Of a stretch of 64,000 bases of DNA, positions 1 to 64,000 are shown in pieces; positions within the stretch are counted from its first letter, which is position 1; the number at the start of each line of letters is the position of its first letter. Source of the stretch: Reyranella aquatilis (GTDB lineage: Bacteria; Pseudomonadota; Alphaproteobacteria; Reyranellales; Reyranellaceae); NCBI RefSeq assembly GCF_020880995.1, contig NZ_JAJISD010000002.1:1-64000 (forward strand), read 5' to 3'. The notes below the pieces were generated by a model, which did not search any database, had not been told where the DNA came from, and saw only the letters and a program-made list of their open reading frames with translations. Both the position numbers and the translations under genes were made by a program.

Positions 1-123
1 GAAGTTCGTCAGCCAGTTGATGCCGCCCTCGGCACCAATGTACAGACCCGGCTGCGGCGACTGCGCCTGCGCCGCAACAGGCAGCGCGACGATGGCGGCG
101 GCCGCCAGAAGAGCCTTCTTCAT
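1..123 (-). CDS. Outer-membrane beta-barrel protein, N-terminal fragment
   Basis: The gene runs off the left edge, so only its first 41 residues are visible. It starts at the ATG at 123, preceded by a strong AAAGGAGA ribosome site. The product has a Sec signal peptide (KK, a hydrophobic Ala-rich core, AQAQ cleavage region) followed by the PGLYIGAEGGINW pattern, which is the usual first strand of small alphaproteobacterial OmpA/Omp25-type porin-like barrels. Family membership is inferred from this start only; the barrel itself and any OmpA peptidoglycan-binding domain lie outside the window. Confidence 0.6.
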   Translation of the reverse strand, partial: MKKALLAAAAIVALPVAAQAQSPQPGLYIGAEGGINWLTNF

Positions 124-444
124 CAGATATCTCCTTTACTTACACAGCCCACCGCGAGGCGGCTGGGCAGAAATTCTTCGCGTTAGCGGGGAGAATGTAC
201 CTGAGCCTCCCCCGGGCACGCCACAAACTAAGGCTGGTTGCGCTCATTGTTGCCAGCACTGTGGCGCCTCAGCCACACTTTCACAGGCCCGCCGCCCCAT
301 CGATAGAGTTTCCCAAAAAGACTTTTTCAAAAATGGCTCTCCACGGGCCGGATGGCACAGTTTCTTAATCGGTCTCTTCACGCCATCTGATTGCAACATC
401 CTCTCGGAAGACGCAGAATCGGCGCTCGGGGGTGGTCAGCGACG
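124..444. other. Intergenic region, no gene recognised
   Basis: This 321-base stretch lies between two divergent genes and should hold the promoters of both. It is somewhat richer in A+T than the flanking genes, notably around 310-335. No open frame with a credible start, no RNA gene and no convincing sigma-70 -35/-10 pair was found. Confidence 0.5.
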
Positions 445-870
445 ATGAGATTTGCTTCAGCAGTTCTGCTCGCCGTTGCCGGCTGGGCGGTCGGTGCAGC
501 GGCGCAGCCGCGCGGGCCCGAGGGTTTCCGCGTCTGCAATCTGACCGCCGCAGAGATCGAAGTGGCCAAGGCGCTGGACACCGGCGCCAGCGACGGCACG
601 GGTCGCATTGTCATTTCGGAGGGCTGGTACAGGCTGCCGCCCAACGCCTGTACGGTCCTCTGGAGCGGTCCGCTGCAGTACGATCATTACCTCGTCTACG
701 CCCAGGACAAGGCTTCGGGGCGCGAATGGGGGGGAACGGTGCCCGCCTGCGTCACCCCTCAGGCGTTCACGATCCGGGCCGGCGCGTGCGGCCCGAGCCA
801 CCAGCGGCGCCTGTTCAGACAGGTTTCCGTCGGGCGCCAGAACGGCTGGACCCACAATTTCACGCCATGA
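445..870 (+). CDS. DUF1036 family exported protein
   Basis: The protein is 141 residues, with a signal peptide of about 20 residues ending in GAAAQ. The mature part has the DUF1036 pattern: an early VCNLT segment, a central SEGWYRLPPNAC motif, then a YLVYAQD strand and paired cysteines. These proteins are small, secreted or periplasmic, and of unknown function. The ATG at 445 is chosen because an upstream in-frame start would put charged residues ahead of the signal peptide. The stop overlaps the next start (ATGA), so it is probably translated together with the SGNH hydrolase downstream. Confidence 0.8.
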   Translation: MRFASAVLLAVAGWAVGAAAQPRGPEGFRVCNLTAAEIEVAKALDTGASDGTGRIVISEGWYRLPPNACTVLWSGPLQYDHYLVYAQDKASGREWGGTVPACVTPQAFTIRAGACGPSHQRRLFRQVSVGRQNGWTHNFTP

Positions 871-2153
871 AGGCCTTTCTCCTCGACCATATCGGTCTGT
901 CGCACCCGCGTCGCTTCGAACGGACGATCGGCGTCCTGGTGGCCTGCATCCTCGGGCTCGTGGTCGGCGCGGTGGCGTTGCGGCTGGTCCTGAAGGACGA
1001 GTTCCACTTCAACTCGCCGCGCTTCTGGTACTTCACCTACCTCGCGGCACTGCTTCTTCTCGCCATCGTCTGCGTCCGGCTTCCCCGGCTGACCATGGTC
1101 CTGCTGTCGGTGGCGGCGCTGGAGATCGGCCTCGGGTTCGGCACGGCCCTGCTCTACAAGCTGCGGCTTTCCTCCTCGGAGACACTGTTCGCCCGCGACT
1201 ATGTGCGGCCCCACTACGACTGGCACCCGCTTCTGCAGGTCCGCCAGGTCCCGACGGCAGTGGCCCGCAGCACCCGCGAGGTGGCCTACGTGAACGCGGA
1301 GCGGCGGCGCGGCCGCGAGCGCGATCCGCAGGAACTCAGGAGCAAGTCCGTCGTCGCCCTGATCGGCGGATCGACGACGCTCGACATCCTCTCGCGCGAA
1401 GGCGAGACCTGGGCCGAGCACCTCGAACGGCTGCTCGGCGCCGACCGCTACGCGGTGATCAACCACGGCGTGAGCGGCTATACGACCTCGGAGCACGTCA
1501 TCCAGACCGCCTTCTATCAGGACAGTTTCGGCGTTCCGGCCAACTGCGCGGTCTACTATATCGGCTGGAACGACCTCCGGAATGCCCACGTCCGCGACCT
1601 CGACCCGGCCTATGCCACCAATCATCTGGTCGGCCAGATCGACGCCCTCGACGCCCGGCGTATCAACGGTCCCGCCCTCTCGGTCTCGCCGATCCTGTCC
1701 TTCCTGGGCAAGCTGGCCATCCTGGCCTTCGACACGGTTCGCCCACCGGCGCCGGTCCGCAGCGATGGCGGCAAAGGACCCGATCCGGCGCTGGAGAAGA
1801 TCTACGCCCGCAATATCGCAACGATCTCCGCGATCAATCGCGGACGGGGCATTCGCACGGTCTGGATCGGCCAGGTCATGAACAAGGCCGGCCTCAAGGA
1901 CGACCAGATGGAGGGATGGCTCCCGTTCGTCCGTGACACCGAGATTCCAGCCATGATCGACTGGCTGAACGGCATCCTCAAGCGAGAGGCCGAGCGGCTG
2001 GGCGACACATACATCGACGTCCCCGGCGATGCGCTGGCGCCGGAAGACTTCGGCGATGTCGGGCATTTCAAGGCGAGCGGCTCACGCAAGTTCGCCGAGG
2101 CGATCGCGCCCGCCGTCGGGCGCGCGTGTGCAAGCACACCTGCACCACGGTGA
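867..2153 (+). CDS. Membrane-anchored SGNH/GDSL-type hydrolase
   Basis: The product is 428 residues. Three hydrophobic segments lie in about residues 25-125, followed by a periplasmic or cytoplasmic domain with the SGNH hydrolase blocks: GGST with the putative nucleophile Ser169, GWND at 233-236 (block III) and DVGH at 397-400 (block V, Asp and His). Such enzymes deacylate or acylate sugars or lipids, often on cell-surface polymers, but nothing here identifies the substrate. The start overlaps the stop of the DUF1036 gene by ATGA, so the two are probably co-translated. Family confidence is good; biological role unknown. Confidence 0.75.
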   Translation: MKAFLLDHIGLSHPRRFERTIGVLVACILGLVVGAVALRLVLKDEFHFNSPRFWYFTYLAALLLLAIVCVRLPRLTMVLLSVAALEIGLGFGTALLYKLRLSSSETLFARDYVRPHYDWHPLLQVRQVPTAVARSTREVAYVNAERRRGRERDPQELRSKSVVALIGGSTTLDILSREGETWAEHLERLLGADRYAVINHGVSGYTTSEHVIQTAFYQDSFGVPANCAVYYIGWNDLRNAHVRDLDPAYATNHLVGQIDALDARRINGPALSVSPILSFLGKLAILAFDTVRPPAPVRSDGGKGPDPALEKIYARNIATISAINRGRGIRTVWIGQVMNKAGLKDDQMEGWLPFVRDTEIPAMIDWLNGILKREAERLGDTYIDVPGDALAPEDFGDVGHFKASGSRKFAEAIAPAVGRACASTPAPR

Positions 2154-2227
2154 ATTCGAGGACGGCCAGAGCGAAGAACCGTTGGACGTCAGCCAGACGT
2201 AATGGACCGCGGTCTAGTTTCCATGCC

Positions 2228-2719
2228 GTGCCGACACCCAACATCCTCCACCTGATCGCAGCCCTTGCCGCCGGTGCCACGATCTACCTGCTGCAGAGAG
2301 AGGCGCGCGGACGTTCGCTGAGCCCCGGCCAGCTCTTCGCCGGCCTTCCCTTTGCGCTCGTGACGGCGCTGCTGCTGCTCGCGATGCAGTCGCCCGCCGA
2401 CCGGCAACCGGTTCTCTGGCTCGCAGGCCTGGCCGGCGGGACGGCGGCCGGGGTCATCCGTGGCCTTTTCCTGACACTGCAACTCGATCGAATGTACTCC
2501 CGCCTCCGCCTGCCCAACGGGCGCGACGGACTGTGGGCCGCGTGCGGGATGGCCGCTTTCCTCGTCGCGGCGTTCGCGGCCGCGCTCGCCGGACCGGCGA
2601 TCCCGTTCGTGGAACCCGGCGCCACCGGCGCGGTCGCCGCCTGCGCGGGATATCTCGTCGGCCGCGCGGGCACCCTGTGGCGCCGCTCTCTCACCGCCCC
2701 TCATTCCACACTTCACTGA
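2228..2719 (+). CDS. Hypothetical polytopic membrane protein
   Basis: This 163-residue protein has about five hydrophobic segments (near residues 6-20, 38-53, 58-78, 97-118 and 125-145) and a short tail. I do not recognise the family; the layout recalls small CcdC/DUF1453-like membrane proteins, but no diagnostic motif supports that. The GTG at 2228 is chosen because it directly precedes the first membrane segment and because the 34 codons upstream read as basic, low-complexity sequence. No strong ribosome site precedes it, so the start is uncertain. Confidence 0.5.
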   Translation: MPTPNILHLIAALAAGATIYLLQREARGRSLSPGQLFAGLPFALVTALLLLAMQSPADRQPVLWLAGLAGGTAAGVIRGLFLTLQLDRMYSRLRLPNGRDGLWAACGMAAFLVAAFAAALAGPAIPFVEPGATGAVAACAGYLVGRAGTLWRRSLTAPHSTLH

Positions 2720-2806
2720 CGTCACGGATCGTCGGGCTGCAACATGCCCGGGAACGAAGAGGCACCACGCCCGTTGAGGAGGTCCCTTTCCCAATGGAGT
2801 CCCCGC

Positions 2807-3196
2807 ATGCGCACGCTTCTCCTCACCGCCACGATCGCCACCGCCGCCGCTCTCGCCACGCCCGTCATCGTGCTGGCTCAGGGAACCCCACAGACCGTCC
2901 AGCTGGTGAAGGTCGACGTCATGAAGGTCTCGACGGGGTATCGCGCCAGCAAGGTCATCGGCTCGAGCGTCGTGAACGAGGCCGGAGACACCGTCGGCAA
3001 GGTCGACGAGATCATCGTCGGACCGGACGGTAAGGCGCCCTTCGTCGTCCTCTCGGTCGGTGGTTTCCTCGGCGTGGGCGACAAGCTCGTTGCCCTGCCC
3101 TACGAGCAGATGCGGACCGATGGCAAGAAGATCGTCCTGCCCGGCGCCACCAAGGACTCCCTCAAGTCGCTGCCCGAGTTCAAGTACGCCTCCTGA
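2807..3196 (+). CDS. PRC-barrel domain exported protein
   Basis: The 129-residue product has a signal peptide of about 25 residues ending VLAQG, then one PRC-barrel domain: SKVIGSSVVNEAGDTVGKVDEIIV followed by a VVLSVGGFLGVGDKLVALPY strand pair. PRC-barrels of this exported type are common in alphaproteobacteria, often several per genome, and are suggested to bind partners or respond to envelope stress. The ATG at 2807 has a GGAG site eight bases upstream and places the signal peptide at the N-terminus. It ends two bases before the MgtC gene, suggesting co-transcription. Confidence 0.82.
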   Translation: MRTLLLTATIATAAALATPVIVLAQGTPQTVQLVKVDVMKVSTGYRASKVIGSSVVNEAGDTVGKVDEIIVGPDGKAPFVVLSVGGFLGVGDKLVALPYEQMRTDGKKIVLPGATKDSLKSLPEFKYAS

Positions 3197-3198
3197 CG

Positions 3199-3756
3199 AT
3201 GGGCGCTCTCACGGAAGAGTTCGCTCACCCGACCTTCCTCGCCTTTCCTGTGATTGCGGCGCGGCTCCTGTTTGCCGCGCTGCTCGGCGCGTTGATCGGC
3301 TTTGAGCGCGAATGGCGCGCCCGACCCGCCGGCCTGCGAACCCATATCCTGATCTGCGTGGCGGCAGCGACCTTCGGAATCCTCACGGTCGAGATCGCCC
3401 ATTCCACCGCCTTCGTCGGACGCGAAACGGTGAGCGATCCGCTCCGCGCGGTGGAGGCGGTGACGGCCGGCGTGGCGTTTCTGGCCGCAGGGTCGATCCT
3501 GTTCACGCGCGGCGAGGTGCAGGGGCTCACCACGGGAGCGGGGATGTGGCTGGCAGGAGCCGTCGGTCTCTCCTGCGGCTTCGGCCTCTGGCAGATCGCC
3601 GGGCTCGGGACTTTCCTGATCCTGGTCGTGATGGGGCTGCTTCATTCCTTCGAGGTGAAACTCGGGATTGCCGCGGACAAGCGCGCTCATCAGCGCGAGC
3701 GCCGGGAGGCGCGGTCGTCCCACAAGGCAAAGGACGATACCGAAGACCGGTGCTAA
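3199..3756 (+). CDS. MgtC/SapB family membrane protein
   Basis: The protein is 185 residues with about five membrane segments. It carries the MgtC/SapB signature GALIGFEREWRARPAGLRTH early on, followed by ICVAAATFGIL and later GVAFLAAGSILF, which is the usual positioning for the family. MgtC proteins sit in the inner membrane and are linked to Mg2+ limitation, acid stress and F-ATPase regulation, though many environmental homologues are uncharacterised. The C-terminal tail is charged and lacks a recognisable ACT-like domain. It follows the PRC-barrel gene after two bases. Confidence 0.85.
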   Translation: MGALTEEFAHPTFLAFPVIAARLLFAALLGALIGFEREWRARPAGLRTHILICVAAATFGILTVEIAHSTAFVGRETVSDPLRAVEAVTAGVAFLAAGSILFTRGEVQGLTTGAGMWLAGAVGLSCGFGLWQIAGLGTFLILVVMGLLHSFEVKLGIAADKRAHQRERREARSSHKAKDDTEDRC

Positions 3757-3768
3757 CCTACGCCGGCC

Positions 3769-4590
3769 ATGCGGTCCGTCGTCTTCCGATCCCTGCTCTT
3801 TGCCGTCGCCTTCGGCGCCGGCCTTCCTGCGATGGCGCAGACGTCGAGGCCGGTTCCAGAACTCGGGACGGCGCCGATTCCGCGGCAGTTGCCCACCCTC
3901 CCGACGCCCGGCCAGCCGCCGGCGGCCAGCGACGAAGTGAAGGATCCCAAGACGGGCTGCGGCGTGGTGATGATGAACGCCGAACCCAATATCAGCATCA
4001 GCTGGTCGGGTGCGTGCGATTACGACCTTGCCCAGGGCAAGGGTGTCCTGCAGTGGTACAAGGGCGGCATTCCCACGGATCGTTATGAAGGCGAGATGAA
4101 GGACGGCCTCTACGAGGGCCAGGGCAAGCTCACCTACGCCAACAAGGCGCGCTACGAAGGCGAGTTCAAGGCCGGCGAGCGCGACGGCAAGGGCACCTAC
4201 GTCTTTCCGAGCGGCGCGAAGCTGACCGCGGAGTTCCGCGAGGGCCGGCCGCAGGGCCACGGCATGTATGTCTGGCCCAACGGCAATCGCTACATCGGCG
4301 ACTTCCGCGACAATCAGCGCACGGGCCGTGGCATCATCATGTTCACCGACGGCGGACGCTACGAGGGCGAATTCGTGAATGGCAAGATGCAGGGCCGTGG
4401 CCTGCGCGTCTGGGCGAACGGCTCGCGCTACGAAGGCGAATGGATGAACGATCAGGCCAACGGCTGGGGCACGAAATCAGGCGGTCCCGACGGGCAGGTC
4501 TTCAGCGGCATGTGGGTCAACGGCTGCTTCCGCGACAACCAGCGCTGGGCCACCGTCGGCGCAACCGCCGCGTCCTGTGGCTTCCAGTAG
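3769..4590 (+). CDS. Exported MORN-repeat protein
   Basis: This 273-residue protein has a signal peptide (cleavage near AMAQ-TSR), a Pro-rich linker, and about six MORN repeats from residue 106 to 250, each with the YEGEF...G.G...NG pattern. A short Cys-containing tail (GCFRDNQRW, SCGF) may be disulfide-bonded with Cys65. MORN repeats form elongated beta-hairpin arrays and usually act as structural or lipid-contacting modules; bacterial exported examples have no assigned function. It begins 12 bases after the MgtC gene. Confidence 0.85.
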   Translation: MRSVVFRSLLFAVAFGAGLPAMAQTSRPVPELGTAPIPRQLPTLPTPGQPPAASDEVKDPKTGCGVVMMNAEPNISISWSGACDYDLAQGKGVLQWYKGGIPTDRYEGEMKDGLYEGQGKLTYANKARYEGEFKAGERDGKGTYVFPSGAKLTAEFREGRPQGHGMYVWPNGNRYIGDFRDNQRTGRGIIMFTDGGRYEGEFVNGKMQGRGLRVWANGSRYEGEWMNDQANGWGTKSGGPDGQVFSGMWVNGCFRDNQRWATVGATAASCGFQ

Positions 4591-4605
4591 GACCGGAGGG
4601 CCCCT

Positions 4606-4830
4606 ATGTCAGCCAGCCCCGAGCTGATGATGATCCAGTTCCTCGAATGGGTGGCCGCCCGGCCCCGCCGTCGCGAAGACGTGCTGGAGGCCTGGCAGAG
4701 CTCCTGCCCGCGCTTCCCCGTCTGGGAGGATGCCCGCGCCGATGGGCTGATCCGCCAGTATGGTGGCGAAGCGGGCGAGCACCGCGTCGAACTGACCGAA
4801 CGCGGCAGGGCGATGCTCGGTCGCGGCTGA
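4606..4830 (+). CDS. Small hypothetical protein, winged-helix-like
   Basis: This 74-residue protein contains a predicted helix-rich segment (QFLEWVAARPRRREDVLEAW) followed by ADGLIRQY and a terminal VELTERGRAML. The last motif resembles the wing end of short winged-helix proteins (L-T-x-x-G-R). There are no membrane segments or cysteine clusters. The ATG at 4606 has a GGAGGG site nine bases upstream. It lies 15 bases after the MORN gene. The function is unknown; DNA binding is only suggested by the C-terminal motif. Confidence 0.6.
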   Translation: MSASPELMMIQFLEWVAARPRRREDVLEAWQSSCPRFPVWEDARADGLIRQYGGEAGEHRVELTERGRAMLGRG

Positions 4831-4893
4831 CATCGACGTCGCGGACGCGCCCGACATCTCCCCACGTCCGGCGACTGCGCCTATAGTACCACC

Positions 4894-5937
4894 ATGACGT
4901 TGCAACGTGCCGCACTGTGGGCCGTGGTTATCGCCGCGACGATCTTCCTGCTCGTCGCCGGGCGCGGTCTCCTGCTGCCGTTCGTGCTCGGCATCGTGCT
5001 CTGGTACATGGTCGATTCGCTGGCCGACACGCTCGCGCAGCCGCGGCTGGGCAGACTGCGGCTACCCCAGCCGCTCGCCCTGCTTCTCGCTGTCGTCGCC
5101 ATCGGCGGGTTGTTCTGGATCGTCGGGCGAACGATCGGCCGCAACGTGCAGGCCGTCGTCGCCGCGGTGCCGACCTATGAAGCGAGGCTCACCCACCTGA
5201 TCGAACAAGGCACGCGCATGGCCGGCATCGAACAGGCGCCGACCCTTTCCGAGCTGGTGGCGCGCATCAGCCTGGCCGACACGCTGGGCAGCGTCGCGAC
5301 CGCCGCCGCCTCGGTGGTGAGCGTCGCCGGTCTCATCCTGATCTACACGCTCTTTCTCTTCGTCGAGCAGGTCCACTTCCGGAGCAAGCTCGCCGCCATC
5401 TTCCACGGCGACGGTCAGGAAGCTCGCGTGCGCGCCGTCCTGGCCCGCATCGACCGTGAAATCCGCCTCTACATCCGCATCAAGACCACACTGGCGACGG
5501 TCACCTCCGCGCTCGCCTACGTCGTCATGTCCTCGGTCGGGGTCGACTTCGCAGGCTTCTGGGCGGTGATGGTGTTCTTCTTCTATTACATCCCGACCGT
5601 CGGCTCGATCCTCGCCATCGTCGCGCCGGCGCTCCTCACGCTGATCCAGTTCGACAACCTCACGCCCTTCCTGATCGTGCTGCTGGTGTTCGGCTCCATC
5701 CAGGTGATCACGGCCAACGTCATCGAGCCCGCGATCATGGGACGCTCGCTCAACCTCTCGCCGCTGGTGGTGATCGTGTCCCTGATCGTCTGGGGCACGA
5801 TCTGGGGCGTGGTCGGCATGTTCCTGTGCGTGCCCATCATGGTGGTGGCCCTGATCGTCCTTGCACAGTTCGAGGCGACCCGGCCGGTCGCCGTGCTGCT
5901 GTCCGCTGACGGCCGCATCCCGGAGTCGACGCCATGA
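4894..5937 (+). CDS. AI-2E family transporter (permease)
   Basis: The 347-residue product has the AI-2E/PerM architecture: two or three N-terminal membrane segments, a soluble stretch (about residues 85-140), then a block of membrane segments with FFYYIPTVGSILAIVAP, a family hallmark, and a terminal LSPLVVIVSLIVWGTIWG-type motif. Named members export autoinducer-2 or exchange Na+/H+, but the specificity of most members is unknown. Its stop overlaps the start of the META-domain gene (ATGA). Confidence 0.87.
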   Translation: MTLQRAALWAVVIAATIFLLVAGRGLLLPFVLGIVLWYMVDSLADTLAQPRLGRLRLPQPLALLLAVVAIGGLFWIVGRTIGRNVQAVVAAVPTYEARLTHLIEQGTRMAGIEQAPTLSELVARISLADTLGSVATAAASVVSVAGLILIYTLFLFVEQVHFRSKLAAIFHGDGQEARVRAVLARIDREIRLYIRIKTTLATVTSALAYVVMSSVGVDFAGFWAVMVFFFYYIPTVGSILAIVAPALLTLIQFDNLTPFLIVLLVFGSIQVITANVIEPAIMGRSLNLSPLVVIVSLIVWGTIWGVVGMFLCVPIMVVALIVLAQFEATRPVAVLLSADGRIPESTP

Positions 5938-7157
5938 AACGAACGGTTCTGCTCCTCGTCCTCCTGATGGCTGCGGGCACTGCCTCCGCCCAGGTGCCTT
6001 CGCCCAGCCAGCCGCCCACGCCGCCGCCGATGCCCACGCCGCGGGGCGAGGTCCTGTACTCGTGCCCTGGAGGCATTGATTTCGCATCGACCTTTTCCAA
6101 CGATGGTGAACTCGCCACCCTGCGCATGCCGGGCCAGCCCGACATCGAATTGTCGCGTGCACCGTCGGGCTCGGGCTTCGCTTATTCCGATTCCTACTAC
6201 GAGTTGCGTGGCCGCGGCCGCGAGGCGACGCTGACCGCCGCCGGACGCTCCATGCGCTGTCACGCCGCCGGCCGCCCCGGCGAGCCGCCCCGCACCTATG
6301 CCGGCGGCACTCTCACGGTGACGCTGTTCCCCGACGGCACGTTCCGACTGCGCGACAGGCGCGAGGGAGCGGCCGAGCCGGTGCTCGACGTCGGCCAGTG
6401 GGCACAGGAGGTGGAGGGCGGTGTCCGGATGGTCTTAAGGGGAATCGACAACAGCCGCCGCGCCTTCCGCGAACTAAGCGTCGACAAACTGGTTGCCGAC
6501 GACGGTACCGAACTCCGGCGTACCGAGAAGACCGATCCGATCGACGGCAAGTTCCGGCTGGCCGGCATGTATCGCGACGCCCAGGATGGTGGCCTCTTCA
6601 CCGCCTGTCTGGTCGGACGCACCTACGGTGTGGCGCCCGGCGGCGCGGAGCCGGAACTCGAAAAGGCCTGGGTCGAAGCCACCCCTTCGCGCGAGGCGAG
6701 CCTCTATGTCGAGATCATCGGTGGGTTCGACAACAACAACTCGATCACGGTGGATCGCTTCCTCACGCTGAAGCGCGACGGTGCCTGCCCTGCCCTGGTC
6801 TTCCGTGGATCGGCGCTGCGCGACACCGAATGGCGCCTGGTCGAACTCGATGGCACCCGGCCGACCTTCACTGAATGGCGGCGCCGACCGCTCATGCGTC
6901 TCGACGATGCCGGCCGGTTTACCGCCTCCACGGGTTGCAACACCCTGGCCGGCGACTTCGTCCTCGATCCCGATGGGCTGCGGTTCGTCCCCGGGCCGAT
7001 GACACTGATGGCGTGCCCGCCGACGGAGGCCGAGATCGAGAAGAGCTTCGTCGAGGCGCTGACGGCTGTGAGGACGGCACAGATCTCCGGCACGACGCTC
7101 GACCTCATCGACGCAACCGGCAAACGGCGCATGCGCCTTGAGGCGCGTGGGCGCTAG
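5934..7157 (+). CDS. Exported META (HslJ-like) domain protein
   Basis: The 407-residue protein starts with a clear signal peptide (cleavage near ASAQ-VPSP) and a Pro-rich linker. About residues 35-110 form a membrane-bound-lysozyme-inhibitor/COG3895-like beta domain with CPGG and a partner Cys. The C-terminal third (about 290-405) is a META domain: DTEWRLVELDG, ASTGCNTLAGDFVLD, MTLMACPPTEAEIEKSFVEAL, with the conserved Cys pair. META domains occur in HslJ and other envelope-stress proteins. The start overlaps the AI-2E gene; the stop overlaps the convergent gene downstream by four bases. Confidence 0.8.
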   Translation: MKRTVLLLVLLMAAGTASAQVPSPSQPPTPPPMPTPRGEVLYSCPGGIDFASTFSNDGELATLRMPGQPDIELSRAPSGSGFAYSDSYYELRGRGREATLTAAGRSMRCHAAGRPGEPPRTYAGGTLTVTLFPDGTFRLRDRREGAAEPVLDVGQWAQEVEGGVRMVLRGIDNSRRAFRELSVDKLVADDGTELRRTEKTDPIDGKFRLAGMYRDAQDGGLFTACLVGRTYGVAPGGAEPELEKAWVEATPSREASLYVEIIGGFDNNNSITVDRFLTLKRDGACPALVFRGSALRDTEWRLVELDGTRPTFTEWRRRPLMRLDDAGRFTASTGCNTLAGDFVLDPDGLRFVPGPMTLMACPPTEAEIEKSFVEALTAVRTAQISGTTLDLIDATGKRRMRLEARGR

Positions 7158-8665
7158 GGCGCCGGGACGGCCGTGGGATCGGCCCGCAGCGTCAGGCTCT
7201 TGTCGTCGATGGTGATCCGCAGGAACGGAATCTCCGGAAGTGCCGCGCTCCCCTGGGCCTGGCCGTCGAACTCACGATCGACGTCTCCGAACAGGCGGAG
7301 ATAGAGCTTCCACTCGATCATCGTCGGATCGATCGGAACGCTCACGGCTTCGTTCCAGTCGAGCGCCCGGATGCCGCTCTTCACGACACCGTCGACCGGG
7401 CGGTCGCGTACCAGCGTCGCCTCGAAACGGCCGATCGTGGCGCTGCGCGCGGCCTTGGTCACGGGCTTGGCCACCACGGAGATGCAGATCTGTCCGGGCG
7501 CATCCTCGCGCACGAAGTCGACGCCGCCGCCGTTCATCGTCTCGTCGGGAATGTCGTCGAGCCAGCCCAGCCGCTCGACGATAACGACCCGTCGGCGGTC
7601 CATGTCGAAACGCCAGCCGGGCGGCGGATCGAAGCAGCGCCTGACCGTGCGGGTCTCGCCGACCGGTGCCCGCGCCAGGATCTCGGGCGACACCAGCGTG
7701 TTGGATTCAGACGTCATGCTCCTCACCTTCTGGTCGAAGGCGAAAGAGCCCGGTTTCTCCGGCAGCGAAAGAAAGAGGAGCTGGAATACCTGCGTGTGGC
7801 TGGCATGACGCACGAAGAGCGACCCCGCCGCCAGTTTGGCGCGCGCGATGTCGGTCGGGAATGCGCTCCGCGGCAGCCTGAAGCGCAGGCGCTCGGGCAG
7901 CACCTCCGCCTCCCCGCGCCACGGCCCCATCGTCAGGACGGGCGGTGCGGGGCCGGCCGTCAGGCGCAGGCCCACGATGTCGATCTCGACGACGGGGTCT
8001 TCGGCGACAGGTACGGCGAAGCTCGGCGCGAACCGGGGCACCATGCCGCCGGGGGAGTCTCCGCCGACGGGGCCGGCGGCGGCGCCGTCGCGCGCGGCTC
8101 CGTCCGTCGGCACGGCCGCTCCAGCCTCGGACAACAGCGTGAGTTCGCCGGTCATCCGCCGCGGCGTGAGGATATGCGGCGTGTACGAGAGGATGACCGG
8201 TGCCTGGTCATGCGAGGCGAGCCGTTCGAGATCGGCCGGGATGCCAACGGCGGCCTGGTTGACCGCCATCGCGCGGCCCGGCGCGCCCGGGCGGTCGAGC
8301 GCCGCCCGCAAAGCCGCATTGACCGCTTCCAGCCTGTCGAACATCTCGCGGCGGCGGGGCGGCAGCCCGTCGTAGGGCTGTTCCCGCTCGGGCTCGTACC
8401 GGGCGGCCAGCGCATCGAACAGGAGGCTGGCGGCGCGAAGGGACGCGAGCAGTTCGATCCGCGCCATGCCGTCGGCGCGGGCCTGCAACTCGGCCCGCTC
8501 GGCACGCAGGTTCACGAGTTTCTCGGCGATCGTCGGTCCGACGGGGACGCCGCGCGTCTCATGCAACAAGCCGAACGCCAGCGCTCCGCACGCGACCAGC
8601 AGGACCGCGACGAGCGCCAGCGTGCGGCCCCAGTAGGATTCGGAGGCGGTCGAACCAGCCGTCAT
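7154..8665 (-). CDS. Hypothetical single-pass membrane protein
   Basis: The product is 503 residues: one N-terminal membrane segment (about residues 15-33), an Arg/Glu-rich coiled-coil-like helix (about 45-75), then a large domain rich in short beta segments. I recognise no catalytic or binding motif. The topology suggests an inner-membrane protein with its bulk in the periplasm. A short Gly/Ala-rich linker near 200-215 (AAAGPVGGDSPGG) separates two halves. The gene is isolated: it ends on the convergent META gene and its upstream neighbour has its own ribosome site. Confidence 0.6.
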   Translation of the reverse strand: MTAGSTASESYWGRTLALVAVLLVACGALAFGLLHETRGVPVGPTIAEKLVNLRAERAELQARADGMARIELLASLRAASLLFDALAARYEPEREQPYDGLPPRRREMFDRLEAVNAALRAALDRPGAPGRAMAVNQAAVGIPADLERLASHDQAPVILSYTPHILTPRRMTGELTLLSEAGAAVPTDGAARDGAAAGPVGGDSPGGMVPRFAPSFAVPVAEDPVVEIDIVGLRLTAGPAPPVLTMGPWRGEAEVLPERLRFRLPRSAFPTDIARAKLAAGSLFVRHASHTQVFQLLFLSLPEKPGSFAFDQKVRSMTSESNTLVSPEILARAPVGETRTVRRCFDPPPGWRFDMDRRRVVIVERLGWLDDIPDETMNGGGVDFVREDAPGQICISVVAKPVTKAARSATIGRFEATLVRDRPVDGVVKSGIRALDWNEAVSVPIDPTMIEWKLYLRLFGDVDREFDGQAQGSAALPEIPFLRITIDDKSLTLRADPTAVPAP

Positions 8666-8719
8666 GCGGCGCGTTCTAGCACGACCGCCGGCCGGAAAAC
8701 CGGCGGCGGATTGTCTGGA

Positions 8720-9526
8720 TCAGTACGAGAAGAGCACCGGCAGCGGCGACGACAGGATGAGGTCGCGCGTGACGCCGCCGAAGATCATCTGACGCAGCCG
8801 GCTCTGGGTGTAGGCGCCCTTCACGATGAGGTCGGCGCCCAGCGCCTGCGCGCGATCGATGATCGTCTGCCCCGCGGTCTTGCTGCCCGGCTTCACATGC
8901 TGGCCGGTCACGTTCAAACCATGACTCTTGAGCGATTCCGCGATCTCCGCCGAGGTCGGGCCCGGCACCATGGCTCCCTCGACGCTCAGCACCTCGATGG
9001 TCTCGGCCCCGCTGAGAACGGGCATGGCGAGCGAGATGGCGCGCGCACTTTCCGTCGAGCCGTTCCAGGCGAACAGGATCCGCTTGCCGACCATGCCCGT
9101 GAAGCCGGGTGGCACGACGAGGACCGGGCGGCCGGAGTCGAACAAGGCGGTCTCGAAAACGCTTTCCGGCATCTTGGGCAGAGCGCCCGGCTGCGGCAGC
9201 ACGATCAGATCGTAGGCGCGTCCGATGGTTCCGATCGCGGTGGGGCCGCTGTCGTCGGCGGAACGCCATTCGGAGACGAGGCCGGCCGCGCGCTGATCGA
9301 AGGCCTGCTTCACCGCAGCGACCCTCTGACGCTCCTCGGCGTCCTCGGCCAGGCCGCCGCCGATCGGGGCACCCATGCCGGCATCGGCCCACGCCATGCT
9401 CATGACACCATAGGAAGGCGGCTCGAGCCCGATCAGGCGCGCCCCGAAGGTGCGCGCGATTTTGGCCGCCAGATCGAATGCCGACGGATCTTCCGCCGTC
9501 CAGGCCATGGTCAGAATGGACTTCAT
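8720..9526 (-). CDS. Universal stress protein, tandem UspA domains
   Basis: The protein is 268 residues with two Usp-like halves. The second (from about residue 145) is the better preserved: GKRILFAWNGSTESARAI, then HVKPGSKTAGQTIIDRAQALGADLIVKGAYTQSRLRQMIFGGVT, which includes the Usp nucleotide-binding type G-x(2)-G-x(9)-G region in modified form. Start ATG at 9526 was chosen for the GAGGAGG site eight bases upstream. UspA proteins are cytoplasmic and respond to starvation or oxidative stress. It is divergent from the Flp pilin gene. Confidence 0.85.
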   Translation of the reverse strand: MKSILTMAWTAEDPSAFDLAAKIARTFGARLIGLEPPSYGVMSMAWADAGMGAPIGGGLAEDAEERQRVAAVKQAFDQRAAGLVSEWRSADDSGPTAIGTIGRAYDLIVLPQPGALPKMPESVFETALFDSGRPVLVVPPGFTGMVGKRILFAWNGSTESARAISLAMPVLSGAETIEVLSVEGAMVPGPTSAEIAESLKSHGLNVTGQHVKPGSKTAGQTIIDRAQALGADLIVKGAYTQSRLRQMIFGGVTRDLILSSPLPVLFSY

Positions 9527-9710
9527 GACGCGCCCTCCTCTTCGTCCGACGATACCACGAGGATCGGGCCCGCGCGCGCCGGGATGTACTTGATACAATT
9601 CTCACATTGAATGGGTGTTTCAGTCCAATACGTTGAACGGGTTTGTTGATGCCGCGATCGAAGGCGGGCCGGCGAACGGCCCCCAAGCATTTCCTGCCCT
9701 GGAGTTATGC

Positions 9711-9842
9711 ATGCTGTCGTTTTTTCGCCGCCTGCTGACGGACGACAAGGCCGCTACCGCGATCGAATACACTCTTATCGCATCGCTGATCGCCATTGCG
9801 GCGGTCACGGCCATCAGCACCGTCGGCGGCAGAACCCTCTAG
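9711..9842 (+). CDS. Orphan Flp/Fap-type pilin, short
   Basis: This 43-residue protein has the type IVb Flp pilin core: a basic leader (FFRRLLTDDK) then ATAIEYTLIASLIAIAAV, with Glu+5 and Tyr+6 in place for prepilin peptidase TadV/CpaA-type processing. The residue at -1 is Ala where Gly is usual. The protein ends just after the hydrophobic helix (GGRTL), about ten residues shorter than typical Flp pilins. GGAG lies seven bases before the ATG. No cpa/tad assembly genes are near, so it may be a spare or decayed pilin. Confidence 0.65.
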   Translation: MLSFFRRLLTDDKAATAIEYTLIASLIAIAAVTAISTVGGRTL

Positions 9843-9856
9843 CGCACCGAACCGGT

Positions 9857-9879
9857 GTCGGCGCGCATCGCACGCCGAC
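9857..9879. terminator. Possible bidirectional hairpin terminator
   Basis: A 7-base perfect stem (GTCGGCG / CGCCGAC) with a 9-base loop lies between the convergent pilin and cysteine hydrolase genes. No T-run follows on either strand, so intrinsic termination is uncertain. Confidence 0.35.
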
Positions 9880-9897
9880 GGGCCGCCACCGCGGCGA

Positions 9898-10488
9898 TCA
9901 GACGATCTGGCCGGCCGAGGGAACGATCCACGCGAAGCGGTCCGACAGCGCGGCCAGCGTGATCCGGTTGATCTCATCCGCGCCGATCGTGCCCCCGCCC
10001 GTCGCATCGGGCAGGTCGCGCGTCGCCACCGTATCGGCCGCGATCGTGCACATGTACCCATGATCCGTCGCTGCGCGGACGGTCGCCGAAACGCACATGT
10101 GGGTCATGAAGCCGCCGACGATCAGGTTCTTGCGGCCGATCGCGGCAAGCCTGGTGGCGAGGTCCGTGCCCGCGAACGAATTGGGCAGGCCCTTGTCGAT
10201 GATCGTCTCGCCCTCGCGGGGCGTCAGTTCCTTGACGATTTCGTAGCCTGTCGAACTCGGATTGAACGCCTTGCCCTTGGACTGGTGACGCACATGGACG
10301 ACCGGCGCCCCCACCTTGCGGGCCTTCTCGAGCAGGACCGCGAGAGCGTTCACGGCCGGTTGCACGCCCGTGAGTGGCAGCATGCCATCGGTGTATTCGC
10401 GTTGTGCATCGATGATCAGCAGGATCCCGTCGGCCATGGTGGCCGGCGTCGGTTGCGCGCCGGCCATCTGCAGCATGGTCATCGCCAT
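9898..10488 (-). CDS. Isochorismatase-like cysteine hydrolase
   Basis: The protein is 196 residues and carries the full cysteine hydrolase triad: Asp27 in LLIIDAQ, Lys99 in DKGLPNSFAGTDL and Cys132 in GGFMTHMCVSAT, with the cis-peptide context expected before the Cys loop. Family members hydrolyse isochorismate, nicotinamide, N-carbamoyl amines or biuret; the substrate cannot be named here. The ATG at 10488 is preferred over one two codons earlier because GAAGGA is six bases upstream of it. Upstream of the gene the sequence is divergent towards the FAD oxidoreductase. Confidence 0.85.
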   Translation of the reverse strand: MAMTMLQMAGAQPTPATMADGILLIIDAQREYTDGMLPLTGVQPAVNALAVLLEKARKVGAPVVHVRHQSKGKAFNPSSTGYEIVKELTPREGETIIDKGLPNSFAGTDLATRLAAIGRKNLIVGGFMTHMCVSATVRAATDHGYMCTIAADTVATRDLPDATGGGTIGADEINRITLAALSDRFAWIVPSAGQIV

Positions 10489-10571
10489 ATTCATTCCTTC
10501 GACAAAAATACGGTTGTACAAGCCTCGAGCATATCAACGCCGAAGGCAGCCCGATTTGCAATACCTTCGAG

Positions 10572-10620
10572 GGGGGAGTCTGGAAGCCCCCTGGAGGCGA
10601 CACCGATTCACCGGCGTCGC
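10572..10620. repeat. Two adjacent hairpins in the 5' leader region
   Basis: GGGGG at 10572-10576 pairs with CCCCC at 10587-10591. Then GCGAC plus CCG (10597-10605) pairs with CGG plus GTCGC (10612-10620) across one A-C mismatch. Both lie upstream of the FAD oxidoreductase start at 10665. They could be a terminator/attenuator or a protein site; no known riboswitch consensus was recognised. Confidence 0.4.
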
Positions 10621-10664
10621 AATGTCCATTACCGGACGGTCTCGACTACGGTAGGGATGAAACC

Positions 10665-11786
10665 ATGAAGACGATCATCATCGGCGGCGGCATCATGGGC
10701 CTGGCGACGGCGTGGGGACTCGCGCGCCAGGGACACGACGTCGAGTTGTTCGAACAGGGGCCTCTTCCCAACCCGCTCGCCTCGTCGATGGACGAGCACC
10801 GGCTGATCCGCCACCCCTATGGAACGCATGCGGGCTACGCGCGCATGATCGACGAAGCCTATGCGGCCTGGGATCTGCTATGGAACGACCTCGGCCAGAC
10901 CCTGCATGAACCGACCGGGACGCTGGCGCTGTCGGGCAACGGCGCCGACTGGGCGCAGAATTCCGCAGCCACCCTCGCTTCGATCGGCAGGCCGATGACC
11001 GAACTGTCGATGGAAGAGCTGCCTCGTCGCTTTCCCCTGCTCGACACCAAGGGGCTGGAGCGTGCCTTCTGGATCGAGACGGGCGGCGTTCTGCTGGCGC
11101 AGGACATCGTGTCGGCACTCGCGTCGCATCTGAGTGCCCAACCGCGCGTGAAGCTGCATGCCGGCGTGCCCATCCGGTCAGTGGACCTCGAGCATGGGCG
11201 CGTCGCCACCGACCTCGGCACAACGCACGCCGCCGACGTCGTCGTGGTGGCCGCCGGCGCCTGGGCCTCGCGCCTCGTACCCGACCTGGCCGGACGTGTC
11301 GTGCCCTCCCGGCAAGTCGTGATCTATTTCGATCTGCCGGAGGACCAGCGCCTGCCCTGGGCAAAGGGACCGATGATCATCGAGAAGACAGGCGATGTCG
11401 GTCTGTATCTCGTCCCTCCCGTGCGCGGACGCGGCATGAAGGTCGGCGACCACGAGTTCAGCCGCACCGGCGATCCGACGGCAGCGCGTGACGCGGCACC
11501 GGATGAGATGCGTGCCCTGCTCGACCGCTGCGGCAGCCTGCTGCGGGGCTTCGATCGCTGGAAGATCCGCAACCTGAAGGTCTGCTTCTACAGCGTGACC
11601 GACGACGAGCGTTTCGTCGTCGAGAAGCAGGGCGGCAAGGGCTGGGTGATATCGCCCTGCTCCGGCCACGGCTTCAAGTTCGGCGCGGTGATGGGCCTCG
11701 AACTGGCCCGGACGATCGCCGAGGGTCGCGACGCCGCGGCGCATGCGCGCTGGGCGGCCGGTCTGGCCGGCGATGGGCCGACCTGA
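10665..11786 (+). CDS. FAD-dependent amine/amino-acid oxidoreductase (DAO family)
   Basis: The 373-residue product opens with an FAD Rossmann motif (GGGIMGLATAWGLARQGHDVELFEQ) and has the DAO-type features of monomeric sarcosine oxidase and N-methyl-tryptophan oxidase: SSMDEHRLIRHPY early, VVVAAGAWAS in the middle, and a GWVISPCSGHGFKFG segment near the end where the Cys is the usual covalent FAD attachment site of the MSOX branch. It therefore probably oxidises an N-methyl or secondary amino acid with O2. Exact substrate unknown. It is followed after 33 bases by the sugar-acid dehydratase. Confidence 0.83.
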   Translation: MKTIIIGGGIMGLATAWGLARQGHDVELFEQGPLPNPLASSMDEHRLIRHPYGTHAGYARMIDEAYAAWDLLWNDLGQTLHEPTGTLALSGNGADWAQNSAATLASIGRPMTELSMEELPRRFPLLDTKGLERAFWIETGGVLLAQDIVSALASHLSAQPRVKLHAGVPIRSVDLEHGRVATDLGTTHAADVVVVAAGAWASRLVPDLAGRVVPSRQVVIYFDLPEDQRLPWAKGPMIIEKTGDVGLYLVPPVRGRGMKVGDHEFSRTGDPTAARDAAPDEMRALLDRCGSLLRGFDRWKIRNLKVCFYSVTDDERFVVEKQGGKGWVISPCSGHGFKFGAVMGLELARTIAEGRDAAAHARWAAGLAGDGPT

Positions 11787-11819
11787 CAAAATGCAGTGAA
11801 TTCCGGGAGAGAAACCGAC

Positions 11820-13565
11820 ATGGCATCCGCCAAACGCAGCGCTAAGTCGAAGACCGCATCGAAGAAGGAGACCGGCCTGCGCCAGGGCCTCGCCACCTAC
11901 GGCGACGCCGGCTTCTCGCTGTTCCTGCGCAAGGCCTTCATCAAGGCCGGCGGCTATTCCGACGATGCGCTCGACCGGCCGATCGTGGGCATCACCAACA
12001 CCTTCTCCGACTACAATCCCTGTCACGGCAACGTGCCGGACCTGATCGAGGCGGTGAAGCGCGGCGTCATGCTGGCCGGCGCGCTGCCCATGGTCTTCCC
12101 GACCGTGTCGATCCACGAGAGCTTCTCCCATCCGACCAGCATGTTCCTGCGCAACCTCATGTCGATGGACACCGAGGAGATGATCCGCGCGCAGCCGATG
12201 GATTCGGTCGTGCTGATCGGCGGCTGCGACAAGACGCTGCCGGCCCAGCTGATGGCCGCCGCGAGCGCGGACCGCCCTGCCGTCGTGCTGCCGGTGGGAC
12301 CGATGCTGGTCGGCCATTTCAAGGGCGAGGTGCTGGGCGCCTGCACCGATTGCCGTCGCCTGTGGGGCCAGTATCGCGCCGGCACCTTCTCCGAATCCGA
12401 CATCGAGCAGGTGAGCGAGCGTCTGGCGCCGACCAAGGGCACCTGCATGGTGATGGGCACCGCCAGCACCATGGGCTGCATCGTCGAGACGCTGGGCATG
12501 GGCCTCCCCACGAGCGGCTCGATTCCCGCGACGCACTCGGACCGGCTGCGCATCGCCGAGCAGACCGGCCGGCTCGCGGCCGAAATGGCCGTGAAGCAGG
12601 GTCCCAGGCCCAGCGAGATCATGACAAAGGCGGCCTTCCGCAACGCGCTCACCGTGCTGCAGGCGATCGGCGGCTCGACCAACGCGCTGGTGCATCTCAC
12701 CGCAGTGGCGCGGCGCCTCGGCATCGAGATCGAACTGGAGGAGTTCGACGAGATCGGCCGCAACGTGCCGGTGCTGGTCGACCTCAAGCCATCGGGCGAC
12801 CACTACATGGAGCACTTCCATTGGGCCGGCGGCAATTCGCGCCTGATGAAGGAGATCCGCAAGAACCTCGACGAGAAGTGCCGGACGGTCGCCGGCAAGA
12901 CGCTCAAGCAGGTGATCGATGCGGCCGAAATGGTGCCGGGTCAGACCGTGATCCGCACGCCGGCCAATCCGATCAAGCCGACCGGCGGCATGGCCGTGCT
13001 GCGCGGCAACCTCGCGCCGCGCGGCGCCGTCATCAAGCACGCCGCCGCCTCGCCGTCATTGATGACCCACACTGGCCGCGCCGTGGTGTTCGAATCGCTG
13101 GAGGATCTCGCCGCGCGCGGCGACGATCCCAACCTGGATGTGAAAGCCGACGACATCCTCGTGCTGCGCAATGCCGGTCCGAAGGGCGCGCCGGGCATGC
13201 CCGAGGCGGGCTCCTTCCCCATCCCCATGAAGCTCGCGCGTGCCGGCGTGAAGGACATGATCCGCATCTCCGACGCGCGCATGAGCGGCACGGCGTTCGG
13301 CACCATCGTGCTGCATGTCGCGCCCGAGGCCGCCGTCGGCGGGCCGCTCGCGCTGGTGAAGACGGGCGACCGGATCACGCTCGATGTCCCGAAGCGCAAG
13401 CTGGAACTGCACGTCGACGCGAAGACCCTGGCGGCCCGCCGGAAGATCTGGAAGGCGCCGCCCGCGCATCCTGGCAGTGGCCGCGGCTACACCGGCCTGT
13501 TCTTCAAGACCGTGCTGCAGGCCGACGAAGGTGTCGACTTCGACTTTCTCGGACCGGAAAAGTGA
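11820..13565 (+). CDS. IlvD/Edd family sugar-acid dehydratase
   Basis: The protein is 581 residues and belongs to the dihydroxy-acid/sugar-acid dehydratase family, which uses a [2Fe-2S] cluster and Mg2+ to remove water from aldonic acids. The cluster ligands are Cys68 (NPCHGN), Cys136 (GGCDKT) and Cys209 (GTCMVMGTASTM). The spacing (68 and 73) and GTASTM motif match, from memory, the pentonate dehydratases (L-arabinonate, D-xylonate) better than IlvD. Lys138 is the usual carbamylated ligand. ATG at 11820 has GGGAGA upstream. A basic Lys/Ser-rich tail precedes the core. Its stop overlaps the next gene (GTGA). Confidence 0.85.
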   Translation: MASAKRSAKSKTASKKETGLRQGLATYGDAGFSLFLRKAFIKAGGYSDDALDRPIVGITNTFSDYNPCHGNVPDLIEAVKRGVMLAGALPMVFPTVSIHESFSHPTSMFLRNLMSMDTEEMIRAQPMDSVVLIGGCDKTLPAQLMAAASADRPAVVLPVGPMLVGHFKGEVLGACTDCRRLWGQYRAGTFSESDIEQVSERLAPTKGTCMVMGTASTMGCIVETLGMGLPTSGSIPATHSDRLRIAEQTGRLAAEMAVKQGPRPSEIMTKAAFRNALTVLQAIGGSTNALVHLTAVARRLGIEIELEEFDEIGRNVPVLVDLKPSGDHYMEHFHWAGGNSRLMKEIRKNLDEKCRTVAGKTLKQVIDAAEMVPGQTVIRTPANPIKPTGGMAVLRGNLAPRGAVIKHAAASPSLMTHTGRAVVFESLEDLAARGDDPNLDVKADDILVLRNAGPKGAPGMPEAGSFPIPMKLARAGVKDMIRISDARMSGTAFGTIVLHVAPEAAVGGPLALVKTGDRITLDVPKRKLELHVDAKTLAARRKIWKAPPAHPGSGRGYTGLFFKTVLQADEGVDFDFLGPEK

Positions 13566-14557
13566 CCGACGCCAGGCTTCCGTCGATCTCGGTCGTCGTC
13601 ACGTGCTTCAACTGCCGTGACTACATCGCCGACGCCGTGCGCTCCGTCGCGCACCAGACGCTGCGCGACTTCGAATGCGTGATCGTCGACGACGCTTCGA
13701 CCGACGATTCGGCTACGGTCGTGCAGCACACGCTGGACGAACTGGCGGACCCGCGTTTCCGGCTGGTCCGTCTCGACAAGAACGTCGGACAGACCGGCGC
13801 CACGCGGCGCGGCCTCGCGGAAACGAATGCGACGTTCGTCTGCTTCCTCGATTCCGACGACCTGTGGAATCCGGATTTTCTCGAGCGCCATCTCGCCGCA
13901 CATCTGAATGAGAGCTACGCGGTGGGTTTCACGGCCTGCAACGCGCGGGTGATCGACGGACAGGGCAAGTTGATCGCCGGTGGCTTCTACTGGTTCGGCC
14001 AGGATCGCGCCCGCGCCGATCGCGACAAGTCGTTCGTTCCGATCGATGCCACCCGGGTGCCAACGCTGGACACCACGCAAGGCACAGCCAGATGGCAAGG
14101 CAGCACGCCTTACAGGCTGTACACCAAGCGCGTGGTCCATTGGGTCTGGGTCAGCACCTCCTCGATGATGTTCAGGCGGTCCCTGATCAATCTCGTCTTC
14201 CCAGCCGACGACGAGGTGTTCCGGCTCCACATGGACTTCTACGTCGTCGTCATGGCGCAGATGGTGGCGGGATCGCTGCTGATCGACGAGGCGCTCTATT
14301 CCTATCGCCTTCACGGCCGCAACGGCGCCGCCGACAATCCCGTGCTGGGTGGACGACTGCATCTTTCGAGTCGGAACTGGGGTAGCACCTATTCGACGAT
14401 GCTAGATCGCATGCTCGATGCAATGTTGCGCGATGAGGAGCGTTTCACAACGGCGCTCGGCGATCGGCAGTATCGACGGATGGTGTTGCGAATGCGAGCC
14501 GCGCGCGCAGGTCCCATCGTCGGATTGGCGCATACCATCCGGAGTTGGTTGATCTAG
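13562..14557 (+). CDS. Family 2 glycosyltransferase
   Basis: The 331-residue product has a GT-A fold start: SISVVVTCFNCRDYIADAV, then FECVIVDDASTDDSA (nucleotide-binding Asp) and FLDSDDLWNPDFL, the DXD-like metal site. A later HWVWVSTSSMMFRR segment and YSYRLHGRN are typical of the acceptor half of GT2 enzymes. No membrane segment is visible, so it is probably a cytoplasmic enzyme adding a sugar to a surface glycan or lipid. It starts at a GTG that overlaps the dehydratase stop by four bases, so its translation is probably coupled to that gene although no metabolic link is obvious. Confidence 0.83.
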   Translation: MTDARLPSISVVVTCFNCRDYIADAVRSVAHQTLRDFECVIVDDASTDDSATVVQHTLDELADPRFRLVRLDKNVGQTGATRRGLAETNATFVCFLDSDDLWNPDFLERHLAAHLNESYAVGFTACNARVIDGQGKLIAGGFYWFGQDRARADRDKSFVPIDATRVPTLDTTQGTARWQGSTPYRLYTKRVVHWVWVSTSSMMFRRSLINLVFPADDEVFRLHMDFYVVVMAQMVAGSLLIDEALYSYRLHGRNGAADNPVLGGRLHLSSRNWGSTYSTMLDRMLDAMLRDEERFTTALGDRQYRRMVLRMRAARAGPIVGLAHTIRSWLI

Positions 14558-14623
14558 AAAAAATCCTGCCTCATTCTGCATCGAAGAGATGCCCGCAGGC
14601 TGCGGGACTCGGGGGAGAATCTG

Positions 14624-15991
14624 GTGAGCAGGCTAGGACTTTGCGTGAGCGTCTTCGCTCTGCTGGCCGCCGCCCTGTCGGCGACGATCGTCGGTGTGCG
14701 CCCGGCGATCGCGCAGCAGACGCAGGCCGTCTCGCCCGAACTGGAAGCGGAGTACGATGCCGCCTTCCAGGAAATGCTGAAGAATCCCTCGGATCTCGAC
14801 GTCCTCTTCAAGTTCGCGACCATCGCCTCGAAGACCGGCGACCTCGAAGGCGCGATTTCCGCGCTCGAGCGCATGTTGCTGGTCGACCCGGACCTGCCGC
14901 GCGTCCGCCTCGAACTGGGCGTGCTGTACTACAGGCTGGGCTCCTTCGAGGTGGCCCGCAGCTATTTCGAGGTCACGCTCAAGTCAGCCTCGCTTCCGCC
15001 GGACGTGAAGGCGCGCGCCGAGCAGTTCCTGGCGGAATCCGAGAAGCGCCTCACCAAGTCGCGTTTCACGGGCGAGATCTTCGCCGGCATGCGTTACCAG
15101 TCGAACGCCAATCTCGGCCCGCCGACCTCGAGCGTGCGCCTGTTCGGACAGACGGCCAACCTCAACCAGACGGCGCTGGGAACGGCCGACTGGGGTGCGG
15201 TGACGTCGGGCTTCCTGCGCCATATCTACGACCTCGGCCAGAACAACCCGGCGCAGCTCGAAACCCAGCTCTCGGGCTACCTCAACCGGCAGTTCCAGAT
15301 CCAGGCGGCCAACGTGTCGATCCTCGACCTGACGTCGGGCCCGCGCTTCAAGGCCTTTAACGGCATCTTCGAGGACGTGACGCTGAAACCCTTCGGTACG
15401 GTGGGTTACATCTGGGTCAACGACGTCCCTTACTACGGCAGCTTCGGTTCGGGGCTCGAGGTCGGCACCCTCCTGTCGGACAAGCTGCGGAACACCACGA
15501 ACTTCGTGTGGCGGCGGCAGATGTACCAGAACACCTGGTACATCCCGACCAACAACCAGTTCACCGGCGTGGAGTACTCGGCCAACTCGACGTTCCAGTA
15601 CGCGGTGAATCAGGCCGTGATGCTCTACGCGAACGGCAACCTCCAGCGTTACCAGACCGACAGCACGCCCTGGCAGAACTACATGCTCTACGGTGTCGGG
15701 GGCGGCATGTCCTTCTCCTTCACCGACCCGCTTTTCAAGAGCGAGCTGCCGTGGAGCATCAGCCTGTTCGGCAACGTCCAGTGGTGGTACTATGACCAGC
15801 CGGACGCCGTCGTGGATCCGACCGTTACCCGACAACAAATCGACACGATCCTGAACCTTACTCTGTCGATCCCGTTCGACCAGCGGACGATGTTCACGGT
15901 TTCGGGCGGACGGTTCGTCCGGTCGTCGGACATTCCCAACTACGCGTTCACCAACAACAGTGCGCTCATCGGAGTAACCTGGCGCTTCTAG
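14624..15991 (+). CDS. Slam-like outer-membrane translocon (TPR plus beta-barrel)
   Basis: The 455-residue protein has a signal peptide (cleavage near AIAQQ), TPR-like repeats at about 40-140 (DLDVLFKFATIASKTGDLEG, then VRLELGVLYYRLGSFEVA) and a C-terminal barrel of alternating amphipathic strands ending in the outer-membrane insertion signal TWRF. TPR domain followed by a barrel is the architecture of surface lipoprotein assembly modulators (Slam, DUF560), which move TbpB-type and soluble cargo across the outer membrane. GTG start with GGGGGAG site. Its cargo candidate begins 19 bases downstream. Slam membership is inferred from architecture and context. Confidence 0.7.
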   Translation: MSRLGLCVSVFALLAAALSATIVGVRPAIAQQTQAVSPELEAEYDAAFQEMLKNPSDLDVLFKFATIASKTGDLEGAISALERMLLVDPDLPRVRLELGVLYYRLGSFEVARSYFEVTLKSASLPPDVKARAEQFLAESEKRLTKSRFTGEIFAGMRYQSNANLGPPTSSVRLFGQTANLNQTALGTADWGAVTSGFLRHIYDLGQNNPAQLETQLSGYLNRQFQIQAANVSILDLTSGPRFKAFNGIFEDVTLKPFGTVGYIWVNDVPYYGSFGSGLEVGTLLSDKLRNTTNFVWRRQMYQNTWYIPTNNQFTGVEYSANSTFQYAVNQAVMLYANGNLQRYQTDSTPWQNYMLYGVGGGMSFSFTDPLFKSELPWSISLFGNVQWWYYDQPDAVVDPTVTRQQIDTILNLTLSIPFDQRTMFTVSGGRFVRSSDIPNYAFTNNSALIGVTWRF

Positions 15992-16010
15992 CGCCGCCCA
16001 GGAGAACACA

Positions 16011-17240
16011 GTGGCCTTCAGACTTCCCGGCGTGAACCTGTCCCTGTTGACGGCGGCCCTGCTCGCCGCAGGCTCATCCGCCCTGCTCCCGGCCATCGCC
16101 CATGCCAAGGTCGGCGTGACCTCGGCGACGGACGGCGATCCGCGCGGCAAGCCGCCGGCCGAAGCCGAGCGCGTGCTGCGCGTCGGCATCGACGTGCAGG
16201 CCAACGAATTGATCACCACGTCGGCCAACGACCGCGCCCACCTGATGTTCCTCGACGGCACGTCCCTGTCGGTCGGGCCCAACGCCCAGATCACTATCGA
16301 CAAGTTCGTCTACGATCCCACCACAAAGACGGGCGATCTCGCCATCAATGCGAGCAAGGGGGTCTTCCGCCTGGTCGGCGGCAAGATCAGCAAGACCAAC
16401 GCCATCACGGTCACGACGCCATCGAGCACCATCGGCATTCGTGGCGGCATCAGCCTCTTCAACGTCGAGCAGCGCTCGACCACGTCCGTCTTCGTCTTCG
16501 GCATCAGCATGAGCGTCGGCGCCGGCGGCCAGCTCGAAGTCGTGACCCGTCCGGGTTTCCAGGTGACGACGCTGCTGGGCGGGCAGCCCGGGCGGCCGGG
16601 CGCCGTGCCGCCGGGCACGCTGACGGCAACCCTGGGCCAGCTCGAAGGCGGCCGGGGCGGCCAGCAGGGCGGCGGCGCCGATCAGTCGGCCCAGAATTCG
16701 GGCTTCTCGAACGCCAACTCGGGCCAGGGCTCGGGGAACACGCTGGGCAACCGCTTCGGCAGCGGGCCGGGTCCGCGCAACGTCAATCCCAGCAACATCG
16801 TCACCAACGCCATCAGCAACGCGACCGAAACGGCGCCGTCGAATCTGCCGACCTTGCCCGACAGGATCGTCTCCCAGTCGACGCCGATGCAGCAGACGAT
16901 CACCTACAGCGGCGTGATGGGCGGCCTGGTGAACAACAACGGCAATACCTCGTTCGGAACCGGCACCTATCAGCAGATCTGGTCGATGAATACCGGCACC
17001 GGCAACACCACGGCCAACTTCAACAACAGTACCTACAGCGGCACCACGACCCGCGTCGGCAATTCCGGCTTCCAGGCCACGATGCCGACGACCACGCCCG
17101 CCACGCCCGGCCGCACGATGACGATGAACGGTGCCTTCGTGGGCCAGGGAACGTTCCCGACGAACCAGGCCGGCACCTTCGCGGTCAACGGCCCGAACTA
17201 TCAGGCCGGCGGCGCTTTCGCCGGACAGAAGACTCCCTAG
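16011..17240 (+). CDS. FecR-domain protein with TbpB-like barrel end, putative Slam cargo
   Basis: The 409-residue product has a cleavable signal peptide without a lipobox (IAHA-KVG), a FecR domain at about 40-160 (FLDGTSLSVGPNAQITIDKF, GVFRLVGGKI, TPSSTIGIRGG), a Gly/Asn/Gln-rich linker at about 205-270, and a C-terminal 110 residues of short strands ending in GTFAVNGPNYQAGGAFAGQK. That last motif resembles the closing strands of TbpB-type eight-stranded barrels, the part recognised by Slam. It starts at a GTG with AGGAG upstream. The likely role is a protein exported to the cell surface or medium; no cytoplasmic FecR signalling partner (FecI, FecA) is nearby. Confidence 0.65.
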   Translation: MAFRLPGVNLSLLTAALLAAGSSALLPAIAHAKVGVTSATDGDPRGKPPAEAERVLRVGIDVQANELITTSANDRAHLMFLDGTSLSVGPNAQITIDKFVYDPTTKTGDLAINASKGVFRLVGGKISKTNAITVTTPSSTIGIRGGISLFNVEQRSTTSVFVFGISMSVGAGGQLEVVTRPGFQVTTLLGGQPGRPGAVPPGTLTATLGQLEGGRGGQQGGGADQSAQNSGFSNANSGQGSGNTLGNRFGSGPGPRNVNPSNIVTNAISNATETAPSNLPTLPDRIVSQSTPMQQTITYSGVMGGLVNNNGNTSFGTGTYQQIWSMNTGTGNTTANFNNSTYSGTTTRVGNSGFQATMPTTTPATPGRTMTMNGAFVGQGTFPTNQAGTFAVNGPNYQAGGAFAGQKTP

Positions 17241-17284
17241 AGCGCTTCTGGGCGAGATTGAATCAAGCCGAACATTCAAACAAC

Positions 17285-17395
17285 GACCTCACCCTGAGGA
17301 GCATCGCGCAGCGATGCGTCTCGAAGGGTGGGAACGCGCACCTTGCCTGTTGCCCATCCTTCGAGACGCGGCCTGAGGCCGCTCAGGATGAGGTC
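17285..17395. repeat. Interspersed palindromic repeat (REP/BIME-like)
   Basis: The element has an outer inverted pair, GACCTCACCCTGAGGAGC on the left against GCTCAGGATGAGGTC on the right, and inner units containing CATCGCGCAGCGATG and GTCTCGAAGGGTGGG / CCCATCCTTCGAGAC. The whole 111 bases can fold as a long hairpin. Sequences of the type CTCATCCTGAGGAGC...GTCTCGAAGGATGG are, from memory, abundant intergenic repeats in Rhizobiales and relatives. It lies between convergent genes, a usual REP location. Confidence 0.8.
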
Positions 17396-17422
17396 GGTGG
17401 GTCAATGTGACCTGGAACGGCT

Positions 17423-17926
17423 CTAGCCGACTTTCGTCGCGATGAAGTCAGCGATGGCAGCGATGTCGTCGCGACGGAACCAGGGCAGCGCGGCATCGTG
17501 CGGCCGAACGTCGGACGCGATCGCCACGATGGCGGGATCGCCCGGCGCCAGAGGCTTGGCATCATCGGAGGCACGCACCTCGATCTTGAGGTGCGGCTCG
17601 TTCTTGTAGCCTTCGATCAGAACGAGATCCGACGGCGAGAGGCGCGCCAGAACGTCGGCAATGGACGGCTCGGGCGTCTCGCACAAGATGGCGTAGCGCC
17701 GGCCCCCGACCAGGGCCACCTCCCCCGCCCCGGCGGCGCGATGTCGCCAGGAATCAGTACCGGGCTGGTCGATGTCGATGTCGTGGTGGGCGTGCTTGAC
17801 GGTCGACACACGCCAGCCGCGGCGCACGAACTCCGCCACCAGACGCTCCGTCAGGGTCGTCTTGCCGGCATTCTTCCAGCCGGTGACGCCGAAGACCCGC
17901 TGCCCGGTCACGTCATAATCGCTCAC
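17423..17926 (-). CDS. mobB: Molybdopterin-guanine dinucleotide biosynthesis adapter MobB
   Basis: The 167-residue protein has the MobB P-loop (GWKNAGKTTLTERLV), the VKHAHHDIDIDQPGTDSWRHRAAGA motif and a later DLVLIEGYKNEPHLKIEV segment, all family hallmarks. MobB is a GTP-binding partner of MobA in attaching GMP to molybdopterin, giving the bis-MGD cofactor of formate dehydrogenases and related enzymes. It is the last gene of a tightly overlapping set: its start overlaps the fdhD stop by ATGA. Length is close to the usual 165-175 residues. Confidence 0.92.
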   Translation of the reverse strand: MSDYDVTGQRVFGVTGWKNAGKTTLTERLVAEFVRRGWRVSTVKHAHHDIDIDQPGTDSWRHRAAGAGEVALVGGRRYAILCETPEPSIADVLARLSPSDLVLIEGYKNEPHLKIEVRASDDAKPLAPGDPAIVAIASDVRPHDAALPWFRRDDIAAIADFIATKVG

Positions 17927-18723
17927 GCCGCAATCCGGTCGGCACAGGCATAGGCGGTCAGGCGCCCCTCACGCACGAACGCCACCAGGGCAATGCCCGC
18001 CTGCTCCGCCGTCTCGATCGCGAGCGAGGTCGGGGCGGAGACGGCCGCGATGGCCGAGGCGCCGATGGCGGCGGCCTTCTGCACCATCTCGTAGGAACAA
18101 CGGCTCGTCACGACCACGAAACCGCCGGCAGCGGCCGCGTCGCTTCGCGCAAGGGCACCCGCCAGCTTGTCGAGCGCGTTGTGCCGGCCGACATCCTCGC
18201 GCACGGAGACCAGCCCGCCATCCGGTGCGGCCCAGGCGGCGGCATGCAGCGCCCCGCTCGCCCGGTTGAGCCGCTGCTGCGCCGGCAGCGCCGCCATTGC
18301 CCGCTCGATCGAGAGCCGCGACACGGGCCGGGGTTGCGCCACGCTTGGCACCGTCCGCAGCGCGGCGTCGAGGCTGTCGACCCCGCAGAGGCCGCAGCCG
18401 GTGCGGCCGGCGAGGCTGCGCCGCCGCTCCTGCAGGCCGGCCAAGCGCTGCGCGGCGATCTCGAGGCGCACTTCGATGCCGCGGCCCATCGGCTCGGCTT
18501 CGATGTCGTAGATTTCCGAGGCTTTCTCCACGATCCGCTCGGTGAGGGAAAAGCCGCGCGCGAAATCCTCGAGATCGCACGGCGTCGCCATCATCACCGC
18601 GTGACTGATACCGTTGTAAACCAGCGCCACGGCGACTTCCTCGGCCACCGCCTCCTCCAGCGACTGGCTGCCGCCGGCCGTCAGGCGGCGGGCCGTCCGG
18701 CGCACCGTTCCGTCCCGACTCAT
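17923..18723 (-). CDS. fdhD: Formate dehydrogenase accessory sulfurtransferase FdhD
   Basis: The 266-residue product has the FdhD pattern: EEVAVALVYNGISHAVMMATP, DLEDFARGFSLTERIV, and the active Cys-x-x-Cys in RTGCGLCGVDS. A C-terminal VVTSRCSYEMVQKAAAIG segment precedes the nucleotide-binding-like end. FdhD carries sulfur from IscS to bis-MGD before its insertion into formate dehydrogenase and is required for activity. Its start overlaps the upstream unknown gene and its stop overlaps mobB, so all three are translationally coupled. The enzyme it serves is encoded at 26.3-31.0 kb. Confidence 0.93.
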   Translation of the reverse strand: MSRDGTVRRTARRLTAGGSQSLEEAVAEEVAVALVYNGISHAVMMATPCDLEDFARGFSLTERIVEKASEIYDIEAEPMGRGIEVRLEIAAQRLAGLQERRRSLAGRTGCGLCGVDSLDAALRTVPSVAQPRPVSRLSIERAMAALPAQQRLNRASGALHAAAWAAPDGGLVSVREDVGRHNALDKLAGALARSDAAAAGGFVVVTSRCSYEMVQKAAAIGASAIAAVSAPTSLAIETAEQAGIALVAFVREGRLTAYACADRIAA

Positions 18724-19091
18724 CCCGCAGCCTCGTCGATCCGCAGATGACGGCCCTCGCGATCGAAGAAGAGGCCACGATTGAGCGTCAGCGGATCGGC
18801 CTTCACGTCGGCCTCCACATCCTTCAGTCGCCGGGCCGCGACCGGATCGGGCAGCGGGCCGCCTTCGTGCCCCAGCCCCACGAAGAACGCGACACCGTCC
18901 CAGGGCGTACGCGCGCTATCCAGCAGGCCACGCATCTCCGGCCAGGTCATCTCGTCGCCGATCAGATGGGCATAGCTCGACTTCAAGGGCACGGCATTGC
19001 TGGGCGTGATGCGCACCAGCAGGATGAAAAGCGTGAAGGGGCCGGTCTCGGCGAACTGCGCCGCGAGCCAGTGCTCGAAGTCGGATTTCAT
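18720..19091 (-). CDS. Hypothetical protein linked to fdhD
   Basis: The 123-residue soluble protein contains LFILLVRITPSNAVPLKSSYAHLIGDEMTWPEMRGLLDSA and later FFVGLGHEGGPLPDPVAARRL. I do not recognise the family; there are no cysteines, membrane segments or known catalytic motifs. ATG at 19091 was chosen because it begins the residues with protein-like composition, while the frame upstream is Arg-rich and shadows the neighbouring gene. It overlaps fdhD by four bases and lies eight bases after the gene upstream, so a part in molybdenum-cofactor or formate dehydrogenase maturation is a reasonable guess from context only. Confidence 0.6.
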   Translation of the reverse strand: MKSDFEHWLAAQFAETGPFTLFILLVRITPSNAVPLKSSYAHLIGDEMTWPEMRGLLDSARTPWDGVAFFVGLGHEGGPLPDPVAARRLKDVEADVKADPLTLNRGLFFDREGRHLRIDEAAG

Positions 19092-19099
19092 CGAACGCC

Positions 19100-19597
19100 C
19101 TAGAATTCGACCACGGGCGTGGGCGGCACGTAGCGGTCGAAGACCTGCAGGAACGGCTCGCCGCGCTCGGCCTCGTACCAGGCCTCGAAGGCACGGAAGG
19201 CAGCAATGGGATCGGCGATGACCGGCGGCTCCGCCGCCTCGCCTTCGGCGGGCTCGACGGGATGGGCATCGGCATGCAGCGCCTCCGCGATCGGCCGCAG
19301 CCAGTCGAGAAGCGGCCGCGCCCCTTCCCCCAGCTCGGAAAGCCCGTTCTCGATCCAACCGATATCGCGGAACAAAGCCTCGAGCTGCCGCTCTACGGCC
19401 AGTTCCCGATCCGGTTCCAGTGCCGCGACGCGCGCCATGTCGGACAGCGCGCTGAGACGGCGCCAGGCGAAGGTGCGCGCCCGCTCCGCCTCACGGATCT
19501 GGGCATCGACGGAGGCACGCACCTGTCGTTCGGCCGTTTCGGCCGCGGTGCAGTCCGCCTGGAGACGGGCGATCAGGGAGTCTGTGGCAGCCGGCAT
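19100..19597 (-). CDS. Hypothetical helical protein at the head of the fdhD operon
   Basis: The 165-residue protein is largely helical: about residues 1-60 form a probable coiled coil rich in Ala, Arg, Glu and Gln (AAETAERQVRASVDAQIREAERAR), and the C-terminal third contains AFRAFEAWYEAERGEPFLQVFDRYVPP. It has no signal peptide or membrane segment and one cysteine. The family is not recognised. It is the first gene of an operon with the unknown gene downstream, fdhD and mobB. Confidence 0.6.
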   Translation of the reverse strand: MPAATDSLIARLQADCTAAETAERQVRASVDAQIREAERARTFAWRRLSALSDMARVAALEPDRELAVERQLEALFRDIGWIENGLSELGEGARPLLDWLRPIAEALHADAHPVEPAEGEAAEPPVIADPIAAFRAFEAWYEAERGEPFLQVFDRYVPPTPVVEF

Positions 19598-19647
19598 CCC
19601 GCCAGTTGACCCGACCGGCCGGACCGCCGCAAGCCTCTCCCGCGCCG

Positions 19648-20157
19648 CTACTTGGCGTACTTCAGCTCAACCTCGGCGACGCCGGCCGCGACGTTCAGGC
19701 CGACGCTGCCCTCCACGCTGACCGGCTGCAGGGTGACCTGCCCGCTGCCGCCGCCGACCAGCACATTGGCACCGACACCGCCGCCCACCGTCGCCTGGGC
19801 CGTCGCGCCGACATAACCGCCGGTGAGCGCGCCCGGCGCGATACTGCCAGGGGCGAAGACGAGCCAGACGATCTGCGATTCCTTGGTGAAGCCGATGTCG
19901 ACGCCGTAGCGCTTGATCGCCCCGGTGTACTTCTCCCCCACACCGTCGGTGCGCGCGAAGATGCAGTCGAGGTCCTTCGAGGAGCCGAAGATGAAGCCCA
20001 TGCCGCCCGCCACCTTGCAGGTGAGCGACCCCACGTTGGCGCCGGATTTGCCGGCCGCCTGGGGCGTGCCGGGCGCGGCGGGGGTCTGCGCCTGGGCCGC
20101 GCCCCCGGCGCTCACCAGAAACATTGCGGCGGCGGCCGTCAGCAGGGATCGAAGCAT
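19648..20157 (-). CDS. DUF992 family exported protein
   Basis: The 169-residue protein has a signal peptide (AQAQTPA cleavage region) and the DUF992 pattern: GSLTCKVAGGMGFIFGSSKDLDCIF, GEKYTGAIKRYGVDIGFT, then a Gly/Val-rich strand series (GGYVGATAQATVGGGVGANVLVGG) ending in EVELKY. Two cysteines probably form a disulfide. DUF992 proteins are small periplasmic proteins of unknown function, found mainly in alphaproteobacteria. The gene is not tightly coupled to its neighbours. Confidence 0.85.
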   Translation of the reverse strand: MLRSLLTAAAAMFLVSAGGAAQAQTPAAPGTPQAAGKSGANVGSLTCKVAGGMGFIFGSSKDLDCIFARTDGVGEKYTGAIKRYGVDIGFTKESQIVWLVFAPGSIAPGALTGGYVGATAQATVGGGVGANVLVGGGSGQVTLQPVSVEGSVGLNVAAGVAEVELKYAK

Positions 20158-20181
20158 GTCGAAGTCCTTTCCGGTTGGAGG

Positions 20182-20358
20182 TCAGTCTTCCTTCTTCGCT
20201 CTCTCGATGGCATCGAGGATCTCGGTCAGGCCGTTGAAGTAGACAACGCCCTGCTTGTGCATCTCATGGCGGACCGTGCGGATGAGCCCCGCTTTCCGGA
20301 TCATGAGCTCTGCGAGCGCGATCTTCGCGTCGTCGCGCGTCTGGCTTTCGATCGTCAC
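20182..20358 (-). CDS. Small hypothetical protein
   Basis: This 58-residue protein is mostly helical, with VTIESQTRDDAKIALAELMIRKAGLIRTVRHEMHKQG and a terminal LTEILDAIERAKKED. It has no cysteines or membrane segment. The GTG start at 20358 is chosen because AGGGGG sits upstream at proper spacing and overlaps no coding sequence; a further upstream in-frame start would run into the lipoprotein gene. It lies 10 bases after that gene. Function unknown. Confidence 0.55.
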   Translation of the reverse strand: MTIESQTRDDAKIALAELMIRKAGLIRTVRHEMHKQGVVYFNGLTEILDAIERAKKED

Positions 20359-20368
20359 GACACCCCCT

Positions 20369-20719
20369 TCAGTCCGCAATCCGGGCCTGGCCGCCATACT
20401 GGCCGCGCGCCTTCAGCACGTAGCCCGTCGCCCTGAAATCCGAATCCTGCCGGATCGCAGCTGTAACGACCGGGTCGTTGTGCGGGTTGCTGCTGGCGAT
20501 CAACGCATTGGTCTCGGCCTGGCAGTTCGCGCTGATCGTGCGCCCGATGCTCGCAGGGTCTCCGGTGCCGGTCGCATGCGACGCCGCTTCCCGCTGGAGG
20601 CAGGCATCCCGCGCCTCGTAGGTCTTGCCGACGGCTTTCACGGTCCAGGGCTCCGAGTACTGGGAATTCGCCGAACAGCCCGCCAACGACAACAAGGCGG
20701 CGACAATCAGGATACGCAT
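20369..20719 (-). CDS. Small lipoprotein
   Basis: The 116-residue product has a type II signal peptide with a clear lipobox (ALLSLAGC-SAN, Cys17). The mature part contains two further cysteines (ARDACLQREA and SANCQAETN) that could form a disulfide, and a QARIAD end. ATG at 20719 is chosen because it starts the signal peptide. Ser at +2 after the lipid Cys suggests outer-membrane sorting by the usual Lol rule. I do not recognise the family. Confidence 0.65.
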   Translation of the reverse strand: MRILIVAALLSLAGCSANSQYSEPWTVKAVGKTYEARDACLQREAASHATGTGDPASIGRTISANCQAETNALIASSNPHNDPVVTAAIRQDSDFRATGYVLKARGQYGGQARIAD

Positions 20720-20764
20720 CAGGGGGCCGAACTCCAGGGACGACGGAAGAAGGACATGCAAAGA

Positions 20765-20860
20765 TGGCGGAAGAGAGTGGGAGTCGAACCCACTAAGAAC
20801 CGCCTAACGGCCCTCTCTGGCTTTGAAGGCCAGCCGCCCCACCGGGAGCGCTTCCCCTCC
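20765..20860 (-). tRNA. selC: tRNA-Sec (anticodon TCA)
   Basis: On the minus strand the 96-base sequence folds as a bacterial selenocysteine tRNA. It has an 8-base-pair acceptor stem (GGAGGGGA with TCTCTTCC, two G-U pairs), a 6-pair D stem (CGCTCC/GGGGCG) with the short CGGT loop, an anticodon arm CTGGC-CTTCAAA-GCCAG with anticodon TCA, a long variable arm, a 5-pair T stem (GTGGG-TTCGACT-CCCAC), then G and an encoded CCA. The 8+5 acceptor/T arrangement and long D stem separate it from tRNA-Ser. It decodes the UGA in fdoG with the help of SelA and SelB. Confidence 0.95.
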
Positions 20861-20936
20861 AAGGCCGATGATTCACCAGAATGAATCCCCTGTCACCTGC
20901 CGTGCTAGGCTGAATTTTCCCAAGGGAATCAGGATC

Positions 20937-21287
20937 ATGGCAATCGAGCTGAAATACATCGTCGGAAACGTCTCGGATCTTTCCGCGGCCGTCGCCTTCT
21001 GGCGCGACACGGTCGGCCTGAAACTCAAGTTCCAGACACCCGAATGGGCAGAGTTCGACACCGGCACCACCCGTCTGGCGCTTCAACCAGCCTCGCCCTC
21101 CAATCCGGCGGGCACATGGCAACCCGGGCTGCGGGTTCCCGACCTCGCGGCGAAGCGTGCCGAACTTCAAGCGCGCGGCGTGAACATTGGCCGCCCACCC
21201 CACGAGGAGCATGGGTTCCTGCTGTCGCTCTTCACCGGCCCGGACGGCGCCCCGGTGAGCCTGAGCGGGCCGGCACCTAAGGCGTAG
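20937..21287 (+). CDS. VOC (glyoxalase/bleomycin resistance) family protein
   Basis: The 116-residue product has a single VOC fold: LKYIVGNVSDLSAAVAFWRDTVGLKLKFQTPEWAEFDTG followed by a second half with LRVPDLAAKRAELQARGV and a terminal FTGPDGAPVSLSGP. VOC proteins bind a metal and act as glyoxalases, dioxygenases or drug-binding proteins; the substrate cannot be told. The ATG at 20937 is preceded by AAGGGAATCAGG. It is convergent with selB, whose 3' end overlaps it by 11 bases. Confidence 0.8.
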   Translation: MAIELKYIVGNVSDLSAAVAFWRDTVGLKLKFQTPEWAEFDTGTTRLALQPASPSNPAGTWQPGLRVPDLAAKRAELQARGVNIGRPPHEEHGFLLSLFTGPDGAPVSLSGPAPKA

Positions 21288-23175
21288 GCGGCGGGCCGTA
21301 CTGGCCGATCTTCTGCGGCACGGCGCGGCGCAGGTCGCCGCGGCGGATCGTGATCCCGTGGCGATCGAAGAACTCCAGGATCTGGATCGCGACCTTGCGT
21401 CCGTTGTCGAGCTTGTCGCGGAACTCCGCCGCGGTGAACTCCCGGCCGAAATCGTTGGCGATCCCGATCATCTCGGCCACCACGGGCCTCAGGAAGTAAT
21501 GGTCGGGCGCCACCTCGACGATGCGTCCCAGCTTGGCGAGACGTTGCAGCAGCCGGCGGGTATCGGCCTCGGGCGCGTCGTAGGTCTCGGCGAAGTCACG
21601 CACGCGCGGCGGCTTGAAGCGGTCGCGCGTCATGTCCGCCAGGATCTTCTGCCACAGCGCCTCGTCGCGCGATCCCAGCTTCAGCGAATGGCCGGGCAGG
21701 CGCAGGAAGGCGCCATCGACGGTCACGGCCTTGGCGCGGATCGCCTGATCCAGCAGGGCCTTGAAAACCGGGGCGGGCCAGCGACGCTTCAGCGTCACCC
21801 GCAGGCGCTCGGCCTGCAGGCCCGGCGCGTCGGGCTTCGTTTCGTGGAATGTCTTGAGCGTCTCGACGATGTCCTTCTTCGCCGCGTCCAGGGTTTCGGC
21901 GAGGAAGCCGAACCCTTCCAGCCTCGCCCCGCTGGCCGCTTCGAGCAGCTTTTCCACCTCGGCCGGCCTCAAATTGCGCGACAGGCCGAACCGCGCCAGA
22001 TCGACGAAGCCGCTGTCGAGGCGCAGCAGCTGCGGCAGCACATCGGCGTCGGGCTCGACGAGCGCCGCGAGTTCCAGCAGGCGCCGCTCCGCGCGCCGGT
22101 TGCGCGGCGGACCGAAGGGGTCGATCGTCGTTGCACCGGCCATCGTGCGGATGGCCGATGGATCGCGAAGGATCACCCGGTCGCCGGCCAGCGCGCCGAC
22201 CTTCTCGTCGAGGACGATCTGCGCCAGCCCGCTGTCGCCGGGCTGCAGCCGTTCACCTTCCAGCAGTGCCACGCGGCCCATCACATGAGCCGATCCAAGA
22301 TGCACGTGCACGGGCGACCAGTGCTTGAGCGCCTGGGCTTCCGAGGCAAGCAGGCTCAGCCGCACGTCGATCCGGTCGGTCGGCGCATGGAGCTCCGGAC
22401 TGACGACCCAGTCGCCGCGCCGGATCGCATCCTTCGAAAGCCGGGGGCCCGCCAGATTGAGCGCGCAGCGCTCACCCGCGCGCCCGATCTCCGCCGGCCG
22501 GTTCTGTGCGTGCAACGAGCGCACCCGCGCCTCGATGCCGGAGGGCGTCAGCAGCAGGCGGTCGTCGACCCTGATCTCGCCGGCATGGACGGTGCCGGTG
22601 ACGACGACGCCCGCGCCCGAGAGAACGAAACAGCGATCCACTGCGAGCCGTGCGAAGCCCGCCGCGCCCTTGCCGCTCTCGCCGAGAACCAGGAGCTTTT
22701 CCTTGAGTTCCTGCACACCCTGCCCGGTCACCGCCGACACAGGAACGATCTCGGCCCCGCGCAGCGAGGTTGTGGACAGCAGCGTCTCGACCTCGGCCAT
22801 CCGATCCAGCAGCTCGTCGTCGTTGACGAGATCGCACTTCGTCAGCGCCACGAGGCCGCGATCGAGGCCCAGCAGGTCGAGGATCTGCAGATGCTCGACC
22901 GTCTGCGGCTTGATGCCTTCGGCCGCCGACACGACGAGCAGCGCCGCATCGATGCCGGTGGCGCCGGCCAGCATGTTGTGCACGAACCGCTCGTGACCGG
23001 GCACGTCGACGAAGCCCAGCTGACGGCCGTCGCCCAGGTCGCTGTAGGCGTAGCCGAGGTCGATGGTGATGCCGCGCGCCTTCTCTTCCTTGAGACGATC
23101 GGCATCGACGCCGGTGAGGGCCTTCACCAGCGAAGTCTTGCCATGATCGATGTGACCCGCCGTTCCGACGATCAT
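21277..23175 (-). CDS. selB: Selenocysteine-specific elongation factor SelB
   Basis: The 632-residue protein starts with the GTPase P-loop [19 protein letters not shown], then [21 protein letters not shown] (switch I), [21 protein letters not shown] (DxxG) and LTKCDL (NKxD-like). Domains 2 and 3 are EF-Tu-like, and about residues 375-632 form the winged-helix repeats that bind the SECIS element, ending in [18 protein letters not shown]. coli SelB is 614 residues. The start overlaps the Sel1-repeat gene by ATGA, and the gene lies close to selC. Confidence 0.95.
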
Positions 23176-23945
23176 GCCAGCGGCTCCTCGGCGCGACGTT
23201 CGGCTTCGGCGCGTTGCGAGGGCTTGGCGTGCGCCCGCGCTTCCTTCAGGAAGCCGGCCGCGAGCTCGCCCGCGCCGTTCATCTCCGCGCGCCGCAGCCA
23301 GTGCAGCGCCTCCACGACGTCGCGCGGCACGCCCTTGCCTGCGAGATAGGCCGCACCCAGCATCGCCTGCGCCTCGGGATGGCCGAGGCGCGCCGCCCGC
23401 TGCCACCAGCGGGCCGCCGCATCGGCGTCGCGCTCGACGCCCAGCGCGTTGTGATGGATGTCACCCAGCCGCGCCATCGCCGCGGCGCGACCGTTGGCGG
23501 CGGCCTTCTCCGCCCACTGGCGCGCGCCGACGTAATCCTGCGGGCAGCCGCCGCCCAGCAGCTTCATCCACGACAGCATGTCCTGGGCATCGGCGTCGCC
23601 CTGCAAGGCGGCGCACTCGTACAGCCGCGCCGCTTCCGCATGATCCTGCGGCACGCCCCACCCCTCGTAGTGACAAAGCGCCAGGTTGCGCTGTCCGCCG
23701 GCATCGCCCTGTTCGGCCGCGCGGCGAAGCCAGTCGACCGCCTTGGCGTGATCCTGCTCCACGCCGCGGCCCTCGAGGAACGCCGCGCCCATGTTGCTCT
23801 GCGCCCGGGCATTGCCCTCGTGCGCGAGCGGCGCCCACAGGTCGAGCGCGACGCCGTAGTCGCCCTCCTTCCAGGCGGCCAGCGCCTCCGCCATCCGCTG
23901 GGCAGGCGGCGGCTTGCGATCGAGCAGCCTAGCCAGCCACGACAT
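23172..23945 (-). CDS. Sel1-like repeat protein between selA and selB
   Basis: The 257-residue protein contains six or seven Sel1-like (SLR/TPR-class) repeats of about 36 residues, with patterns such as [33 protein letters not shown] and [33 protein letters not shown]. No signal peptide or membrane segment is obvious, so it is predicted cytoplasmic. Such repeats are protein-binding scaffolds. Its first codons overlap the selA 3' end by 17 bases and its stop overlaps selB by four, so it is translated from the same message as both. No function is established; a partner role for SelA/SelB is inference. The name Sel1 here refers to the repeat family and not to selenium. Confidence 0.85.
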
Positions 23946-25317
23946 CGAGCCTGTCCAGCTGGGCGACGAACGCCGCCTCGTCGTCGAGCGTGCGAAGGTC
24001 GAAATGCAGCGTGGCGTCGGCGATGCGCCCGATCACCGGGATCGGCAGGGCACGGAATCCGTCGGCGATCCGGTCGATACCCTTCGCGCGGATCGCGAGC
24101 GCGAAGGACGGCAGCAGATCGACCGGCAGTGCGCCCGATCCTATCTGTCCGCGCACCTCGACGACGCCGACCTGTGCCCGCTCCCCCAGCACGCCGCGGA
24201 CGGCAGGCAGCAGCCGCTCGGCCACCGCGCGGATTTCCGCCGCCGGCCGCGCGAGATTGCGGATCGTGGGCAGGCGCTCAGCAAGACGCGCGGGATCGGC
24301 ATAGAGGCGCAACGTGGCTTCGAGGGCGGCGAGCCGGACCTTGTCGAGCCGCAGCGCGCGCTTCATGGGGTTGCTGGCGATGCGCTGGATCAGCGGCTTG
24401 CGGCCGACGATCAGGCCGGCCTGCGGGCCGCCGAGCAGCTTGTCGCCGGAGAAGGTGACGACATCGACGCCCGACTGGACGGCCTCGCGCGCCGTCGGCT
24501 CGTGCGGCAGGCCCCAGGTCTCTAGATCGGCCAGCGTGCCGCTGCCGAGATCCTCGATCAGCGTCACGCCCTTCTCGCGCGCCAGCGGAACCAGCTCCGC
24601 CGCCCCGACGGATTTCGTGAAGCCCTGGATCGCGTAGTTGGAGGGATGGACCTTCATGATGGCGGCCGTGTCCGGACCGATCGCTGCCGCATAGTCCTTG
24701 AGATGCGTGCGGTTCGTCGTGCCGACCTCGACCAGCCGGCAGCCGGCGCGCGCCATGATGTCGGGAATCCGGAAGGCGCCGCCGATCTCGATCAGCTCTC
24801 CCCGCGAGACGATGACCTCTCGGCCGGCGGCCAGCTCGCTCAACACCAGCAGCACGGCCGCGGCATTGTTGTTCACCGCGGTGGACCCCTCCGCGCCGGT
24901 CAGGCGGCACAGCCAGGGCGCGATGTGATCGTCGCGCTCGCCGCGCGCGCCGCCCTCCAGATCGTATTCGAGCGTGGTCGGCGAGCGCATGGCCTCGACC
25001 GCTGCCGCGATGGCTTCCTCCGCCAGCACCGCGCGGCCAAGATTGGTATGCAGCACCGTGCCGGTGAGGTTGAACACCCGCCGCTGCGAAGGCTGCAGGA
25101 ATTTTGCGAGCCGGGCGGAACACCAGGTCGCGCACGCCGCCTCGTCCGCGACCTCGGCCGAGCCGCGCTTCTCGGCCACCCACGTTCGCAGCGCCTCGAT
25201 CACGAGGGGACGGCCGGCGCGCTCGACCAGCGGCGCCAGGGAGGGCCAGCCGGCCATGCGGTCGATCGACGGGGGACGGACTTCGGAGGCGCCATCGGCG
25301 CGGTCGGCACGCGACAC
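23929..25317 (-). CDS. selA: L-seryl-tRNA(Sec) selenium transferase SelA
   Basis: The 462-residue product closely follows E. coli SelA (463 residues): [84 protein letters not shown], and the PLP lysine in [18 protein letters not shown]. It converts Ser-tRNA(Sec) to Sec-tRNA(Sec) using selenophosphate. A GTG at 25317 is preferred, since it has AGGA upstream and gives a length and N-terminus like E. coli; a GTG at 25380 would add 21 residues and has no ribosome site. Downstream it overlaps the Sel1-repeat gene. Confidence 0.95.
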
Positions 25318-25406
25318 GGTTCGTTTCCTGCAGGAGTTGGGCGGACGGTCATCCGCCGGATGCGAAGATGGACCAGCCACGGCGGGCGATCAATGGAGCG
25401 GGCCCG

Positions 25407-26396
25407 TCAGTCCTCGGGCGGGTGCTGCATGATGCCCAGCACGAAGGGATTGGGCACCCGCGCGAAACCCTCTTCGCCCACCAGCACGTCGAGGCCGAGC
25501 GACGCCAGATCGTCGGCCAGCGGTTCGATGGCGCGGGCCTTTTCGAGATAGAAGACCTTCGAATAGCCTTGGCAGACCTCGCAGCATTCGGCGCGGAGGT
25601 AGCTCGAGCCCGCGAGGTTGCGGAACGAAATCTTGTCGGTGCTGCCGCAATGCACGCAGCGCACGCGCACGTAGCGCCACGACGTCGCGCAGAGCGAGCA
25701 GTGAAGATGGCGGTGGCCGAACTTGGTGCCGCCCGGCGAGATCAGGCCGGAAACGGCGGGCGAGCCGCAGGCCGGGCAGTCGCCGCTCTCGGTCTCGCCC
25801 GCGAGGTCGGCGGCATCGAGCAGCGCGGCCATGCGCGTCCAGACGACCTGCAGGGCGGCCGCCACGAAAACCGCCTGTGCGGCTTCGGGGCCGGCGACGT
25901 CGCCTCCGAGAAAGCGGTCGGCGAGCGCCTCCAGTTCGGCAGGCTTTGCAGCCAGCAGGGCATCGCGGGCCGCGCGCGCCGATTCGGGCAGGACCTCGCC
26001 GTCGATGGTTTCGAGTATGCACGACAGGGCCACGCGCCAGCTTTCGTCGCGCGACCAGATCGCGGGATCGAGGGGCGCGCGCTTCACCAGCCTTGCCTTG
26101 GCGATCTCCGCCGCTCCCGGCAGCGAGCCCGGCGGCAGCTTCGACAGGGCCCCGTGCTGGGCCGTGACCAGCGCCGCGATCAGACGCAGGAACCCTTCGA
26201 GATCGTGGCCCGGCGCCAGCTCGCGAAGGCGGGCCGCCCGCGTCTGGAACAGCGTCGAGAGATCGGGCAGCCGCACACGCTCACCCTCGGCGGCGGCGCC
26301 GAGGATGTTTTCGCCGAAGTTAGCGGACGGATTGTCGGGACCGGAGCTCAGGACTTCCCGACTTCCTGACGGAACCACTTGCGATGGTGCTTCCAT
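25407..26396 (-). CDS. fdhE: Formate dehydrogenase accessory protein FdhE
   Basis: The 329-residue protein has a helical N-terminal half and a zinc/iron-binding C-terminal region with four Cys-x-x-Cys motifs: CPAC, CSLC, CVHC and CEVC, in the spacing of FdhE (GHRHLHCSLCATSWRYVRVRCVHCGS). FdhE is a cytoplasmic chaperone needed for assembly of the respiratory formate dehydrogenases. It overlaps fdoI by 49 bases and lies upstream of selA, in the same operon orientation. A weak ribosome site precedes the ATG, in keeping with coupled translation. Confidence 0.92.
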   Translation of the reverse strand: MEAPSQVVPSGSREVLSSGPDNPSANFGENILGAAAEGERVRLPDLSTLFQTRAARLRELAPGHDLEGFLRLIAALVTAQHGALSKLPPGSLPGAAEIAKARLVKRAPLDPAIWSRDESWRVALSCILETIDGEVLPESARAARDALLAAKPAELEALADRFLGGDVAGPEAAQAVFVAAALQVVWTRMAALLDAADLAGETESGDCPACGSPAVSGLISPGGTKFGHRHLHCSLCATSWRYVRVRCVHCGSTDKISFRNLAGSSYLRAECCEVCQGYSKVFYLEKARAIEPLADDLASLGLDVLVGEEGFARVPNPFVLGIMQHPPED

Positions 26397-26977
26397 GCCC
26401 AGCCGCCGCTGACCGAGCCGCGCGTCATGGCGCTCATCGTGCCCTTGACCCAGATGGCGGCATAGACGTGCACGATCCAGATCAGGATGGCGCCGATGGC
26501 GCAGAGCGCGTGGACGACCGCAGACCAGCGCTTCTGGTCAATGGTGGTATAGGATGCGAAGTAGGTGTCCCAGAGCACGACGCCGCTTCCCAGCAGCAGC
26601 AGGATCAGGACCGACTGCCCCCAGAAGACGAGCTTCTGGCCGGCATTGTACTTGCCGAGCTCGGGCAGCCCCTCTTCCTTGTTGTTGATCACCGATCCCA
26701 GGTTCTTCATCCAGACGGTGTCGTCGCGGTTCCAGAAATTGAGCGTGAAGAACCGCAGGAACAGGCCGAGGAAACTGACGGCCAGGACGACGCCGATCCA
26801 CGGATGGATGATCCGGGTCATCTGTCCGCCGCCGAACAGGTAGGTGAGGAAGTAGAGCGACGGATGGAACAGCGCCAGGCCGCTGAGGGCCAGCAGGATC
26901 AGCGAAACGGCGGTGATCCAGTGGTTGATGCGCGCGGCAGCGGTGTAGCGGCTGACCGGCTTGCTGTGCTCGATCAT
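26348..26977 (-). CDS. fdoI: Formate dehydrogenase gamma subunit, cytochrome b556
   Basis: The 209-residue membrane subunit has four hydrophobic segments (about residues 18-38, 56-76, 113-135 and 150-172) and the FdnI/FdoI pattern: [16 protein letters not shown] (heme His), RIIHPWIG, and [23 protein letters not shown]. The histidines bind two b-type hemes that pass electrons from FdoH to quinone at the inner membrane. Its start overlaps the fdoH stop by four bases. Length matches E. coli FdoI (211). Symbol fdoI is used because operon-typical; fdnI would be equally correct by sequence. Confidence 0.93.
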
Positions 26978-27894
26978 GCCTTCTTGCTCCCCGCACCGTC
27001 GCTGCCGGCGAGTTCGGCGGCCTTCTCCTCATCATGCTCGGTGACCCGATTGGGCCCCTTGGTGACGTAGTGCATGAGGCCGAAGGCCCCGGCGAAGGCG
27101 ATCGCCGCCAGCGACAGGGGCTTCATCACGCCCTTCCAGATGCCGACCAGCGGGCTGATGCGCGGATCGTCGGGAAGTCCAGAATAGAGCGAGGGCTTGT
27201 CGGCATGCTGCAGCACATACATGACGTGCGTTCCGTTCACGCCCGGCGGATTGTAGAGGCCGGCATTCTGGTAGCCGCGCGACTTAAGGTCGGTGATGCG
27301 CTTGCCGGCGTGGGCGATCATGTCTTCCTTGGTGCCGAAGTAGATCGCCTGCGTCGGACAGGCCTTGGCGCAGGCCGGCGCCTGACCAACCACGACCCGA
27401 TCGGAGCAGAGCGTGCACTTGTAGGCCTTGCTGGTGGCCTGCGAGATGCGCGGGATGTTGAAGGGACAGCCCTTCACGCAGTAGCCGCATCCGATGCAGT
27501 TGTCGGAGATGAAGTCGACGATGCCGTTGGTGTACTGCACGATCGCACCGGGCGCCGGGCAGGCCTTGAGGCAGCCCGGATCGTCGCAGTGCATGCAGCC
27601 GTCCTTGCGGATCAGCCATTCGAGATCGTCACCGCGCTCGTGCTCCGTGTAGCGCATGACGGTCCAAGAGGCAGGCGTCAGATCGGTCGGGTTGTTGTAG
27701 GTGCCGTCGGTATAGCCGATCGACTGGTCGAGCTGGTTCCACTCGAGACAGGCGGTCTGGCAGGCCTTGCAGCCGATGCACTTGCTGACGTCGATCAGCT
27801 TGGCGACCGGTACGGCGGCCGCCTTGCCGGAGGCCGGCGGCGGAACGCTGGAGGCCGAGCGGCGGCGGAGATCGAGGGCTTGCAGAGCAGACAT
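26974..27894 (-). CDS. fdoH: Formate dehydrogenase beta subunit, four [4Fe-4S] clusters
   Basis: The 306-residue protein has four ferredoxin-type Cys clusters: [46 protein letters not shown] and [22 protein letters not shown] hydrophobic C-terminal segment (about 262-282) anchors it in the membrane, as in FdnH/FdoH. It carries electrons from the FdoG selenium/molybdenum centre to FdoI. GGGAGGGAACG precedes the ATG. It starts 15 bases after the fdoG stop. Confidence 0.95.
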
Positions 27895-27909
27895 CGTTCC
27901 CTCCCCCGA

Positions 27910-30900
27910 TCAGGCCACGGCCGGCGACGAGGCCGGCGGGGTGGTTTTCTTCACATCCACCAGGAACGCCTTGTATTCGGGCGTATTGGTGCTGGCATCT
28001 CCGACCGCAGGCGTCAGCGTGTTCATCGGATATGACTTCCGCGCCATGCCGACGAAGCCGTAGTGGATCGGCAACCCGATCACGTCGCAGGGCTTGCCGT
28101 CGACCATGATCGGCCGGAAGCGCTTGGACACCGACGCCTTCGCCTTGATCATGCCGCGCTGGCTCGAGACCTCGACCCAGTCGCCGTTCTTTATGCCCTT
28201 GGCCTTCGCCAGGCGTTCGCCCATCTCGACGAACATCTCCGGCTGGACCACGACGTTGTCGTGAACGTTCTTGGTCCAGTAGTGGAAGTGCTCGGCGAGA
28301 CGATAGGACGTCGCCACGATCGGGAACTTGTCCGGCGTGCCGAACGACTTGGCATCGGCCGCGAACACCCGCGCCACCGGATTGGTGTTCACCTTGGGGT
28401 GAAGCGGATTGGCGATATAGGCGTCCATCGGCTCGTAGTGCTCGGGGAACGGCCCGTCCGGCATGGCCGTGCGCGAGAACAGCCGCGCCGTGCCTTCCGG
28501 ATTCATGATGAACGGGCCGACCGACTTGTCGGGCGCCACCGTCGGCGCATAGTCCGGCACATCGGCACCGACCCAGCGCGAGCCGTTCCAGGTGATGTAC
28601 TTCTTGCGCTCGCTCCACGCCTTGCCGTCGGGATCGGCCGAGGCGCGGTTGTAGAGGACGCGGCGATTGGCCGGCCAGGCGTAGCCCCAGTTCGGGTGCA
28701 CGCCGAGACCGCTCGGATCGCTGGCGTCGCGCCGCATCGACATGTTGCCGGCCTCTGTATAGACGCCGGTGTAGATCCAGCAGCCGCCCGACGTCTTGCC
28801 GTCGTCGCGCATCACGGCGAAGCCCGGCAGGAGCTGGCCGGCCTTCAGCAGCACCTTCGTGGGATCGGCCGGATCGGGCAGATCCTCCAGCGCGTAGCCG
28901 TTGATCTCCTTGAGGAGTTCGACCGGCTCGGGATGCGCGGGCTTGGCGTAGTCCCAGGTCGTGTTGAGGATCGGGTCCGGGAACGCGCCGCCTTCCTTCG
29001 CGTAGAGCGCCCGCAGCCGGCTGTGCAGGTCGGCGATGATCTCGATGTCACCGCGCGATTCGCCCGGCCCGGCCACCGACTTCCAGTGCCACTGGATGAC
29101 GCGGCTGGAGTTGGTGAAGGTGCCCTCGTCCTCGGCATAGGCCGTGGTCGGAAGCTGGAACACCTCGGTCTGGATCGACTTGGGATCGACGTTGTTGAAC
29201 TCGCCGTGGTTTTCCCAGAACCGCCCCGTCTCGGTCTCCAGCGGATCCATGATCACGAGCCACTTGAGCTTGGACAGACCGGCCTGGACCTTGGCCTTGT
29301 TGGGCGCGGCCATCATGACGTTCAGGCCCTGGCAGAACAGGCCGTTCATCTGGCCGCCCGCCATCATGTCGACGATCTTGAGAACGTCGTAGGCCGTGTC
29401 GAACTTGGGCAGGTAGTCGTAGGCCCAGTCGTTCTCCTTGGTCGCCGCCTTGCCGAACAGGCTCTTCTGCTGGCTGACGAAGAACTTCCCGTAGTTCTGC
29501 CAGAAGCTGGTCTGGCCGGGACGGATCGGCTTGAAGGCGCGCGACTTCATGTAGTCGGCGTAGGTCGCCTCCCGCTCGCTCGGCAGGACAAGGTAACCCG
29601 GCGTCGAGGTGGTGAGCAGTCCGAAGTCGGTGATGCCCTGGACGTTGGAGTGACCGCGCAGCGCGTTCACGCCACCACCCGGGATGCCCATGTTGCCCAG
29701 CAGGAGCTGGATCATGGCCATGCTGCGGATGTTCTGTGCGCCGGTCGTGTGCTGCGTCCAGCCCAGCGCATAGAGCGAGGTCATCGAACGCTCGCCGTTG
29801 GCCGTCGAGGCGATCAGCTCGCAGACCTTCAGGAACTTGTCCTTCGGCGTGCCGCAGATCCGCTCGACCATCTCGGGCGTGTAGCGCTCGACATGGGCCT
29901 TCAGGAGGTTGATGGCGCAACGCGGGTTCTGCAGGGTCTCGTCGACCTTGGCCATGCCCTGCTCGTCGAACTCGTACTCCCACGTCGTGCGATCGACGTA
30001 GTTCTTGCGGGCCTCGTCGTAGCCCGTGAACAGTCCGTCCTCGAACTTGAAGCCTTCCTTCACGATGTAGGAGGCGTTGGTGTAGGCATTGACGTACTTC
30101 TGATGGATCTTGCCGGTGCCCAGCAGGTAACGCATCACGCCCGACAGGAACGCGATGTCCGTGCCAGGCCGGATCGGTGCATAGAGGTCCGAAACCGCGG
30201 CCGAGCGCGTGAAGCGCGGATCGACCACGATGAGCTTGGCGCCGTTGTTGGCCTTTGCCTCGACGACCCACTTGAAGCCGCAGGGATGGGCCTCGGCGGC
30301 ATTGCCGCCCATGATCAGGACGACATCAGCGTTCTTGATGTCGTTCCACGAGTTCGTCATCGCGCCACGTCCGAATGTGGGGCCAAGACTGGCCACCGTC
30401 GGTCCGTGTCATATTCGGGCTTGGTTCTCCAAGGCCAGGATGCCGGTGGACCGGATGGCCTTGTAGGTGAGGTAACCCGCCTCGTTGCTGCAGGCCGAGC
30501 CGGCCAGGAAGCCGGTGCTCACCCAGCGGTTGACCGTGACGCCGTCGCGATTCTTCGCGATGAAGTTCTTGTCGCGGTCTTCCTTTGCGAGCTTGGCGAT
30601 GCGCTCCATCGCGAAGTCCCAGCTCACGCGCTCGAACTTGTCGGAGCCGGGCTTGCGGTGCATCGGATACTGCAGGCGGTTCACGCTGTTGGCGAATCCC
30701 AGCGAGGCCGCGCCGCGCGCGCACAGCGTGCCGCGGTTGATTGGATTGTCCGAATCGCCCTCGATATGAAAAGCCCGCGCCTTGCCGTCCTTGGTGCCGT
30801 CGGCCGACGAGTAGACGAGGACGCCGCAACCCACCGCGCAGTAGGGGCAGGTATTGCGTGTCTCGGTCGCCTTTTCGAGGCGGTACGGCCTGACGTTGGC

Positions 30901-31002
30901 CGCCAGGCTCTCGCTCGCGCCGACGAAGCCCAGCGCGCCCACGGAGGACGCGGCGAGGCCAGCCGCGCTCACCTTCATGAATTGCCGACGTGTAACGGCC
31001 AT
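27910..31002 (-). CDS. fdoG: Selenocysteine formate dehydrogenase, catalytic subunit
   Basis: This single gene of 1030 codons is interrupted by an in-frame UGA at 30411-30409 that encodes selenocysteine 198 (QARI-U-HGPTVASLGPTFGRGAMTN); E. coli FdnG/FdoG has Sec at the same site. It has a Tat signal (RRQFMK near residue 5), a [4Fe-4S] ligand set starting CPYCAVGCGVLVY, and the whole bis-MGD/DMSO-reductase-like body. The ATG at 31002 has GGAG upstream. It oxidises formate at the periplasmic face, feeding electrons to fdoH and fdoI. Reading it as two genes or as a frameshift is wrong: frame and homology continue across the UGA, and a SECIS hairpin follows. Confidence 0.96.
30367..30411 (-). promoter_or_regulatory. 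SECIS element directly after the Sec UGA
   Basis: Just 3' of the UGA the mRNA folds into a hairpin: upper stem GGCC/GGCC with a six-base AGUCUU loop carrying the essential G-U, a bulged U below it, then GG/CC and a lower stem (ACCGA-type with UCGGA). This is the same plan, bulged U included, as the E. coli fdhF/fdnG SECIS, which SelB binds. The stem is embedded in coding sequence. Confidence 0.88.
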
Positions 31003-31020
31003 GTTCCAGCTCCATCCCAA

Positions 31021-31076
31021 CGACGCTTATGGGGTATCTAAGCACCCCGTTTTTATTCCGCGTCGCGGCCAGTCAA
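31021..31076 (-). promoter_or_regulatory. fdoG promoter/leader with nested inverted repeats
   Basis: CGACGC (31021-31026) pairs with GCGTCG (31060-31065), and inside it GGGGT (31031-31035) pairs with ACCCC (31044-31048). A possible promoter on the minus strand has TTGACT at 31076-31071 and TAAAAA at 31055-31050 (15-base spacer, short). The overlap of repeat and -10 region would suit an operator, or the repeats could form an RNA hairpin in the leader 18 bases before the ATG. Confidence 0.35.
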
Positions 31077-31161
31077 TCGCTTCAGGTGTCGCGAATAAAG
31101 ATCAAACTGAATAATGAACGAAATTTGAATGGGTTTTCCCGGCGCCGCTGCCCACCGGGCC

Positions 31162-32403
31162 TCAGGGCTTGCGCTGGAAACCCCAATTCTCCGCGAGGAT
31201 CTCGCCCATGCGCGCCGCGATGATGCGGTTGCCGGGGCTCTCGTTGGCCGCATCCCGGGCATAGTGGATGTGGTCGGCGTAGATCGTCCCCTTCTCTCCG
31301 GCGAAGATCTGGGTCAGGTCGAAGATCGGTGTGCCGCCGTTGCGCAGGGTCATGAGGCCCGCGACGATGTTGCCGTACATGTTCCGGTAGGACAGGTCGC
31401 CGACAACCCGCTTCTCCTCCTCGGTCAGCTCCTTGCCGATCGCGGGGGCGGGCTGGATGAAGTAGGCGGCCTTGACGTTGTTGTCCTTTGCCACGGCCAC
31501 CGTAGCCTTGATGTACTTCTGGTAGAGGCCGAGCTGGGTATCGAAAGCCAGCTTGTGGTTCGACCGGATGTTCTCGGGCATGTGGAACATGCTGTTCAGG
31601 GTCGTCTTCTTGGCCGACTTGAAGATGTCCTTGCCCTTGGCGGCCTGTTCGATGCCGCGGATCACCATGTAGGCAGCGTGCGAATGGCCGAGGATCGGGT
31701 TCAGCGCCAGGGTGCCGGCGATCCGCCCCATGACCCAGCCGATCGCCGCGTCGCCGAAATTCTCGTCGGCCACGAAGGGGTTCACGTCGAGGAAGTTGCT
31801 CAGCGGCCGCTCCAGCCGCTCCTCGGCGCCCGGCCAGAAGAAATAATGCTCGTTGAAGCCGCCCAGCACCGCCACGGCATCGACCGACGAGGCGTAGAGC
31901 GAGAACAGGATGAAGGGCTGCGGCTCCTTCCACGCGCCGTCGCCGCCGTTCAGCACCATGAACGGCTTGCCGTTCGGGCTGATGTACTTCCTGTTGAGCT
32001 CTTCCTCGAGATAGCGCGGCGCCGGCGGCGCGGCGTTCTGGCCGAGCTGCGAGGCCACCGAGCCCCCGGTCAACATCACGACATAGCGGTCGGTGGGCTT
32101 CAGGACCGGATAGTCGGGGCCGAACAGGCCGACATTGTTGACCCAGGGGATGCCGCAGGGCGGGTTGGCATGATGGACGAACGCCACGTACGGATGCGGG
32201 AACAGCGTGTCCACGTAGCGGCACGCCGTGCCCTTGGTGGCGTCGCGCACGTAGGTGTTCTGCGTGCGCTCGAACAGCTCCTCGGCCGAGGTGTAGCGGC
32301 CGTCTTCCAGGTAGAGCCAGACGATCGCCGTGACTTCGAGTGCGGCGAGCGACAGGACGATGCCGAAAAGGACGGAAATCCAGCCGAAGATGCGCTGTTT
32401 CAT
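31162..32403 (-). CDS. Membrane-anchored SGNH-like hydrolase
   Basis: The 413-residue product has one N-terminal membrane segment (about residues 9-31) and a large extracytoplasmic domain with SGNH-like positions: Ser115 in LTGGSVAS, Asn184 in GGFNEHY and Asp377/His380 in ADHIHY. The spacing supports an active esterase or O-acyltransferase partner domain. Unlike the enzyme at 867-2153 it has no further N-terminal membrane segments. The substrate is unknown. It lies between the fdoG promoter region and the CoxL-like gene, ten bases after the latter's stop, so it may be co-transcribed with it. Confidence 0.65.
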   Translation of the reverse strand: MKQRIFGWISVLFGIVLSLAALEVTAIVWLYLEDGRYTSAEELFERTQNTYVRDATKGTACRYVDTLFPHPYVAFVHHANPPCGIPWVNNVGLFGPDYPVLKPTDRYVVMLTGGSVASQLGQNAAPPAPRYLEEELNRKYISPNGKPFMVLNGGDGAWKEPQPFILFSLYASSVDAVAVLGGFNEHYFFWPGAEERLERPLSNFLDVNPFVADENFGDAAIGWVMGRIAGTLALNPILGHSHAAYMVIRGIEQAAKGKDIFKSAKKTTLNSMFHMPENIRSNHKLAFDTQLGLYQKYIKATVAVAKDNNVKAAYFIQPAPAIGKELTEEEKRVVGDLSYRNMYGNIVAGLMTLRNGGTPIFDLTQIFAGEKGTIYADHIHYARDAANESPGNRIIAARMGEILAENWGFQRKP

Positions 32404-32413
32404 CTCCTCTCCG

Positions 32414-34711
32414 CTACTTGCGCGTGGACTGGATCGCCTGCCAGACGCGCTGCGGCGTCGCCGGCATCTGGATGTTGCGCACGCCCAGCGGCCACAGCGC
32501 GTCCATGATCGCGTTCATCACGGTGGGGGTCGAGCCCACCGTACCGGACTCGCCGACGCCCTTGGCGCCGATCGGGTTGCTCTTGGCCGGCACGGTGTCG
32601 TCGAGCTGGTTGTTGAAGGTCGGGAAGGTCTCGGCACGCGGCATGGCGTAGTCCATGAACGAGCCGGTCATCAGCTGGCCGCTCTCGCGGTCGTAGACGT
32701 TCTCCTCCAGCAGCGCCTGGCCGATGCCCTGGGCGCAGCCGCCATGGATCTGGCCGAACACGATCGGCCGGTGCAGCGGCTTTCCGACGTCGTCCACCGT
32801 CGTATAGCGCTTCAGCTCGACCATGCCGGTCTCGGGGTCGATCTCGACCTCGCCGACATGGGCGCCGTTGGGCCAGGCGATGCCGTCGACCGTGTTCACG
32901 TTCTCGATGAAGATGCGCTTGTCGGGCTGCTTCGCCGCCAGTTCGCCGAGGCCGATGCCGCGGTCGGTGCCGGTTATGGTGAAGCGACCGGCCGAATAGA
33001 CGATGTCGGCGGTCGCCGCCTCGAGCGCATCGGCCGCCAGTTCCTTGCCCTTGTCGACAAGCTTCTCGCTGCCGCTCAGGACGGCCGAGCCGCCGATATA
33101 GGCCGAGCGCGACCCCATCGAGCCGACGCCGCCGACGCGATCGGAATCGCCCATGGCGATCTCGATCTGCGACGGGTCGATGCCGAGCAGTTCGGACGCG
33201 AGCTGCGTGAAGCTGGTCTGCAGCCCCTGCCCCATGCCCTGGGTGCCCATCCAGATCACCACCTTGCCGTCTTCCTTGACCTCGTAGTGCGCCATCTCGT
33301 TCATGACGTTGGCCGAGGTCCATTCGACGTAGGAGGCGAGGCCGCGGCCGTAGAGCTTGCCGCGCTTCTCGGCCTCCGCCTTGCGCGCCGCAAAGCCGTC
33401 CCAGTCGGCCGCTTCGAGCGTCTTGGTGAGGAACAGGTTGAAGTCGCCGGAATCGTACTTCTCGCCCATCGCCGTGGTGTAGGGCATCTGCGAGGGCTTC
33501 ACGAAGTTGCGCCGACGCAGTTCGGCCGGATCCATGCCCATCTGGCGGGCCGCCGTGTCCATCAGCCGCTCGAGATTGAGGATGCACTCGGGACGGCCGG
33601 CGCCGCGATAGGCGCCGATCGTGGCGGTGTTGGTGATGACGCAGGTGATCTTGAGATCGACCAGCGGGATGTCATAGGTGCCGGTTGTCACCTTGGGGCC
33701 GACGAACAGCGGGATGACGACGCCGCCGCGCGACGGATAGGCGCCGATGTTGGCGAAGGCTTCCATGCGCAGGCCGAGGATGCGGCCGTCCTTGTCGAAT
33801 GCCATCGAGGCCTTGTGGAACTGGTCGCGGCCCGCGGTCGTCGCGGCAAACTCCTCGCCGCGCTCGGCGCGCCACCGCACCGGCCGCTTCAGCACCTTGG
33901 CGGCCCAAACGGCCACCGCCTCGTCCGGCTGGATGCCGACCTTCATGCCGAAGCCGCCGCCGATGTCGCGCACGACCACGCGCACCTTGTCCTTGGGCAT
34001 CTTCAGGATGACGTCGCACAGAGTGTCGCGCGTCACCGAGGGGTTCTGGCTGCCGATATGGACGATCAGCCGGTCGTTCTCCCACTCCGCCATGACCGCG
34101 CGCGGCTCCATGGCGTTCACGATCAGGCGCTGGTGCACGATGTCGAGCGACACGACGTGGGCCGCGCTCTTGAAAGCCTCCTCGGCCTTGGCGTGGTCGC
34201 CGAACTTGTTGTAGCCGGCGATGTTGCCAGGCGCGCCCTGCCAGACCTGCGGCGCGCCGGGCTTGAGCGCGTCCTCGATCTCGGTGACCGACGGAAGCTG
34301 CTCATACTCGATATCGACCAGCTCGACGGCGTCCTGCGCCTGCTCGCGCGTGTCGGCGACGATGGCCACCACGGCCTCTCCGACGTAGCGCACCACCTCG
34401 TGAGCCAGCGAACGGCGGGGGGTCATCTCGGGCTTGCTGCCGTCGGCCGCCGGAAACATCGTCGGGAAGGCGAAGTTACCCACACCTTCCTTTTCCATGT
34501 CGGCCCAGGTGTAGACCGCGACCACGCCCGGTGCCTTTTTGGCTGCGGAAGTGTCGATCTTCAGGATTTTTGCGTGGGCATGCGGAGACCGCACGAGCAC
34601 AACATGCGCCTGATTGGGCCGCGAGAGGTTGTCGGTGAAGCCGCCCGTGCCGGTCAGGAGCCGGTCGTCCTCGACGCGCTTGATGTACTGAGCCTTGCCA
34701 AACACCGCCAT
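32414..34711 (-). CDS. Molybdenum hydroxylase large subunit, CoxL form II-like
   Basis: The 765-residue protein belongs to the xanthine/aldehyde oxidase large-subunit family: it starts DDRLLTGTGGFTDNL, has AYRGAGRPE (the form II CoxL active-site motif; true CO dehydrogenase form I has AYxCSFR), QGMGQGLQTSF for MCD binding, and the catalytic Glu in KGVGESGTVGS. It should hydroxylate an aldehyde or heterocycle with water. No FAD or [2Fe-2S] subunit gene lies near, so partners are encoded elsewhere. ATG at 34711 has GGGAG upstream. Confidence 0.87.
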   Translation of the reverse strand: MAVFGKAQYIKRVEDDRLLTGTGGFTDNLSRPNQAHVVLVRSPHAHAKILKIDTSAAKKAPGVVAVYTWADMEKEGVGNFAFPTMFPAADGSKPEMTPRRSLAHEVVRYVGEAVVAIVADTREQAQDAVELVDIEYEQLPSVTEIEDALKPGAPQVWQGAPGNIAGYNKFGDHAKAEEAFKSAAHVVSLDIVHQRLIVNAMEPRAVMAEWENDRLIVHIGSQNPSVTRDTLCDVILKMPKDKVRVVVRDIGGGFGMKVGIQPDEAVAVWAAKVLKRPVRWRAERGEEFAATTAGRDQFHKASMAFDKDGRILGLRMEAFANIGAYPSRGGVVIPLFVGPKVTTGTYDIPLVDLKITCVITNTATIGAYRGAGRPECILNLERLMDTAARQMGMDPAELRRRNFVKPSQMPYTTAMGEKYDSGDFNLFLTKTLEAADWDGFAARKAEAEKRGKLYGRGLASYVEWTSANVMNEMAHYEVKEDGKVVIWMGTQGMGQGLQTSFTQLASELLGIDPSQIEIAMGDSDRVGGVGSMGSRSAYIGGSAVLSGSEKLVDKGKELAADALEAATADIVYSAGRFTITGTDRGIGLGELAAKQPDKRIFIENVNTVDGIAWPNGAHVGEVEIDPETGMVELKRYTTVDDVGKPLHRPIVFGQIHGGCAQGIGQALLEENVYDRESGQLMTGSFMDYAMPRAETFPTFNNQLDDTVPAKSNPIGAKGVGESGTVGSTPTVMNAIMDALWPLGVRNIQMPATPQRVWQAIQSTRK

Positions 34712-34802
34712 ACGCCACTCCCGCCGCAAAATCCCATCAGGTCGGCCGACTATAGCGGCGATGCCGCGCCCTACAAGCCAGCGCGACGCATGGCCCCGGA
34801 AC

Positions 34803-35600
34803 TCACGGGCGCAGGCTTGGCATTTCCGGCAGCGGCACGATGCGGATTCCGGCCGCTTCGAGCCCCTCGCGGACCGCCTTGGAGACCGTCACGGCGGTCG
34901 GCCCGTCGCCATGGACGCAGATCGAATCGACCTGGCAGGGGATCCGCTTGCCCGAGGTCGAGTAGATCGCCTGCTCGTCGACCATCCGGCGGACATGTTC
35001 CACGGCCTTGGCCGGGTCCTTGATCATCGAATTGGCTTCCTTGCGCGGGGTCAGGAAGCCGGCGTCGGTGTAGGTCCGGTCGGCGAAGACCTCCTCGGCG
35101 ACGCGCAGCCCGTGCTTGCGGGCAGCCTTGCCCTGCTCGGTATTGGCCTGGGCGAGGAAGATCAGGTCGCGATCGACCGCGCGGGTGGCCCGGGCGATGG
35201 CTTCGGACATCTCGGGACTCTCGGCCGACATGTTCGCCATCATGCCGTGCGGCTTCATGTGTGTGACCTTCATCCCGTGGAGGGCGGCGATCGCCTGCAG
35301 GGCGCCGATCTGGTAGGCGATGTTGGCCTCCAGCTCCTTGATGGTGAGGTTGATGACCCGGCGGCCGAAACCCTGGAGGTCGGCGAAGCCCGGGTGGGCG
35401 CCGATCGACACGCCGTTCTGCGCGCACAGCTTCACCGTATCCATCATCACGACCGGATCGCTGGCGTGGAAGCCGCAGGCCACGTTGGCCGAGGTCACGA
35501 TCTTCAGGACCTCGGTGTCGTTGCCCATCACCCAGGGACCGAAGCTCTCGCCCAGGTCGGAGTTGATGTTCACGTGTCCGGCATTCGTCGTGGCGGCCAT
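34803..35600 (-). CDS. pxpA: 5-oxoprolinase subunit A (LamB/YcsF family)
   Basis: The 265-residue product has the family start NINSDLGESFGPWVMGNDTEVLKIVTSANVACGFHASDP, with the conserved Asp/His metal-like residues, and later VKVTHMKPHGMM-type and EVFADRTYTDAGFL motifs. PxpA works with PxpB and PxpC to hydrolyse 5-oxoproline to glutamate using ATP. The ATG at 35600 has GAGGGAG upstream. It is divergent from pxpBC with only 38 bases between starts, so the shared regulatory sequence is very short. Confidence 0.93.
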   Translation of the reverse strand: MAATTNAGHVNINSDLGESFGPWVMGNDTEVLKIVTSANVACGFHASDPVVMMDTVKLCAQNGVSIGAHPGFADLQGFGRRVINLTIKELEANIAYQIGALQAIAALHGMKVTHMKPHGMMANMSAESPEMSEAIARATRAVDRDLIFLAQANTEQGKAARKHGLRVAEEVFADRTYTDAGFLTPRKEANSMIKDPAKAVEHVRRMVDEQAIYSTSGKRIPCQVDSICVHGDGPTAVTVSKAVREGLEAAGIRIVPLPEMPSLRP

Positions 35601-35638
35601 GGGAGACTCCCTCAATTTCAGGCGCTATCGTAGCAGAT

Positions 35639-36376
35639 GTGAGCGTTCGGTACCTATCCTGCGGCGACACCGCCTTCACCGTCGAGTTCGGCAACGAGAT
35701 TTCTCCCGAGATCAACGACCGGGTGATGGCCCTGCATGCGGCCATCGGCCTGGCCCGCGAGGCCGGCGAAATTTCGGGCGTCGTCGAGACAGTTCCCACC
35801 ATGCGGTCGCTGATGGTGACCTACGATCCGCTCGCGACCTCGCGGGCCGACCTCGAGCCCCGGATCGGCCTGCTGATCGAGCGCGGCCTGCCGGTCGACG
35901 GAAACAGCCGTCGCATGACCATTCCCTGCTGTTACGACGATCCCGAGTTCGCCCCCGACCTCGCCGAGGTGGCGGAGCGCACGAACAAGACGCCGGAGCA
36001 GGTGATCGCCGCCCACCTCGGCTCGCCCTTCAAGGTCTATGTCCTGGGGTTCATGCCGGGCCTCGCCTATGTCGCCGGCCTCGACCGGACGCTGTTCCTG
36101 CCGCGCCGCAGCCAGCCGCGCGTGCGCGTGCCGCGCTCCTCGGTCGCCATCGCCATGGACATGACCACGATCTATCCGTTCGAAAGTCCCGGCGGCTGGC
36201 ACCTGATCGGCCGCACGCCGCTGTGGATGTTCGACAAGCGCCGCGAGCAGCCGGTGTTCCTGTCGCCCGGCGATTCACTTTCCTTCGAGCGCATCGACCG
36301 CAAGAGCTTCGACCGCATCGCCCGCGAGGTCGAGGCCGGCAGCTTCGACTGGTCGAGCCTGGTGAAAAGCAGATGA
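35639..36376 (+). CDS. pxpB: 5-oxoprolinase subunit B
   Basis: The 245-residue protein has the KipI/PxpB pattern: YLSCGDTAFTVEFGNEI at the start, RRMTIPCCYDDPEFAPDLAEVA, then the family signature FKVYVLGFMPGLAYVAGLD and RSQPRVRVPRSSVAIAM (substrate-site Pro/Gly loop), ending with GGWHLIGRTP. It pairs with PxpC in ATP-dependent cleavage of pyroglutamate. GTG start; no strong ribosome site, so it may be near leaderless. It overlaps pxpC by four bases. Confidence 0.92.
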   Translation: MSVRYLSCGDTAFTVEFGNEISPEINDRVMALHAAIGLAREAGEISGVVETVPTMRSLMVTYDPLATSRADLEPRIGLLIERGLPVDGNSRRMTIPCCYDDPEFAPDLAEVAERTNKTPEQVIAAHLGSPFKVYVLGFMPGLAYVAGLDRTLFLPRRSQPRVRVPRSSVAIAMDMTTIYPFESPGGWHLIGRTPLWMFDKRREQPVFLSPGDSLSFERIDRKSFDRIAREVEAGSFDWSSLVKSR

Positions 36377-37425
36377 CCGCCGGCTTGAAAGTCGTCCGCG
36401 CAGGCCTGTTCGACACGCTGCAGGATCTCGGCCGCACGGGCTTCATGGCGCTGGGCATGCCCACCGCCGGCGCGATGGACCGGATCGGCCTCTGCCTCGC
36501 CAACGCGCTGGCCGGCAATCCTGCGAACACGGCGGGCCTCGAGATCGGCGTCATGGGTCCGGACCTGCTGGTCGAGGCCGACAGCGTGCGCGTGGCGCTC
36601 GTGGGCCCGCTTTCGCCCCAGTTGATCGACGGGCCCGATGCGGCGCCCAAGCCGATCGAGTCGGATCGCAGCCATCTCCTGAAGCGCGGCCAGACGCTGC
36701 GCGTGGGCATGATCGACGGGTCGAGCACGGCCTATCTCGCGGTGGCGGGCGGTTTCGAGCTGCCTTCCTTCATGGGCAGCTTGTCCACCTACTCGCGCGC
36801 CGGCATCGGCGGCTTCGACGGCCGCAAGCTCGCCGCTGGCGACGTGTTGCCGCTCGCGAGGCCGAGCGTCCCCGCCATCAACGAACGCAAGCTGGCGCAG
36901 CCCTTCGACTATGGCAGCGGTCCGGTACGCGTCGTCTGGGGACCGCAGGACGATTACTTCAGCAAGGCCGGCCGCCGCACGTTCGTGGAAACGGAGTATC
37001 GCGTTTCCAAGGAAGCCGATCGCATGGGCATCCGCTTCGAGGGTGCCGTGATCGAGCATGCGAAGCCCGTCGAGAAGGGGGGCGCCGACATCATCTCGGA
37101 CGGCATCGCACCGGGCGCCATCCAGGTGCCCGGCGCCGGACTGCCCATCGTGCTCCTGGCCGACCGGCAGACCGTCGGCGGCTATCCCAAGATCGCCACC
37201 GTGGCCTCGGTCGACCTGCCGCGGCTGGGACGCCTGTTGCCCGGCCAGACCGTGCGCTTCGCAGCGGTCAGCGTCGAGGAAGCGGAGGCACTGCGGCGGG
37301 ACCAGGAAACGAGGCTGCAACGCGCGATCGCAGGCTTCGTCGTGGCGCGCCCGCCGGGGGGTATCGACCTCGTCCGGCTCTACGAAGAGAACCTGATCGA
37401 CGGCGTCGTCTACGATTCGCCGTAG
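36373..37425 (+). CDS. pxpC: 5-oxoprolinase subunit C
   Basis: The 350-residue product has the PxpC/KipA (biotin-dependent-carboxylase-like) pattern: LKVVRAGLFDTLQDLGRTGFMALGMPTAGAMDRI, VALVGPLSPQLIDG, AYLAVAGGFELPSFMGSLSTYSRAGIGGFDGR, and DRQTVGGYPKIATVASVDLPRLGRLLPGQ. Together with PxpB it forms the ATP-binding catalytic pair of 5-oxoprolinase. Its start overlaps pxpB by ATGA; its 3' end overlaps the convergent kinase gene by 16 bases. Confidence 0.93.
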   Translation: MTAGLKVVRAGLFDTLQDLGRTGFMALGMPTAGAMDRIGLCLANALAGNPANTAGLEIGVMGPDLLVEADSVRVALVGPLSPQLIDGPDAAPKPIESDRSHLLKRGQTLRVGMIDGSSTAYLAVAGGFELPSFMGSLSTYSRAGIGGFDGRKLAAGDVLPLARPSVPAINERKLAQPFDYGSGPVRVVWGPQDDYFSKAGRRTFVETEYRVSKEADRMGIRFEGAVIEHAKPVEKGGADIISDGIAPGAIQVPGAGLPIVLLADRQTVGGYPKIATVASVDLPRLGRLLPGQTVRFAAVSVEEAEALRRDQETRLQRAIAGFVVARPPGGIDLVRLYEENLIDGVVYDSP

Positions 37426-37916
37426 AACACCATCTCGAAGCCTTCGGCGGCCGAGGGCGGCACGAAGTAACTCGTGAAGAGATCGAATTCGGCATCGCTG
37501 GTGTTGAAGGCGTGCGTACCGGCGGCATTGCGGGCATGCAGCCGGGCCTTGCAGACCTCGTCCGGAACATCGAGAAAATGCAGCCGGTGGTCCGCGCCTG
37601 CGCGCTCGAAGAGACTTCGCATCCATTGCCGGCTGGCCGGCGTGTTGGCGGGAAAGTCCAGCACGACCGACAGGCCGGCCCGGAGCAGCGCCACCACATG
37701 GTCGCCCATTGCCTCGCGTAGACGGCGGGAGTTGCGCACATAGTCATCGATCGTCTTCTGCTCGTCCCTGTAGAGACAGGCGAGCCACGCATCTTCGCTG
37801 ATCCGGATTGTGTGGGGATGTGCCGCCAGCGTGGCGGCAAGCGTCGACTTTCCGGCGGCGATCTTGCCGCAGATGATGTGGAGCGTAGTTCCTCCTCGCC
37901 GTGCCGTTTCGTCCAT
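37410..37916 (-). CDS. P-loop ATPase/kinase of AAA-33 type
   Basis: The 168-residue protein has a Walker A (IICGKIAAGKSTLAATLA), an RISEDAWLACLY segment with a likely catalytic Asp, a VVLDFPANTPASRQWMRSLF segment (Walker B-like) and a C-terminal EGFEMVFYGES. It resembles the AAA-33/zeta-toxin-like nucleotidyl-binding kinases, many of which phosphorylate small metabolites or confer drug resistance. The substrate is unknown. ATG at 37916 has AAGGGAAG upstream. Confidence 0.72.
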   Translation of the reverse strand: MDETARRGGTTLHIICGKIAAGKSTLAATLAAHPHTIRISEDAWLACLYRDEQKTIDDYVRNSRRLREAMGDHVVALLRAGLSVVLDFPANTPASRQWMRSLFERAGADHRLHFLDVPDEVCKARLHARNAAGTHAFNTSDAEFDLFTSYFVPPSAAEGFEMVFYGES

Positions 37917-38026
37917 CGGTCGCTTCCCTTGCAAAGACCGGTTTACAGTAGCCGCTCCGGTCCTTGGTTGGTACGAACCGCCGGGGCTGGAAACGTTCCG
38001 ACAAAATGATCGGGGGAAGCGTCGAG

Positions 38027-39577
38027 ATGAGCTGGCAACCGGAAATGGACGAGCTGCGCCGCCGTCAGGAGATGACGAAGCGCATGGGCGGCGCCGACAA
38101 GGTCAAGCGCCAGCACGATGGCGGCCGGCTCACGGTCCGCGAGCGCATCGAGCGCCTGCTCGACAAGGATTCGTTCCGCGAGATCGGCAGCGTGGCCGGC
38201 AAGGCGGAGTATGACGGCAAGAACGACCTGATCGATCTCACGCCTGCGAACGTCGTGATGGGCCGCGGCAAGATCGACGGCCGTCATGTCGCCGTCACCG
38301 GCGACGACTTCACCGTGCGCGGCGGCTCGGCGGATGCCACGATCAAGGAGAAGTCGAACTTCGTCGAACGCTACGCCAACCAGTATCGCATCCCCGTCAT
38401 CCGCCTGATCGAAGGTTCGGGCGGCGGCGGATCGGTGAAGACGATCGAGACGACGGGCCGCGCCAACGTGCCGGGCGTCGCCGGCTGGGAATGGGCGGTG
38501 CGCAACATGGGCGTCGTGCCCACCGTGGGCCTGGGCCTCGGTTCCGTCGCGGGCCTCGGCGCCGCACGGCTGGCGGCCACGCACTACTCGGTGATGGTCA
38601 AGGAAATCTCGGCGATGTTCGTCGCCGGTCCGCCCGTCGTGAACCGCCTCAGCCCCAAGCAGTACGACAAGCAGGAACTGGGCGGCTGGGAGATCCAGCT
38701 ACGGGCCGGCGCCATCGACGAGGCCGTCGACAGCGAGGACGAGGCCTTTGCCGCGGCCCGCCGCTTCCTCTCCTACCTGCCCTCCTCGGTCTACGACGCA
38801 CCGCCGCGCGGTCCCGTCACCGACGATCCGGCGCGGCGCGAGGAAACGCTGTTCGACGTCATCCCGCGCGATACCCGCAAGGTCTATCGCATCCGTCCCA
38901 TCGTCGAGAAGATCGTCGACCAGGGCAGCTTCTTCGAAATGGGCCGCCTCTACGGTCGCTCCGTCGTGACCGGCTTCGCGCGCGTCGATGGTTGGCCGGT
39001 CGCGGTGATGGCGAGCGACCCGATGTTCTATGGCGGTGGCTGGACCGCGGATGCCTGCCAGAAGGTGACGCGCTTCCTCGACATGGCGGAGACCTTCCAT
39101 CTGCCGGTCGTCTATTTCTGCGACTGCCCCGGCTTCCTGATCGGTCTCGAGGCCGAGAAGAGCGGCGTCATCCGCCAGGGCGTGCGCGCCATGTCGTCGA
39201 TGTTCCAGACCACCGTGCCGTGGTGCACCTTCATCATCCGCAACGCCTTCGGCGTGGCGGGTGCGGCACACCAGAACGGCTCGCGCATGAACTGGCGCTA
39301 CGCCTGGCCCTCGGGTCGCTGGGGTTCGCTGCCGCTGGAAGGCGGCATCGAGGCCGCCTACCGCGCCGACATCGACGCCGCCGAGGACCCGAAGGCCAAG
39401 ATGGCGGAGATCGAGGACCGGCTGAACAAGCTGCGCTCGCCGTTCCGGAGCGCCGAGAGCTTCTGGATCGAGGAGATCATCGACCCGCGCGACACGCGCA
39501 GGATCCTCTGCGAATTCGTCGACCTCGCCGCTCCGGTGCGCGGCAGCGGCCCGGCGCACATGTGGATGCGGCCCTGA
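38027..39577 (+). CDS. Acyl-CoA carboxylase carboxyltransferase (beta) subunit
   Basis: The 516-residue product has the typical length and motifs of the PccB/MccB/AccD-type transferase: KVKRQHDGGRLTVRERIERLLD, GDDFTVRGGS, RLIEGSGGGGSVKT, and in the second half YGGGWTADACQKVTRFLD and VYFCDCPGFLIGLEAEKSGVIRQG (oxyanion-hole Gly). It moves carboxybiotin carbon onto propionyl-, methylcrotonyl- or other acyl-CoA. No biotin carboxylase or biotin carrier is nearby, so its alpha partner is encoded elsewhere. The ATG at 38027 has GGGGGAAG upstream. Confidence 0.88.
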   Translation: MSWQPEMDELRRRQEMTKRMGGADKVKRQHDGGRLTVRERIERLLDKDSFREIGSVAGKAEYDGKNDLIDLTPANVVMGRGKIDGRHVAVTGDDFTVRGGSADATIKEKSNFVERYANQYRIPVIRLIEGSGGGGSVKTIETTGRANVPGVAGWEWAVRNMGVVPTVGLGLGSVAGLGAARLAATHYSVMVKEISAMFVAGPPVVNRLSPKQYDKQELGGWEIQLRAGAIDEAVDSEDEAFAAARRFLSYLPSSVYDAPPRGPVTDDPARREETLFDVIPRDTRKVYRIRPIVEKIVDQGSFFEMGRLYGRSVVTGFARVDGWPVAVMASDPMFYGGGWTADACQKVTRFLDMAETFHLPVVYFCDCPGFLIGLEAEKSGVIRQGVRAMSSMFQTTVPWCTFIIRNAFGVAGAAHQNGSRMNWRYAWPSGRWGSLPLEGGIEAAYRADIDAAEDPKAKMAEIEDRLNKLRSPFRSAESFWIEEIIDPRDTRRILCEFVDLAAPVRGSGPAHMWMRP

Positions 39578-39578
39578 T

Positions 39579-40931
39579 TCAGCGACGCCAGCCGTATCCT
39601 TTCAGGCGGGGCAGGAGTCCGCATGCCGGCTCGAAAGGCGGATTGCTGAGATAATCCTGGTCGGACACGACATAGGAGCGGCCCGGCGTACGGCTCACGA
39701 CGGCGCTGAGGGCGGGGTAGGACCAATCCTGGAAGAACAGCTTGTTCGGCCAGTCGTGCAGCGGCAGCGTTTCGGCCCGCACGAGCCCGCTGGCGCCGTC
39801 GACGACGATGCGCAGGCGTTCGATGTAGCCGGCCCACAGCCGGGTCAGCGCGACGTCCGGCACCGCCGCGGCTACCGTCAGCGCCGCCAGCGCGAGCATC
39901 ATGCGGCGCGCCACCTCGGGACGGCGGACCACGACGAAGATCGCGGGCGGATCTCGGCGGGCGACCTGGACCCACATGACCGCGAGCAGCGCCGCCAGCA
40001 GCATGCCAGCGGCCTGGCGGGCCACGTAGTGCGACGGCGGATATAGGATCGACGGACCGTGCACGACCCGCCACCAGGGAGAGATCGCGAGCAGCAGGGC
40101 AATGACGCCCATCACCACCATCGGCCCCCGCCCCTGCAGCCACGCCGGACGCCGCACGCCCGCGATCGCACAGATCAGGAATCCCGCCAGCGGGATCGAG
40201 AACTGCATGTTCTGCCAGAAATCGACGCTGGTGGAGCGCACCTTCATGAAGTGCGGGTGATCCCAGTAGTCGACGATCGTGATTGCGGAGATGAGGGCGC
40301 TGCCCACGAAGGCGAGCGCCGCCAGTCCACGCAGGGTGCGGGTCGGCAGATCGTCGCTCTGCCGCATCGACCACAGGATCGCCGAGGCAACCAGAGGCCC
40401 CAGATAGATCATCGCCTCATAGGAGCGCAGGCACAGGAGGCCGAATGCCAGCAGCAGAGCGGCGTCGCCGCGGCCGCGGCCATCGGTCGTCAGCACGATC
40501 GACATCGCGGCGGTGATGCAGGCGAAGGCCACGTTGTATTCGCCGACGATGAAGAACGACGTCGGCAGATAGACCGCCGCCACGATCGCGAGCACGGCCG
40601 TCAGCAGCACCGGATCGCGGCGTACCCGCATCAGGGCGAGGTGATAGAAGGCGGTGGGCAGCGCGAAAAGCGCCGCCGAGTACACCATCGTCAGAAGCCG
40701 GGTGTCCCGGACACCCAGTTTGGCAAGCAACAGGACCGGAGCCTGCGTGACCCAGTCGACATGGGCGCGGGCGGCATAGAAATCGTGGAAGTGTGCGTGA
40801 TCGAGCAGGTTCACCAGAAACGACGCGCCGTCCCAGAACAGGGCCCGCCCGGCGAGCGTGTTGTGCAGCGCGAGCAGCCACAGGAGCAGGACGACACCGC
40901 GGGCGACGGCAACCGGCGACAAGGTGGACAC
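39579..40931 (-). CDS. Polytopic membrane protein, tandem paralogue 1
   Basis: The 450-residue protein has about ten membrane segments and a soluble C-terminal tail of about 80 residues. It shares with the adjacent gene a WDGASFLVNLLDHAHFHDFYAAR-type N-terminus, ALFALPTAFYHLALMRVRRDP, the hallmark TSFFIVGEYN and a LRSYEAMIYLGP segment. I do not recognise the family; the size and layout recall glycosyltransferase-C or polymer-export membrane proteins, but no catalytic Asp motif is clear. A GTG three bases after the upstream gene's stop is taken as start; a GTG at 40946 would overlap it. Function unknown. Confidence 0.65.
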   Translation of the reverse strand: MSTLSPVAVARGVVLLLWLLALHNTLAGRALFWDGASFLVNLLDHAHFHDFYAARAHVDWVTQAPVLLLAKLGVRDTRLLTMVYSAALFALPTAFYHLALMRVRRDPVLLTAVLAIVAAVYLPTSFFIVGEYNVAFACITAAMSIVLTTDGRGRGDAALLLAFGLLCLRSYEAMIYLGPLVASAILWSMRQSDDLPTRTLRGLAALAFVGSALISAITIVDYWDHPHFMKVRSTSVDFWQNMQFSIPLAGFLICAIAGVRRPAWLQGRGPMVVMGVIALLLAISPWWRVVHGPSILYPPSHYVARQAAGMLLAALLAVMWVQVARRDPPAIFVVVRRPEVARRMMLALAALTVAAAVPDVALTRLWAGYIERLRIVVDGASGLVRAETLPLHDWPNKLFFQDWSYPALSAVVSRTPGRSYVVSDQDYLSNPPFEPACGLLPRLKGYGWRR

Positions 40932-40933
40932 GC

Positions 40934-42283
40934 TCAGTCGCGCCACACATAGGAGCCCAGCGGATAGGGCTCGGCGGGCGGGAAAGGCTGCCAGGCGTTG
41001 AAGCCGCGCGGCGGGGCGATGATGCCGTCGCCTCGCTTGGCGCGCAGGATCAGGCTCTGGCTCGGCAGGATCCACGATTCGACCAGCGTCTCGAGCGGGC
41101 GCCTGGCAAGCGGCGTCGATTCGAATTCGATCACGCCGCTCTGGCTGCGGACGATCGTTCGAACCGTGTTCAGGTAGCTCCGCCACTCGAACGTCAGATA
41201 GGCGTTCGAGGGCAGGATCGCGAGCACCATGAGGCAACCGAAGGTCAGCATCCGGCGGGACACTTCCGGTCGCCGCAGCACCACGAAGGACTTGATGCGC
41301 GTTCCCAGCGGCGACGTGTAGAGCCAGATCAGGATGACGATGATCGTCATGACGAGGCCCGCGATGCTGCGCGCCGTGTACTGCGACTTGGCATGCGGAC
41401 GGACCAGGGTGTCCGTCAGGACCAGCAGCGGAGACAGCGCCAGCAGTGCCAGGAAGACGCCGGCGAACAGGTAGGGCTTGCGGGTGCCGAGATCCTGCGG
41501 CCGCAGCGCCGCCCAGCCGAAGATGACCAGCGCCGCGAGCAGGGCGAGGTCGAACTGGATGTTCTGCCAGGCGTCGAGCACGGTCGCGGCGGTCCGGCTG
41601 AGATGGTCCTGCGAGAAGGGATGGATCAGCGAGTTGGCCGCCACCAGCATGCCGCCGAGGAAGGGCAGGATGGCCAGAAGGTAGAGCACCGTGGCGAGCG
41701 GCGGCCGGGTCCTGACCCGGTAGATCGTCCAGGCGATCATCAGGGCGAGGACGGGCCCGAGATAGAGCATCACCTCGTAGGCCCGGATCGCCAGCAGGCC
41801 GACCGCGACCAGGAAGGCGCCGTCCTCCACGGTCAGCCTCTGTGCCGTCGCCAGACGCACGGCCACGACCATGCCGATGGCATAGGCGGTGTTGTATTCG
41901 CCGACGATGAAGAAGGACGTCGTCATGAACACGACGCCGATGGCCGCCAGGACGGCCGACAGCAGGATGGGGTCGTCCTTCACGCGCTGCAGGGCGAGGT
42001 GGTAGAGCGCCGTCGGCAGGGCGAACAGGCCCAGCGACAGGAGTTGGGCCAGGAGGTGCAGGTCCGTGACGCCCAGGAACACGGCGGTCAGGATCGGCGC
42101 CTGTCCCAGCACCATCGCGAACAGCCGGGGATCGTAGAAATCGAAGAAGAATTCGCGGCGCGCGACCTGCACGAGGAATGCAGAACCGTCGACGAACAGC
42201 CCCCTGCACTCCCAGCTGTGCCAGAGCACGAGGGTCCAAAGGAGGCCGACGGTGGCCTTGTATGCGACTGAAGTTGTTGGCAT
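40934..42283 (-). CDS. Polytopic membrane protein, tandem paralogue 2
   Basis: The 449-residue protein is a paralogue of its downstream neighbour: VDGSAFLVQVARREFFFDFYDPR, LGLFALPTALYHLALQRVKDDPILLSAVLAA, FFIVGEYNTAYA and AIRAYEVMLYLGPVL, with about ten membrane segments and a soluble tail. The conserved pieces suggest a shared fold and possibly a heteromeric pair. ATG at 42283 is taken as start; a GGGGAA site lies close upstream. It is divergent from the methyltransferase by 105 bases. Confidence 0.65.
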   Translation of the reverse strand: MPTTSVAYKATVGLLWTLVLWHSWECRGLFVDGSAFLVQVARREFFFDFYDPRLFAMVLGQAPILTAVFLGVTDLHLLAQLLSLGLFALPTALYHLALQRVKDDPILLSAVLAAIGVVFMTTSFFIVGEYNTAYAIGMVVAVRLATAQRLTVEDGAFLVAVGLLAIRAYEVMLYLGPVLALMIAWTIYRVRTRPPLATVLYLLAILPFLGGMLVAANSLIHPFSQDHLSRTAATVLDAWQNIQFDLALLAALVIFGWAALRPQDLGTRKPYLFAGVFLALLALSPLLVLTDTLVRPHAKSQYTARSIAGLVMTIIVILIWLYTSPLGTRIKSFVVLRRPEVSRRMLTFGCLMVLAILPSNAYLTFEWRSYLNTVRTIVRSQSGVIEFESTPLARRPLETLVESWILPSQSLILRAKRGDGIIAPPRGFNAWQPFPPAEPYPLGSYVWRD

Positions 42284-42388
42284 TTCCCCGCGTGCGGGCC
42301 TACAGGAGCCTTGCCGGGGGTGCAAGCGCTGACGGCTTGCAGCGTCGATGGGGCGCTGTTAGCAAGGCGCGGCAAACGAGGATGGCGG

Positions 42389-43198
42389 ATGCTCACTTGG
42401 GAGAAGATCGACGCGATTCCGGGCTGGTTCATGTTCCAGTCCTATTGCGTCTGGCGCGCCCTGCTCGACCAGCAGGCCGGAACCGCCGGCGACCTGTTCG
42501 AGATCGGGGTCTGGCGGGGCCGGTCCGCGTCCGTCCTGGCGTCCTATCGCAAGGGCAACGAGAAGCTCTATTTGTGTGACCTCCGCCTCGACGAGACCGC
42601 CGTCCGCCGGTCCATCGAATCGGTCGGGGCGCAGGCCACGAACATCGTACCGCTGTCCGGGCCGTCCGCGGACCTGCCGGCCAAGCTCGACCTACAGGCG
42701 ATGCACCAATCCGTCCGGTGGTTCCACATCGACGGAGAACACACCGGCACCGCCGTCTATCGCGAGCTGGAGTTCGCCAACCGGATCGTGAACACCGAGG
42801 GCATCGTCGTGATCGACGATTTCTTCTCGCCGCGCTACCCGGCCAACACGACCGAGGTCATCCGCTTCCTCGAGAAGAATCCGTTCAGCTTCCGCCTGCT
42901 CGCCGTCGGCTTCAACAAGGGCTATCTCTGCCGCCCCGAGAGCCTGCCGCGCTACATGGATTTCATGGCGACCGGCATGTCGAAGACGCTGCTGCAGTAC
43001 GGCGCCAAGACGACGATCTTCAAGACGACGGGTCCATGGGACACCGATGCCGTCGGCATCACCGACTACGTCGACGATGCCGGCGCGATCGCCGGGCCCG
43101 ACAACGAGCCGCAACGCTGGCACATGATGCGGACCCGCCACGTCTGGGGGCCGATGCGTCACCTTCAGAACGGCTGGCGGATGCTGCGCGGCCGCTAG
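42389..43198 (+). CDS. Class I SAM-dependent methyltransferase
   Basis: The 269-residue product has the Methyltransf_24-like pattern: DLFEIGVWRGRSASVLASY (SAM-binding motif I, E-x-G), LYLCDLRLDE (acidic loop binding ribose), RWFHIDGEHTGTAVYRELEFANRIV and GIVVIDDFFSPRYP. Members methylate small molecules, sugars or antibiotics; the acceptor is not clear. The ATG at 42389 has GAGGA upstream, while an earlier in-frame start would add a non-conserved extension. It is divergent from the tandem membrane proteins. Confidence 0.82.
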   Translation: MLTWEKIDAIPGWFMFQSYCVWRALLDQQAGTAGDLFEIGVWRGRSASVLASYRKGNEKLYLCDLRLDETAVRRSIESVGAQATNIVPLSGPSADLPAKLDLQAMHQSVRWFHIDGEHTGTAVYRELEFANRIVNTEGIVVIDDFFSPRYPANTTEVIRFLEKNPFSFRLLAVGFNKGYLCRPESLPRYMDFMATGMSKTLLQYGAKTTIFKTTGPWDTDAVGITDYVDDAGAIAGPDNEPQRWHMMRTRHVWGPMRHLQNGWRMLRGR

Positions 43199-43218
43199 GC
43201 CGGAGGCGGCTGCAGCGG

Positions 43219-44223
43219 TCAGCCCGCGGGCTTCGCGATCTTCAACTGCTCGTCGAGGTCGTCGGCGATGAAGTTGCGCACGACCTCGTCGAGGTCCTTG
43301 TCGGTTTCGAAGCCGAGGCGGCGCGAGCGGGCGGAATCGATGCCCTGGGGCCAGCCGTCGCAGATCTTCTGGATCGCCGGATCGTGCTGCCAAACGACCT
43401 TGCCGACCTTGCGGTTGCCGGCGTGGCGGCCGACCGCCTGCTCCAGCTCCTTGGCGGTCACATTGATGCCGTTCAGGAGCAGCGTGCGGCCAGGCCCGAA
43501 CGCATCTGCCGACAGATCGTGCAGGCGCATGAAGGCATCGACCGTCTTGCGCGGGCTCAAGACCACCATGACCGTCTCCGGCGTCACCGGGCAGACGACG
43601 TCGACGCCGGTCAGCGGCTCGCGCAGCACCGAACTGGCCCAGGTCGAGGCCGCCTTGTTCGGCAGGCCGGTGCGGACGCAGATCGTCGGCAACCTGACCG
43701 CAGTGCCGCGCAGGAAGCCCTTGCGGGTGTAGTCGCGGACCAGGAACTCGCCGATCGACTTCTGGGCGCCGTACGACGTCTGCGGCGTGAGCGGCGTGTC
43801 GTCGGTGACGGCCGGTGGCAGGTCGCCGCCGAAGGCCGCGAGCGAACTGGTGAAGACCACACGCGGGTTGGTGCCGAGCGCCCGGCAGGCTTCGAGCACG
43901 TTGCGCGTGCCGTCCAGATTGACCCGGTAGCCCAGGTCGAAATCGGCCTCCGCGCCGGCGCTGACCACGGCCGCGAAATGGAACACCGTCGACGCGCCCT
44001 GGACGATCGACTGCACCGTCGCGAAATTAGAGATGTCGCCGGCCACCGTCTTGACCCGCGGATCGTCGAGGCCGGGGCCGCTCGCCTTCGCGACGTCGAA
44101 CAGCAACAGCTCGCCGACCTTCTTCGGCTGGCCGGAAGGACCCGCGATCTCGCCCTGCTGCAGGATGCGGCGTGCCAGCTTCTTGCCGAGGAAGCCCGCG
44201 CCGCCGGTGATGACCACCTTCAT
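43219..44223 (-). CDS. denD: Extended SDR, D-erythronate dehydrogenase-like
   Basis: The 334-residue protein has an NAD-binding start (VVITGGAGFLGKKLARRIL), the SGAEADFDLGYRVNLDGTRNVLEACRALG stretch, VVFTSSLAAFGG, and the catalytic Tyr-x3-Lys in SYGAQKSIGEFLV. The order LRG-type motif, PNKAASTWASSVLREPL and LLNGINVT matches the DenD group (D-erythronate dehydrogenase and relatives acting on 2-keto-acid sugar acids). The symbol is a best fit, not proven; epimerase activity cannot be excluded. ATG at 44223 chosen over an upstream in-frame ATG for homology. Confidence 0.7.
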   Translation of the reverse strand: MKVVITGGAGFLGKKLARRILQQGEIAGPSGQPKKVGELLLFDVAKASGPGLDDPRVKTVAGDISNFATVQSIVQGASTVFHFAAVVSAGAEADFDLGYRVNLDGTRNVLEACRALGTNPRVVFTSSLAAFGGDLPPAVTDDTPLTPQTSYGAQKSIGEFLVRDYTRKGFLRGTAVRLPTICVRTGLPNKAASTWASSVLREPLTGVDVVCPVTPETVMVVLSPRKTVDAFMRLHDLSADAFGPGRTLLLNGINVTAKELEQAVGRHAGNRKVGKVVWQHDPAIQKICDGWPQGIDSARSRRLGFETDKDLDEVVRNFIADDLDEQLKIAKPAG

Positions 44224-44300
44224 GTCGTTTCCATCCCGATTTCGTTGTGTGCGGATGAAAGTGTGCACAGATCGCCGTTCGCAGTCTATGTTTGCGGGAC

Positions 44301-46103
44301 ATGGCCGGCCCCAGCGACATCTACGTCTTCAAGGACGCTCTCATCGTCCTCGGGACGGCGGCCGTGGTGGCGCCGGTCGTGCACCGCCTCAAGATCAGTC
44401 CCGTGCTCGGCTTCATGGTCGTCGGCGCGGCGCTCGGTCCCTACGGGCTCGGCCGTCTGGCCGACTTCTCGCGGGCCATCGACTGGCTGACGGTCACGGG
44501 CGAGCGGCAGATCGCCTTCATCGCCGACCTGGGCATCGTCTTCCTGCTGTTCTTCATAGGCCTCGAGCTCTCGATGCGCCGCATGATCACGATGCGCCGT
44601 CTGGTCTTCGGGCTGGGCGGACTGCAGGTGGTGCTCTCCGCGGTTGTCATCAGCCTCGCCCTCTACTGGCTGGGCCAGCCCGCCGCCGCAGCCCTCATCA
44701 TCGGCACCTGCCTGGCGCTCTCCTCCACCGCCATCGTGATGGAACTGCTGTCCGGTCAGCGCCGGATGATGTCGACCACCGGCCGCACCAGCTTCGCAAT
44801 CTTGCTGGCGCAGGACCTCGCCGTTGTCCCGCTCCTGTTCCTGATCAGTGCGCTGGGCGGCCATTCGGAAGGGTCGGTGATCCAGGGCGTCATCGTGGCC
44901 GTCGTCGAGGCGGTGCTTGCAGTCGCCGTGATCGCCGTGGTCGGCCGGGTCGTGCTGAAGCCGCTGTTCCGCCTCGCCGCCAGCACCGACAATCCCGAAT
45001 TCTTCATGGCCGCGACGCTTCTGATCGCGGTCGGGTCGGGCGTGATCGCGGCCATGGCCGGCCTCTCGATGGCGCTGGGCGCCTTCATCGCCGGGCTGCT
45101 GCTGGCCGAGACCGAATACCGTCGCGCGGTCGAGGCCATGATCGACCCGTTCCGCGGCCTGCTGCTGGGCGTGTTCTTCTTTTCGGTCGGCATGCACATC
45201 GACCTGAGCTTCATTTGGCGCGAACCGCTGCTCGTGATCGGCGGCTTCATTGCCATGATGGCCGCGAAGACCGTGCTGCTGCTCCCGCTCTGTCGCTTCT
45301 TCGGGGTGCCGTGGGCGGCCAGCGTCGAAACCAGCCTGCTGCTGGCGCCGGGCGGCGAATTCGCCTTCATCGGCATCGGCCTCGCCACCCAGTTCAGCCT
45401 CGTCCAGCCGGGTGTCGCCGCCGGGGTGCTGGCGGTGGTGTCCCTGACCATGGGCACCCTGCCGTTCGTGTCGCTGTTCGCGCGCCGCGCCGCCCGGCGT
45501 GTCGCCAAGCAGGTGACGGGCGAGGCGCCGGCGACTCCGCTGCCTCCCGCCGACCACGAAAAACGCGTGATCGTGGTCGGTCACGGTCGGGTCGGCCAGC
45601 TGGTCTGCGACCTGCTCGACAAGCATCAGATCTCCTACATCGCCGCCGACCACGACGCCGTGCGTGTCGAGCGCTGGCGCAAGCTCGGGCGACCGATCTA
45701 TTTCGGCGACGCGTCCAACTCGCTCTTCCTGCAGCGCTGCGGCATCGACGAGGCGACGGGCGTGATCGTCACCATCGATACGGCGGCGGTCGACGACGTG
45801 GTGCGGGCCGTGCGGGCGCGCCGCCCCGACGTGATGATCGTGGCGCGCGCCCACGACGCCCAGCATGCGCGCCATCTCTACACGCTCGCGGTGACCGACA
45901 CGGTGCCGGAGACGATCGAGGCCAGCCTGCAATTGGCCGAATCGGCGCTGGTCGGGCTCGGCGTCCCGATGGGCCTTGTCATCGCCTCGATCCACGAACG
46001 CCGCGAGGAGGTCCGGAACGAGTTGCAGGCCGCGGCCGGCGGCACGGGGTCGATGTCAGCGCGCATCCGCGATGCCCGGCGTGAGAAGGCCGTGAAACCA
46101 TGA
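44301..46103 (+). CDS. Kef-type cation:proton antiporter with TrkA-N domain
   Basis: The 600-residue protein has about 12 membrane segments (CPA2 fold) with LGFMVVGAALGPYGLG, FLLFFIGLELSMRRM, ALSSTAIVMELL, LLAQDLAVVPLLFL and APGGEFAFIGIGL, then a cytoplasmic TrkA-N/Rossmann domain from about 425: KRVIVVGHGRVGQLVCDLLDKHQISY, with the NAD-binding GxGxxG. It probably exchanges K+ or Na+ for H+ with redox or nucleotide control. Its stop overlaps the EEP gene by ATGA. An in-frame TTG three codons earlier is a possible alternative start. Confidence 0.88.
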   Translation: MAGPSDIYVFKDALIVLGTAAVVAPVVHRLKISPVLGFMVVGAALGPYGLGRLADFSRAIDWLTVTGERQIAFIADLGIVFLLFFIGLELSMRRMITMRRLVFGLGGLQVVLSAVVISLALYWLGQPAAAALIIGTCLALSSTAIVMELLSGQRRMMSTTGRTSFAILLAQDLAVVPLLFLISALGGHSEGSVIQGVIVAVVEAVLAVAVIAVVGRVVLKPLFRLAASTDNPEFFMAATLLIAVGSGVIAAMAGLSMALGAFIAGLLLAETEYRRAVEAMIDPFRGLLLGVFFFSVGMHIDLSFIWREPLLVIGGFIAMMAAKTVLLLPLCRFFGVPWAASVETSLLLAPGGEFAFIGIGLATQFSLVQPGVAAGVLAVVSLTMGTLPFVSLFARRAARRVAKQVTGEAPATPLPPADHEKRVIVVGHGRVGQLVCDLLDKHQISYIAADHDAVRVERWRKLGRPIYFGDASNSLFLQRCGIDEATGVIVTIDTAAVDDVVRAVRARRPDVMIVARAHDAQHARHLYTLAVTDTVPETIEASLQLAESALVGLGVPMGLVIASIHERREEVRNELQAAAGGTGSMSARIRDARREKAVKP

Positions 46104-46768
46104 AGGTGATCAGCTGGAACCTTCTGCGGCTGACCGGCGCCGCGGTCGAGGACGTGGCGAGGCTGATCGATATCCAGAAGCCCGACGTGCTGCTTATGCA
46201 GGAGGCCACGAAGCACATCGAAAAGTTGCCCGAACTGGTGGGCGGCCATTTCTACCGGCTATCCTGGCTCGGCCGCATCCACGGTCTCGCGGTCTGGAGC
46301 CCGAGCCATTTCCCGCGGCCCACGGCGCTGTCGCTCCCGGCATCGCGGCTGCCGGGCCGGCTGCCTCGGCGCCGGGCCCAGATCATCCAAATGGGCGAGA
46401 TCACCCTGGCCAACGTCCATCTTTCGCACGGCCAGCTTCTCAATCGCCGCCAGCTCGCCCGCGTCGCCGCGGCGCTGCAGGGCAAGCCTTCGGCGATCAT
46501 CGGCGACTACAATGCCGTCGGCCCGGTGATGCTGCCTGGCTTTGCCGATGTCGGTCCGCGCGAGCCCACGCACCTCTCCGGCAACGTGATGCCGGTCCGC
46601 CTCGACCGCTGCCTTGCCCACGGGCTCGTCTGCCGTGCCTCCGCCGCGCTCGACTTCGGCCCCTCGGACCATCGGCCGATCCGGCTCGAACTGCACCTCG
46701 AGGGCCCCCACGCCGAGCCCCAGCCGGCGCGGTCGCGCAAGGACCGGCTGGGACGTTTCTACAGGTAG
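46100..46768 (+). CDS. Endonuclease/exonuclease/phosphatase (EEP) family protein
   Basis: The 222-residue product has the EEP motifs: VISWNLLR, LLMQEA (metal-binding Glu), ITLANVHLSHGQLLNRR, SAIIGDYNAVGP (catalytic Asp/Asn) and FGPSDHRPIRLEL (catalytic Asp/His). Members cleave DNA, RNA, inositol phosphates or sphingomyelin; the type is unresolved. It lacks a signal peptide. It is translationally coupled to the antiporter (ATGA) and overlaps the convergent cardiolipin synthase by ten bases. Confidence 0.8.
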   Translation: MKVISWNLLRLTGAAVEDVARLIDIQKPDVLLMQEATKHIEKLPELVGGHFYRLSWLGRIHGLAVWSPSHFPRPTALSLPASRLPGRLPRRRAQIIQMGEITLANVHLSHGQLLNRRQLARVAAALQGKPSAIIGDYNAVGPVMLPGFADVGPREPTHLSGNVMPVRLDRCLAHGLVCRASAALDFGPSDHRPIRLELHLEGPHAEPQPARSRKDRLGRFYR

Positions 46769-48168
46769 GGCTGCAAAAGGCGCGCCGCGCTGTTGCGCAG
46801 GCGGATCGGCAGCGGGTCGCCGTCGATGTCGGCCAGGGTAAGGCGCTGCTGCGGCGTGGCCGATTCCACGATCTTCCGGGCAAAGGCCGCGTCGTGCAGC
46901 TCGACGTTCAGTTCGAAGTTCAGCCGGAAGCTGCGGGTGTCCCAATTGGCGCTGCCGATGAACGACCAGGAATCGTCGATCGTCATCAGCTTCGAATGAT
47001 CGAACGGCGCCGGCATCATCCAGACGCGGCAGCCCGCCTCGATCAACGGCCTGAGCGGCACACGCCGCGCCCAGTCGAGTATCGCGTGATTGGAATTCTC
47101 CGGCAGCAGGATGTCTACCCTGATGCCGCGCATGGCCGCGAGGCCCAGCGCCATGGTGAGCGGCTCGCCCGGCAGGAAGTACGGCGTCACCACGCGGATC
47201 GATTCGCGCGCGCACGAGATGGCGTGCAACGTCGCGAACTCGATCTGCTCCATGTCCTCGTCAGGTCCCGAGGGCACGATCCGCGCCGACACGGTGCCCA
47301 CCGGTTCCAGCGGGGGGAACCAGTCGGCGTCGGGCAGGTGCTCGCCGGTCGTGAACAGCCAGTCGTCGGCGAAGGCGTCGGTGAGTTGCTCCACCACCGG
47401 GCCCTCGATGCGGAAATGCGTGTCGCGGACGCGGTGGGACGGATTGGCCGCCTCGACGTTCTCGGCGCCGATGTTGAGGCCGCCGGTGAAGGCGATCCTG
47501 CCGTCGACCACCAGCAGCTTGCGGTGGTTGCGCAGGTTCAGGAACGGCATCTGCCAGGGAAAGTACGAATGCAGGAAGCGCGCGACCGGGACGCCGGCCT
47601 TGCGCAGCCGGTCGTAGGTGCCGGACCAAAAGTATCCGCTGCCGATGCCGTCGATCAGCACCCGGACCTGCACGCCGCGCTTCTGCGCCTCGATCAGCGC
47701 CTCGTGGAACTTCTCACCGGCCGCATCGGCGCGGAATATGTAGCTGCAGAGGCCGACGCTCGTCCGCGCGCGGCCGATTTCTTCCAGCATCCGCGGATAG
47801 GCTTCGTCGCCGCTGCGCAGCATCTCGACCTTGTTGCCCGGCGCCGAGGGGAGGCCGGTCAGTCGACCGACCGCATACTCCAGCGGGGTCAGGGCATCCG
47901 TCCCGATCGCCTCCGGAACCGAGACGGCCAACGGAAGGCGCTGGCGCTTCAGCCTCTGCGCACGCCGCTTGACGCGGTTGATGCCCATGATGGCGTAGAG
48001 CAGTCCGCCCATGAAGGGCGAAAGCCAGGCGATCCCGATCCAGGAAACGGCGGCGCCGACGCTGCGCTTGTAGAGCAGCACGTGGATCGTCACCGCGCCG
48101 GCGATGGCCACGTGAGCAACCGCTGCCGCTGCGCCCACCAACGCCGTCACATTGTCATCGAGAGTCAC
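46759..48168 (-). CDS. cls: Cardiolipin synthase (PLD superfamily)
   Basis: The 469-residue protein has two N-terminal membrane segments (about residues 8-30 and 38-62) and two HKD motifs: HRKLLVVDGRIAFTGGLN (His215) and HSKLMTIDDSWSFIGSAN (about residue 395). That is the layout of bacterial Cls, which condenses two phosphatidylglycerols to cardiolipin and glycerol at the inner membrane. A GTG at 48168 with GGGGAAC upstream is taken as start. Confidence 0.9.
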   Translation of the reverse strand: MTLDDNVTALVGAAAAVAHVAIAGAVTIHVLLYKRSVGAAVSWIGIAWLSPFMGGLLYAIMGINRVKRRAQRLKRQRLPLAVSVPEAIGTDALTPLEYAVGRLTGLPSAPGNKVEMLRSGDEAYPRMLEEIGRARTSVGLCSYIFRADAAGEKFHEALIEAQKRGVQVRVLIDGIGSGYFWSGTYDRLRKAGVPVARFLHSYFPWQMPFLNLRNHRKLLVVDGRIAFTGGLNIGAENVEAANPSHRVRDTHFRIEGPVVEQLTDAFADDWLFTTGEHLPDADWFPPLEPVGTVSARIVPSGPDEDMEQIEFATLHAISCARESIRVVTPYFLPGEPLTMALGLAAMRGIRVDILLPENSNHAILDWARRVPLRPLIEAGCRVWMMPAPFDHSKLMTIDDSWSFIGSANWDTRSFRLNFELNVELHDAAFARKIVESATPQQRLTLADIDGDPLPIRLRNSAARLLQPYL

Positions 48169-48215
48169 TTCGCCCGTTCCCCGACCCCTGCACTGCGGCT
48201 GGCCGAGGAACCGTT

Positions 48216-48851
48216 CTAGCGGCGACCGGTGTCGAATGCCATGCGTACCGCGAGCGCCGCGAGCACGGTCCCCATCAACCATCGCTGCGCGGCCATCCAG
48301 AACGGCCGGCCGGCCAGGAACGCCGCGACCGAGCCGGCCGCCAGCACGATCAGCGCGTTGACCGTGAGGCTGATCGCGATCTGGGTCGATCCGAGCAGCA
48401 GGGTCTGCCCGAGGACATTGCCCCGGTCGGCATCGACGAACTGCGGCAGCAGCGAGAGATAAAGCGCCGCGATCTTCGGATTCAGGAGGTTGGTGAGCAG
48501 GCCCATGGCGAAGAGCCGCCGCGGCGAATCGGGCGGCAAGGCGCGCACCTCGAACGGCGAGCGGCCGCCGGGACGCAACGCGCTCCAGGCCAGCCAGCCG
48601 AGATAGGCCGCGCCTGCCAGACGCAGAGCATCATAGGCATAGGGGATCGCAAACAGCAGCGCCGTGATGCCGAACGCCGCCAGCAGCATATAGGTGACGA
48701 AGCCCAGCGCCACGCCACCCAGCGAGATCAGACCGGCGACCCGGCCCTGGCAGATCGAACGGGAGACGAGATAGGCCATGTTGGGCCCCGGGCTCAGCAC
48801 CATCCCGAGCGCTACCGCCGCGAACGCGGCCAGGGCCGGCAACGACACCAT
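48216..48851 (-). CDS. LysE family amino-acid/metabolite exporter
   Basis: The 211-residue membrane protein has six segments and the LysE/RhtB signature GMVLSPGPNMAYLVSRSICQGRVAGLISLGGVALGF near the N-terminus, followed by GAAYLGWLAWSALRP and LLTNLLNPKIAALYLSLLPQFVD. Such proteins export amino acids or similar solutes. The substrate cannot be told. It lies 21 bases after the aminotransferase gene, suggesting a shared transcript. Confidence 0.88.
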   Translation of the reverse strand: MVSLPALAAFAAVALGMVLSPGPNMAYLVSRSICQGRVAGLISLGGVALGFVTYMLLAAFGITALLFAIPYAYDALRLAGAAYLGWLAWSALRPGGRSPFEVRALPPDSPRRLFAMGLLTNLLNPKIAALYLSLLPQFVDADRGNVLGQTLLLGSTQIAISLTVNALIVLAAGSVAAFLAGRPFWMAAQRWLMGTVLAALAVRMAFDTGRR

Positions 48852-48872
48852 CCCGTCCTCCGTGAAGCGACC

Positions 48873-50198
48873 TCAGGCGACCGCTTTGATGGTCTTCGCC
48901 GTGATGTCGACGATCTCGTCGATCTGGGCCTTCTCGATCACCAGCGGCGGCGACATGGCGATGGCATCGCCGGACTGGCGGACCATCAGGCCGAGTTCGA
49001 AGGCCTTGGTGAAGGCCTTGTAGCCGCGCGTGCCGACCGCGCCCTCCGGCGCGAGGTCGATGCCGCAGGCCATGCCGAGATTGCGGATGTCGGTGACGTT
49101 CGGCAGGCCCTTCAGCGAGTGGATGCCCTCCTCCCAGTACGGCGAGAGCTCGGCGGCCCGTGCGAACAGTTCCTCGTCGCGATAGATGTCGAGCACGGCC
49201 GATGCCGCGGCGCAGGCCAGCGGATGGGCCGAGTAGGTATAGCCGTGGAACAGGTCGATCGCGTTCTCCGGCCCGTTCATCAGCCCGTCGAACACGTGCT
49301 TGCGCACGAACACGCCGCCCATCGGCACCGTGGCGTTGGAGATGCCCTTGGCGACCGTCATCAGGTCGGGGATCACTCCGAACTTCTCGGCGGCAAAGGA
49401 GGTGCCGAGGCGACCGAAGCCGGTGATGACCTCGTCGAAAATCAACAGGATGCCGTGCTTGTCGCAGATCTCCCGCAGGCGCTTCAGGTAACCCTTCGGC
49501 GGCGGCAGGAAGCCGGTGGAGCCGGCGCACGGTTCGACGATCACGGCCGCGATGTTCGAGGCGTCATGCAGGCCGACGATGCCTTCAAGCGCATCGGCGA
49601 GATGGGCGCCGTTCTCCGGCTGGCCCTTGGAGAAGGCGTTCTCCGGCAGGTGGGTGTGCGGCAGATGGTCGACGCCCGGCAGCATGGCACCGAACCACTT
49701 GCGATTGTTCACCATGCCGCCGACCGAGATGCCGCCAAAGCCGACACCGTGATAACCGCGCTCGCGGCCCACGAAACGGGTGCGGGTGCCCTGGCCGTTG
49801 GCACGATGGTAGGCCAGCGCGATCTTGAGTGCGCTGTCGACCGCCTCGGAGCCCGAGTTGCAGTAGAACGCGTGATTGAGATCGCCCGGCAGCAGGGCGG
49901 CATGCCGCGCGGCCAGTTCGAACGCCTTCGGATGGCCCATCTGGAACGAGGGTGCGTAGTCCATCTCATCCAGCTGTTTGGCGATCGCCGCCTTGATCTC
50001 CTCGCGGCCATGGCCGGCGTTGACGCACCAGAGGCCGGCGGTGCCGTCGATGATCTGCCGGCCCTCCGGAGTCCAGTAGTGAACACCCTTCGCCCGGGCC
50101 AGCATGCGGGGGTTCTTCTTGAACTGCCGGTTCGCGGTGAACGGCATGAAGAACGCTTCGAGATTGTTGGCGGCGGGTGCGGTGTTCGACGGCGTCAT
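48873..50198 (-). CDS. Class III aminotransferase (omega-amino acid:pyruvate type)
   Basis: The 441-residue product is a class III PLP aminotransferase: ARAKGVHYWTPEGRQIIDGTAGLWCVNAGHGR, FYCNSGSEAVDSALKIALAYHRANGQG, YHGVGFGGISVGG, LIFDEVITGFGRLGTSFAAEKFGVIPDLMTVAKGISNATVPMGGV (PLP Lys). The sequence is closest to omega-amino acid:pyruvate (beta-alanine, taurine, putrescine-related) aminotransferases. It is followed by LysE on the same strand. Confidence 0.87.
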   Translation of the reverse strand: MTPSNTAPAANNLEAFFMPFTANRQFKKNPRMLARAKGVHYWTPEGRQIIDGTAGLWCVNAGHGREEIKAAIAKQLDEMDYAPSFQMGHPKAFELAARHAALLPGDLNHAFYCNSGSEAVDSALKIALAYHRANGQGTRTRFVGRERGYHGVGFGGISVGGMVNNRKWFGAMLPGVDHLPHTHLPENAFSKGQPENGAHLADALEGIVGLHDASNIAAVIVEPCAGSTGFLPPPKGYLKRLREICDKHGILLIFDEVITGFGRLGTSFAAEKFGVIPDLMTVAKGISNATVPMGGVFVRKHVFDGLMNGPENAIDLFHGYTYSAHPLACAAASAVLDIYRDEELFARAAELSPYWEEGIHSLKGLPNVTDIRNLGMACGIDLAPEGAVGTRGYKAFTKAFELGLMVRQSGDAIAMSPPLVIEKAQIDEIVDITAKTIKAVA

Positions 50199-50239
50199 CG
50201 GCAGACCTTCGGGCTAAGAATGGACTTGGCGGCAAACTA

Positions 50240-51232
50240 TCACTTGTTCACGTCGACAACCACGCGGCCACGTATCTCTCCTTTGAGGATTTTTGGGGCC
50301 AGCGCCATCAGGTCGCCCAGTCCCGCCTCGCTGACCGTGCTGTCGAGCCTGTCCAGCGGCAGATCGCTGCCGAGACGACGCCACGCTTCCTCACGCGGCG
50401 CCTTCGGCAGCATCACCGAGTCGATGCCATAGACCGAAACGCCGCGCAGGATGAACGGCAGGATCGAGCCCGGGAACGCAGGCCCGGCCGCGAGTCCGCA
50501 GACCGCTGCCGCGCCGCCGTACTTCAGTTGCGCCAGCGCCTTTGCAAACATCACGCCAGAGACGGTGTCGACGATGCCGGCGAACCGCTCCGACAGCAGG
50601 GGCCGGTCGGGCGCCTCGGTCAATTCCTTGCGGTCCATGATCGTGGTGGCGCCGAGCGCCTTCAGGTACTCGCCTTCCTGCGGCCGGCCGGTGGCCGCGA
50701 CGACGGCATAGCCGAGCTTGGCCAGGATCGCGACGGCGACCGAGCCGACTCCACCCGCCGCACCGGTCACCAGGATTTCGCCCGAGGCCGGGGTGATCCC
50801 GTGCTTTTCCAGCGCCATGACGCAGAGCATCGAGGTGTAGCCCGCCGTGCCGATGGCCATGGCGTGCCGGGGCGAGATCGCAGCGGGCAGCTTCACGAGC
50901 CAGTCGCCCTTCACCCGCGCCTTCGATGCGTAACCGCCCCAGTGCAGTTCGCCGACGCGATAGCCGTTCAGCACGACCTTGTCGCCCGGCTTCAACGCGG
51001 GGCTTTCCGAGGTCTCGACAGTACCGGCGAAATCGATGCCGCCGACATGCGGCCAGGTCTTCACAAGTCCGCCGCCGGTCGTGAGCACCAGCCCGTCCTT
51101 GTAGTTCAGGGTGGAGTAGTCGATGGCGACGGTGACGTCGCCCGCCGGCAACCTGTCCTCGGTCAGGGTTTCGACGGCGCCGCTCACCTTGCGGTCGGCA
51201 CCCTGGGTCAAGACGAGCGCGCGGAAAGTCAT
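50240..51232 (-). CDS. acuI: Zn-independent MDR oxidoreductase, AcuI/YhdH type
   Basis: The 330-residue protein has the MDR fold without the zinc ligands: LTTGGGLVKTWPHVGGIDFAGTV, GYRVGELHWGGYASKARVKGDWLV, the NADPH-binding GAAGGVGSVAVAILAKLG and VAATGRPQEGEYLKALGATTIMDRKEL. It matches the YhdH/AcuI group, acrylyl-CoA reductases or general quinone reductases. It probably reduces acrylyl-CoA or an alpha,beta-unsaturated carbonyl with NADPH; the acuI symbol is a family-level assignment. Confidence 0.82.
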   Translation of the reverse strand: MTFRALVLTQGADRKVSGAVETLTEDRLPAGDVTVAIDYSTLNYKDGLVLTTGGGLVKTWPHVGGIDFAGTVETSESPALKPGDKVVLNGYRVGELHWGGYASKARVKGDWLVKLPAAISPRHAMAIGTAGYTSMLCVMALEKHGITPASGEILVTGAAGGVGSVAVAILAKLGYAVVAATGRPQEGEYLKALGATTIMDRKELTEAPDRPLLSERFAGIVDTVSGVMFAKALAQLKYGGAAAVCGLAAGPAFPGSILPFILRGVSVYGIDSVMLPKAPREEAWRRLGSDLPLDRLDSTVSEAGLGDLMALAPKILKGEIRGRVVVDVNK

Positions 51233-51891
51233 GGGATCTCCTCAACGATTGGCGACCCCTCTCTAGCAAGGCCGCAGCCGCTCAAACAGCCTTGGCGAGA
51301 AGTCCGTTTCGCGCACGGCGCCAGTGCCTCCACCCGGCGGCGATGATGAGGAGAATAAAGGCGATCAGCCCGTGCGAGCCGCGCCGCGATCACGACGTCT
51401 GGCCCGTCGGCGGATCCGATCCTATCCGCCGCAAGCCACAGCCCGATCACCCACCGCCGACGTCTGGATCATGTGCATCGCGAACAAGCAGGCCAGACCG
51501 AGATAGTCGAGAGCGCCGAACCTCGCCTCACGATGCCCGGCATGGGCCAGATGGCGGTCCATGCCCGCATCGGCCATGAAGCCCGAAGGCTGGAACAGTT
51601 CGATTGGCGCCAAGACTGCGGGTGGCCAACAGGCAGACCAACCACAGGATATTCTTCATCCTCGGCCCCGCTCACGGCAATGTGAATCTCCGCTTCGCCA
51701 GACATCACCAAGAGGTACGCGACGACCGCAACGCAACAAACGAGCCAAGCTAGTGAACGACAGGTTCTACAACCGGAATGGCTCGTGTGAGCAACCGTGA
51801 TCAAAAAAAAGAGGCCGCCCCCGCCATGGCCTGTTAAGATTAATGTAATCAAGAGTGGGGAGAGCAAGGGTACTTCCCTCGTATCGTACAC
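51233..51891. other. Gene-poor stretch of about 660 bases
   Basis: No credible gene with start, ribosome site and protein-like composition fills this region. Its left part holds a possible relic (listed separately). The right part (about 51720-51890) is A+T-richer than the neighbours, with an A8 run at about 51802 and AT-rich sequence at 51833-51850; it probably contains the promoter of the sulfotransferase gene, but no clear -35/-10 pair was seen. Confidence 0.45.
51282..51640 (-). pseudogene. Possible decayed membrane-protein gene
   Basis: On the minus strand a hydrophobic C-terminal segment (LIAFILLIIAAGW, then a basic HWRRARNGLLAKAV and stop at 51282) lies in one frame. An upstream piece with FGALDYLGLACLFAMHMIQ and a IGLWLAADRIGSADG piece lie in other frames, so at least one or two frameshifts would be needed to join them. 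This looks like a small degraded membrane protein, but chance hydrophobic frames cannot be excluded. Confidence 0.28.
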
Positions 51892-52929
51892 ATGTTCGGA
51901 AATTATCGGCTCCCCGTCCTTTCGACCGTACCCCGTTCGGGCACGTGGTTCCTGCGGTACGTCTTCTCCTTCGTCTGCCATCTCGACCAGGGCGGCCGCC
52001 TCGACGACCTGCTGACCGGGGAAATCGTCGGTAATCCACAGGGTCCTGCCTTCGACTTCGAGCGCTTCAGGGGGGGGCCGCTGTTTCGCGTCGCGGGAAC
52101 GCTGCCCGACGATCACCTGTTCATCGGGCACACGGTCTGCCCCGGCTTCGCAAACCGCACGGACCAACCGGACTGGTGGAAACAGGGCAGCTTCCACGTT
52201 CGGGGCTACGACGCTCTTCACGAGGAAGAGAGCTACCGGAACACACCCGTCGATCTGGCGACCTACGATTTCGCCCCCATCAAGGTCCCGGCGATGGACC
52301 GCGCGGCCCGAAAGGGGCGCGGCGCTCCAATCGCGCTCGTCTATCGAAACCCCATCGACCAGGCTGCGTCGTACTTCCGCTACTGTCAGGCGCACGTGAG
52401 CCCGGCCTACCACGTGCTCCGTGGGCGCCCGGTGGCGGACATGTCGTTCCGCGAGTATCTCTTCGAGGCGGCCCTGAACTCCTATGCGCGCCAGTTCGTG
52501 TCCTACCAGGAACAGGCCGCCCGCTACCCTGGGCTCGTCAAGCTGGTCCCTTATGAAGGTCTGATCGACCGCCCGGTCGAAACGCTGACGGCGCTGCTCG
52601 ATCATTTTTCGGCGACCCGCCGCCCCTGGCCGATGCTTCCTGCCGCCGTGCGGCTGGCCCGCAAGGAACACATGCGTGCGATCGAAGGCAGGCTCGGCCG
52701 CTCGCTCGATGGCACCCGCAACGGCCGCAACAGCCAGAGCCACATGCGCGCCTCGGACGACACCGAGCGGGAACAACCGATGGATCCCGAACTGCGGGAC
52801 GAGGCAGTCTCCATGCTTGGCGGCATGGGCATCGATTGCCGGCTCTTCGCGTGGCCGGCGCAGCGTGCTCCGTCGATCCGCCTGGCCTATAATGACGAAG
52901 AGTGGCACAGGAAGCGCGCGTCGCGCTGA
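51892..52929 (+). CDS. Sulfotransferase-domain protein
   Basis: The 345-residue product has a 5'-phosphosulfate-binding loop ([14 protein letters not shown]), a 3'-phosphate motif ([16 protein letters not shown]) and the following [23 protein letters not shown] segment, which make up the PAPS-dependent sulfotransferase fold. There is no signal peptide or membrane segment. It sits directly upstream of cysD and cysNC, which make its donor PAPS. The acceptor (a lipid, glycan, or small molecule) is unknown. No strong ribosome site precedes the ATG, so the start is uncertain. Confidence 0.78.
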
Positions 52930-52960
52930 GGCCGTGCCCCTGAAGCAAGGACAAGCCGGC

Positions 52961-53866
52961 GTGCCAGTCTCCCTGACCTACCTCGAGCAGCTGGAAGCCG
53001 AGAGCATCCACGTGCTGCGGGAGACCGTGGCCGTGTTCTCCAATCCCGTGCTGATGTACTCCATCGGCAAGGACTCCTCGGTCCTGCTGCATCTCGCACT
53101 CAAGGCATTCTATCCCGCGAAGCCGCCTTTCAAGGTTCTCCATGTCGACACGACCTGGAAGTTCCGGGAAATGATCGCCTTTCGTGACCGGCGCGCCCGC
53201 GAACTGGGTCTCGACCTCATCGTGCACACCAATCAGGAGGGATTGAAGGCCGGCGTCAATCCCATCACCCACGGCGCCGCCGTCCATACTGACGTGATGA
53301 AGACGGAAGCGCTGAAGCAGGCGCTGGATCACCATGCGTTCGACGCCGCGATCGGGGGCGCGCGCCGGGACGAGGAGCCGTCCCGCGCCAAGGAGAGGAT
53401 ATTCTCCCGCCGCAACGCGTCGCATCGGTGGGACCCGCGCCGCCAGCAACCCGAACTCTGGCAGCTCTACAACAACCGGCTGGGACCGGGCGAAAGCGCC
53501 CGCGTGTTCCCGCTGTCCAACTGGACCGAACTCGACGTCTGGACCTACATCGCGCGGGAAAATATCCCGGTCGTACCGCTCTACTTCGCCGCACAGCGGC
53601 CGGTCGTCGAGCGCGACGGGATGCTCATCATGGTCGACGACTCCCGCCTGCCGCTGCGGCCCAACGAAGTGCCGCAGCAGCGCTGGATCAGGTTCCGCAC
53701 GCTCGGATGCTATCCGCTCACCGGCGCCGTCGAATCCCGGGCGACCACGATCGAGGCCATCATCGCCGAACTCGCCGACGGCCGGACGTCCGAACGCCAG
53801 GGCCGGGCGATCGACCACGGTTCGGGCGGTTCGATGGAACGCCGCAAGGCCGAGGGCTATTTCTGA
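52961..53866 (+). CDS. cysD: Sulfate adenylyltransferase subunit CysD
   Basis: The 301-residue protein aligns with E. coli CysD (302): [40 protein letters not shown], the ATP-pyrophosphatase loop [40 protein letters not shown] and [12 protein letters not shown]. With CysN it forms APS from ATP and sulfate. A GTG at 52961 is chosen for its match to E. coli; a GTG nine codons earlier is possible. It begins 31 bases after the sulfotransferase and overlaps cysNC (TGATG). Confidence 0.93.
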
Positions 53867-55719
53867 TGGACGCGACGATCGTCGGCCCGGCGCAGCGGGA
53901 TCTGCTGCGCCTCATCACCTGCGGCAGCGTCGATGACGGCAAGAGCACGCTGATCGGCCGACTGCTGGCCGATGCCGGTGCCGTTCCCGACGACCAGCTG
54001 CGGAACGCCGTTCCAAGCTCGGCGAACAACGGTCTTCCCGACTACGCGATGCTTCTCGACGGCCTGCAAGCCGAACGCGAGCAGGGCATCACCATCGACG
54101 TCGGCTACAGGTTCTTCACGACGCCGCGCCGTCGCTTCATCCTTGCCGACACGCCCGGCCACGAACAGTACACGCGCAACATGGCAACCGGGGCTTCGGC
54201 CTCGGACGTTGCCATCGTCCTGGTGGACGCGTCGAAGGGCCTTCTGAGCCAGACCTGGCGCCACAGCGCGATCGTTTCGAAGATGGGCATCCGTCGCGTC
54301 GTTCTGGCCGTCAACAAGATGGACCTGATCGACTACCGGCAGCGCGATTTCGCCGACATCGTGGCGGCCTACGCATCGATGGCCGAGCGGCTCGGTCTTT
54401 CGGATGTCACGAGCATCCCGGTTTCGGCGCTGCGAGGCGACAACGTCATCAGGCAGAGCGATGCGATGCCGTGGTACGAGGGCCCGACGCTGCTGCGCTA
54501 TCTCGAGACAGTCGAGATCGCCGATGCCTCCGGCAAGCCCTTCCGCTTCGGCGTGCAATGGGTCAATCGCGGCGCGACCGGTTTCCGGGGCTATGCCGGC
54601 ACGATTCTCGGCGGACGGGTGCGGGTCGGCGACGAGATCGCCGTCCTGCCGTCGGGTGTCCGCAGTCACGTTTCCCGGATCGTTACCTTTGGCGGCGATC
54701 TGGAGGCGGCGCAGGCCGGACAGGCGGTGACGCTCACGCTCGCGGAGGCCGTCGACGTCTCCCGCGGCGATCTCATCACCGGGTGCGAAGCGCCCCCTCA
54801 TCTTGCCGACCAGTTCGCCGCCGACCTCGTCTGGCTCGACGATGCCCCCATGCTGCCGGGTCGCCCCTATGTCATGCGACTGGGAACCGCGACCTACACG
54901 GCGACGGTGACGGAACTGAAGCACCGGCTGGACATGAACACCGGCGCCGGCCGCGCGGCAAAGCAGCTCGACGTCAATCAGATCGGGTTCGCCAATCTCG
55001 CCCTCGACCGATCGGCCGCCTTCGATGCCTATGCGGACAATCGCAACACCGGCAACTTCATCCTGATCGACCGGGTCACCAACGGCACCGTCGGCGCTGG
55101 CATGATCCGCTTTCCGCTGCGCCGCGCCGGCAATCTGACGTGGCAGAATTTCAGCACGGACCGCTCCGCACGTTCGGCCATCAAGGGACACCGGCCGGCC
55201 GTGCTTTGGTTCACGGGCCTCTCCGGCTCGGGCAAGTCCACGGTCGCGGATGCGATCGACCGGCGACTCCTGGCGCGGGGATGTCACACCTACATTCTCG
55301 ACGGCGACAACATCCGCCACGGCCTCAACCGCGACCTGGGCTTCACCGACACCGACCGGGTGGAGAACATAAGGCGCGTGATCGAGGTGGCGCGCCTGCT
55401 GGCGGATGCCGGCCTGATCGTGCTGGTGTCGTTCATTTCGCCCTTCCGGGCCGAGCGCCAGCTGGCGCGCGAACGGCTGGGAGCCGACGAATTCCTCGAG
55501 ATCTTCGTCGATACCTCGCTCGCCGAATGTGAACGCCGCGATCCCAAGGGCCTCTACCGCAAGGCGCGGGAAGGCAAGATCGCGAACTTCACCGGACTGG
55601 ATTCGGCCTACGAGCCGCCCGAGGCTCCCGACCTGCACCTGCGGACGGCGGACCTGTCGGTGGAGCAGGAAGTCGAGCTGGTGCTGCAGTCGCTGCGGCA
55701 GCGCGGCATCCTCGACTGA
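53866..55719 (+). CDS. cysNC: Bifunctional sulfate adenylyltransferase subunit 1/adenylylsulfate kinase
   Basis: The 617-residue product is a CysN-CysC fusion like NodQ. Residues 1-430 are the GTPase: [39 protein letters not shown] and NKMD. Residues 445-617 are APS kinase with P-loop GLSGSGKST (451-459), [15 protein letters not shown] and [10 protein letters not shown]. It helps make APS and then phosphorylates it to PAPS. Overlap with cysD indicates coupled translation. In rhizobia NodQ supplies PAPS for Nod-factor sulfation; here the adjacent sulfotransferase is the likely consumer. Confidence 0.94.
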
Positions 55720-55802
55720 GGCGCCGCGACCGCAATTAGCCATACCTTTTCAATGGACTTGAGGCGCTTGCCAAGGGCCGTGCGCAGCCCCAACTCTGAA
55801 GC

Positions 55803-56675
55803 ATGTCCTCCAAATTCAGCCTGCTGCCCCATCGCAGCGTCATCTCCGTGGCCGGCGCCGACCGCGTCGAGTTCCTGCAGGGCCTGATTTCGAACGACAC
55901 GCGGAAGGTCGCGCCCGGTCATGCCGTCTGGGCGGCCCTGCTGACGCCGCAGGGGCGTTTCCTGAACGACATGTTCGTCGTCGATGCCGGGCAGGATGTC
56001 TTCTACCTCGAGACGGAACGCGAGCGCGCGCCGGCACTCGCCCGGAAGCTCAAGATGTACACGCTGCGCTCCAAGGTCGTGGTGGAGGACCGGAGCGCCG
56101 CGCTGGAGGTCGCCGCGGTGTTCGGCGACGACGCCTCCCGGGCACTGGGCCTCGAGAACGCCGTGACGTTCGCCGATCCCCGCCTCCCGACCCTCGGGGT
56201 CCGTGTCATCGCTGCCGCCGGGCAGGCGGCGACGCTGCTTTCCGCCCGTGGCCTCTCCGAAGCGCCGCTGGTGGCCTACGATGCGCTGCGCCTGCCGCTG
56301 GGCGTGCCCGACGGCAGCCGCGATCTGCAGGTCGAGAAGGCGCTGCTGCTCGAAAACGGCTTCGACGAGTTGAACGGAGTCGACTGGAAGAAGGGCTGCT
56401 ACATGGGCCAGGAGTTGACGGCCCGCACCAAGTACCGCGCCCTGATCAAGAAGCGACTGTTCCCGGTAAGGGTCGAGGGCACGCTGCCGGAAGCCGGCAC
56501 ACCCGTCCATCAGAACGGCGAAGAAGTGGGTGAGGTTCGGTCCGGCATGGGCGACCGTGCGCTTGCGATGCTGAAGCTGGAAGCCGCCCGCACCGGTCCA
56601 TTGACGGCCGGCGATGCGCGCATCGTGCCGGAAATCCCCACCTGGATGCGGTTGCCGGAAAACCCGTCCCCCTAG
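55803..56675 (+). CDS. ygfZ: Folate-binding YgfZ/GcvT-domain protein
   Basis: The 290-residue protein has the YgfZ start (RVEFLQGLISNDTRKV, WAALLTPQGRFLNDMFV) and the diagnostic KGCYMGQELTAR with the conserved Cys. YgfZ binds folate and helps maintain or repair certain Fe-S enzymes such as MiaB. It is soluble and cytoplasmic. A 15-base perfect palindrome (CCCTAGCGGCTAGGG, 56670-56684) covers its stop and may act as a terminator. Confidence 0.88.
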   Translation: MSSKFSLLPHRSVISVAGADRVEFLQGLISNDTRKVAPGHAVWAALLTPQGRFLNDMFVVDAGQDVFYLETERERAPALARKLKMYTLRSKVVVEDRSAALEVAAVFGDDASRALGLENAVTFADPRLPTLGVRVIAAAGQAATLLSARGLSEAPLVAYDALRLPLGVPDGSRDLQVEKALLLENGFDELNGVDWKKGCYMGQELTARTKYRALIKKRLFPVRVEGTLPEAGTPVHQNGEEVGEVRSGMGDRALAMLKLEAARTGPLTAGDARIVPEIPTWMRLPENPSP

Positions 56676-56684
56676 CGGCTAGGG
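56670..56684. terminator. Palindrome over the ygfZ stop codon
   Basis: CCCTAG and CTAGGG pair around a CGG loop, with the ygfZ TAG stop inside the left arm. There is no T-run, so it may be a weak terminator or a DNA-binding site placed between ygfZ and the gamma-glutamyltransferase-like gene. Confidence 0.35.
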
Positions 56685-56733
56685 CATACGGGCTCTAAGG
56701 TCTCCTCCGCGCCGGTCGCGCGAGGAGATTCCA

Positions 56734-58539
56734 GTGAACCGTATCAATCCCAATCCCTTCACCACGCGGCCGGAGATTGTAGGCACCTTCGGCGTCGTCA
56801 CTTCCACGCACTGGATCGCGACCGCCGTCGGCATGGGCATCCTCGAGCGAGGCGGCAACGCCTTCGACGCGGCGGTTGCCACGGCCTTCACCCTGCAGGT
56901 CGTCGAGCCTCATCTCTGCGGACCCGGCGGAGACGCGCCGCTGATCCTGCACGACGTCCGCCGCGGCAAGACCGAGGTCGTCTGCGGCCAGGGCCCGATG
57001 CCGGCCGGCGCCACGATCGCCCACTACAAGAGCCTGGGCCTCGATCTCATTCCGGGAACCGGCCTCCTGCCGGCCTGCATTCCCGGCACGTTCGACGCCT
57101 ACATGCTGGTGCTGCGCGACTACGGCACGATGCGACTTGCCGACGTGCTGTCGCCGGCCATCGGCTACTGGCTCAACGGTCATGCGCTCGTCGAGCGCGC
57201 GAGTGCCACCATCGCCACCGTCGCCGAGCAGTTCCGCACCCATTGGAAGACTTCGGCCGCCGTCTTCCTGCCGGGCGGGGACGTTCCCAAGCCCGAGTCC
57301 CTCTTTCGCAACGTCACGCTCGGCAATACCTATGCCCGCATCCTCAAAGAGGCGGAGGCCGGCGGCGGCGGTCGCGAGGCCGAGATCGAGCGCGCGCGGC
57401 GGGCCTGGAGCCAGGGCTTCGTCGCCGAGGCGATCGACAGTTTCTGCCGCACGCAGGACGTCATGGACGTGTCGGGCAAGGCCAACAGGGGCGTGCTGAC
57501 CGGCCAGGACATGGCGAAATGGCAGGCCACGGTGGAGGCACCGCTCACCTACGACTACGGCCGGTACACGGTTTGCAAGGCGCACACCTGGACGCAGGGC
57601 CCGGTGGTCCTGCAGCAACTCGCCCTGCTCAAGGGCTTCGACCTCGACGGCATGGATCCGACCAGCCCCGACTTCATCCACCTGCAGGTCGAATGCCTGA
57701 AGCTCGCCTATGCCGATCGCGAGGCCTTCTATGGCGATCCGGCTTTCGTCGACGTGCCGATGCAGACCCTGCTGTCCGATGCCTACAACGACGACCGTCG
57801 CAACCTGATCGATCCCGCCTCGGCATCGCTGGAGCAGCGGCCGGGCAAGGTCGACGGCTATGGCGGCGTCGTGAAGCTGCGGCGCGCCGACGGCGTGCGC
57901 CTGGGCGTGGCGTCGAGCGGCGCCGGGGAGCCCACGGTCGGACGCGTCGGCCAGACCAACGGCGACACGGTGCATTTCGACATCATCGACAAGGACGGCA
58001 ACATGATCTCGGCCACGCCCTCGGGCGGCTGGCTGCAGAGCTCGCCGGTCATTCCCGAACTGGGCTTTCCGCTGGGCACGCGCGGCCAGATGTTCTGGCT
58101 GGAAGAGGGCCTGCCGGGGTCGCTGGCGCCGGGCAAGCGGCCGCGCAGCACGCTTACGCCGACCTTGGCCCATCGTGACGGCAAGCCGTACATGGTCTGG
58201 GGCTCGCCCGGTGGCGACCAGCAGGACCAGTGGATCACCCAGCACTTCCTGCGCCACGTCCATTGCGACATGAACCTGCAGGAAGCGATCGACGCGCCGG
58301 CCTGGCACAGCGAGCACTTCCCCTCCTCCTTCTGGCCGCGCACCGCCCGACCGGGCGTGCTGGTGCTCGAAGGCCGCATTCCCAAGGACACCGTCGCCGA
58401 ACTGAAGAAGCGCGGCCACGAGGTCGAGGTGAACGACGCGTGGTCCGAAGGCCGCCTCACCGCCGCGACACGCGACGATCCGTGGCGCAAGGCAGCCGCC
58501 AATCCGCGCGGCATGCAAGGCTACGCGGCGGGCCGTTGA
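56734..58539 (+). CDS. Gamma-glutamyltransferase-like Ntn hydrolase
   Basis: The 601-residue product has the Ggt pattern: GMGILERGGNAFDAAVATAFTLQVVEPHLCGPGGDAPLILHD, and the autoprocessing site NGDTVHFDIIDKDGNMISATPSGGW, in which Thr412 is the expected nucleophile, although TVH replaces the usual TTH. The C-terminal half has GSPGGDQQDQW. No signal peptide is seen, unlike periplasmic Ggt, so it may be cytoplasmic; alternatively it belongs to the Ywr/acylase relatives. GTG start with GAGGAG upstream. It precedes the peptide ABC transporter genes by 19 bases. Confidence 0.85.
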   Translation: MNRINPNPFTTRPEIVGTFGVVTSTHWIATAVGMGILERGGNAFDAAVATAFTLQVVEPHLCGPGGDAPLILHDVRRGKTEVVCGQGPMPAGATIAHYKSLGLDLIPGTGLLPACIPGTFDAYMLVLRDYGTMRLADVLSPAIGYWLNGHALVERASATIATVAEQFRTHWKTSAAVFLPGGDVPKPESLFRNVTLGNTYARILKEAEAGGGGREAEIERARRAWSQGFVAEAIDSFCRTQDVMDVSGKANRGVLTGQDMAKWQATVEAPLTYDYGRYTVCKAHTWTQGPVVLQQLALLKGFDLDGMDPTSPDFIHLQVECLKLAYADREAFYGDPAFVDVPMQTLLSDAYNDDRRNLIDPASASLEQRPGKVDGYGGVVKLRRADGVRLGVASSGAGEPTVGRVGQTNGDTVHFDIIDKDGNMISATPSGGWLQSSPVIPELGFPLGTRGQMFWLEEGLPGSLAPGKRPRSTLTPTLAHRDGKPYMVWGSPGGDQQDQWITQHFLRHVHCDMNLQEAIDAPAWHSEHFPSSFWPRTARPGVLVLEGRIPKDTVAELKKRGHEVEVNDAWSEGRLTAATRDDPWRKAAANPRGMQGYAAGR

Positions 58540-58558
58540 TGCAGCTCTCTTGTCGCCC

Positions 58559-59542
58559 ATGACCGAAGCGCTGCTGGAGCTGCGCGGGCTGACGGTCGAT
58601 TTCGCGACGGACGACGGTGTCGTCCATGCGGTCGACGGGCTCGATCTGGCGCTGGGGCGCGGCCGGACGCTCGGCCTCGTGGGCGAGTCGGGTTGCGGCA
58701 AGAGCGTGACGTCGCTCGCCATCATGGGCCTGCTGCCGCCGGAAAACTCCATGGTCGGCGGTCAGGTGATGTTCGAGGGACGCGACCTGCTCTCCCTGGA
58801 TGCGCACCTGATCCGCGATCTGCGCGGCGCGCGGCTGGCGATGATCTTCCAGGAGCCGATGACCTCGCTCAATCCGGCCTACACGATCGGCGACCAGATC
58901 ATCGAGGCGATCCAGCGCCATCAGGGGCTCGACAATGCGGCGGCGCGGGCGCGCGCCATCGAGGTGCTGAAACTGGTGCGCATCTCGGTGCCCGAGAAGC
59001 GTGTCGACGACTATCCGCACAAACTCTCCGGCGGCATGCGCCAGCGCGCCATGATCGCCATGGCGCTGGCCTGCGGGCCGCAGTTGCTGATCGCCGACGA
59101 GCCGACGACGGCCCTCGACGTCACCATCCAGGCGCAAATCCTCGATCTGATGCGCGCCCTGCGGCGCGACACCGGCACTGCCATCATCCTGATCACCCAC
59201 GATCTCGGCGTGGTGGCGGAGATGGCCGACGACGTGGCCGTCATGTACGCCGGCCAGATCGTCGAACGCGCGGCGGTACGCGATCTCTTCGCCCGGCCGG
59301 AGCATCCCTACACGGTGGGCCTGCTGGGCTCGATCCCCCGGCTCGACGAAAGGCGCGAGCGGCTGCCCTCGATCGAGGGCCGCGTGCCCGATATGACCCG
59401 GCCGCCGGCGGGCTGCCGCTTCGCCGCGCGGTGTCCCTTCGTCGAACCGGAGTGCCGGGCCGCCCCGCCGCAGCTGATCGAAGTCGCGCCCGGCCATCTC
59501 AGCCGGTGCCGCCGCGCGCCGCTCTCGCAGGTCGCGGCATGA
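58559..59542 (+). CDS. Peptide ABC transporter ATP-binding protein (DppD type)
   Basis: The 327-residue protein has Walker [18 protein letters not shown]-loop [17 protein letters not shown] signature [16 protein letters not shown] and Walker [13 protein letters not shown], followed by an oligopeptide/dipeptide-type C-terminal domain with the Fe-S-like Cys ([18 protein letters not shown]). It is the first of two ATPases in this transporter. It overlaps the second ATPase (ATGA). Confidence 0.93.
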
Positions 59543-60618
59543 GCGGACCGCTGCTCGAGGTGCAGGGTCTCGCCAAGCACTTTCCGGTCAGGCAGGGCGC
59601 CTTCGGGCGCCTGTCGGGCCATGTCCGCGCCGTCGACGGTGTCGACTTCCATCTCAATGCCGGCGAGACACTTGCCATCGTGGGCGAATCGGGCTGCGGC
59701 AAGTCGACGGTCGGACGACTGGTCCTGCGTCTCCTCGAACCGACCGGCGGCAGCGTGCGCTTCGAAGGGCAGGACCTGCTCGCCCTGCCCGACTCGCAGA
59801 TGCGCGCCCAGCGGCGGCGCATGCAGATCATCTTTCAGGACCCCTACGCCTCGCTCAACCCACGCATGACGGTGGGTGCCATGCTGAGCGAACCGCTGAT
59901 GCTGCACCGGCTCGCCCCCTCGGACGCGGCGCGCCGCACCCGTGTCGGCGAGCTGCTCGAATTGGTGGGCCTGCGGCCCGAACACGCGCGCCGCTATCCG
60001 CACGAATTCTCCGGCGGCCAGCGCCAGCGCCTGGCCATCGCGCGCGCCCTCGCGGTCGAGCCGCAGCTCATCGTGGCCGACGAGCCGGTCTCCGCGCTCG
60101 ACGTCTCGATCCAGGCGCAGGTCATCAACCTGATGCGGTCCCTCCAGGCGCGTTTCGGGCTCGCCTACGTCTTCATCAGCCACGATCTCGCCGTGGTGAA
60201 GCACATCGCCGACCGGATCGCCGTCATGTACCTCGGCAAGATCGTGGAGACGGCCGCGACGGACGAGCTCTTCCGCAATCCGCGCCATCCCTACACCCGC
60301 GCGCTGCTGTCGGCGGTGCCGCTCCCGGATCCCACGGTCGTGCGGGAGCGGGCGCTGCTCGAAGGCGACATCCCGAGCGCCATGAACCCGCCGCCGGGCT
60401 GCCGCTTCCACACGCGCTGCCGCTTCGCTCGCGAATCCTGCCGGGTCGACGCGCCGCTGCTCGCCGACGACGGCACGGGACATTCGACCGCCTGTCCCTG
60501 GTGGCCGGAACTTCCGCCCGCGCCTTCGCTCGTCGAGGACAGGGCCGACGACCAGGACCGCATCCGGCTCGCCCGCCTTCAGGCGGCATTCGTCACTTCA
60601 CAAATGGAGGCAACATGA
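59539..60618 (+). CDS. Peptide ABC transporter ATP-binding protein (DppF type)
   Basis: The 359-residue product has Walker [20 protein letters not shown]-loop [14 protein letters not shown], signature [32 protein letters not shown], and the C-terminal [14 protein letters not shown] cluster of the DppF/OppF branch. It pairs with the upstream ATPase to power the two permeases. It overlaps the substrate-binding protein gene (ATGA). Confidence 0.93.
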
Positions 60619-62132
60619 AGAAGACGCTCCATCGGCTGGCGCTCGCCGCCACATTCATGGGCTTCGCCCTCGGCGGCGCGGCCGCCCAGAGCAATCTTCG
60701 GATCGGCCTGGCCGAGGATCCCGACGTTCTCGATCCGACGCTCGCCCGCACCTATGTCGGACGCATCGTCTTTGCGTCGATTTGCGACAAGCTGTTCGAC
60801 ATCGACGAAAAGCTCAATGTCGTGCCGCAGCTTGCCACCGCGCACGAGACCTCGGCCGACGGAAAGACCGTCACGCTCAAGCTGCGATCGGGCGTGAAGT
60901 TCCATGACGGCGAGCCATTCGACGCGGCGGCGGCGAAGTACAGTCTCGAACGCCATCTCAACATGAAGGGCTCGTTCCGCAGGCCCGAGCTCGCTTCCAT
61001 CGAGTCGATCGACGTCGTCGATCCGGCCACCATCAAGCTGAACCTGAAGGAGCCCTTCTCGCCGCTGCTGGCGCAGCTCACCGACCGTGCCGGCATGATG
61101 GTCTCGCCCAAGGCCGCCGAGGCTGCCGGCGACAAGTTCGGCCTGAAGCCCGTCTGCGCCGGCCCCTACAGATTCGTGGAGCGCGTCCAGCAGGACCGCA
61201 TCGTCGTCGAGAAGTTCGCCGACTACTGGAACAAGGACCAGGTGTTCATCGACAGGATCACCTACCTGCCGATCACCGATTCGACCGTGCGCCTGGCCAA
61301 TTTGCGCTCCGGCAGCCTCGACATGATCGAGCGCGTGCTGGCGACCGACATCAAGACGGTGCGTGACAATCCGAAGCTCAGGCTCGTGACGGCCGTGGAG
61401 CTGGGCTACCAGGGCCTCACCATCAACCTGTCCAACGGGCCGAAGGCCGACACGCCGCTCGCCAAGGACGCCCGCGTCCGCCAGGCCTTCGAGCTGTCGA
61501 TCGATCGCGAGGCCCTGAACCAGGTCGTCTTCAACGGCGAGTTCGTGGTCGGCAACCAGTGGATCAACCCGACCAACCCCTATTATCAGCAGGCATTCCC
61601 GGTTCCGAAGCGCGACGTCGCCAAGGCCAAGGCACTGCTCAAGGAGGCCGGCGTCACCGGCCGCATGTCGCTCGACTTCATGGTGCCGAACAATCCCGAG
61701 ACCCGGCAGGTCGCGGAGGTTCTGCAGTCGATGGTCGCGGAGACCGGCTTCGACCTCAAGATCCGGGTGACGGAGTTCGCGACCTCGCTCAAGCAGTCGG
61801 AGAGCGGCGAGTACCAGCTTTATCTCATCGGCTGGTCCGGCCGCAGCGATCCCGACGGTAATTCCTACATCTTCCAGGTCTGCGGGCAGCCGCAGAACAA
61901 CTCGGGCTATTGCGACAAGGAAGTCGATGCCTGGCACAACGAAGCGCGCATCAAGAGCGACCCCGCGGAACGCAAGAAGATCTACGAGAAGATCACGGCG
62001 CGCTACCTGCCACAGGGCTCGATCAAGTACCTCTACCACCGGCGGGTGCTGGTCGCGCTGTCCGACAAGGTCGACGGCTACAAGCAGATGCCCGACGGCC
62101 TGATCCGCGTCGTCGGCGTCAAGCTCAAGTAA
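60615..62132 (+). CDS. Peptide ABC transporter substrate-binding protein (SBP family 5)
   Basis: The 505-residue protein has a Sec signal peptide (cleavage near AAAQSN) and the SBP_bac_5 fold: [66 protein letters not shown]. Two cysteines (VCAGPY, VCGQPQ) occur in the binding lobes. It delivers peptides or similar ligands to the permeases; the ligand may be gamma-glutamyl peptides given the gene upstream. GGAGG precedes the ATG. Confidence 0.93.
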
Positions 62133-62141
62133 GATCGAGCC

Positions 62142-63083
62142 TTGCTGACCTTCCTTTCCCAGCGGCTGCTGCAGATCATCCCGACGCTGATCCTGGTGTC
62201 GATGCTGATCTTCGGCCTGCAGCAGCTCCTGCCGGGCGATCCGGCGCTGATCATGGCGGGCGAGGAACGCGACCCGAAGGTGCTCGAGGAGATCCGCGAG
62301 CAGTACCGGCTGAACGAGCCGATTCCCGTCCAGTACTTCTACTGGATCAAGGGCGTACTCTCCGGAAACCTGGGCGAGTCGATGCGCCTCAAGGCCTCGG
62401 TCTCCTCGCTGGTGGCCGAGAAGCTGCCGGTGACCCTGCAACTCGCCGCCATGGCGCTGGTCGTGGCGCTGGGCATCGGCATCCCGGCCGGCATCATCTC
62501 GGCGGTGAAGAAGGACACCGGCTGGGACTATGGCGCCAACGTCTTCGCCCTGTGGGGCCTCAGCACGCCCAATTTCTGGCTGGGCATCCTGATGATCTTC
62601 CTGTTCTCCGTCACGCTCGGCTGGTTGCCGGCCTCGGGCTACGTCCGGCTGGGCGAGGATTGGCGCGCCAGCCTCGCGACCACCGTGATGCCGGCCTTCG
62701 TGCTGGGCAATGCGATCGCCGCCGTCCTGATGCGTCACACCCGCAGCGCCATGCTGCAGGCGATGGGGGCCGACTATGTTCGGACCGCCCGCGCCAAGGG
62801 CCTTTACGAACGGCGGGTCGTGCTGAAGCACGCGCTGCGCAATGCGATGACGCCGGTCATCACCCTCGGCGCTCTCGAATTCGGCACGCTGCTTTCCGGC
62901 GCCGTGCTGACCGAGCAGATCTTCACCATTCCGGGATTCGGCAAACTGATCGTCGATTCGGTGTTCAATCGCGACTATGCCGTGGTGCAGGGCGTCGTCC
63001 TGGTCACGGCGACGACCTACATCGTGTTGAACCTGCTGGCCGACGTGGCCTACGTGCTCGTCAATCCGCGGCTGCGAGGCTGA
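62142..63083 (+). CDS. Peptide ABC transporter permease (DppB type)
   Basis: The 313-residue protein has six membrane segments and the DppB/OppB order: LLQIIPTLILVSMLIFGLQQLLPGDPALIM, then the EAA-loop region (MGADYVRTARAKGLYERRVVLKHALRNAMTPVIT) that contacts the ATPases. It starts at a TTG ten bases after the binding-protein stop, which is a little weaker but fits the family N-terminus. It is followed after five bases by the second permease. Confidence 0.92.
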   Translation: MLTFLSQRLLQIIPTLILVSMLIFGLQQLLPGDPALIMAGEERDPKVLEEIREQYRLNEPIPVQYFYWIKGVLSGNLGESMRLKASVSSLVAEKLPVTLQLAAMALVVALGIGIPAGIISAVKKDTGWDYGANVFALWGLSTPNFWLGILMIFLFSVTLGWLPASGYVRLGEDWRASLATTVMPAFVLGNAIAAVLMRHTRSAMLQAMGADYVRTARAKGLYERRVVLKHALRNAMTPVITLGALEFGTLLSGAVLTEQIFTIPGFGKLIVDSVFNRDYAVVQGVVLVTATTYIVLNLLADVAYVLVNPRLRG

Positions 63084-63088
63084 CCGAC

Positions 63089-63976
63089 ATGACCGCCGCC
63101 GCCGTCACCCCGACAGTCCCGACAACCGACGCCCGCGAGGAGAATCCCTGGGCGCGTGCCTGGCGGCGCCTCAAGCGTCGCAAGGGTGCGATGTTCGGCC
63201 TGGTGGTCGTCGTGCTGTTCGTGCTGGTCGCGATCCTGGCGCCGTTGATCTCGCCCTACGATCCCATTGCCACCAGCTTCACCCAGGTGCGCAAGCCGCC
63301 GTCCTGGGCGCACTGGCTCGGCACCGATGAGGTCGGCCGCGACGTGCTGGCCCGCATCATCTGGGGCGCCCGGGCCTCGCTCAGCGCGGGAGTCGTCTCG
63401 GTCGGAATCGCGCTCGGCATCGGTGTTCCGCTCGGCCTGCTGGCGGGCTATGCCGGCGGCTGGATCGACGCCGTTCTGTCGCGCGTCGTCGACGCGATGC
63501 TGGCCATCCCGTTCCTGATCCTGGCGATCGCCCTGGCGGCCTTCCTGGGACCCAGCCTGACCAATGCGATGATCGCGATCGGCGTCACGGCGACGCCCGT
63601 GTTCATCCGCCTGACGCGCGGCCAGACCCTCGCCGCCAAGGTCGAGGACTATGTCGAGGCCGCGCGCGCCGTCGGAAATCCGCACTGGCGCATCGCGCTG
63701 CGCCACGTCCTGCCCAACATCGTGCCACCGCTGCTGGTGCAGGCCTCGCTCGCTATCGCCGGCGCGATCATCGCCGAGGCGGCGCTGTCTTTCCTGGGAC
63801 TGGGCCAGCAGCCGCCGGCACCTTCGTGGGGCAGCATGCTGAACTCCGCGCAGCGCTTCATCGCGCAAGCGCCATGGATGGCCTTCTGGCCGGGCTTCGC
63901 GATCTTCTTCGCGGTCCTGTCGTTCAACCTGCTGGGCGACGGACTGCGCGACGCTCTGGACCCTCGCCACAAGTAA
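63089..63976 (+). CDS. Peptide ABC transporter permease (DppC type)
   Basis: The 295-residue permease has a short Thr/Pro-rich N-terminal tail, then the DppC pattern: KRRKGAMFGLVVVVLFVLVAILAPLISPYDP, HWLGTDEVGRDVLARIIWGAR, and the EAA loop AARAVGNPHWRIALRHVLPNIV, followed by AALSFLGLGQQPPAPSWG. It pairs with the upstream permease. The gene ends 24 bases before the right edge of the window, so what follows the transporter is unseen. Confidence 0.93.
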   Translation: MTAAAVTPTVPTTDAREENPWARAWRRLKRRKGAMFGLVVVVLFVLVAILAPLISPYDPIATSFTQVRKPPSWAHWLGTDEVGRDVLARIIWGARASLSAGVVSVGIALGIGVPLGLLAGYAGGWIDAVLSRVVDAMLAIPFLILAIALAAFLGPSLTNAMIAIGVTATPVFIRLTRGQTLAAKVEDYVEAARAVGNPHWRIALRHVLPNIVPPLLVQASLAIAGAIIAEAALSFLGLGQQPPAPSWGSMLNSAQRFIAQAPWMAFWPGFAIFFAVLSFNLLGDGLRDALDPRHK

Positions 63977-64000
63977 GCGGCGAAGGGCTCAGTTCGGCAA

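Follow-up and report, generated by a model that had tools for sequence, protein, structure and literature searches.

A FecR-domain protein with a predicted TbpB/NHBA-type barrel as candidate cargo of a probable, divergent Slam/DUF560 translocon (type XI secretion)

Why does a gene for a FecR-domain protein lie directly behind a gene for an outer-membrane protein (OMP) of Slam type? The question is raised by two genes in the window, by which we mean the whole stretch of 64,000 nucleotides of Reyranella aquatilis DNA that was analysed. Both genes lie on the forward (+) strand, start with GTG and are separated by a gap of 19 bases in the list of open reading frames (ORFs): the OMP gene (455 aa) at 14624–15991, and a predicted cargo gene encoding the FecR domain and a C-terminal barrel (409 aa) at 16011–17240. 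The pair, including this C-terminal barrel, recurs in relatives inside and outside the genus, so its occurrence is more than chance. The genes around it, inspected between 10665 and 18723, are those of an oxidase and an fdhD-like protein (both named by eye), an ILVD_EDD dehydratase, a GT2 protein directly upstream of the pair, and mobB. Neither FecI nor FecA was found among these inspected genes, two of them named by eye, so that the pair stands without them over this range, as the original prediction had it; no TonB receptor was seen among the few neighbours inspected. Of 25 loci, 21 carried a GT2 homologue in their flanks, together with homologues of the other, unrelated neighbours. The idea that GT2 is a glycosyltransferase dedicated to the cargo was rejected, since the pair can be explained without it.

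The first gene had been described as encoding TPR repeats followed by an outer-membrane barrel of Slam architecture, and this was borne out by the AlphaFold2 model (mean pLDDT 79). A Sec signal peptide predicted by eye (residues 1–30, 14624–14713, cut after AIA; low pLDDT at residues 1–36) is followed by helices at residues 38–143 (14735–15052), assigned to a periplasmic TPR domain, and then by exactly 14 strands at residues 146–454, which build the predicted DUF560/SlipAM-type barrel (residues 146–455, 15059–15988). In Pfam, TPR_9 matched residues 67–131 at E = 1.5e-9, TPR_Slam matched only at E = 0.005, and PF04575 gave no direct match to the window OMP. Direct Pfam assignment failed for the C-terminal barrel of the partner protein as well, and therefore relatives and independent HMMs were needed. 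PF04575 matched 12 of the 20 aligned members of the OMP's family (E of at most 10, the best being 1.3e-5), and the window OMP was found at E = 2e-14 by an HMM made from 11 canonical Slam barrels, its own sequence excluded. When the same HMM was run over 15,453 ORFs (redundant loci included), 92 of its 93 matches belonged to the family of the window OMP, and the 93rd was an OMP adjoining a FecR gene. Profile–profile comparison of the OMP barrel with canonical Slam barrels (hhalign) gave 99.2% at E = 2.6e-19. Judged from its sequence, the window OMP is homologous to DUF560/Slam, a homology on which the original prediction depended. In the tree, its family and the nine canonical Slams fall apart (support 100), and a PF04575 search gave 0 matches in its own genome and also 0 in 14 control genomes. 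Regarding folds, the barrel matched CymA and OmpG best (Z about 21), and in the Foldseek ranking of the OMP model BcsC came first and PelB fourth; families of the BcsC, PelB and PgaA kind were absent among the 25 Pfam families listed for 20 members of the OMP family. No Slam structure was among the fold matches listed for the model, and when one canonical Slam was used to search PDB sequences, TPR proteins and unrelated weak matches were returned.

The second protein starts with a predicted non-lipid Sec signal peptide (residues 1–32, 16011–16106, cut after AHA, assigned by eye) and has no lipobox, because it contains no cysteine. Its FecR domain (residues 53–188, 16167–16574) was modelled as beta strands by AlphaFold2, matched PF04773 at residues 68–162 (E = 3.7e-9), and had the C-terminal domain of PupR as its best fold match (6ovk, Z 16.2, rmsd 2.6, 137 aligned). 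A flexible linker follows at about residues 215–294 (16653–16892), where pLDDT falls below 50 (residues 215–223 and 231–294) and whose length differs among relatives; the FecR domain and linker both agree with the original prediction. A Pfam scan detected nothing besides PF04773 at E up to 1 and no anti-sigma N-terminal domain, and the NCBIfam Lsa33 model gave E = 1.8e-8, under the cut-off of that family. The logic of an iron sensor, which had been attached to the FecR domain, was given up, since neither an anti-sigma N-terminal domain nor a sigma or TonB partner (FecI/FecA included) was found in the protein and among its inspected neighbours, respectively, and since a FecR domain is also present in Lsa33.

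For the end of this protein (residues 296–407, 16896–17231), AlphaFold2 predicted exactly 8 strands, with pLDDT means over 10-residue blocks of 66 at residues 291–300 and of 86–95 onwards from residue 301. Its fold matches were NHBA (5o1r, Z 14.3) and the TbpB C-lobe (5kkx, Z 12.4), and also fHbp and HphA. As OmpX (1qj9) and Ail scored like NHBA (Z 13.6), the fold search alone was ruled out as proof of a Slam cargo. At the level of profiles, NHBA was the sole match among PDB sequences (E = 1.6e-4), and hhalign against canonical cargo barrels gave 94.7%, compared with 0.2% for the controls, which were FecR and the OMP barrel and included no unrelated 8-stranded barrel. The differing C-terminal domains of other FecR proteins (loci L280 to L296) gave unsupported hhalign values of 1.4% and 6.8% against the C-barrel. 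Recognition by TbpB profiles held for the family, in which TbpB_B_D matched 10 of 24 aligned C-barrels (best 4.9e-6), and failed for the window's own barrel, which was not among the 10, gave no direct match to PF01298 and was missed by an HMM of canonical TbpB that at E<1 found 9 of 60 C-barrel ORFs and one unrelated ORF (E = 0.15). By its profile match and predicted fold, this end is an 8-stranded barrel of the TbpB/NHBA type, as had been proposed.

The pairing was evaluated in a relatives set of 61 genomes, to which the genus contributes 37, and in genomes of the class. In the relatives set, 39 of the 40 distinct OMPs were followed directly by FecR, whereas for canonical Slams the count was 0 of the 12 that could be tested, and the OMP/FecR pair is a lineage. 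An adjoining gene with a TbpB-like barrel was found for 19 of the 40 OMPs, and for 21 of 61 in the class set, where proportions are biased because loci chosen by C-barrel matches (L182–L221) are mixed with loci chosen by OMP matches (L250–L309). Among 385 class genomes, the OMP profile matched in 31 of the 32 with a C-barrel (in one, G384, partially) versus 69 of the 353 others (p = 3e-19, kinship ignored), and at E up to 1e-40 the counts were 30 of 32 versus 13 of 353. Of 20 class OMPs lacking a downstream FecR, 10 were in genomes with a C-barrel elsewhere, in favour of a pairing in trans; the other 10, in whose genomes a C-barrel was not found, speak against a simple account, and three of these loci (L267, L293 and L294) had FecR genes nearby at another position. 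Tandem predicted cargo genes followed a single OMP in at least three loci (L014, L016 and L017, the first gene of L017 being frameshifted). Two loci bridged this lineage and the canonical systems: at L213 a protein matching PF04575 (E = 8e-14) adjoins one matching both FecR (1.3e-9) and TbpB_B_D (2e-4), and at L220 a canonical Slam adjoins a 356-aa TbpB_B_D protein that was also found by the window's C-barrel profile. A phylum-wide C-barrel search gave 2 matches in 299 genomes, both in the window's class, the share of other classes in this sample being uncounted.

The two genes probably encode a divergent translocon of the type XI secretion system (T11SS; Slam/DUF560) and its dedicated soluble FecR-barrel cargo. 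This reading draws on the homology of the OMP to Slam, on the FecR and TbpB/NHBA-type folds of the predicted models, on the conserved gene linkage and on the joint occurrence of the genes in genomes, and from these we infer export. The cargo would be carried over the inner membrane by Sec and, to judge from its sequence, lose its signal peptide without lipidation; the analogy of TbpB and Skp suggests that it may be kept unfolded in the periplasm. The TPR domain and/or the barrel of the OMP would recognise it via the FecR head and/or the C-terminal barrel, and it would reach the surface or the medium by way of the 14-stranded barrel. Outside the cell the C-terminal barrel would fold and, more speculatively, the FecR domain on its linker could serve as a ligand-binding or adhesive head.

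Which part of the cargo would be recognised is less clear. The barrel had been taken as the part that Slam recognises; the assignment may not hold here, as many OMPs pair with FecR proteins in which no barrel was detected and NHBA was reported to be Slam1-independent in E. coli. In 2017 the Slam-recognised motif in the barrel was itself reported as only predicted, with experiments still needed (PMC5449769). A FecR partner without a detected barrel was found for 17 OMPs in each set, out of 40 (relatives) and 61 (class), counts that take in some broken ORFs (at least two frameshifted, L077 and L109), with contig-cut partners counted separately. The window's own genome has one such case, a paralogous OMP (L030) whose partner is barrel-less. 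FecR also lay downstream of 12 of 14 TPR-only ORFs in the relatives set, none of which had a C-barrel (L101 and L253, among the 15 TPR-only ORFs of both sets, are pieces of broken OMP genes), and the genus also pairs stand-alone TPR proteins with barrel-less FecR proteins. Moreover, OMP distances correlated with those of FecR (partial r = 0.45 and 0.66) and not with those of the C-barrel (0.09 and −0.02) in 26 FecR-plus-barrel pairs, a set of 29 from which L026 and, as broken or split ORFs, L017 and L024 had been removed; this pattern could also come from linker recombination, because within the cargo gene FecR is the part next to the OMP gene and the C-barrel the part farthest from it. The 8 C-barrel changes counted on the tree are an overestimate, because the 'F' label took in the barrel-bearing loci L269, L277, L279 and L288. 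The barrel-less partners, the TPR-only/FecR pairs and the OMP divergence that tracks FecR point to FecR itself as a possible docking signal. We put forward only tentatively that in this clade FecR, not the barrel, is what the TPR/OMP reads, with barrel-less FecR proteins also being cargo and the barrel a swappable passenger. If so, stand-alone TPR proteins would be periplasmic FecR-binding carriers, feeding or ancestral to the translocon, and type XI secretion would have FecR docking as a second recognition code.

The same observations bear on a different explanation, in which the FecR protein is not exported and partners the OMP from within the periplasm, for instance as a plug, a gate or a TPR-held envelope sensor, with the C-barrel as an accessory module or located in or at the membrane. 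TPR and FecR as the constant core, seen in the TPR-only ORFs, and the distance correlation are what such a partner would give, whereas the C-barrel is by sequence of the T11SS cargo kind and co-occurs with the OMP across genomes, including the 10 OMPs that are not its neighbours. In one genome (G316), six C-barrel places were found with one OMP, in searches that score best candidates only, and a translocon therefore fits better than a stoichiometric plug; we consider the periplasmic partner improbable. Alternatively, the FecR-barrel protein might leave by another route, the adjacent OMP having an unrelated role: surface exposure of NHBA in E. coli was reported to be unchanged by Slam1 (PMC5500766), but the OMP and FecR-barrel genes adjoin and co-occur, and this route is very unlikely here. 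Least credible is a polysaccharide-export TPR-porin of the BcsC, PelB or PgaA kind with a matrix or regulatory FecR protein, which the Foldseek ranks and the GT2 gene in the window and in most flanks would suit, but which is opposed by the match of the barrel sequence to canonical Slams, by CymA and OmpG as best structures, by the unrelated company that GT2 keeps and by the lack of a polysaccharide synthase among the inspected neighbours.

Returning to the translocon and its candidate cargo, FecR had been called a new type of T11SS cargo, and no paper linking FecR to a T11SS/Slam system was found in the literature searched; in this respect the claim stands, with export itself being the inferred part. 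Ten T11SS sequence clusters have been delineated, nine of which were described as having no characterised member in 2021 (PMC8406197, section 5). On this reading, FecR proteins of a new, extracellular class would be expected, and a large alphaproteobacterial group in which FecR is constant while the barrel comes and goes would be a natural experiment on Slam recognition.

Compared with known systems, the predicted cargo shares its FecR fold with the FecR/PupR anti-sigma regulators (PF04773) and differs from them in having no detected anti-sigma N-terminal domain, no FecI/FecA among the inspected neighbours and a fused C-terminal barrel. A FecR domain is also common to it and the Leptospira Lsa33/LipL45 proteins, of which Lsa33 was reported as likely surface exposed; unlike the window protein, Lsa33 is a putative lipoprotein, and the accessible part of that report mentions no Slam partner (PMC3444417). 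NHBA (GNA2132) has the closest cargo-type barrel by fold and gave the only PDB profile match, whereas NHBA is a lipoprotein, was reported as unaffected by Slam1 in E. coli and has no FecR domain mentioned in the accessible part of its description (PMC5500766). Hemophilin/HphA, HrpC and the TbpB/fHbp cargo have a C-terminal 8-stranded barrel like that predicted here, and the non-lipid Sec signal of hemophilin resembles the one predicted by eye for the window protein; the FecR head and disordered linker set the window protein apart, and none of the ten T11SS cargo architectures named in the accessible part of PMC12282271 is of FecR type. The T11SS OMPs (Slam1/Slam2, NilB and HrpB; DUF560/PF04575) differ from the window family, which is mostly near or below Pfam detection and has FecR partners, some of them barrel-less, but both have an N-terminal TPR domain, a 14-stranded barrel (here predicted), homology detectable by HMM, and an adjoining gene whose product combines a TbpB-like barrel with an apparent Sec signal.

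The original prediction had placed a Slam-like translocon gene followed by a gene for a FecR-domain protein at 14624–17240, and both ORFs were found as described in this 6.0 Mb genome, at 14624–15991 and 16011–17240 on the same strand, separated by 19 bases. The first product (OMP), whose closest relative found was encoded in a Reyranella sp. MAG (96% identity), bears a signal peptide, judged by eye, and TPR repeats (Pfam TPR_9, E = 1.5e-9), and its AlphaFold2 model consisted of helices at residues 38–143 and then exactly 14 strands (mean pLDDT 79). The structures nearest to the modelled OMP barrel were CymA and OmpG (Z about 21), and Foldseek ranked the TPR-porins BcsC and PelB first and fourth, respectively. 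Pfam SlipAM (PF04575) did not match the window OMP directly; it matched 12 of 20 aligned members of the OMP family when E values as high as 10 were allowed (best 1.3e-5), and TPR_Slam matched all 20 (best 7e-5). An independent HMM was then trained on the barrels of canonical Slam-type proteins that occur elsewhere in the class (11 proteins from other genomes, PF04575 E = 7e-35 to 7e-22). This HMM matched the window OMP at E = 2e-14, and 92 of its 93 matches among 15,453 ORFs (overlapping loci counted) belonged to the OMP family, the remaining one being an OMP adjoining a FecR gene in another genome. Profile–profile comparison of the family with canonical Slam barrels gave 99.2% (E = 2.6e-19, 268 columns), which, together with the TPR repeats and 14 modelled strands, bears out the proposed Slam architecture. 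In a tree of 77 OMPs, 68 family members (58 with FecR downstream and 10 without) fell on one side and 9 canonical Slams on the other, with a support of 100.

The second product contains a signal peptide with AHA at its end (judged by eye), no cysteine, a FecR domain (PF04773, E = 3.7e-9), a low-confidence linker and a C-terminal barrel (C-barrel), the latter modelled as exactly eight strands at residues 296–407 (block pLDDT 86–95 from residue 301 onward). The C-barrel model resembled NHBA (Z 14.3, rmsd 2.3, 105 aligned), TbpB C-lobe (12.4, 2.7, 112), fHbp (12.3, 2.3, 102) and HphA (11.6, 3.1, 104); since OmpX and Ail scored 13.6 each, the fold by itself cannot decide the barrel type. Among 24 aligned C-barrels, TbpB_B_D matched 10 (best 4.9e-6) and FHBP_C matched 6 (best 1.5e-4), neither of these Pfam families matching the window's own. 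When 177,635 distinct sequences from the PDB were searched with the C-barrel profile (E limit 10), the only three matches were all NHBA (best 1.6e-4), supporting, along with the eight strands and the four folds, the predicted TbpB-like end. In hhalign, C-barrels against canonical cargo barrels gave 94.7% versus 0.2% for FecR and OMP-barrel controls, and a canonical cargo-barrel HMM matched 9/60 C-barrel ORFs at E<1, the window C-barrel not being among them. Two loci are intermediates linking the C-barrel to canonical T11SS cargo: in L213 a SlipAM protein (8e-14, Pfam level) adjoins a 910-aa protein in which FecR (1.3e-9) and TbpB_B_D (2e-4) both occur, and in L220 a canonical Slam (1e-32) adjoins a 356-aa TbpB_B_D protein (3e-19) also matched by the C-barrel profile.

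The OMP profile was matched in 32 of the 37 genomes of the genus, a few by the TPR part or fragments only. In the relatives set (61 genomes), FecR lay directly downstream of 39/40 distinct OMP genes and just upstream in the single exception (L082); the 39 partners comprised 19 with C-barrel, 17 without and 3 cut. In the class set, consisting of loci chosen by C-barrel or OMP matches, FecR was downstream of 40/61 OMPs (20 without, 1 cut), and these 40 partners comprised 21 with C-barrel, 17 without and 2 cut, versus canonical Slams, of which 12 of 13 had no FecR downstream and one was cut by a contig end. FecR and C-barrel shared one ORF at 28 of 40 loci fetched around C-barrel matches, 17 of which also had the OMP. 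Of 385 class genomes, 32 have the C-barrel and 100 match the OMP profile. This profile was matched in 31/32 C-barrel genomes versus 69/353 others (Fisher p = 3e-19; kinship not corrected; a partial and weak match in G384 was counted), and at E up to 1e-40 in 30/32 versus 13/353 (kinship again not corrected). The 32nd C-barrel genome (G203) holds a canonical Slam, whose neighbour is the C-barrel match. Evidence for co-occurrence in trans was mixed. FecR was missing downstream of 20 class OMPs; 10 of these were in genomes with a C-barrel elsewhere, and no C-barrel was found in the genomes of the other 10, three of which (L267, L293 and L294) had FecR genes nearby in another position. One genome (G316) had six C-barrel places and one OMP found, and in L014, L016 and L017 a single OMP was followed by two FecR-barrel genes, of which the first in L017 is frameshifted.

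Homologues of the neighbours of the pair (window 10665–18723) recurred around window-type pairs, in terms of presence regardless of order (GT2 in the flanks of 21/25 such loci), and none were found around the other FecR loci of the same genome (L030–L032). The surroundings also include mobB and an fdhD-like gene named by eye (17423–18723, −), a tRNA-Sec gene (20765–20861, −) and a SECIS_3 element (30356–30414, −). Co-occurrence of T11SS with formate dehydrogenase is reported in PMC12282271; here, such genes may be mere neighbourhood.

TbpB is described as passing Slam1 unfolded with the help of Skp (PMC9090332), and two-domain cargo has been proposed to combine an effector head with a targeting barrel (PMC9100927). 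By this analogy, the OMP would be a translocon and the FecR-barrel protein its soluble cargo. The sequence relationship, the modelled folds, the pairing and the co-occurrence are shown by the results above, whereas we infer export, a docking site and a task of the FecR head. A lipobox-like pattern was seen in only three proteins (that of the first gene of L016, and those of L197 and L279) of 54 FecR-barrel proteins, a list including some near-duplicates. As a caution on the export reading, Slam1 was reported in E. coli work to have no effect on NHBA, the nearest barrel to the window C-barrel (PMC5500766).

In the OMP family tree, partners in which a C-barrel was recognised interleaved with those in which it was not (fewest changes 8, an overestimate, as divergent barrels were later recognised in four of the proteins scored without one), and other FecR partners, mostly about 290–430 aa, showed no barrel by eye. 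A third form in the genus, TPR-only genes, had FecR downstream in 12/14 cases and C-barrel in none, indicating along with the barrel-less partners that the constant core consists of TPR and FecR. One such gene sits in the window's own genome (L031). Stand-alone TPR genes with barrel-less FecR proteins bearing GPLQGAGPLQ-like repeats were observed at L031:6038–8055, L085, L087 and L093. For 26 adjacent pairs, OMP distances followed those of FecR (partial r = 0.45 for the TPR part and 0.66 for the OM barrel; 0/2000 permutations as high) versus 0.09 and −0.02, respectively, for the C-barrel. In closer pairs the OM-barrel/FecR link was still positive and the OM-barrel/C-barrel link was not, with TPR/C-barrel partial r increasing to 0.42 when the 33 closest comparisons were taken. 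These distances fit FecR as the docking part for the OMP; gene linkage plus recombination in the cargo linker would yield the same pattern.

Most of the listed FecR-barrel proteins (43/54, e.g. L016:8035–10866 and L213:4622–7351) have a conserved C-x(1-3)-C ... WG motif that may be a disulfide or metal site; it lies about 150–195 residues from the C-terminus in most long putative cargo proteins and near residue −790 in the two double-barrel proteins; the 11 without it were 8 short window-type and 3 long ones (L187, L208 and L288). Two FecR ORFs of about 1640 codons (L184:3414–8357 and L189:4468–9360) carry two C-type barrels each. A FecR protein adjoining a TPR-barrel OMP (L097:4899–6131, −) has a C-terminal pretoxin-HINT domain (PF07591, E = 5e-12), another C-terminal module on the FecR head. 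FecR partners of other families (L280, L283, L284, L286, L287 and L292–L296) end in a beta-rich domain of another type, in several cases with a DFGART-like motif, and comparison gave no support for the same barrel.

The FecR-domain model (residues 63–214) matched the PupR C-terminal signalling domain (6ovk; Z 16.2, rmsd 2.6, 137 aligned) and Parabacteroides BDI_1681 (Z 16.1, rmsd 2.3, 135 aligned). Although this fold is common to PupR and the window protein, no anti-sigma N-terminal domain was detected by Pfam in the latter, and the neighbours examined (dehydratase, mobB and GT2 identified with Pfam, an oxidase and an fdhD-like gene by eye) included no sigma factor or TonB receptor, in agreement with the predicted lack of FecI/FecA. 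FecR domains are already known in surface proteins: Leptospira Lsa33 is described as having one, binding laminin and being likely surface exposed (PMC3444417), and a FecR-domain protein is listed among the proteins tabulated in a study of the type II secretome of Legionella (PMC12239567). Neither of the two principal T11SS papers (PMC8406197 and PMC12282271) contains the word 'FecR' in its main text, nor does the 2017 Slam survey (PMC5449769), and no FecR type is among the ten cargo architectures named in PMC12282271. Our literature search, which covered few subscription papers, found no FecR paired with DUF560, T11SS/Slam/hemophilin or TPR/barrel, although supplementary tables may still contain such a pairing. 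We rate the pairing of FecR with a T11SS-type OMP as apparently new within the known T11SS/Slam kind.
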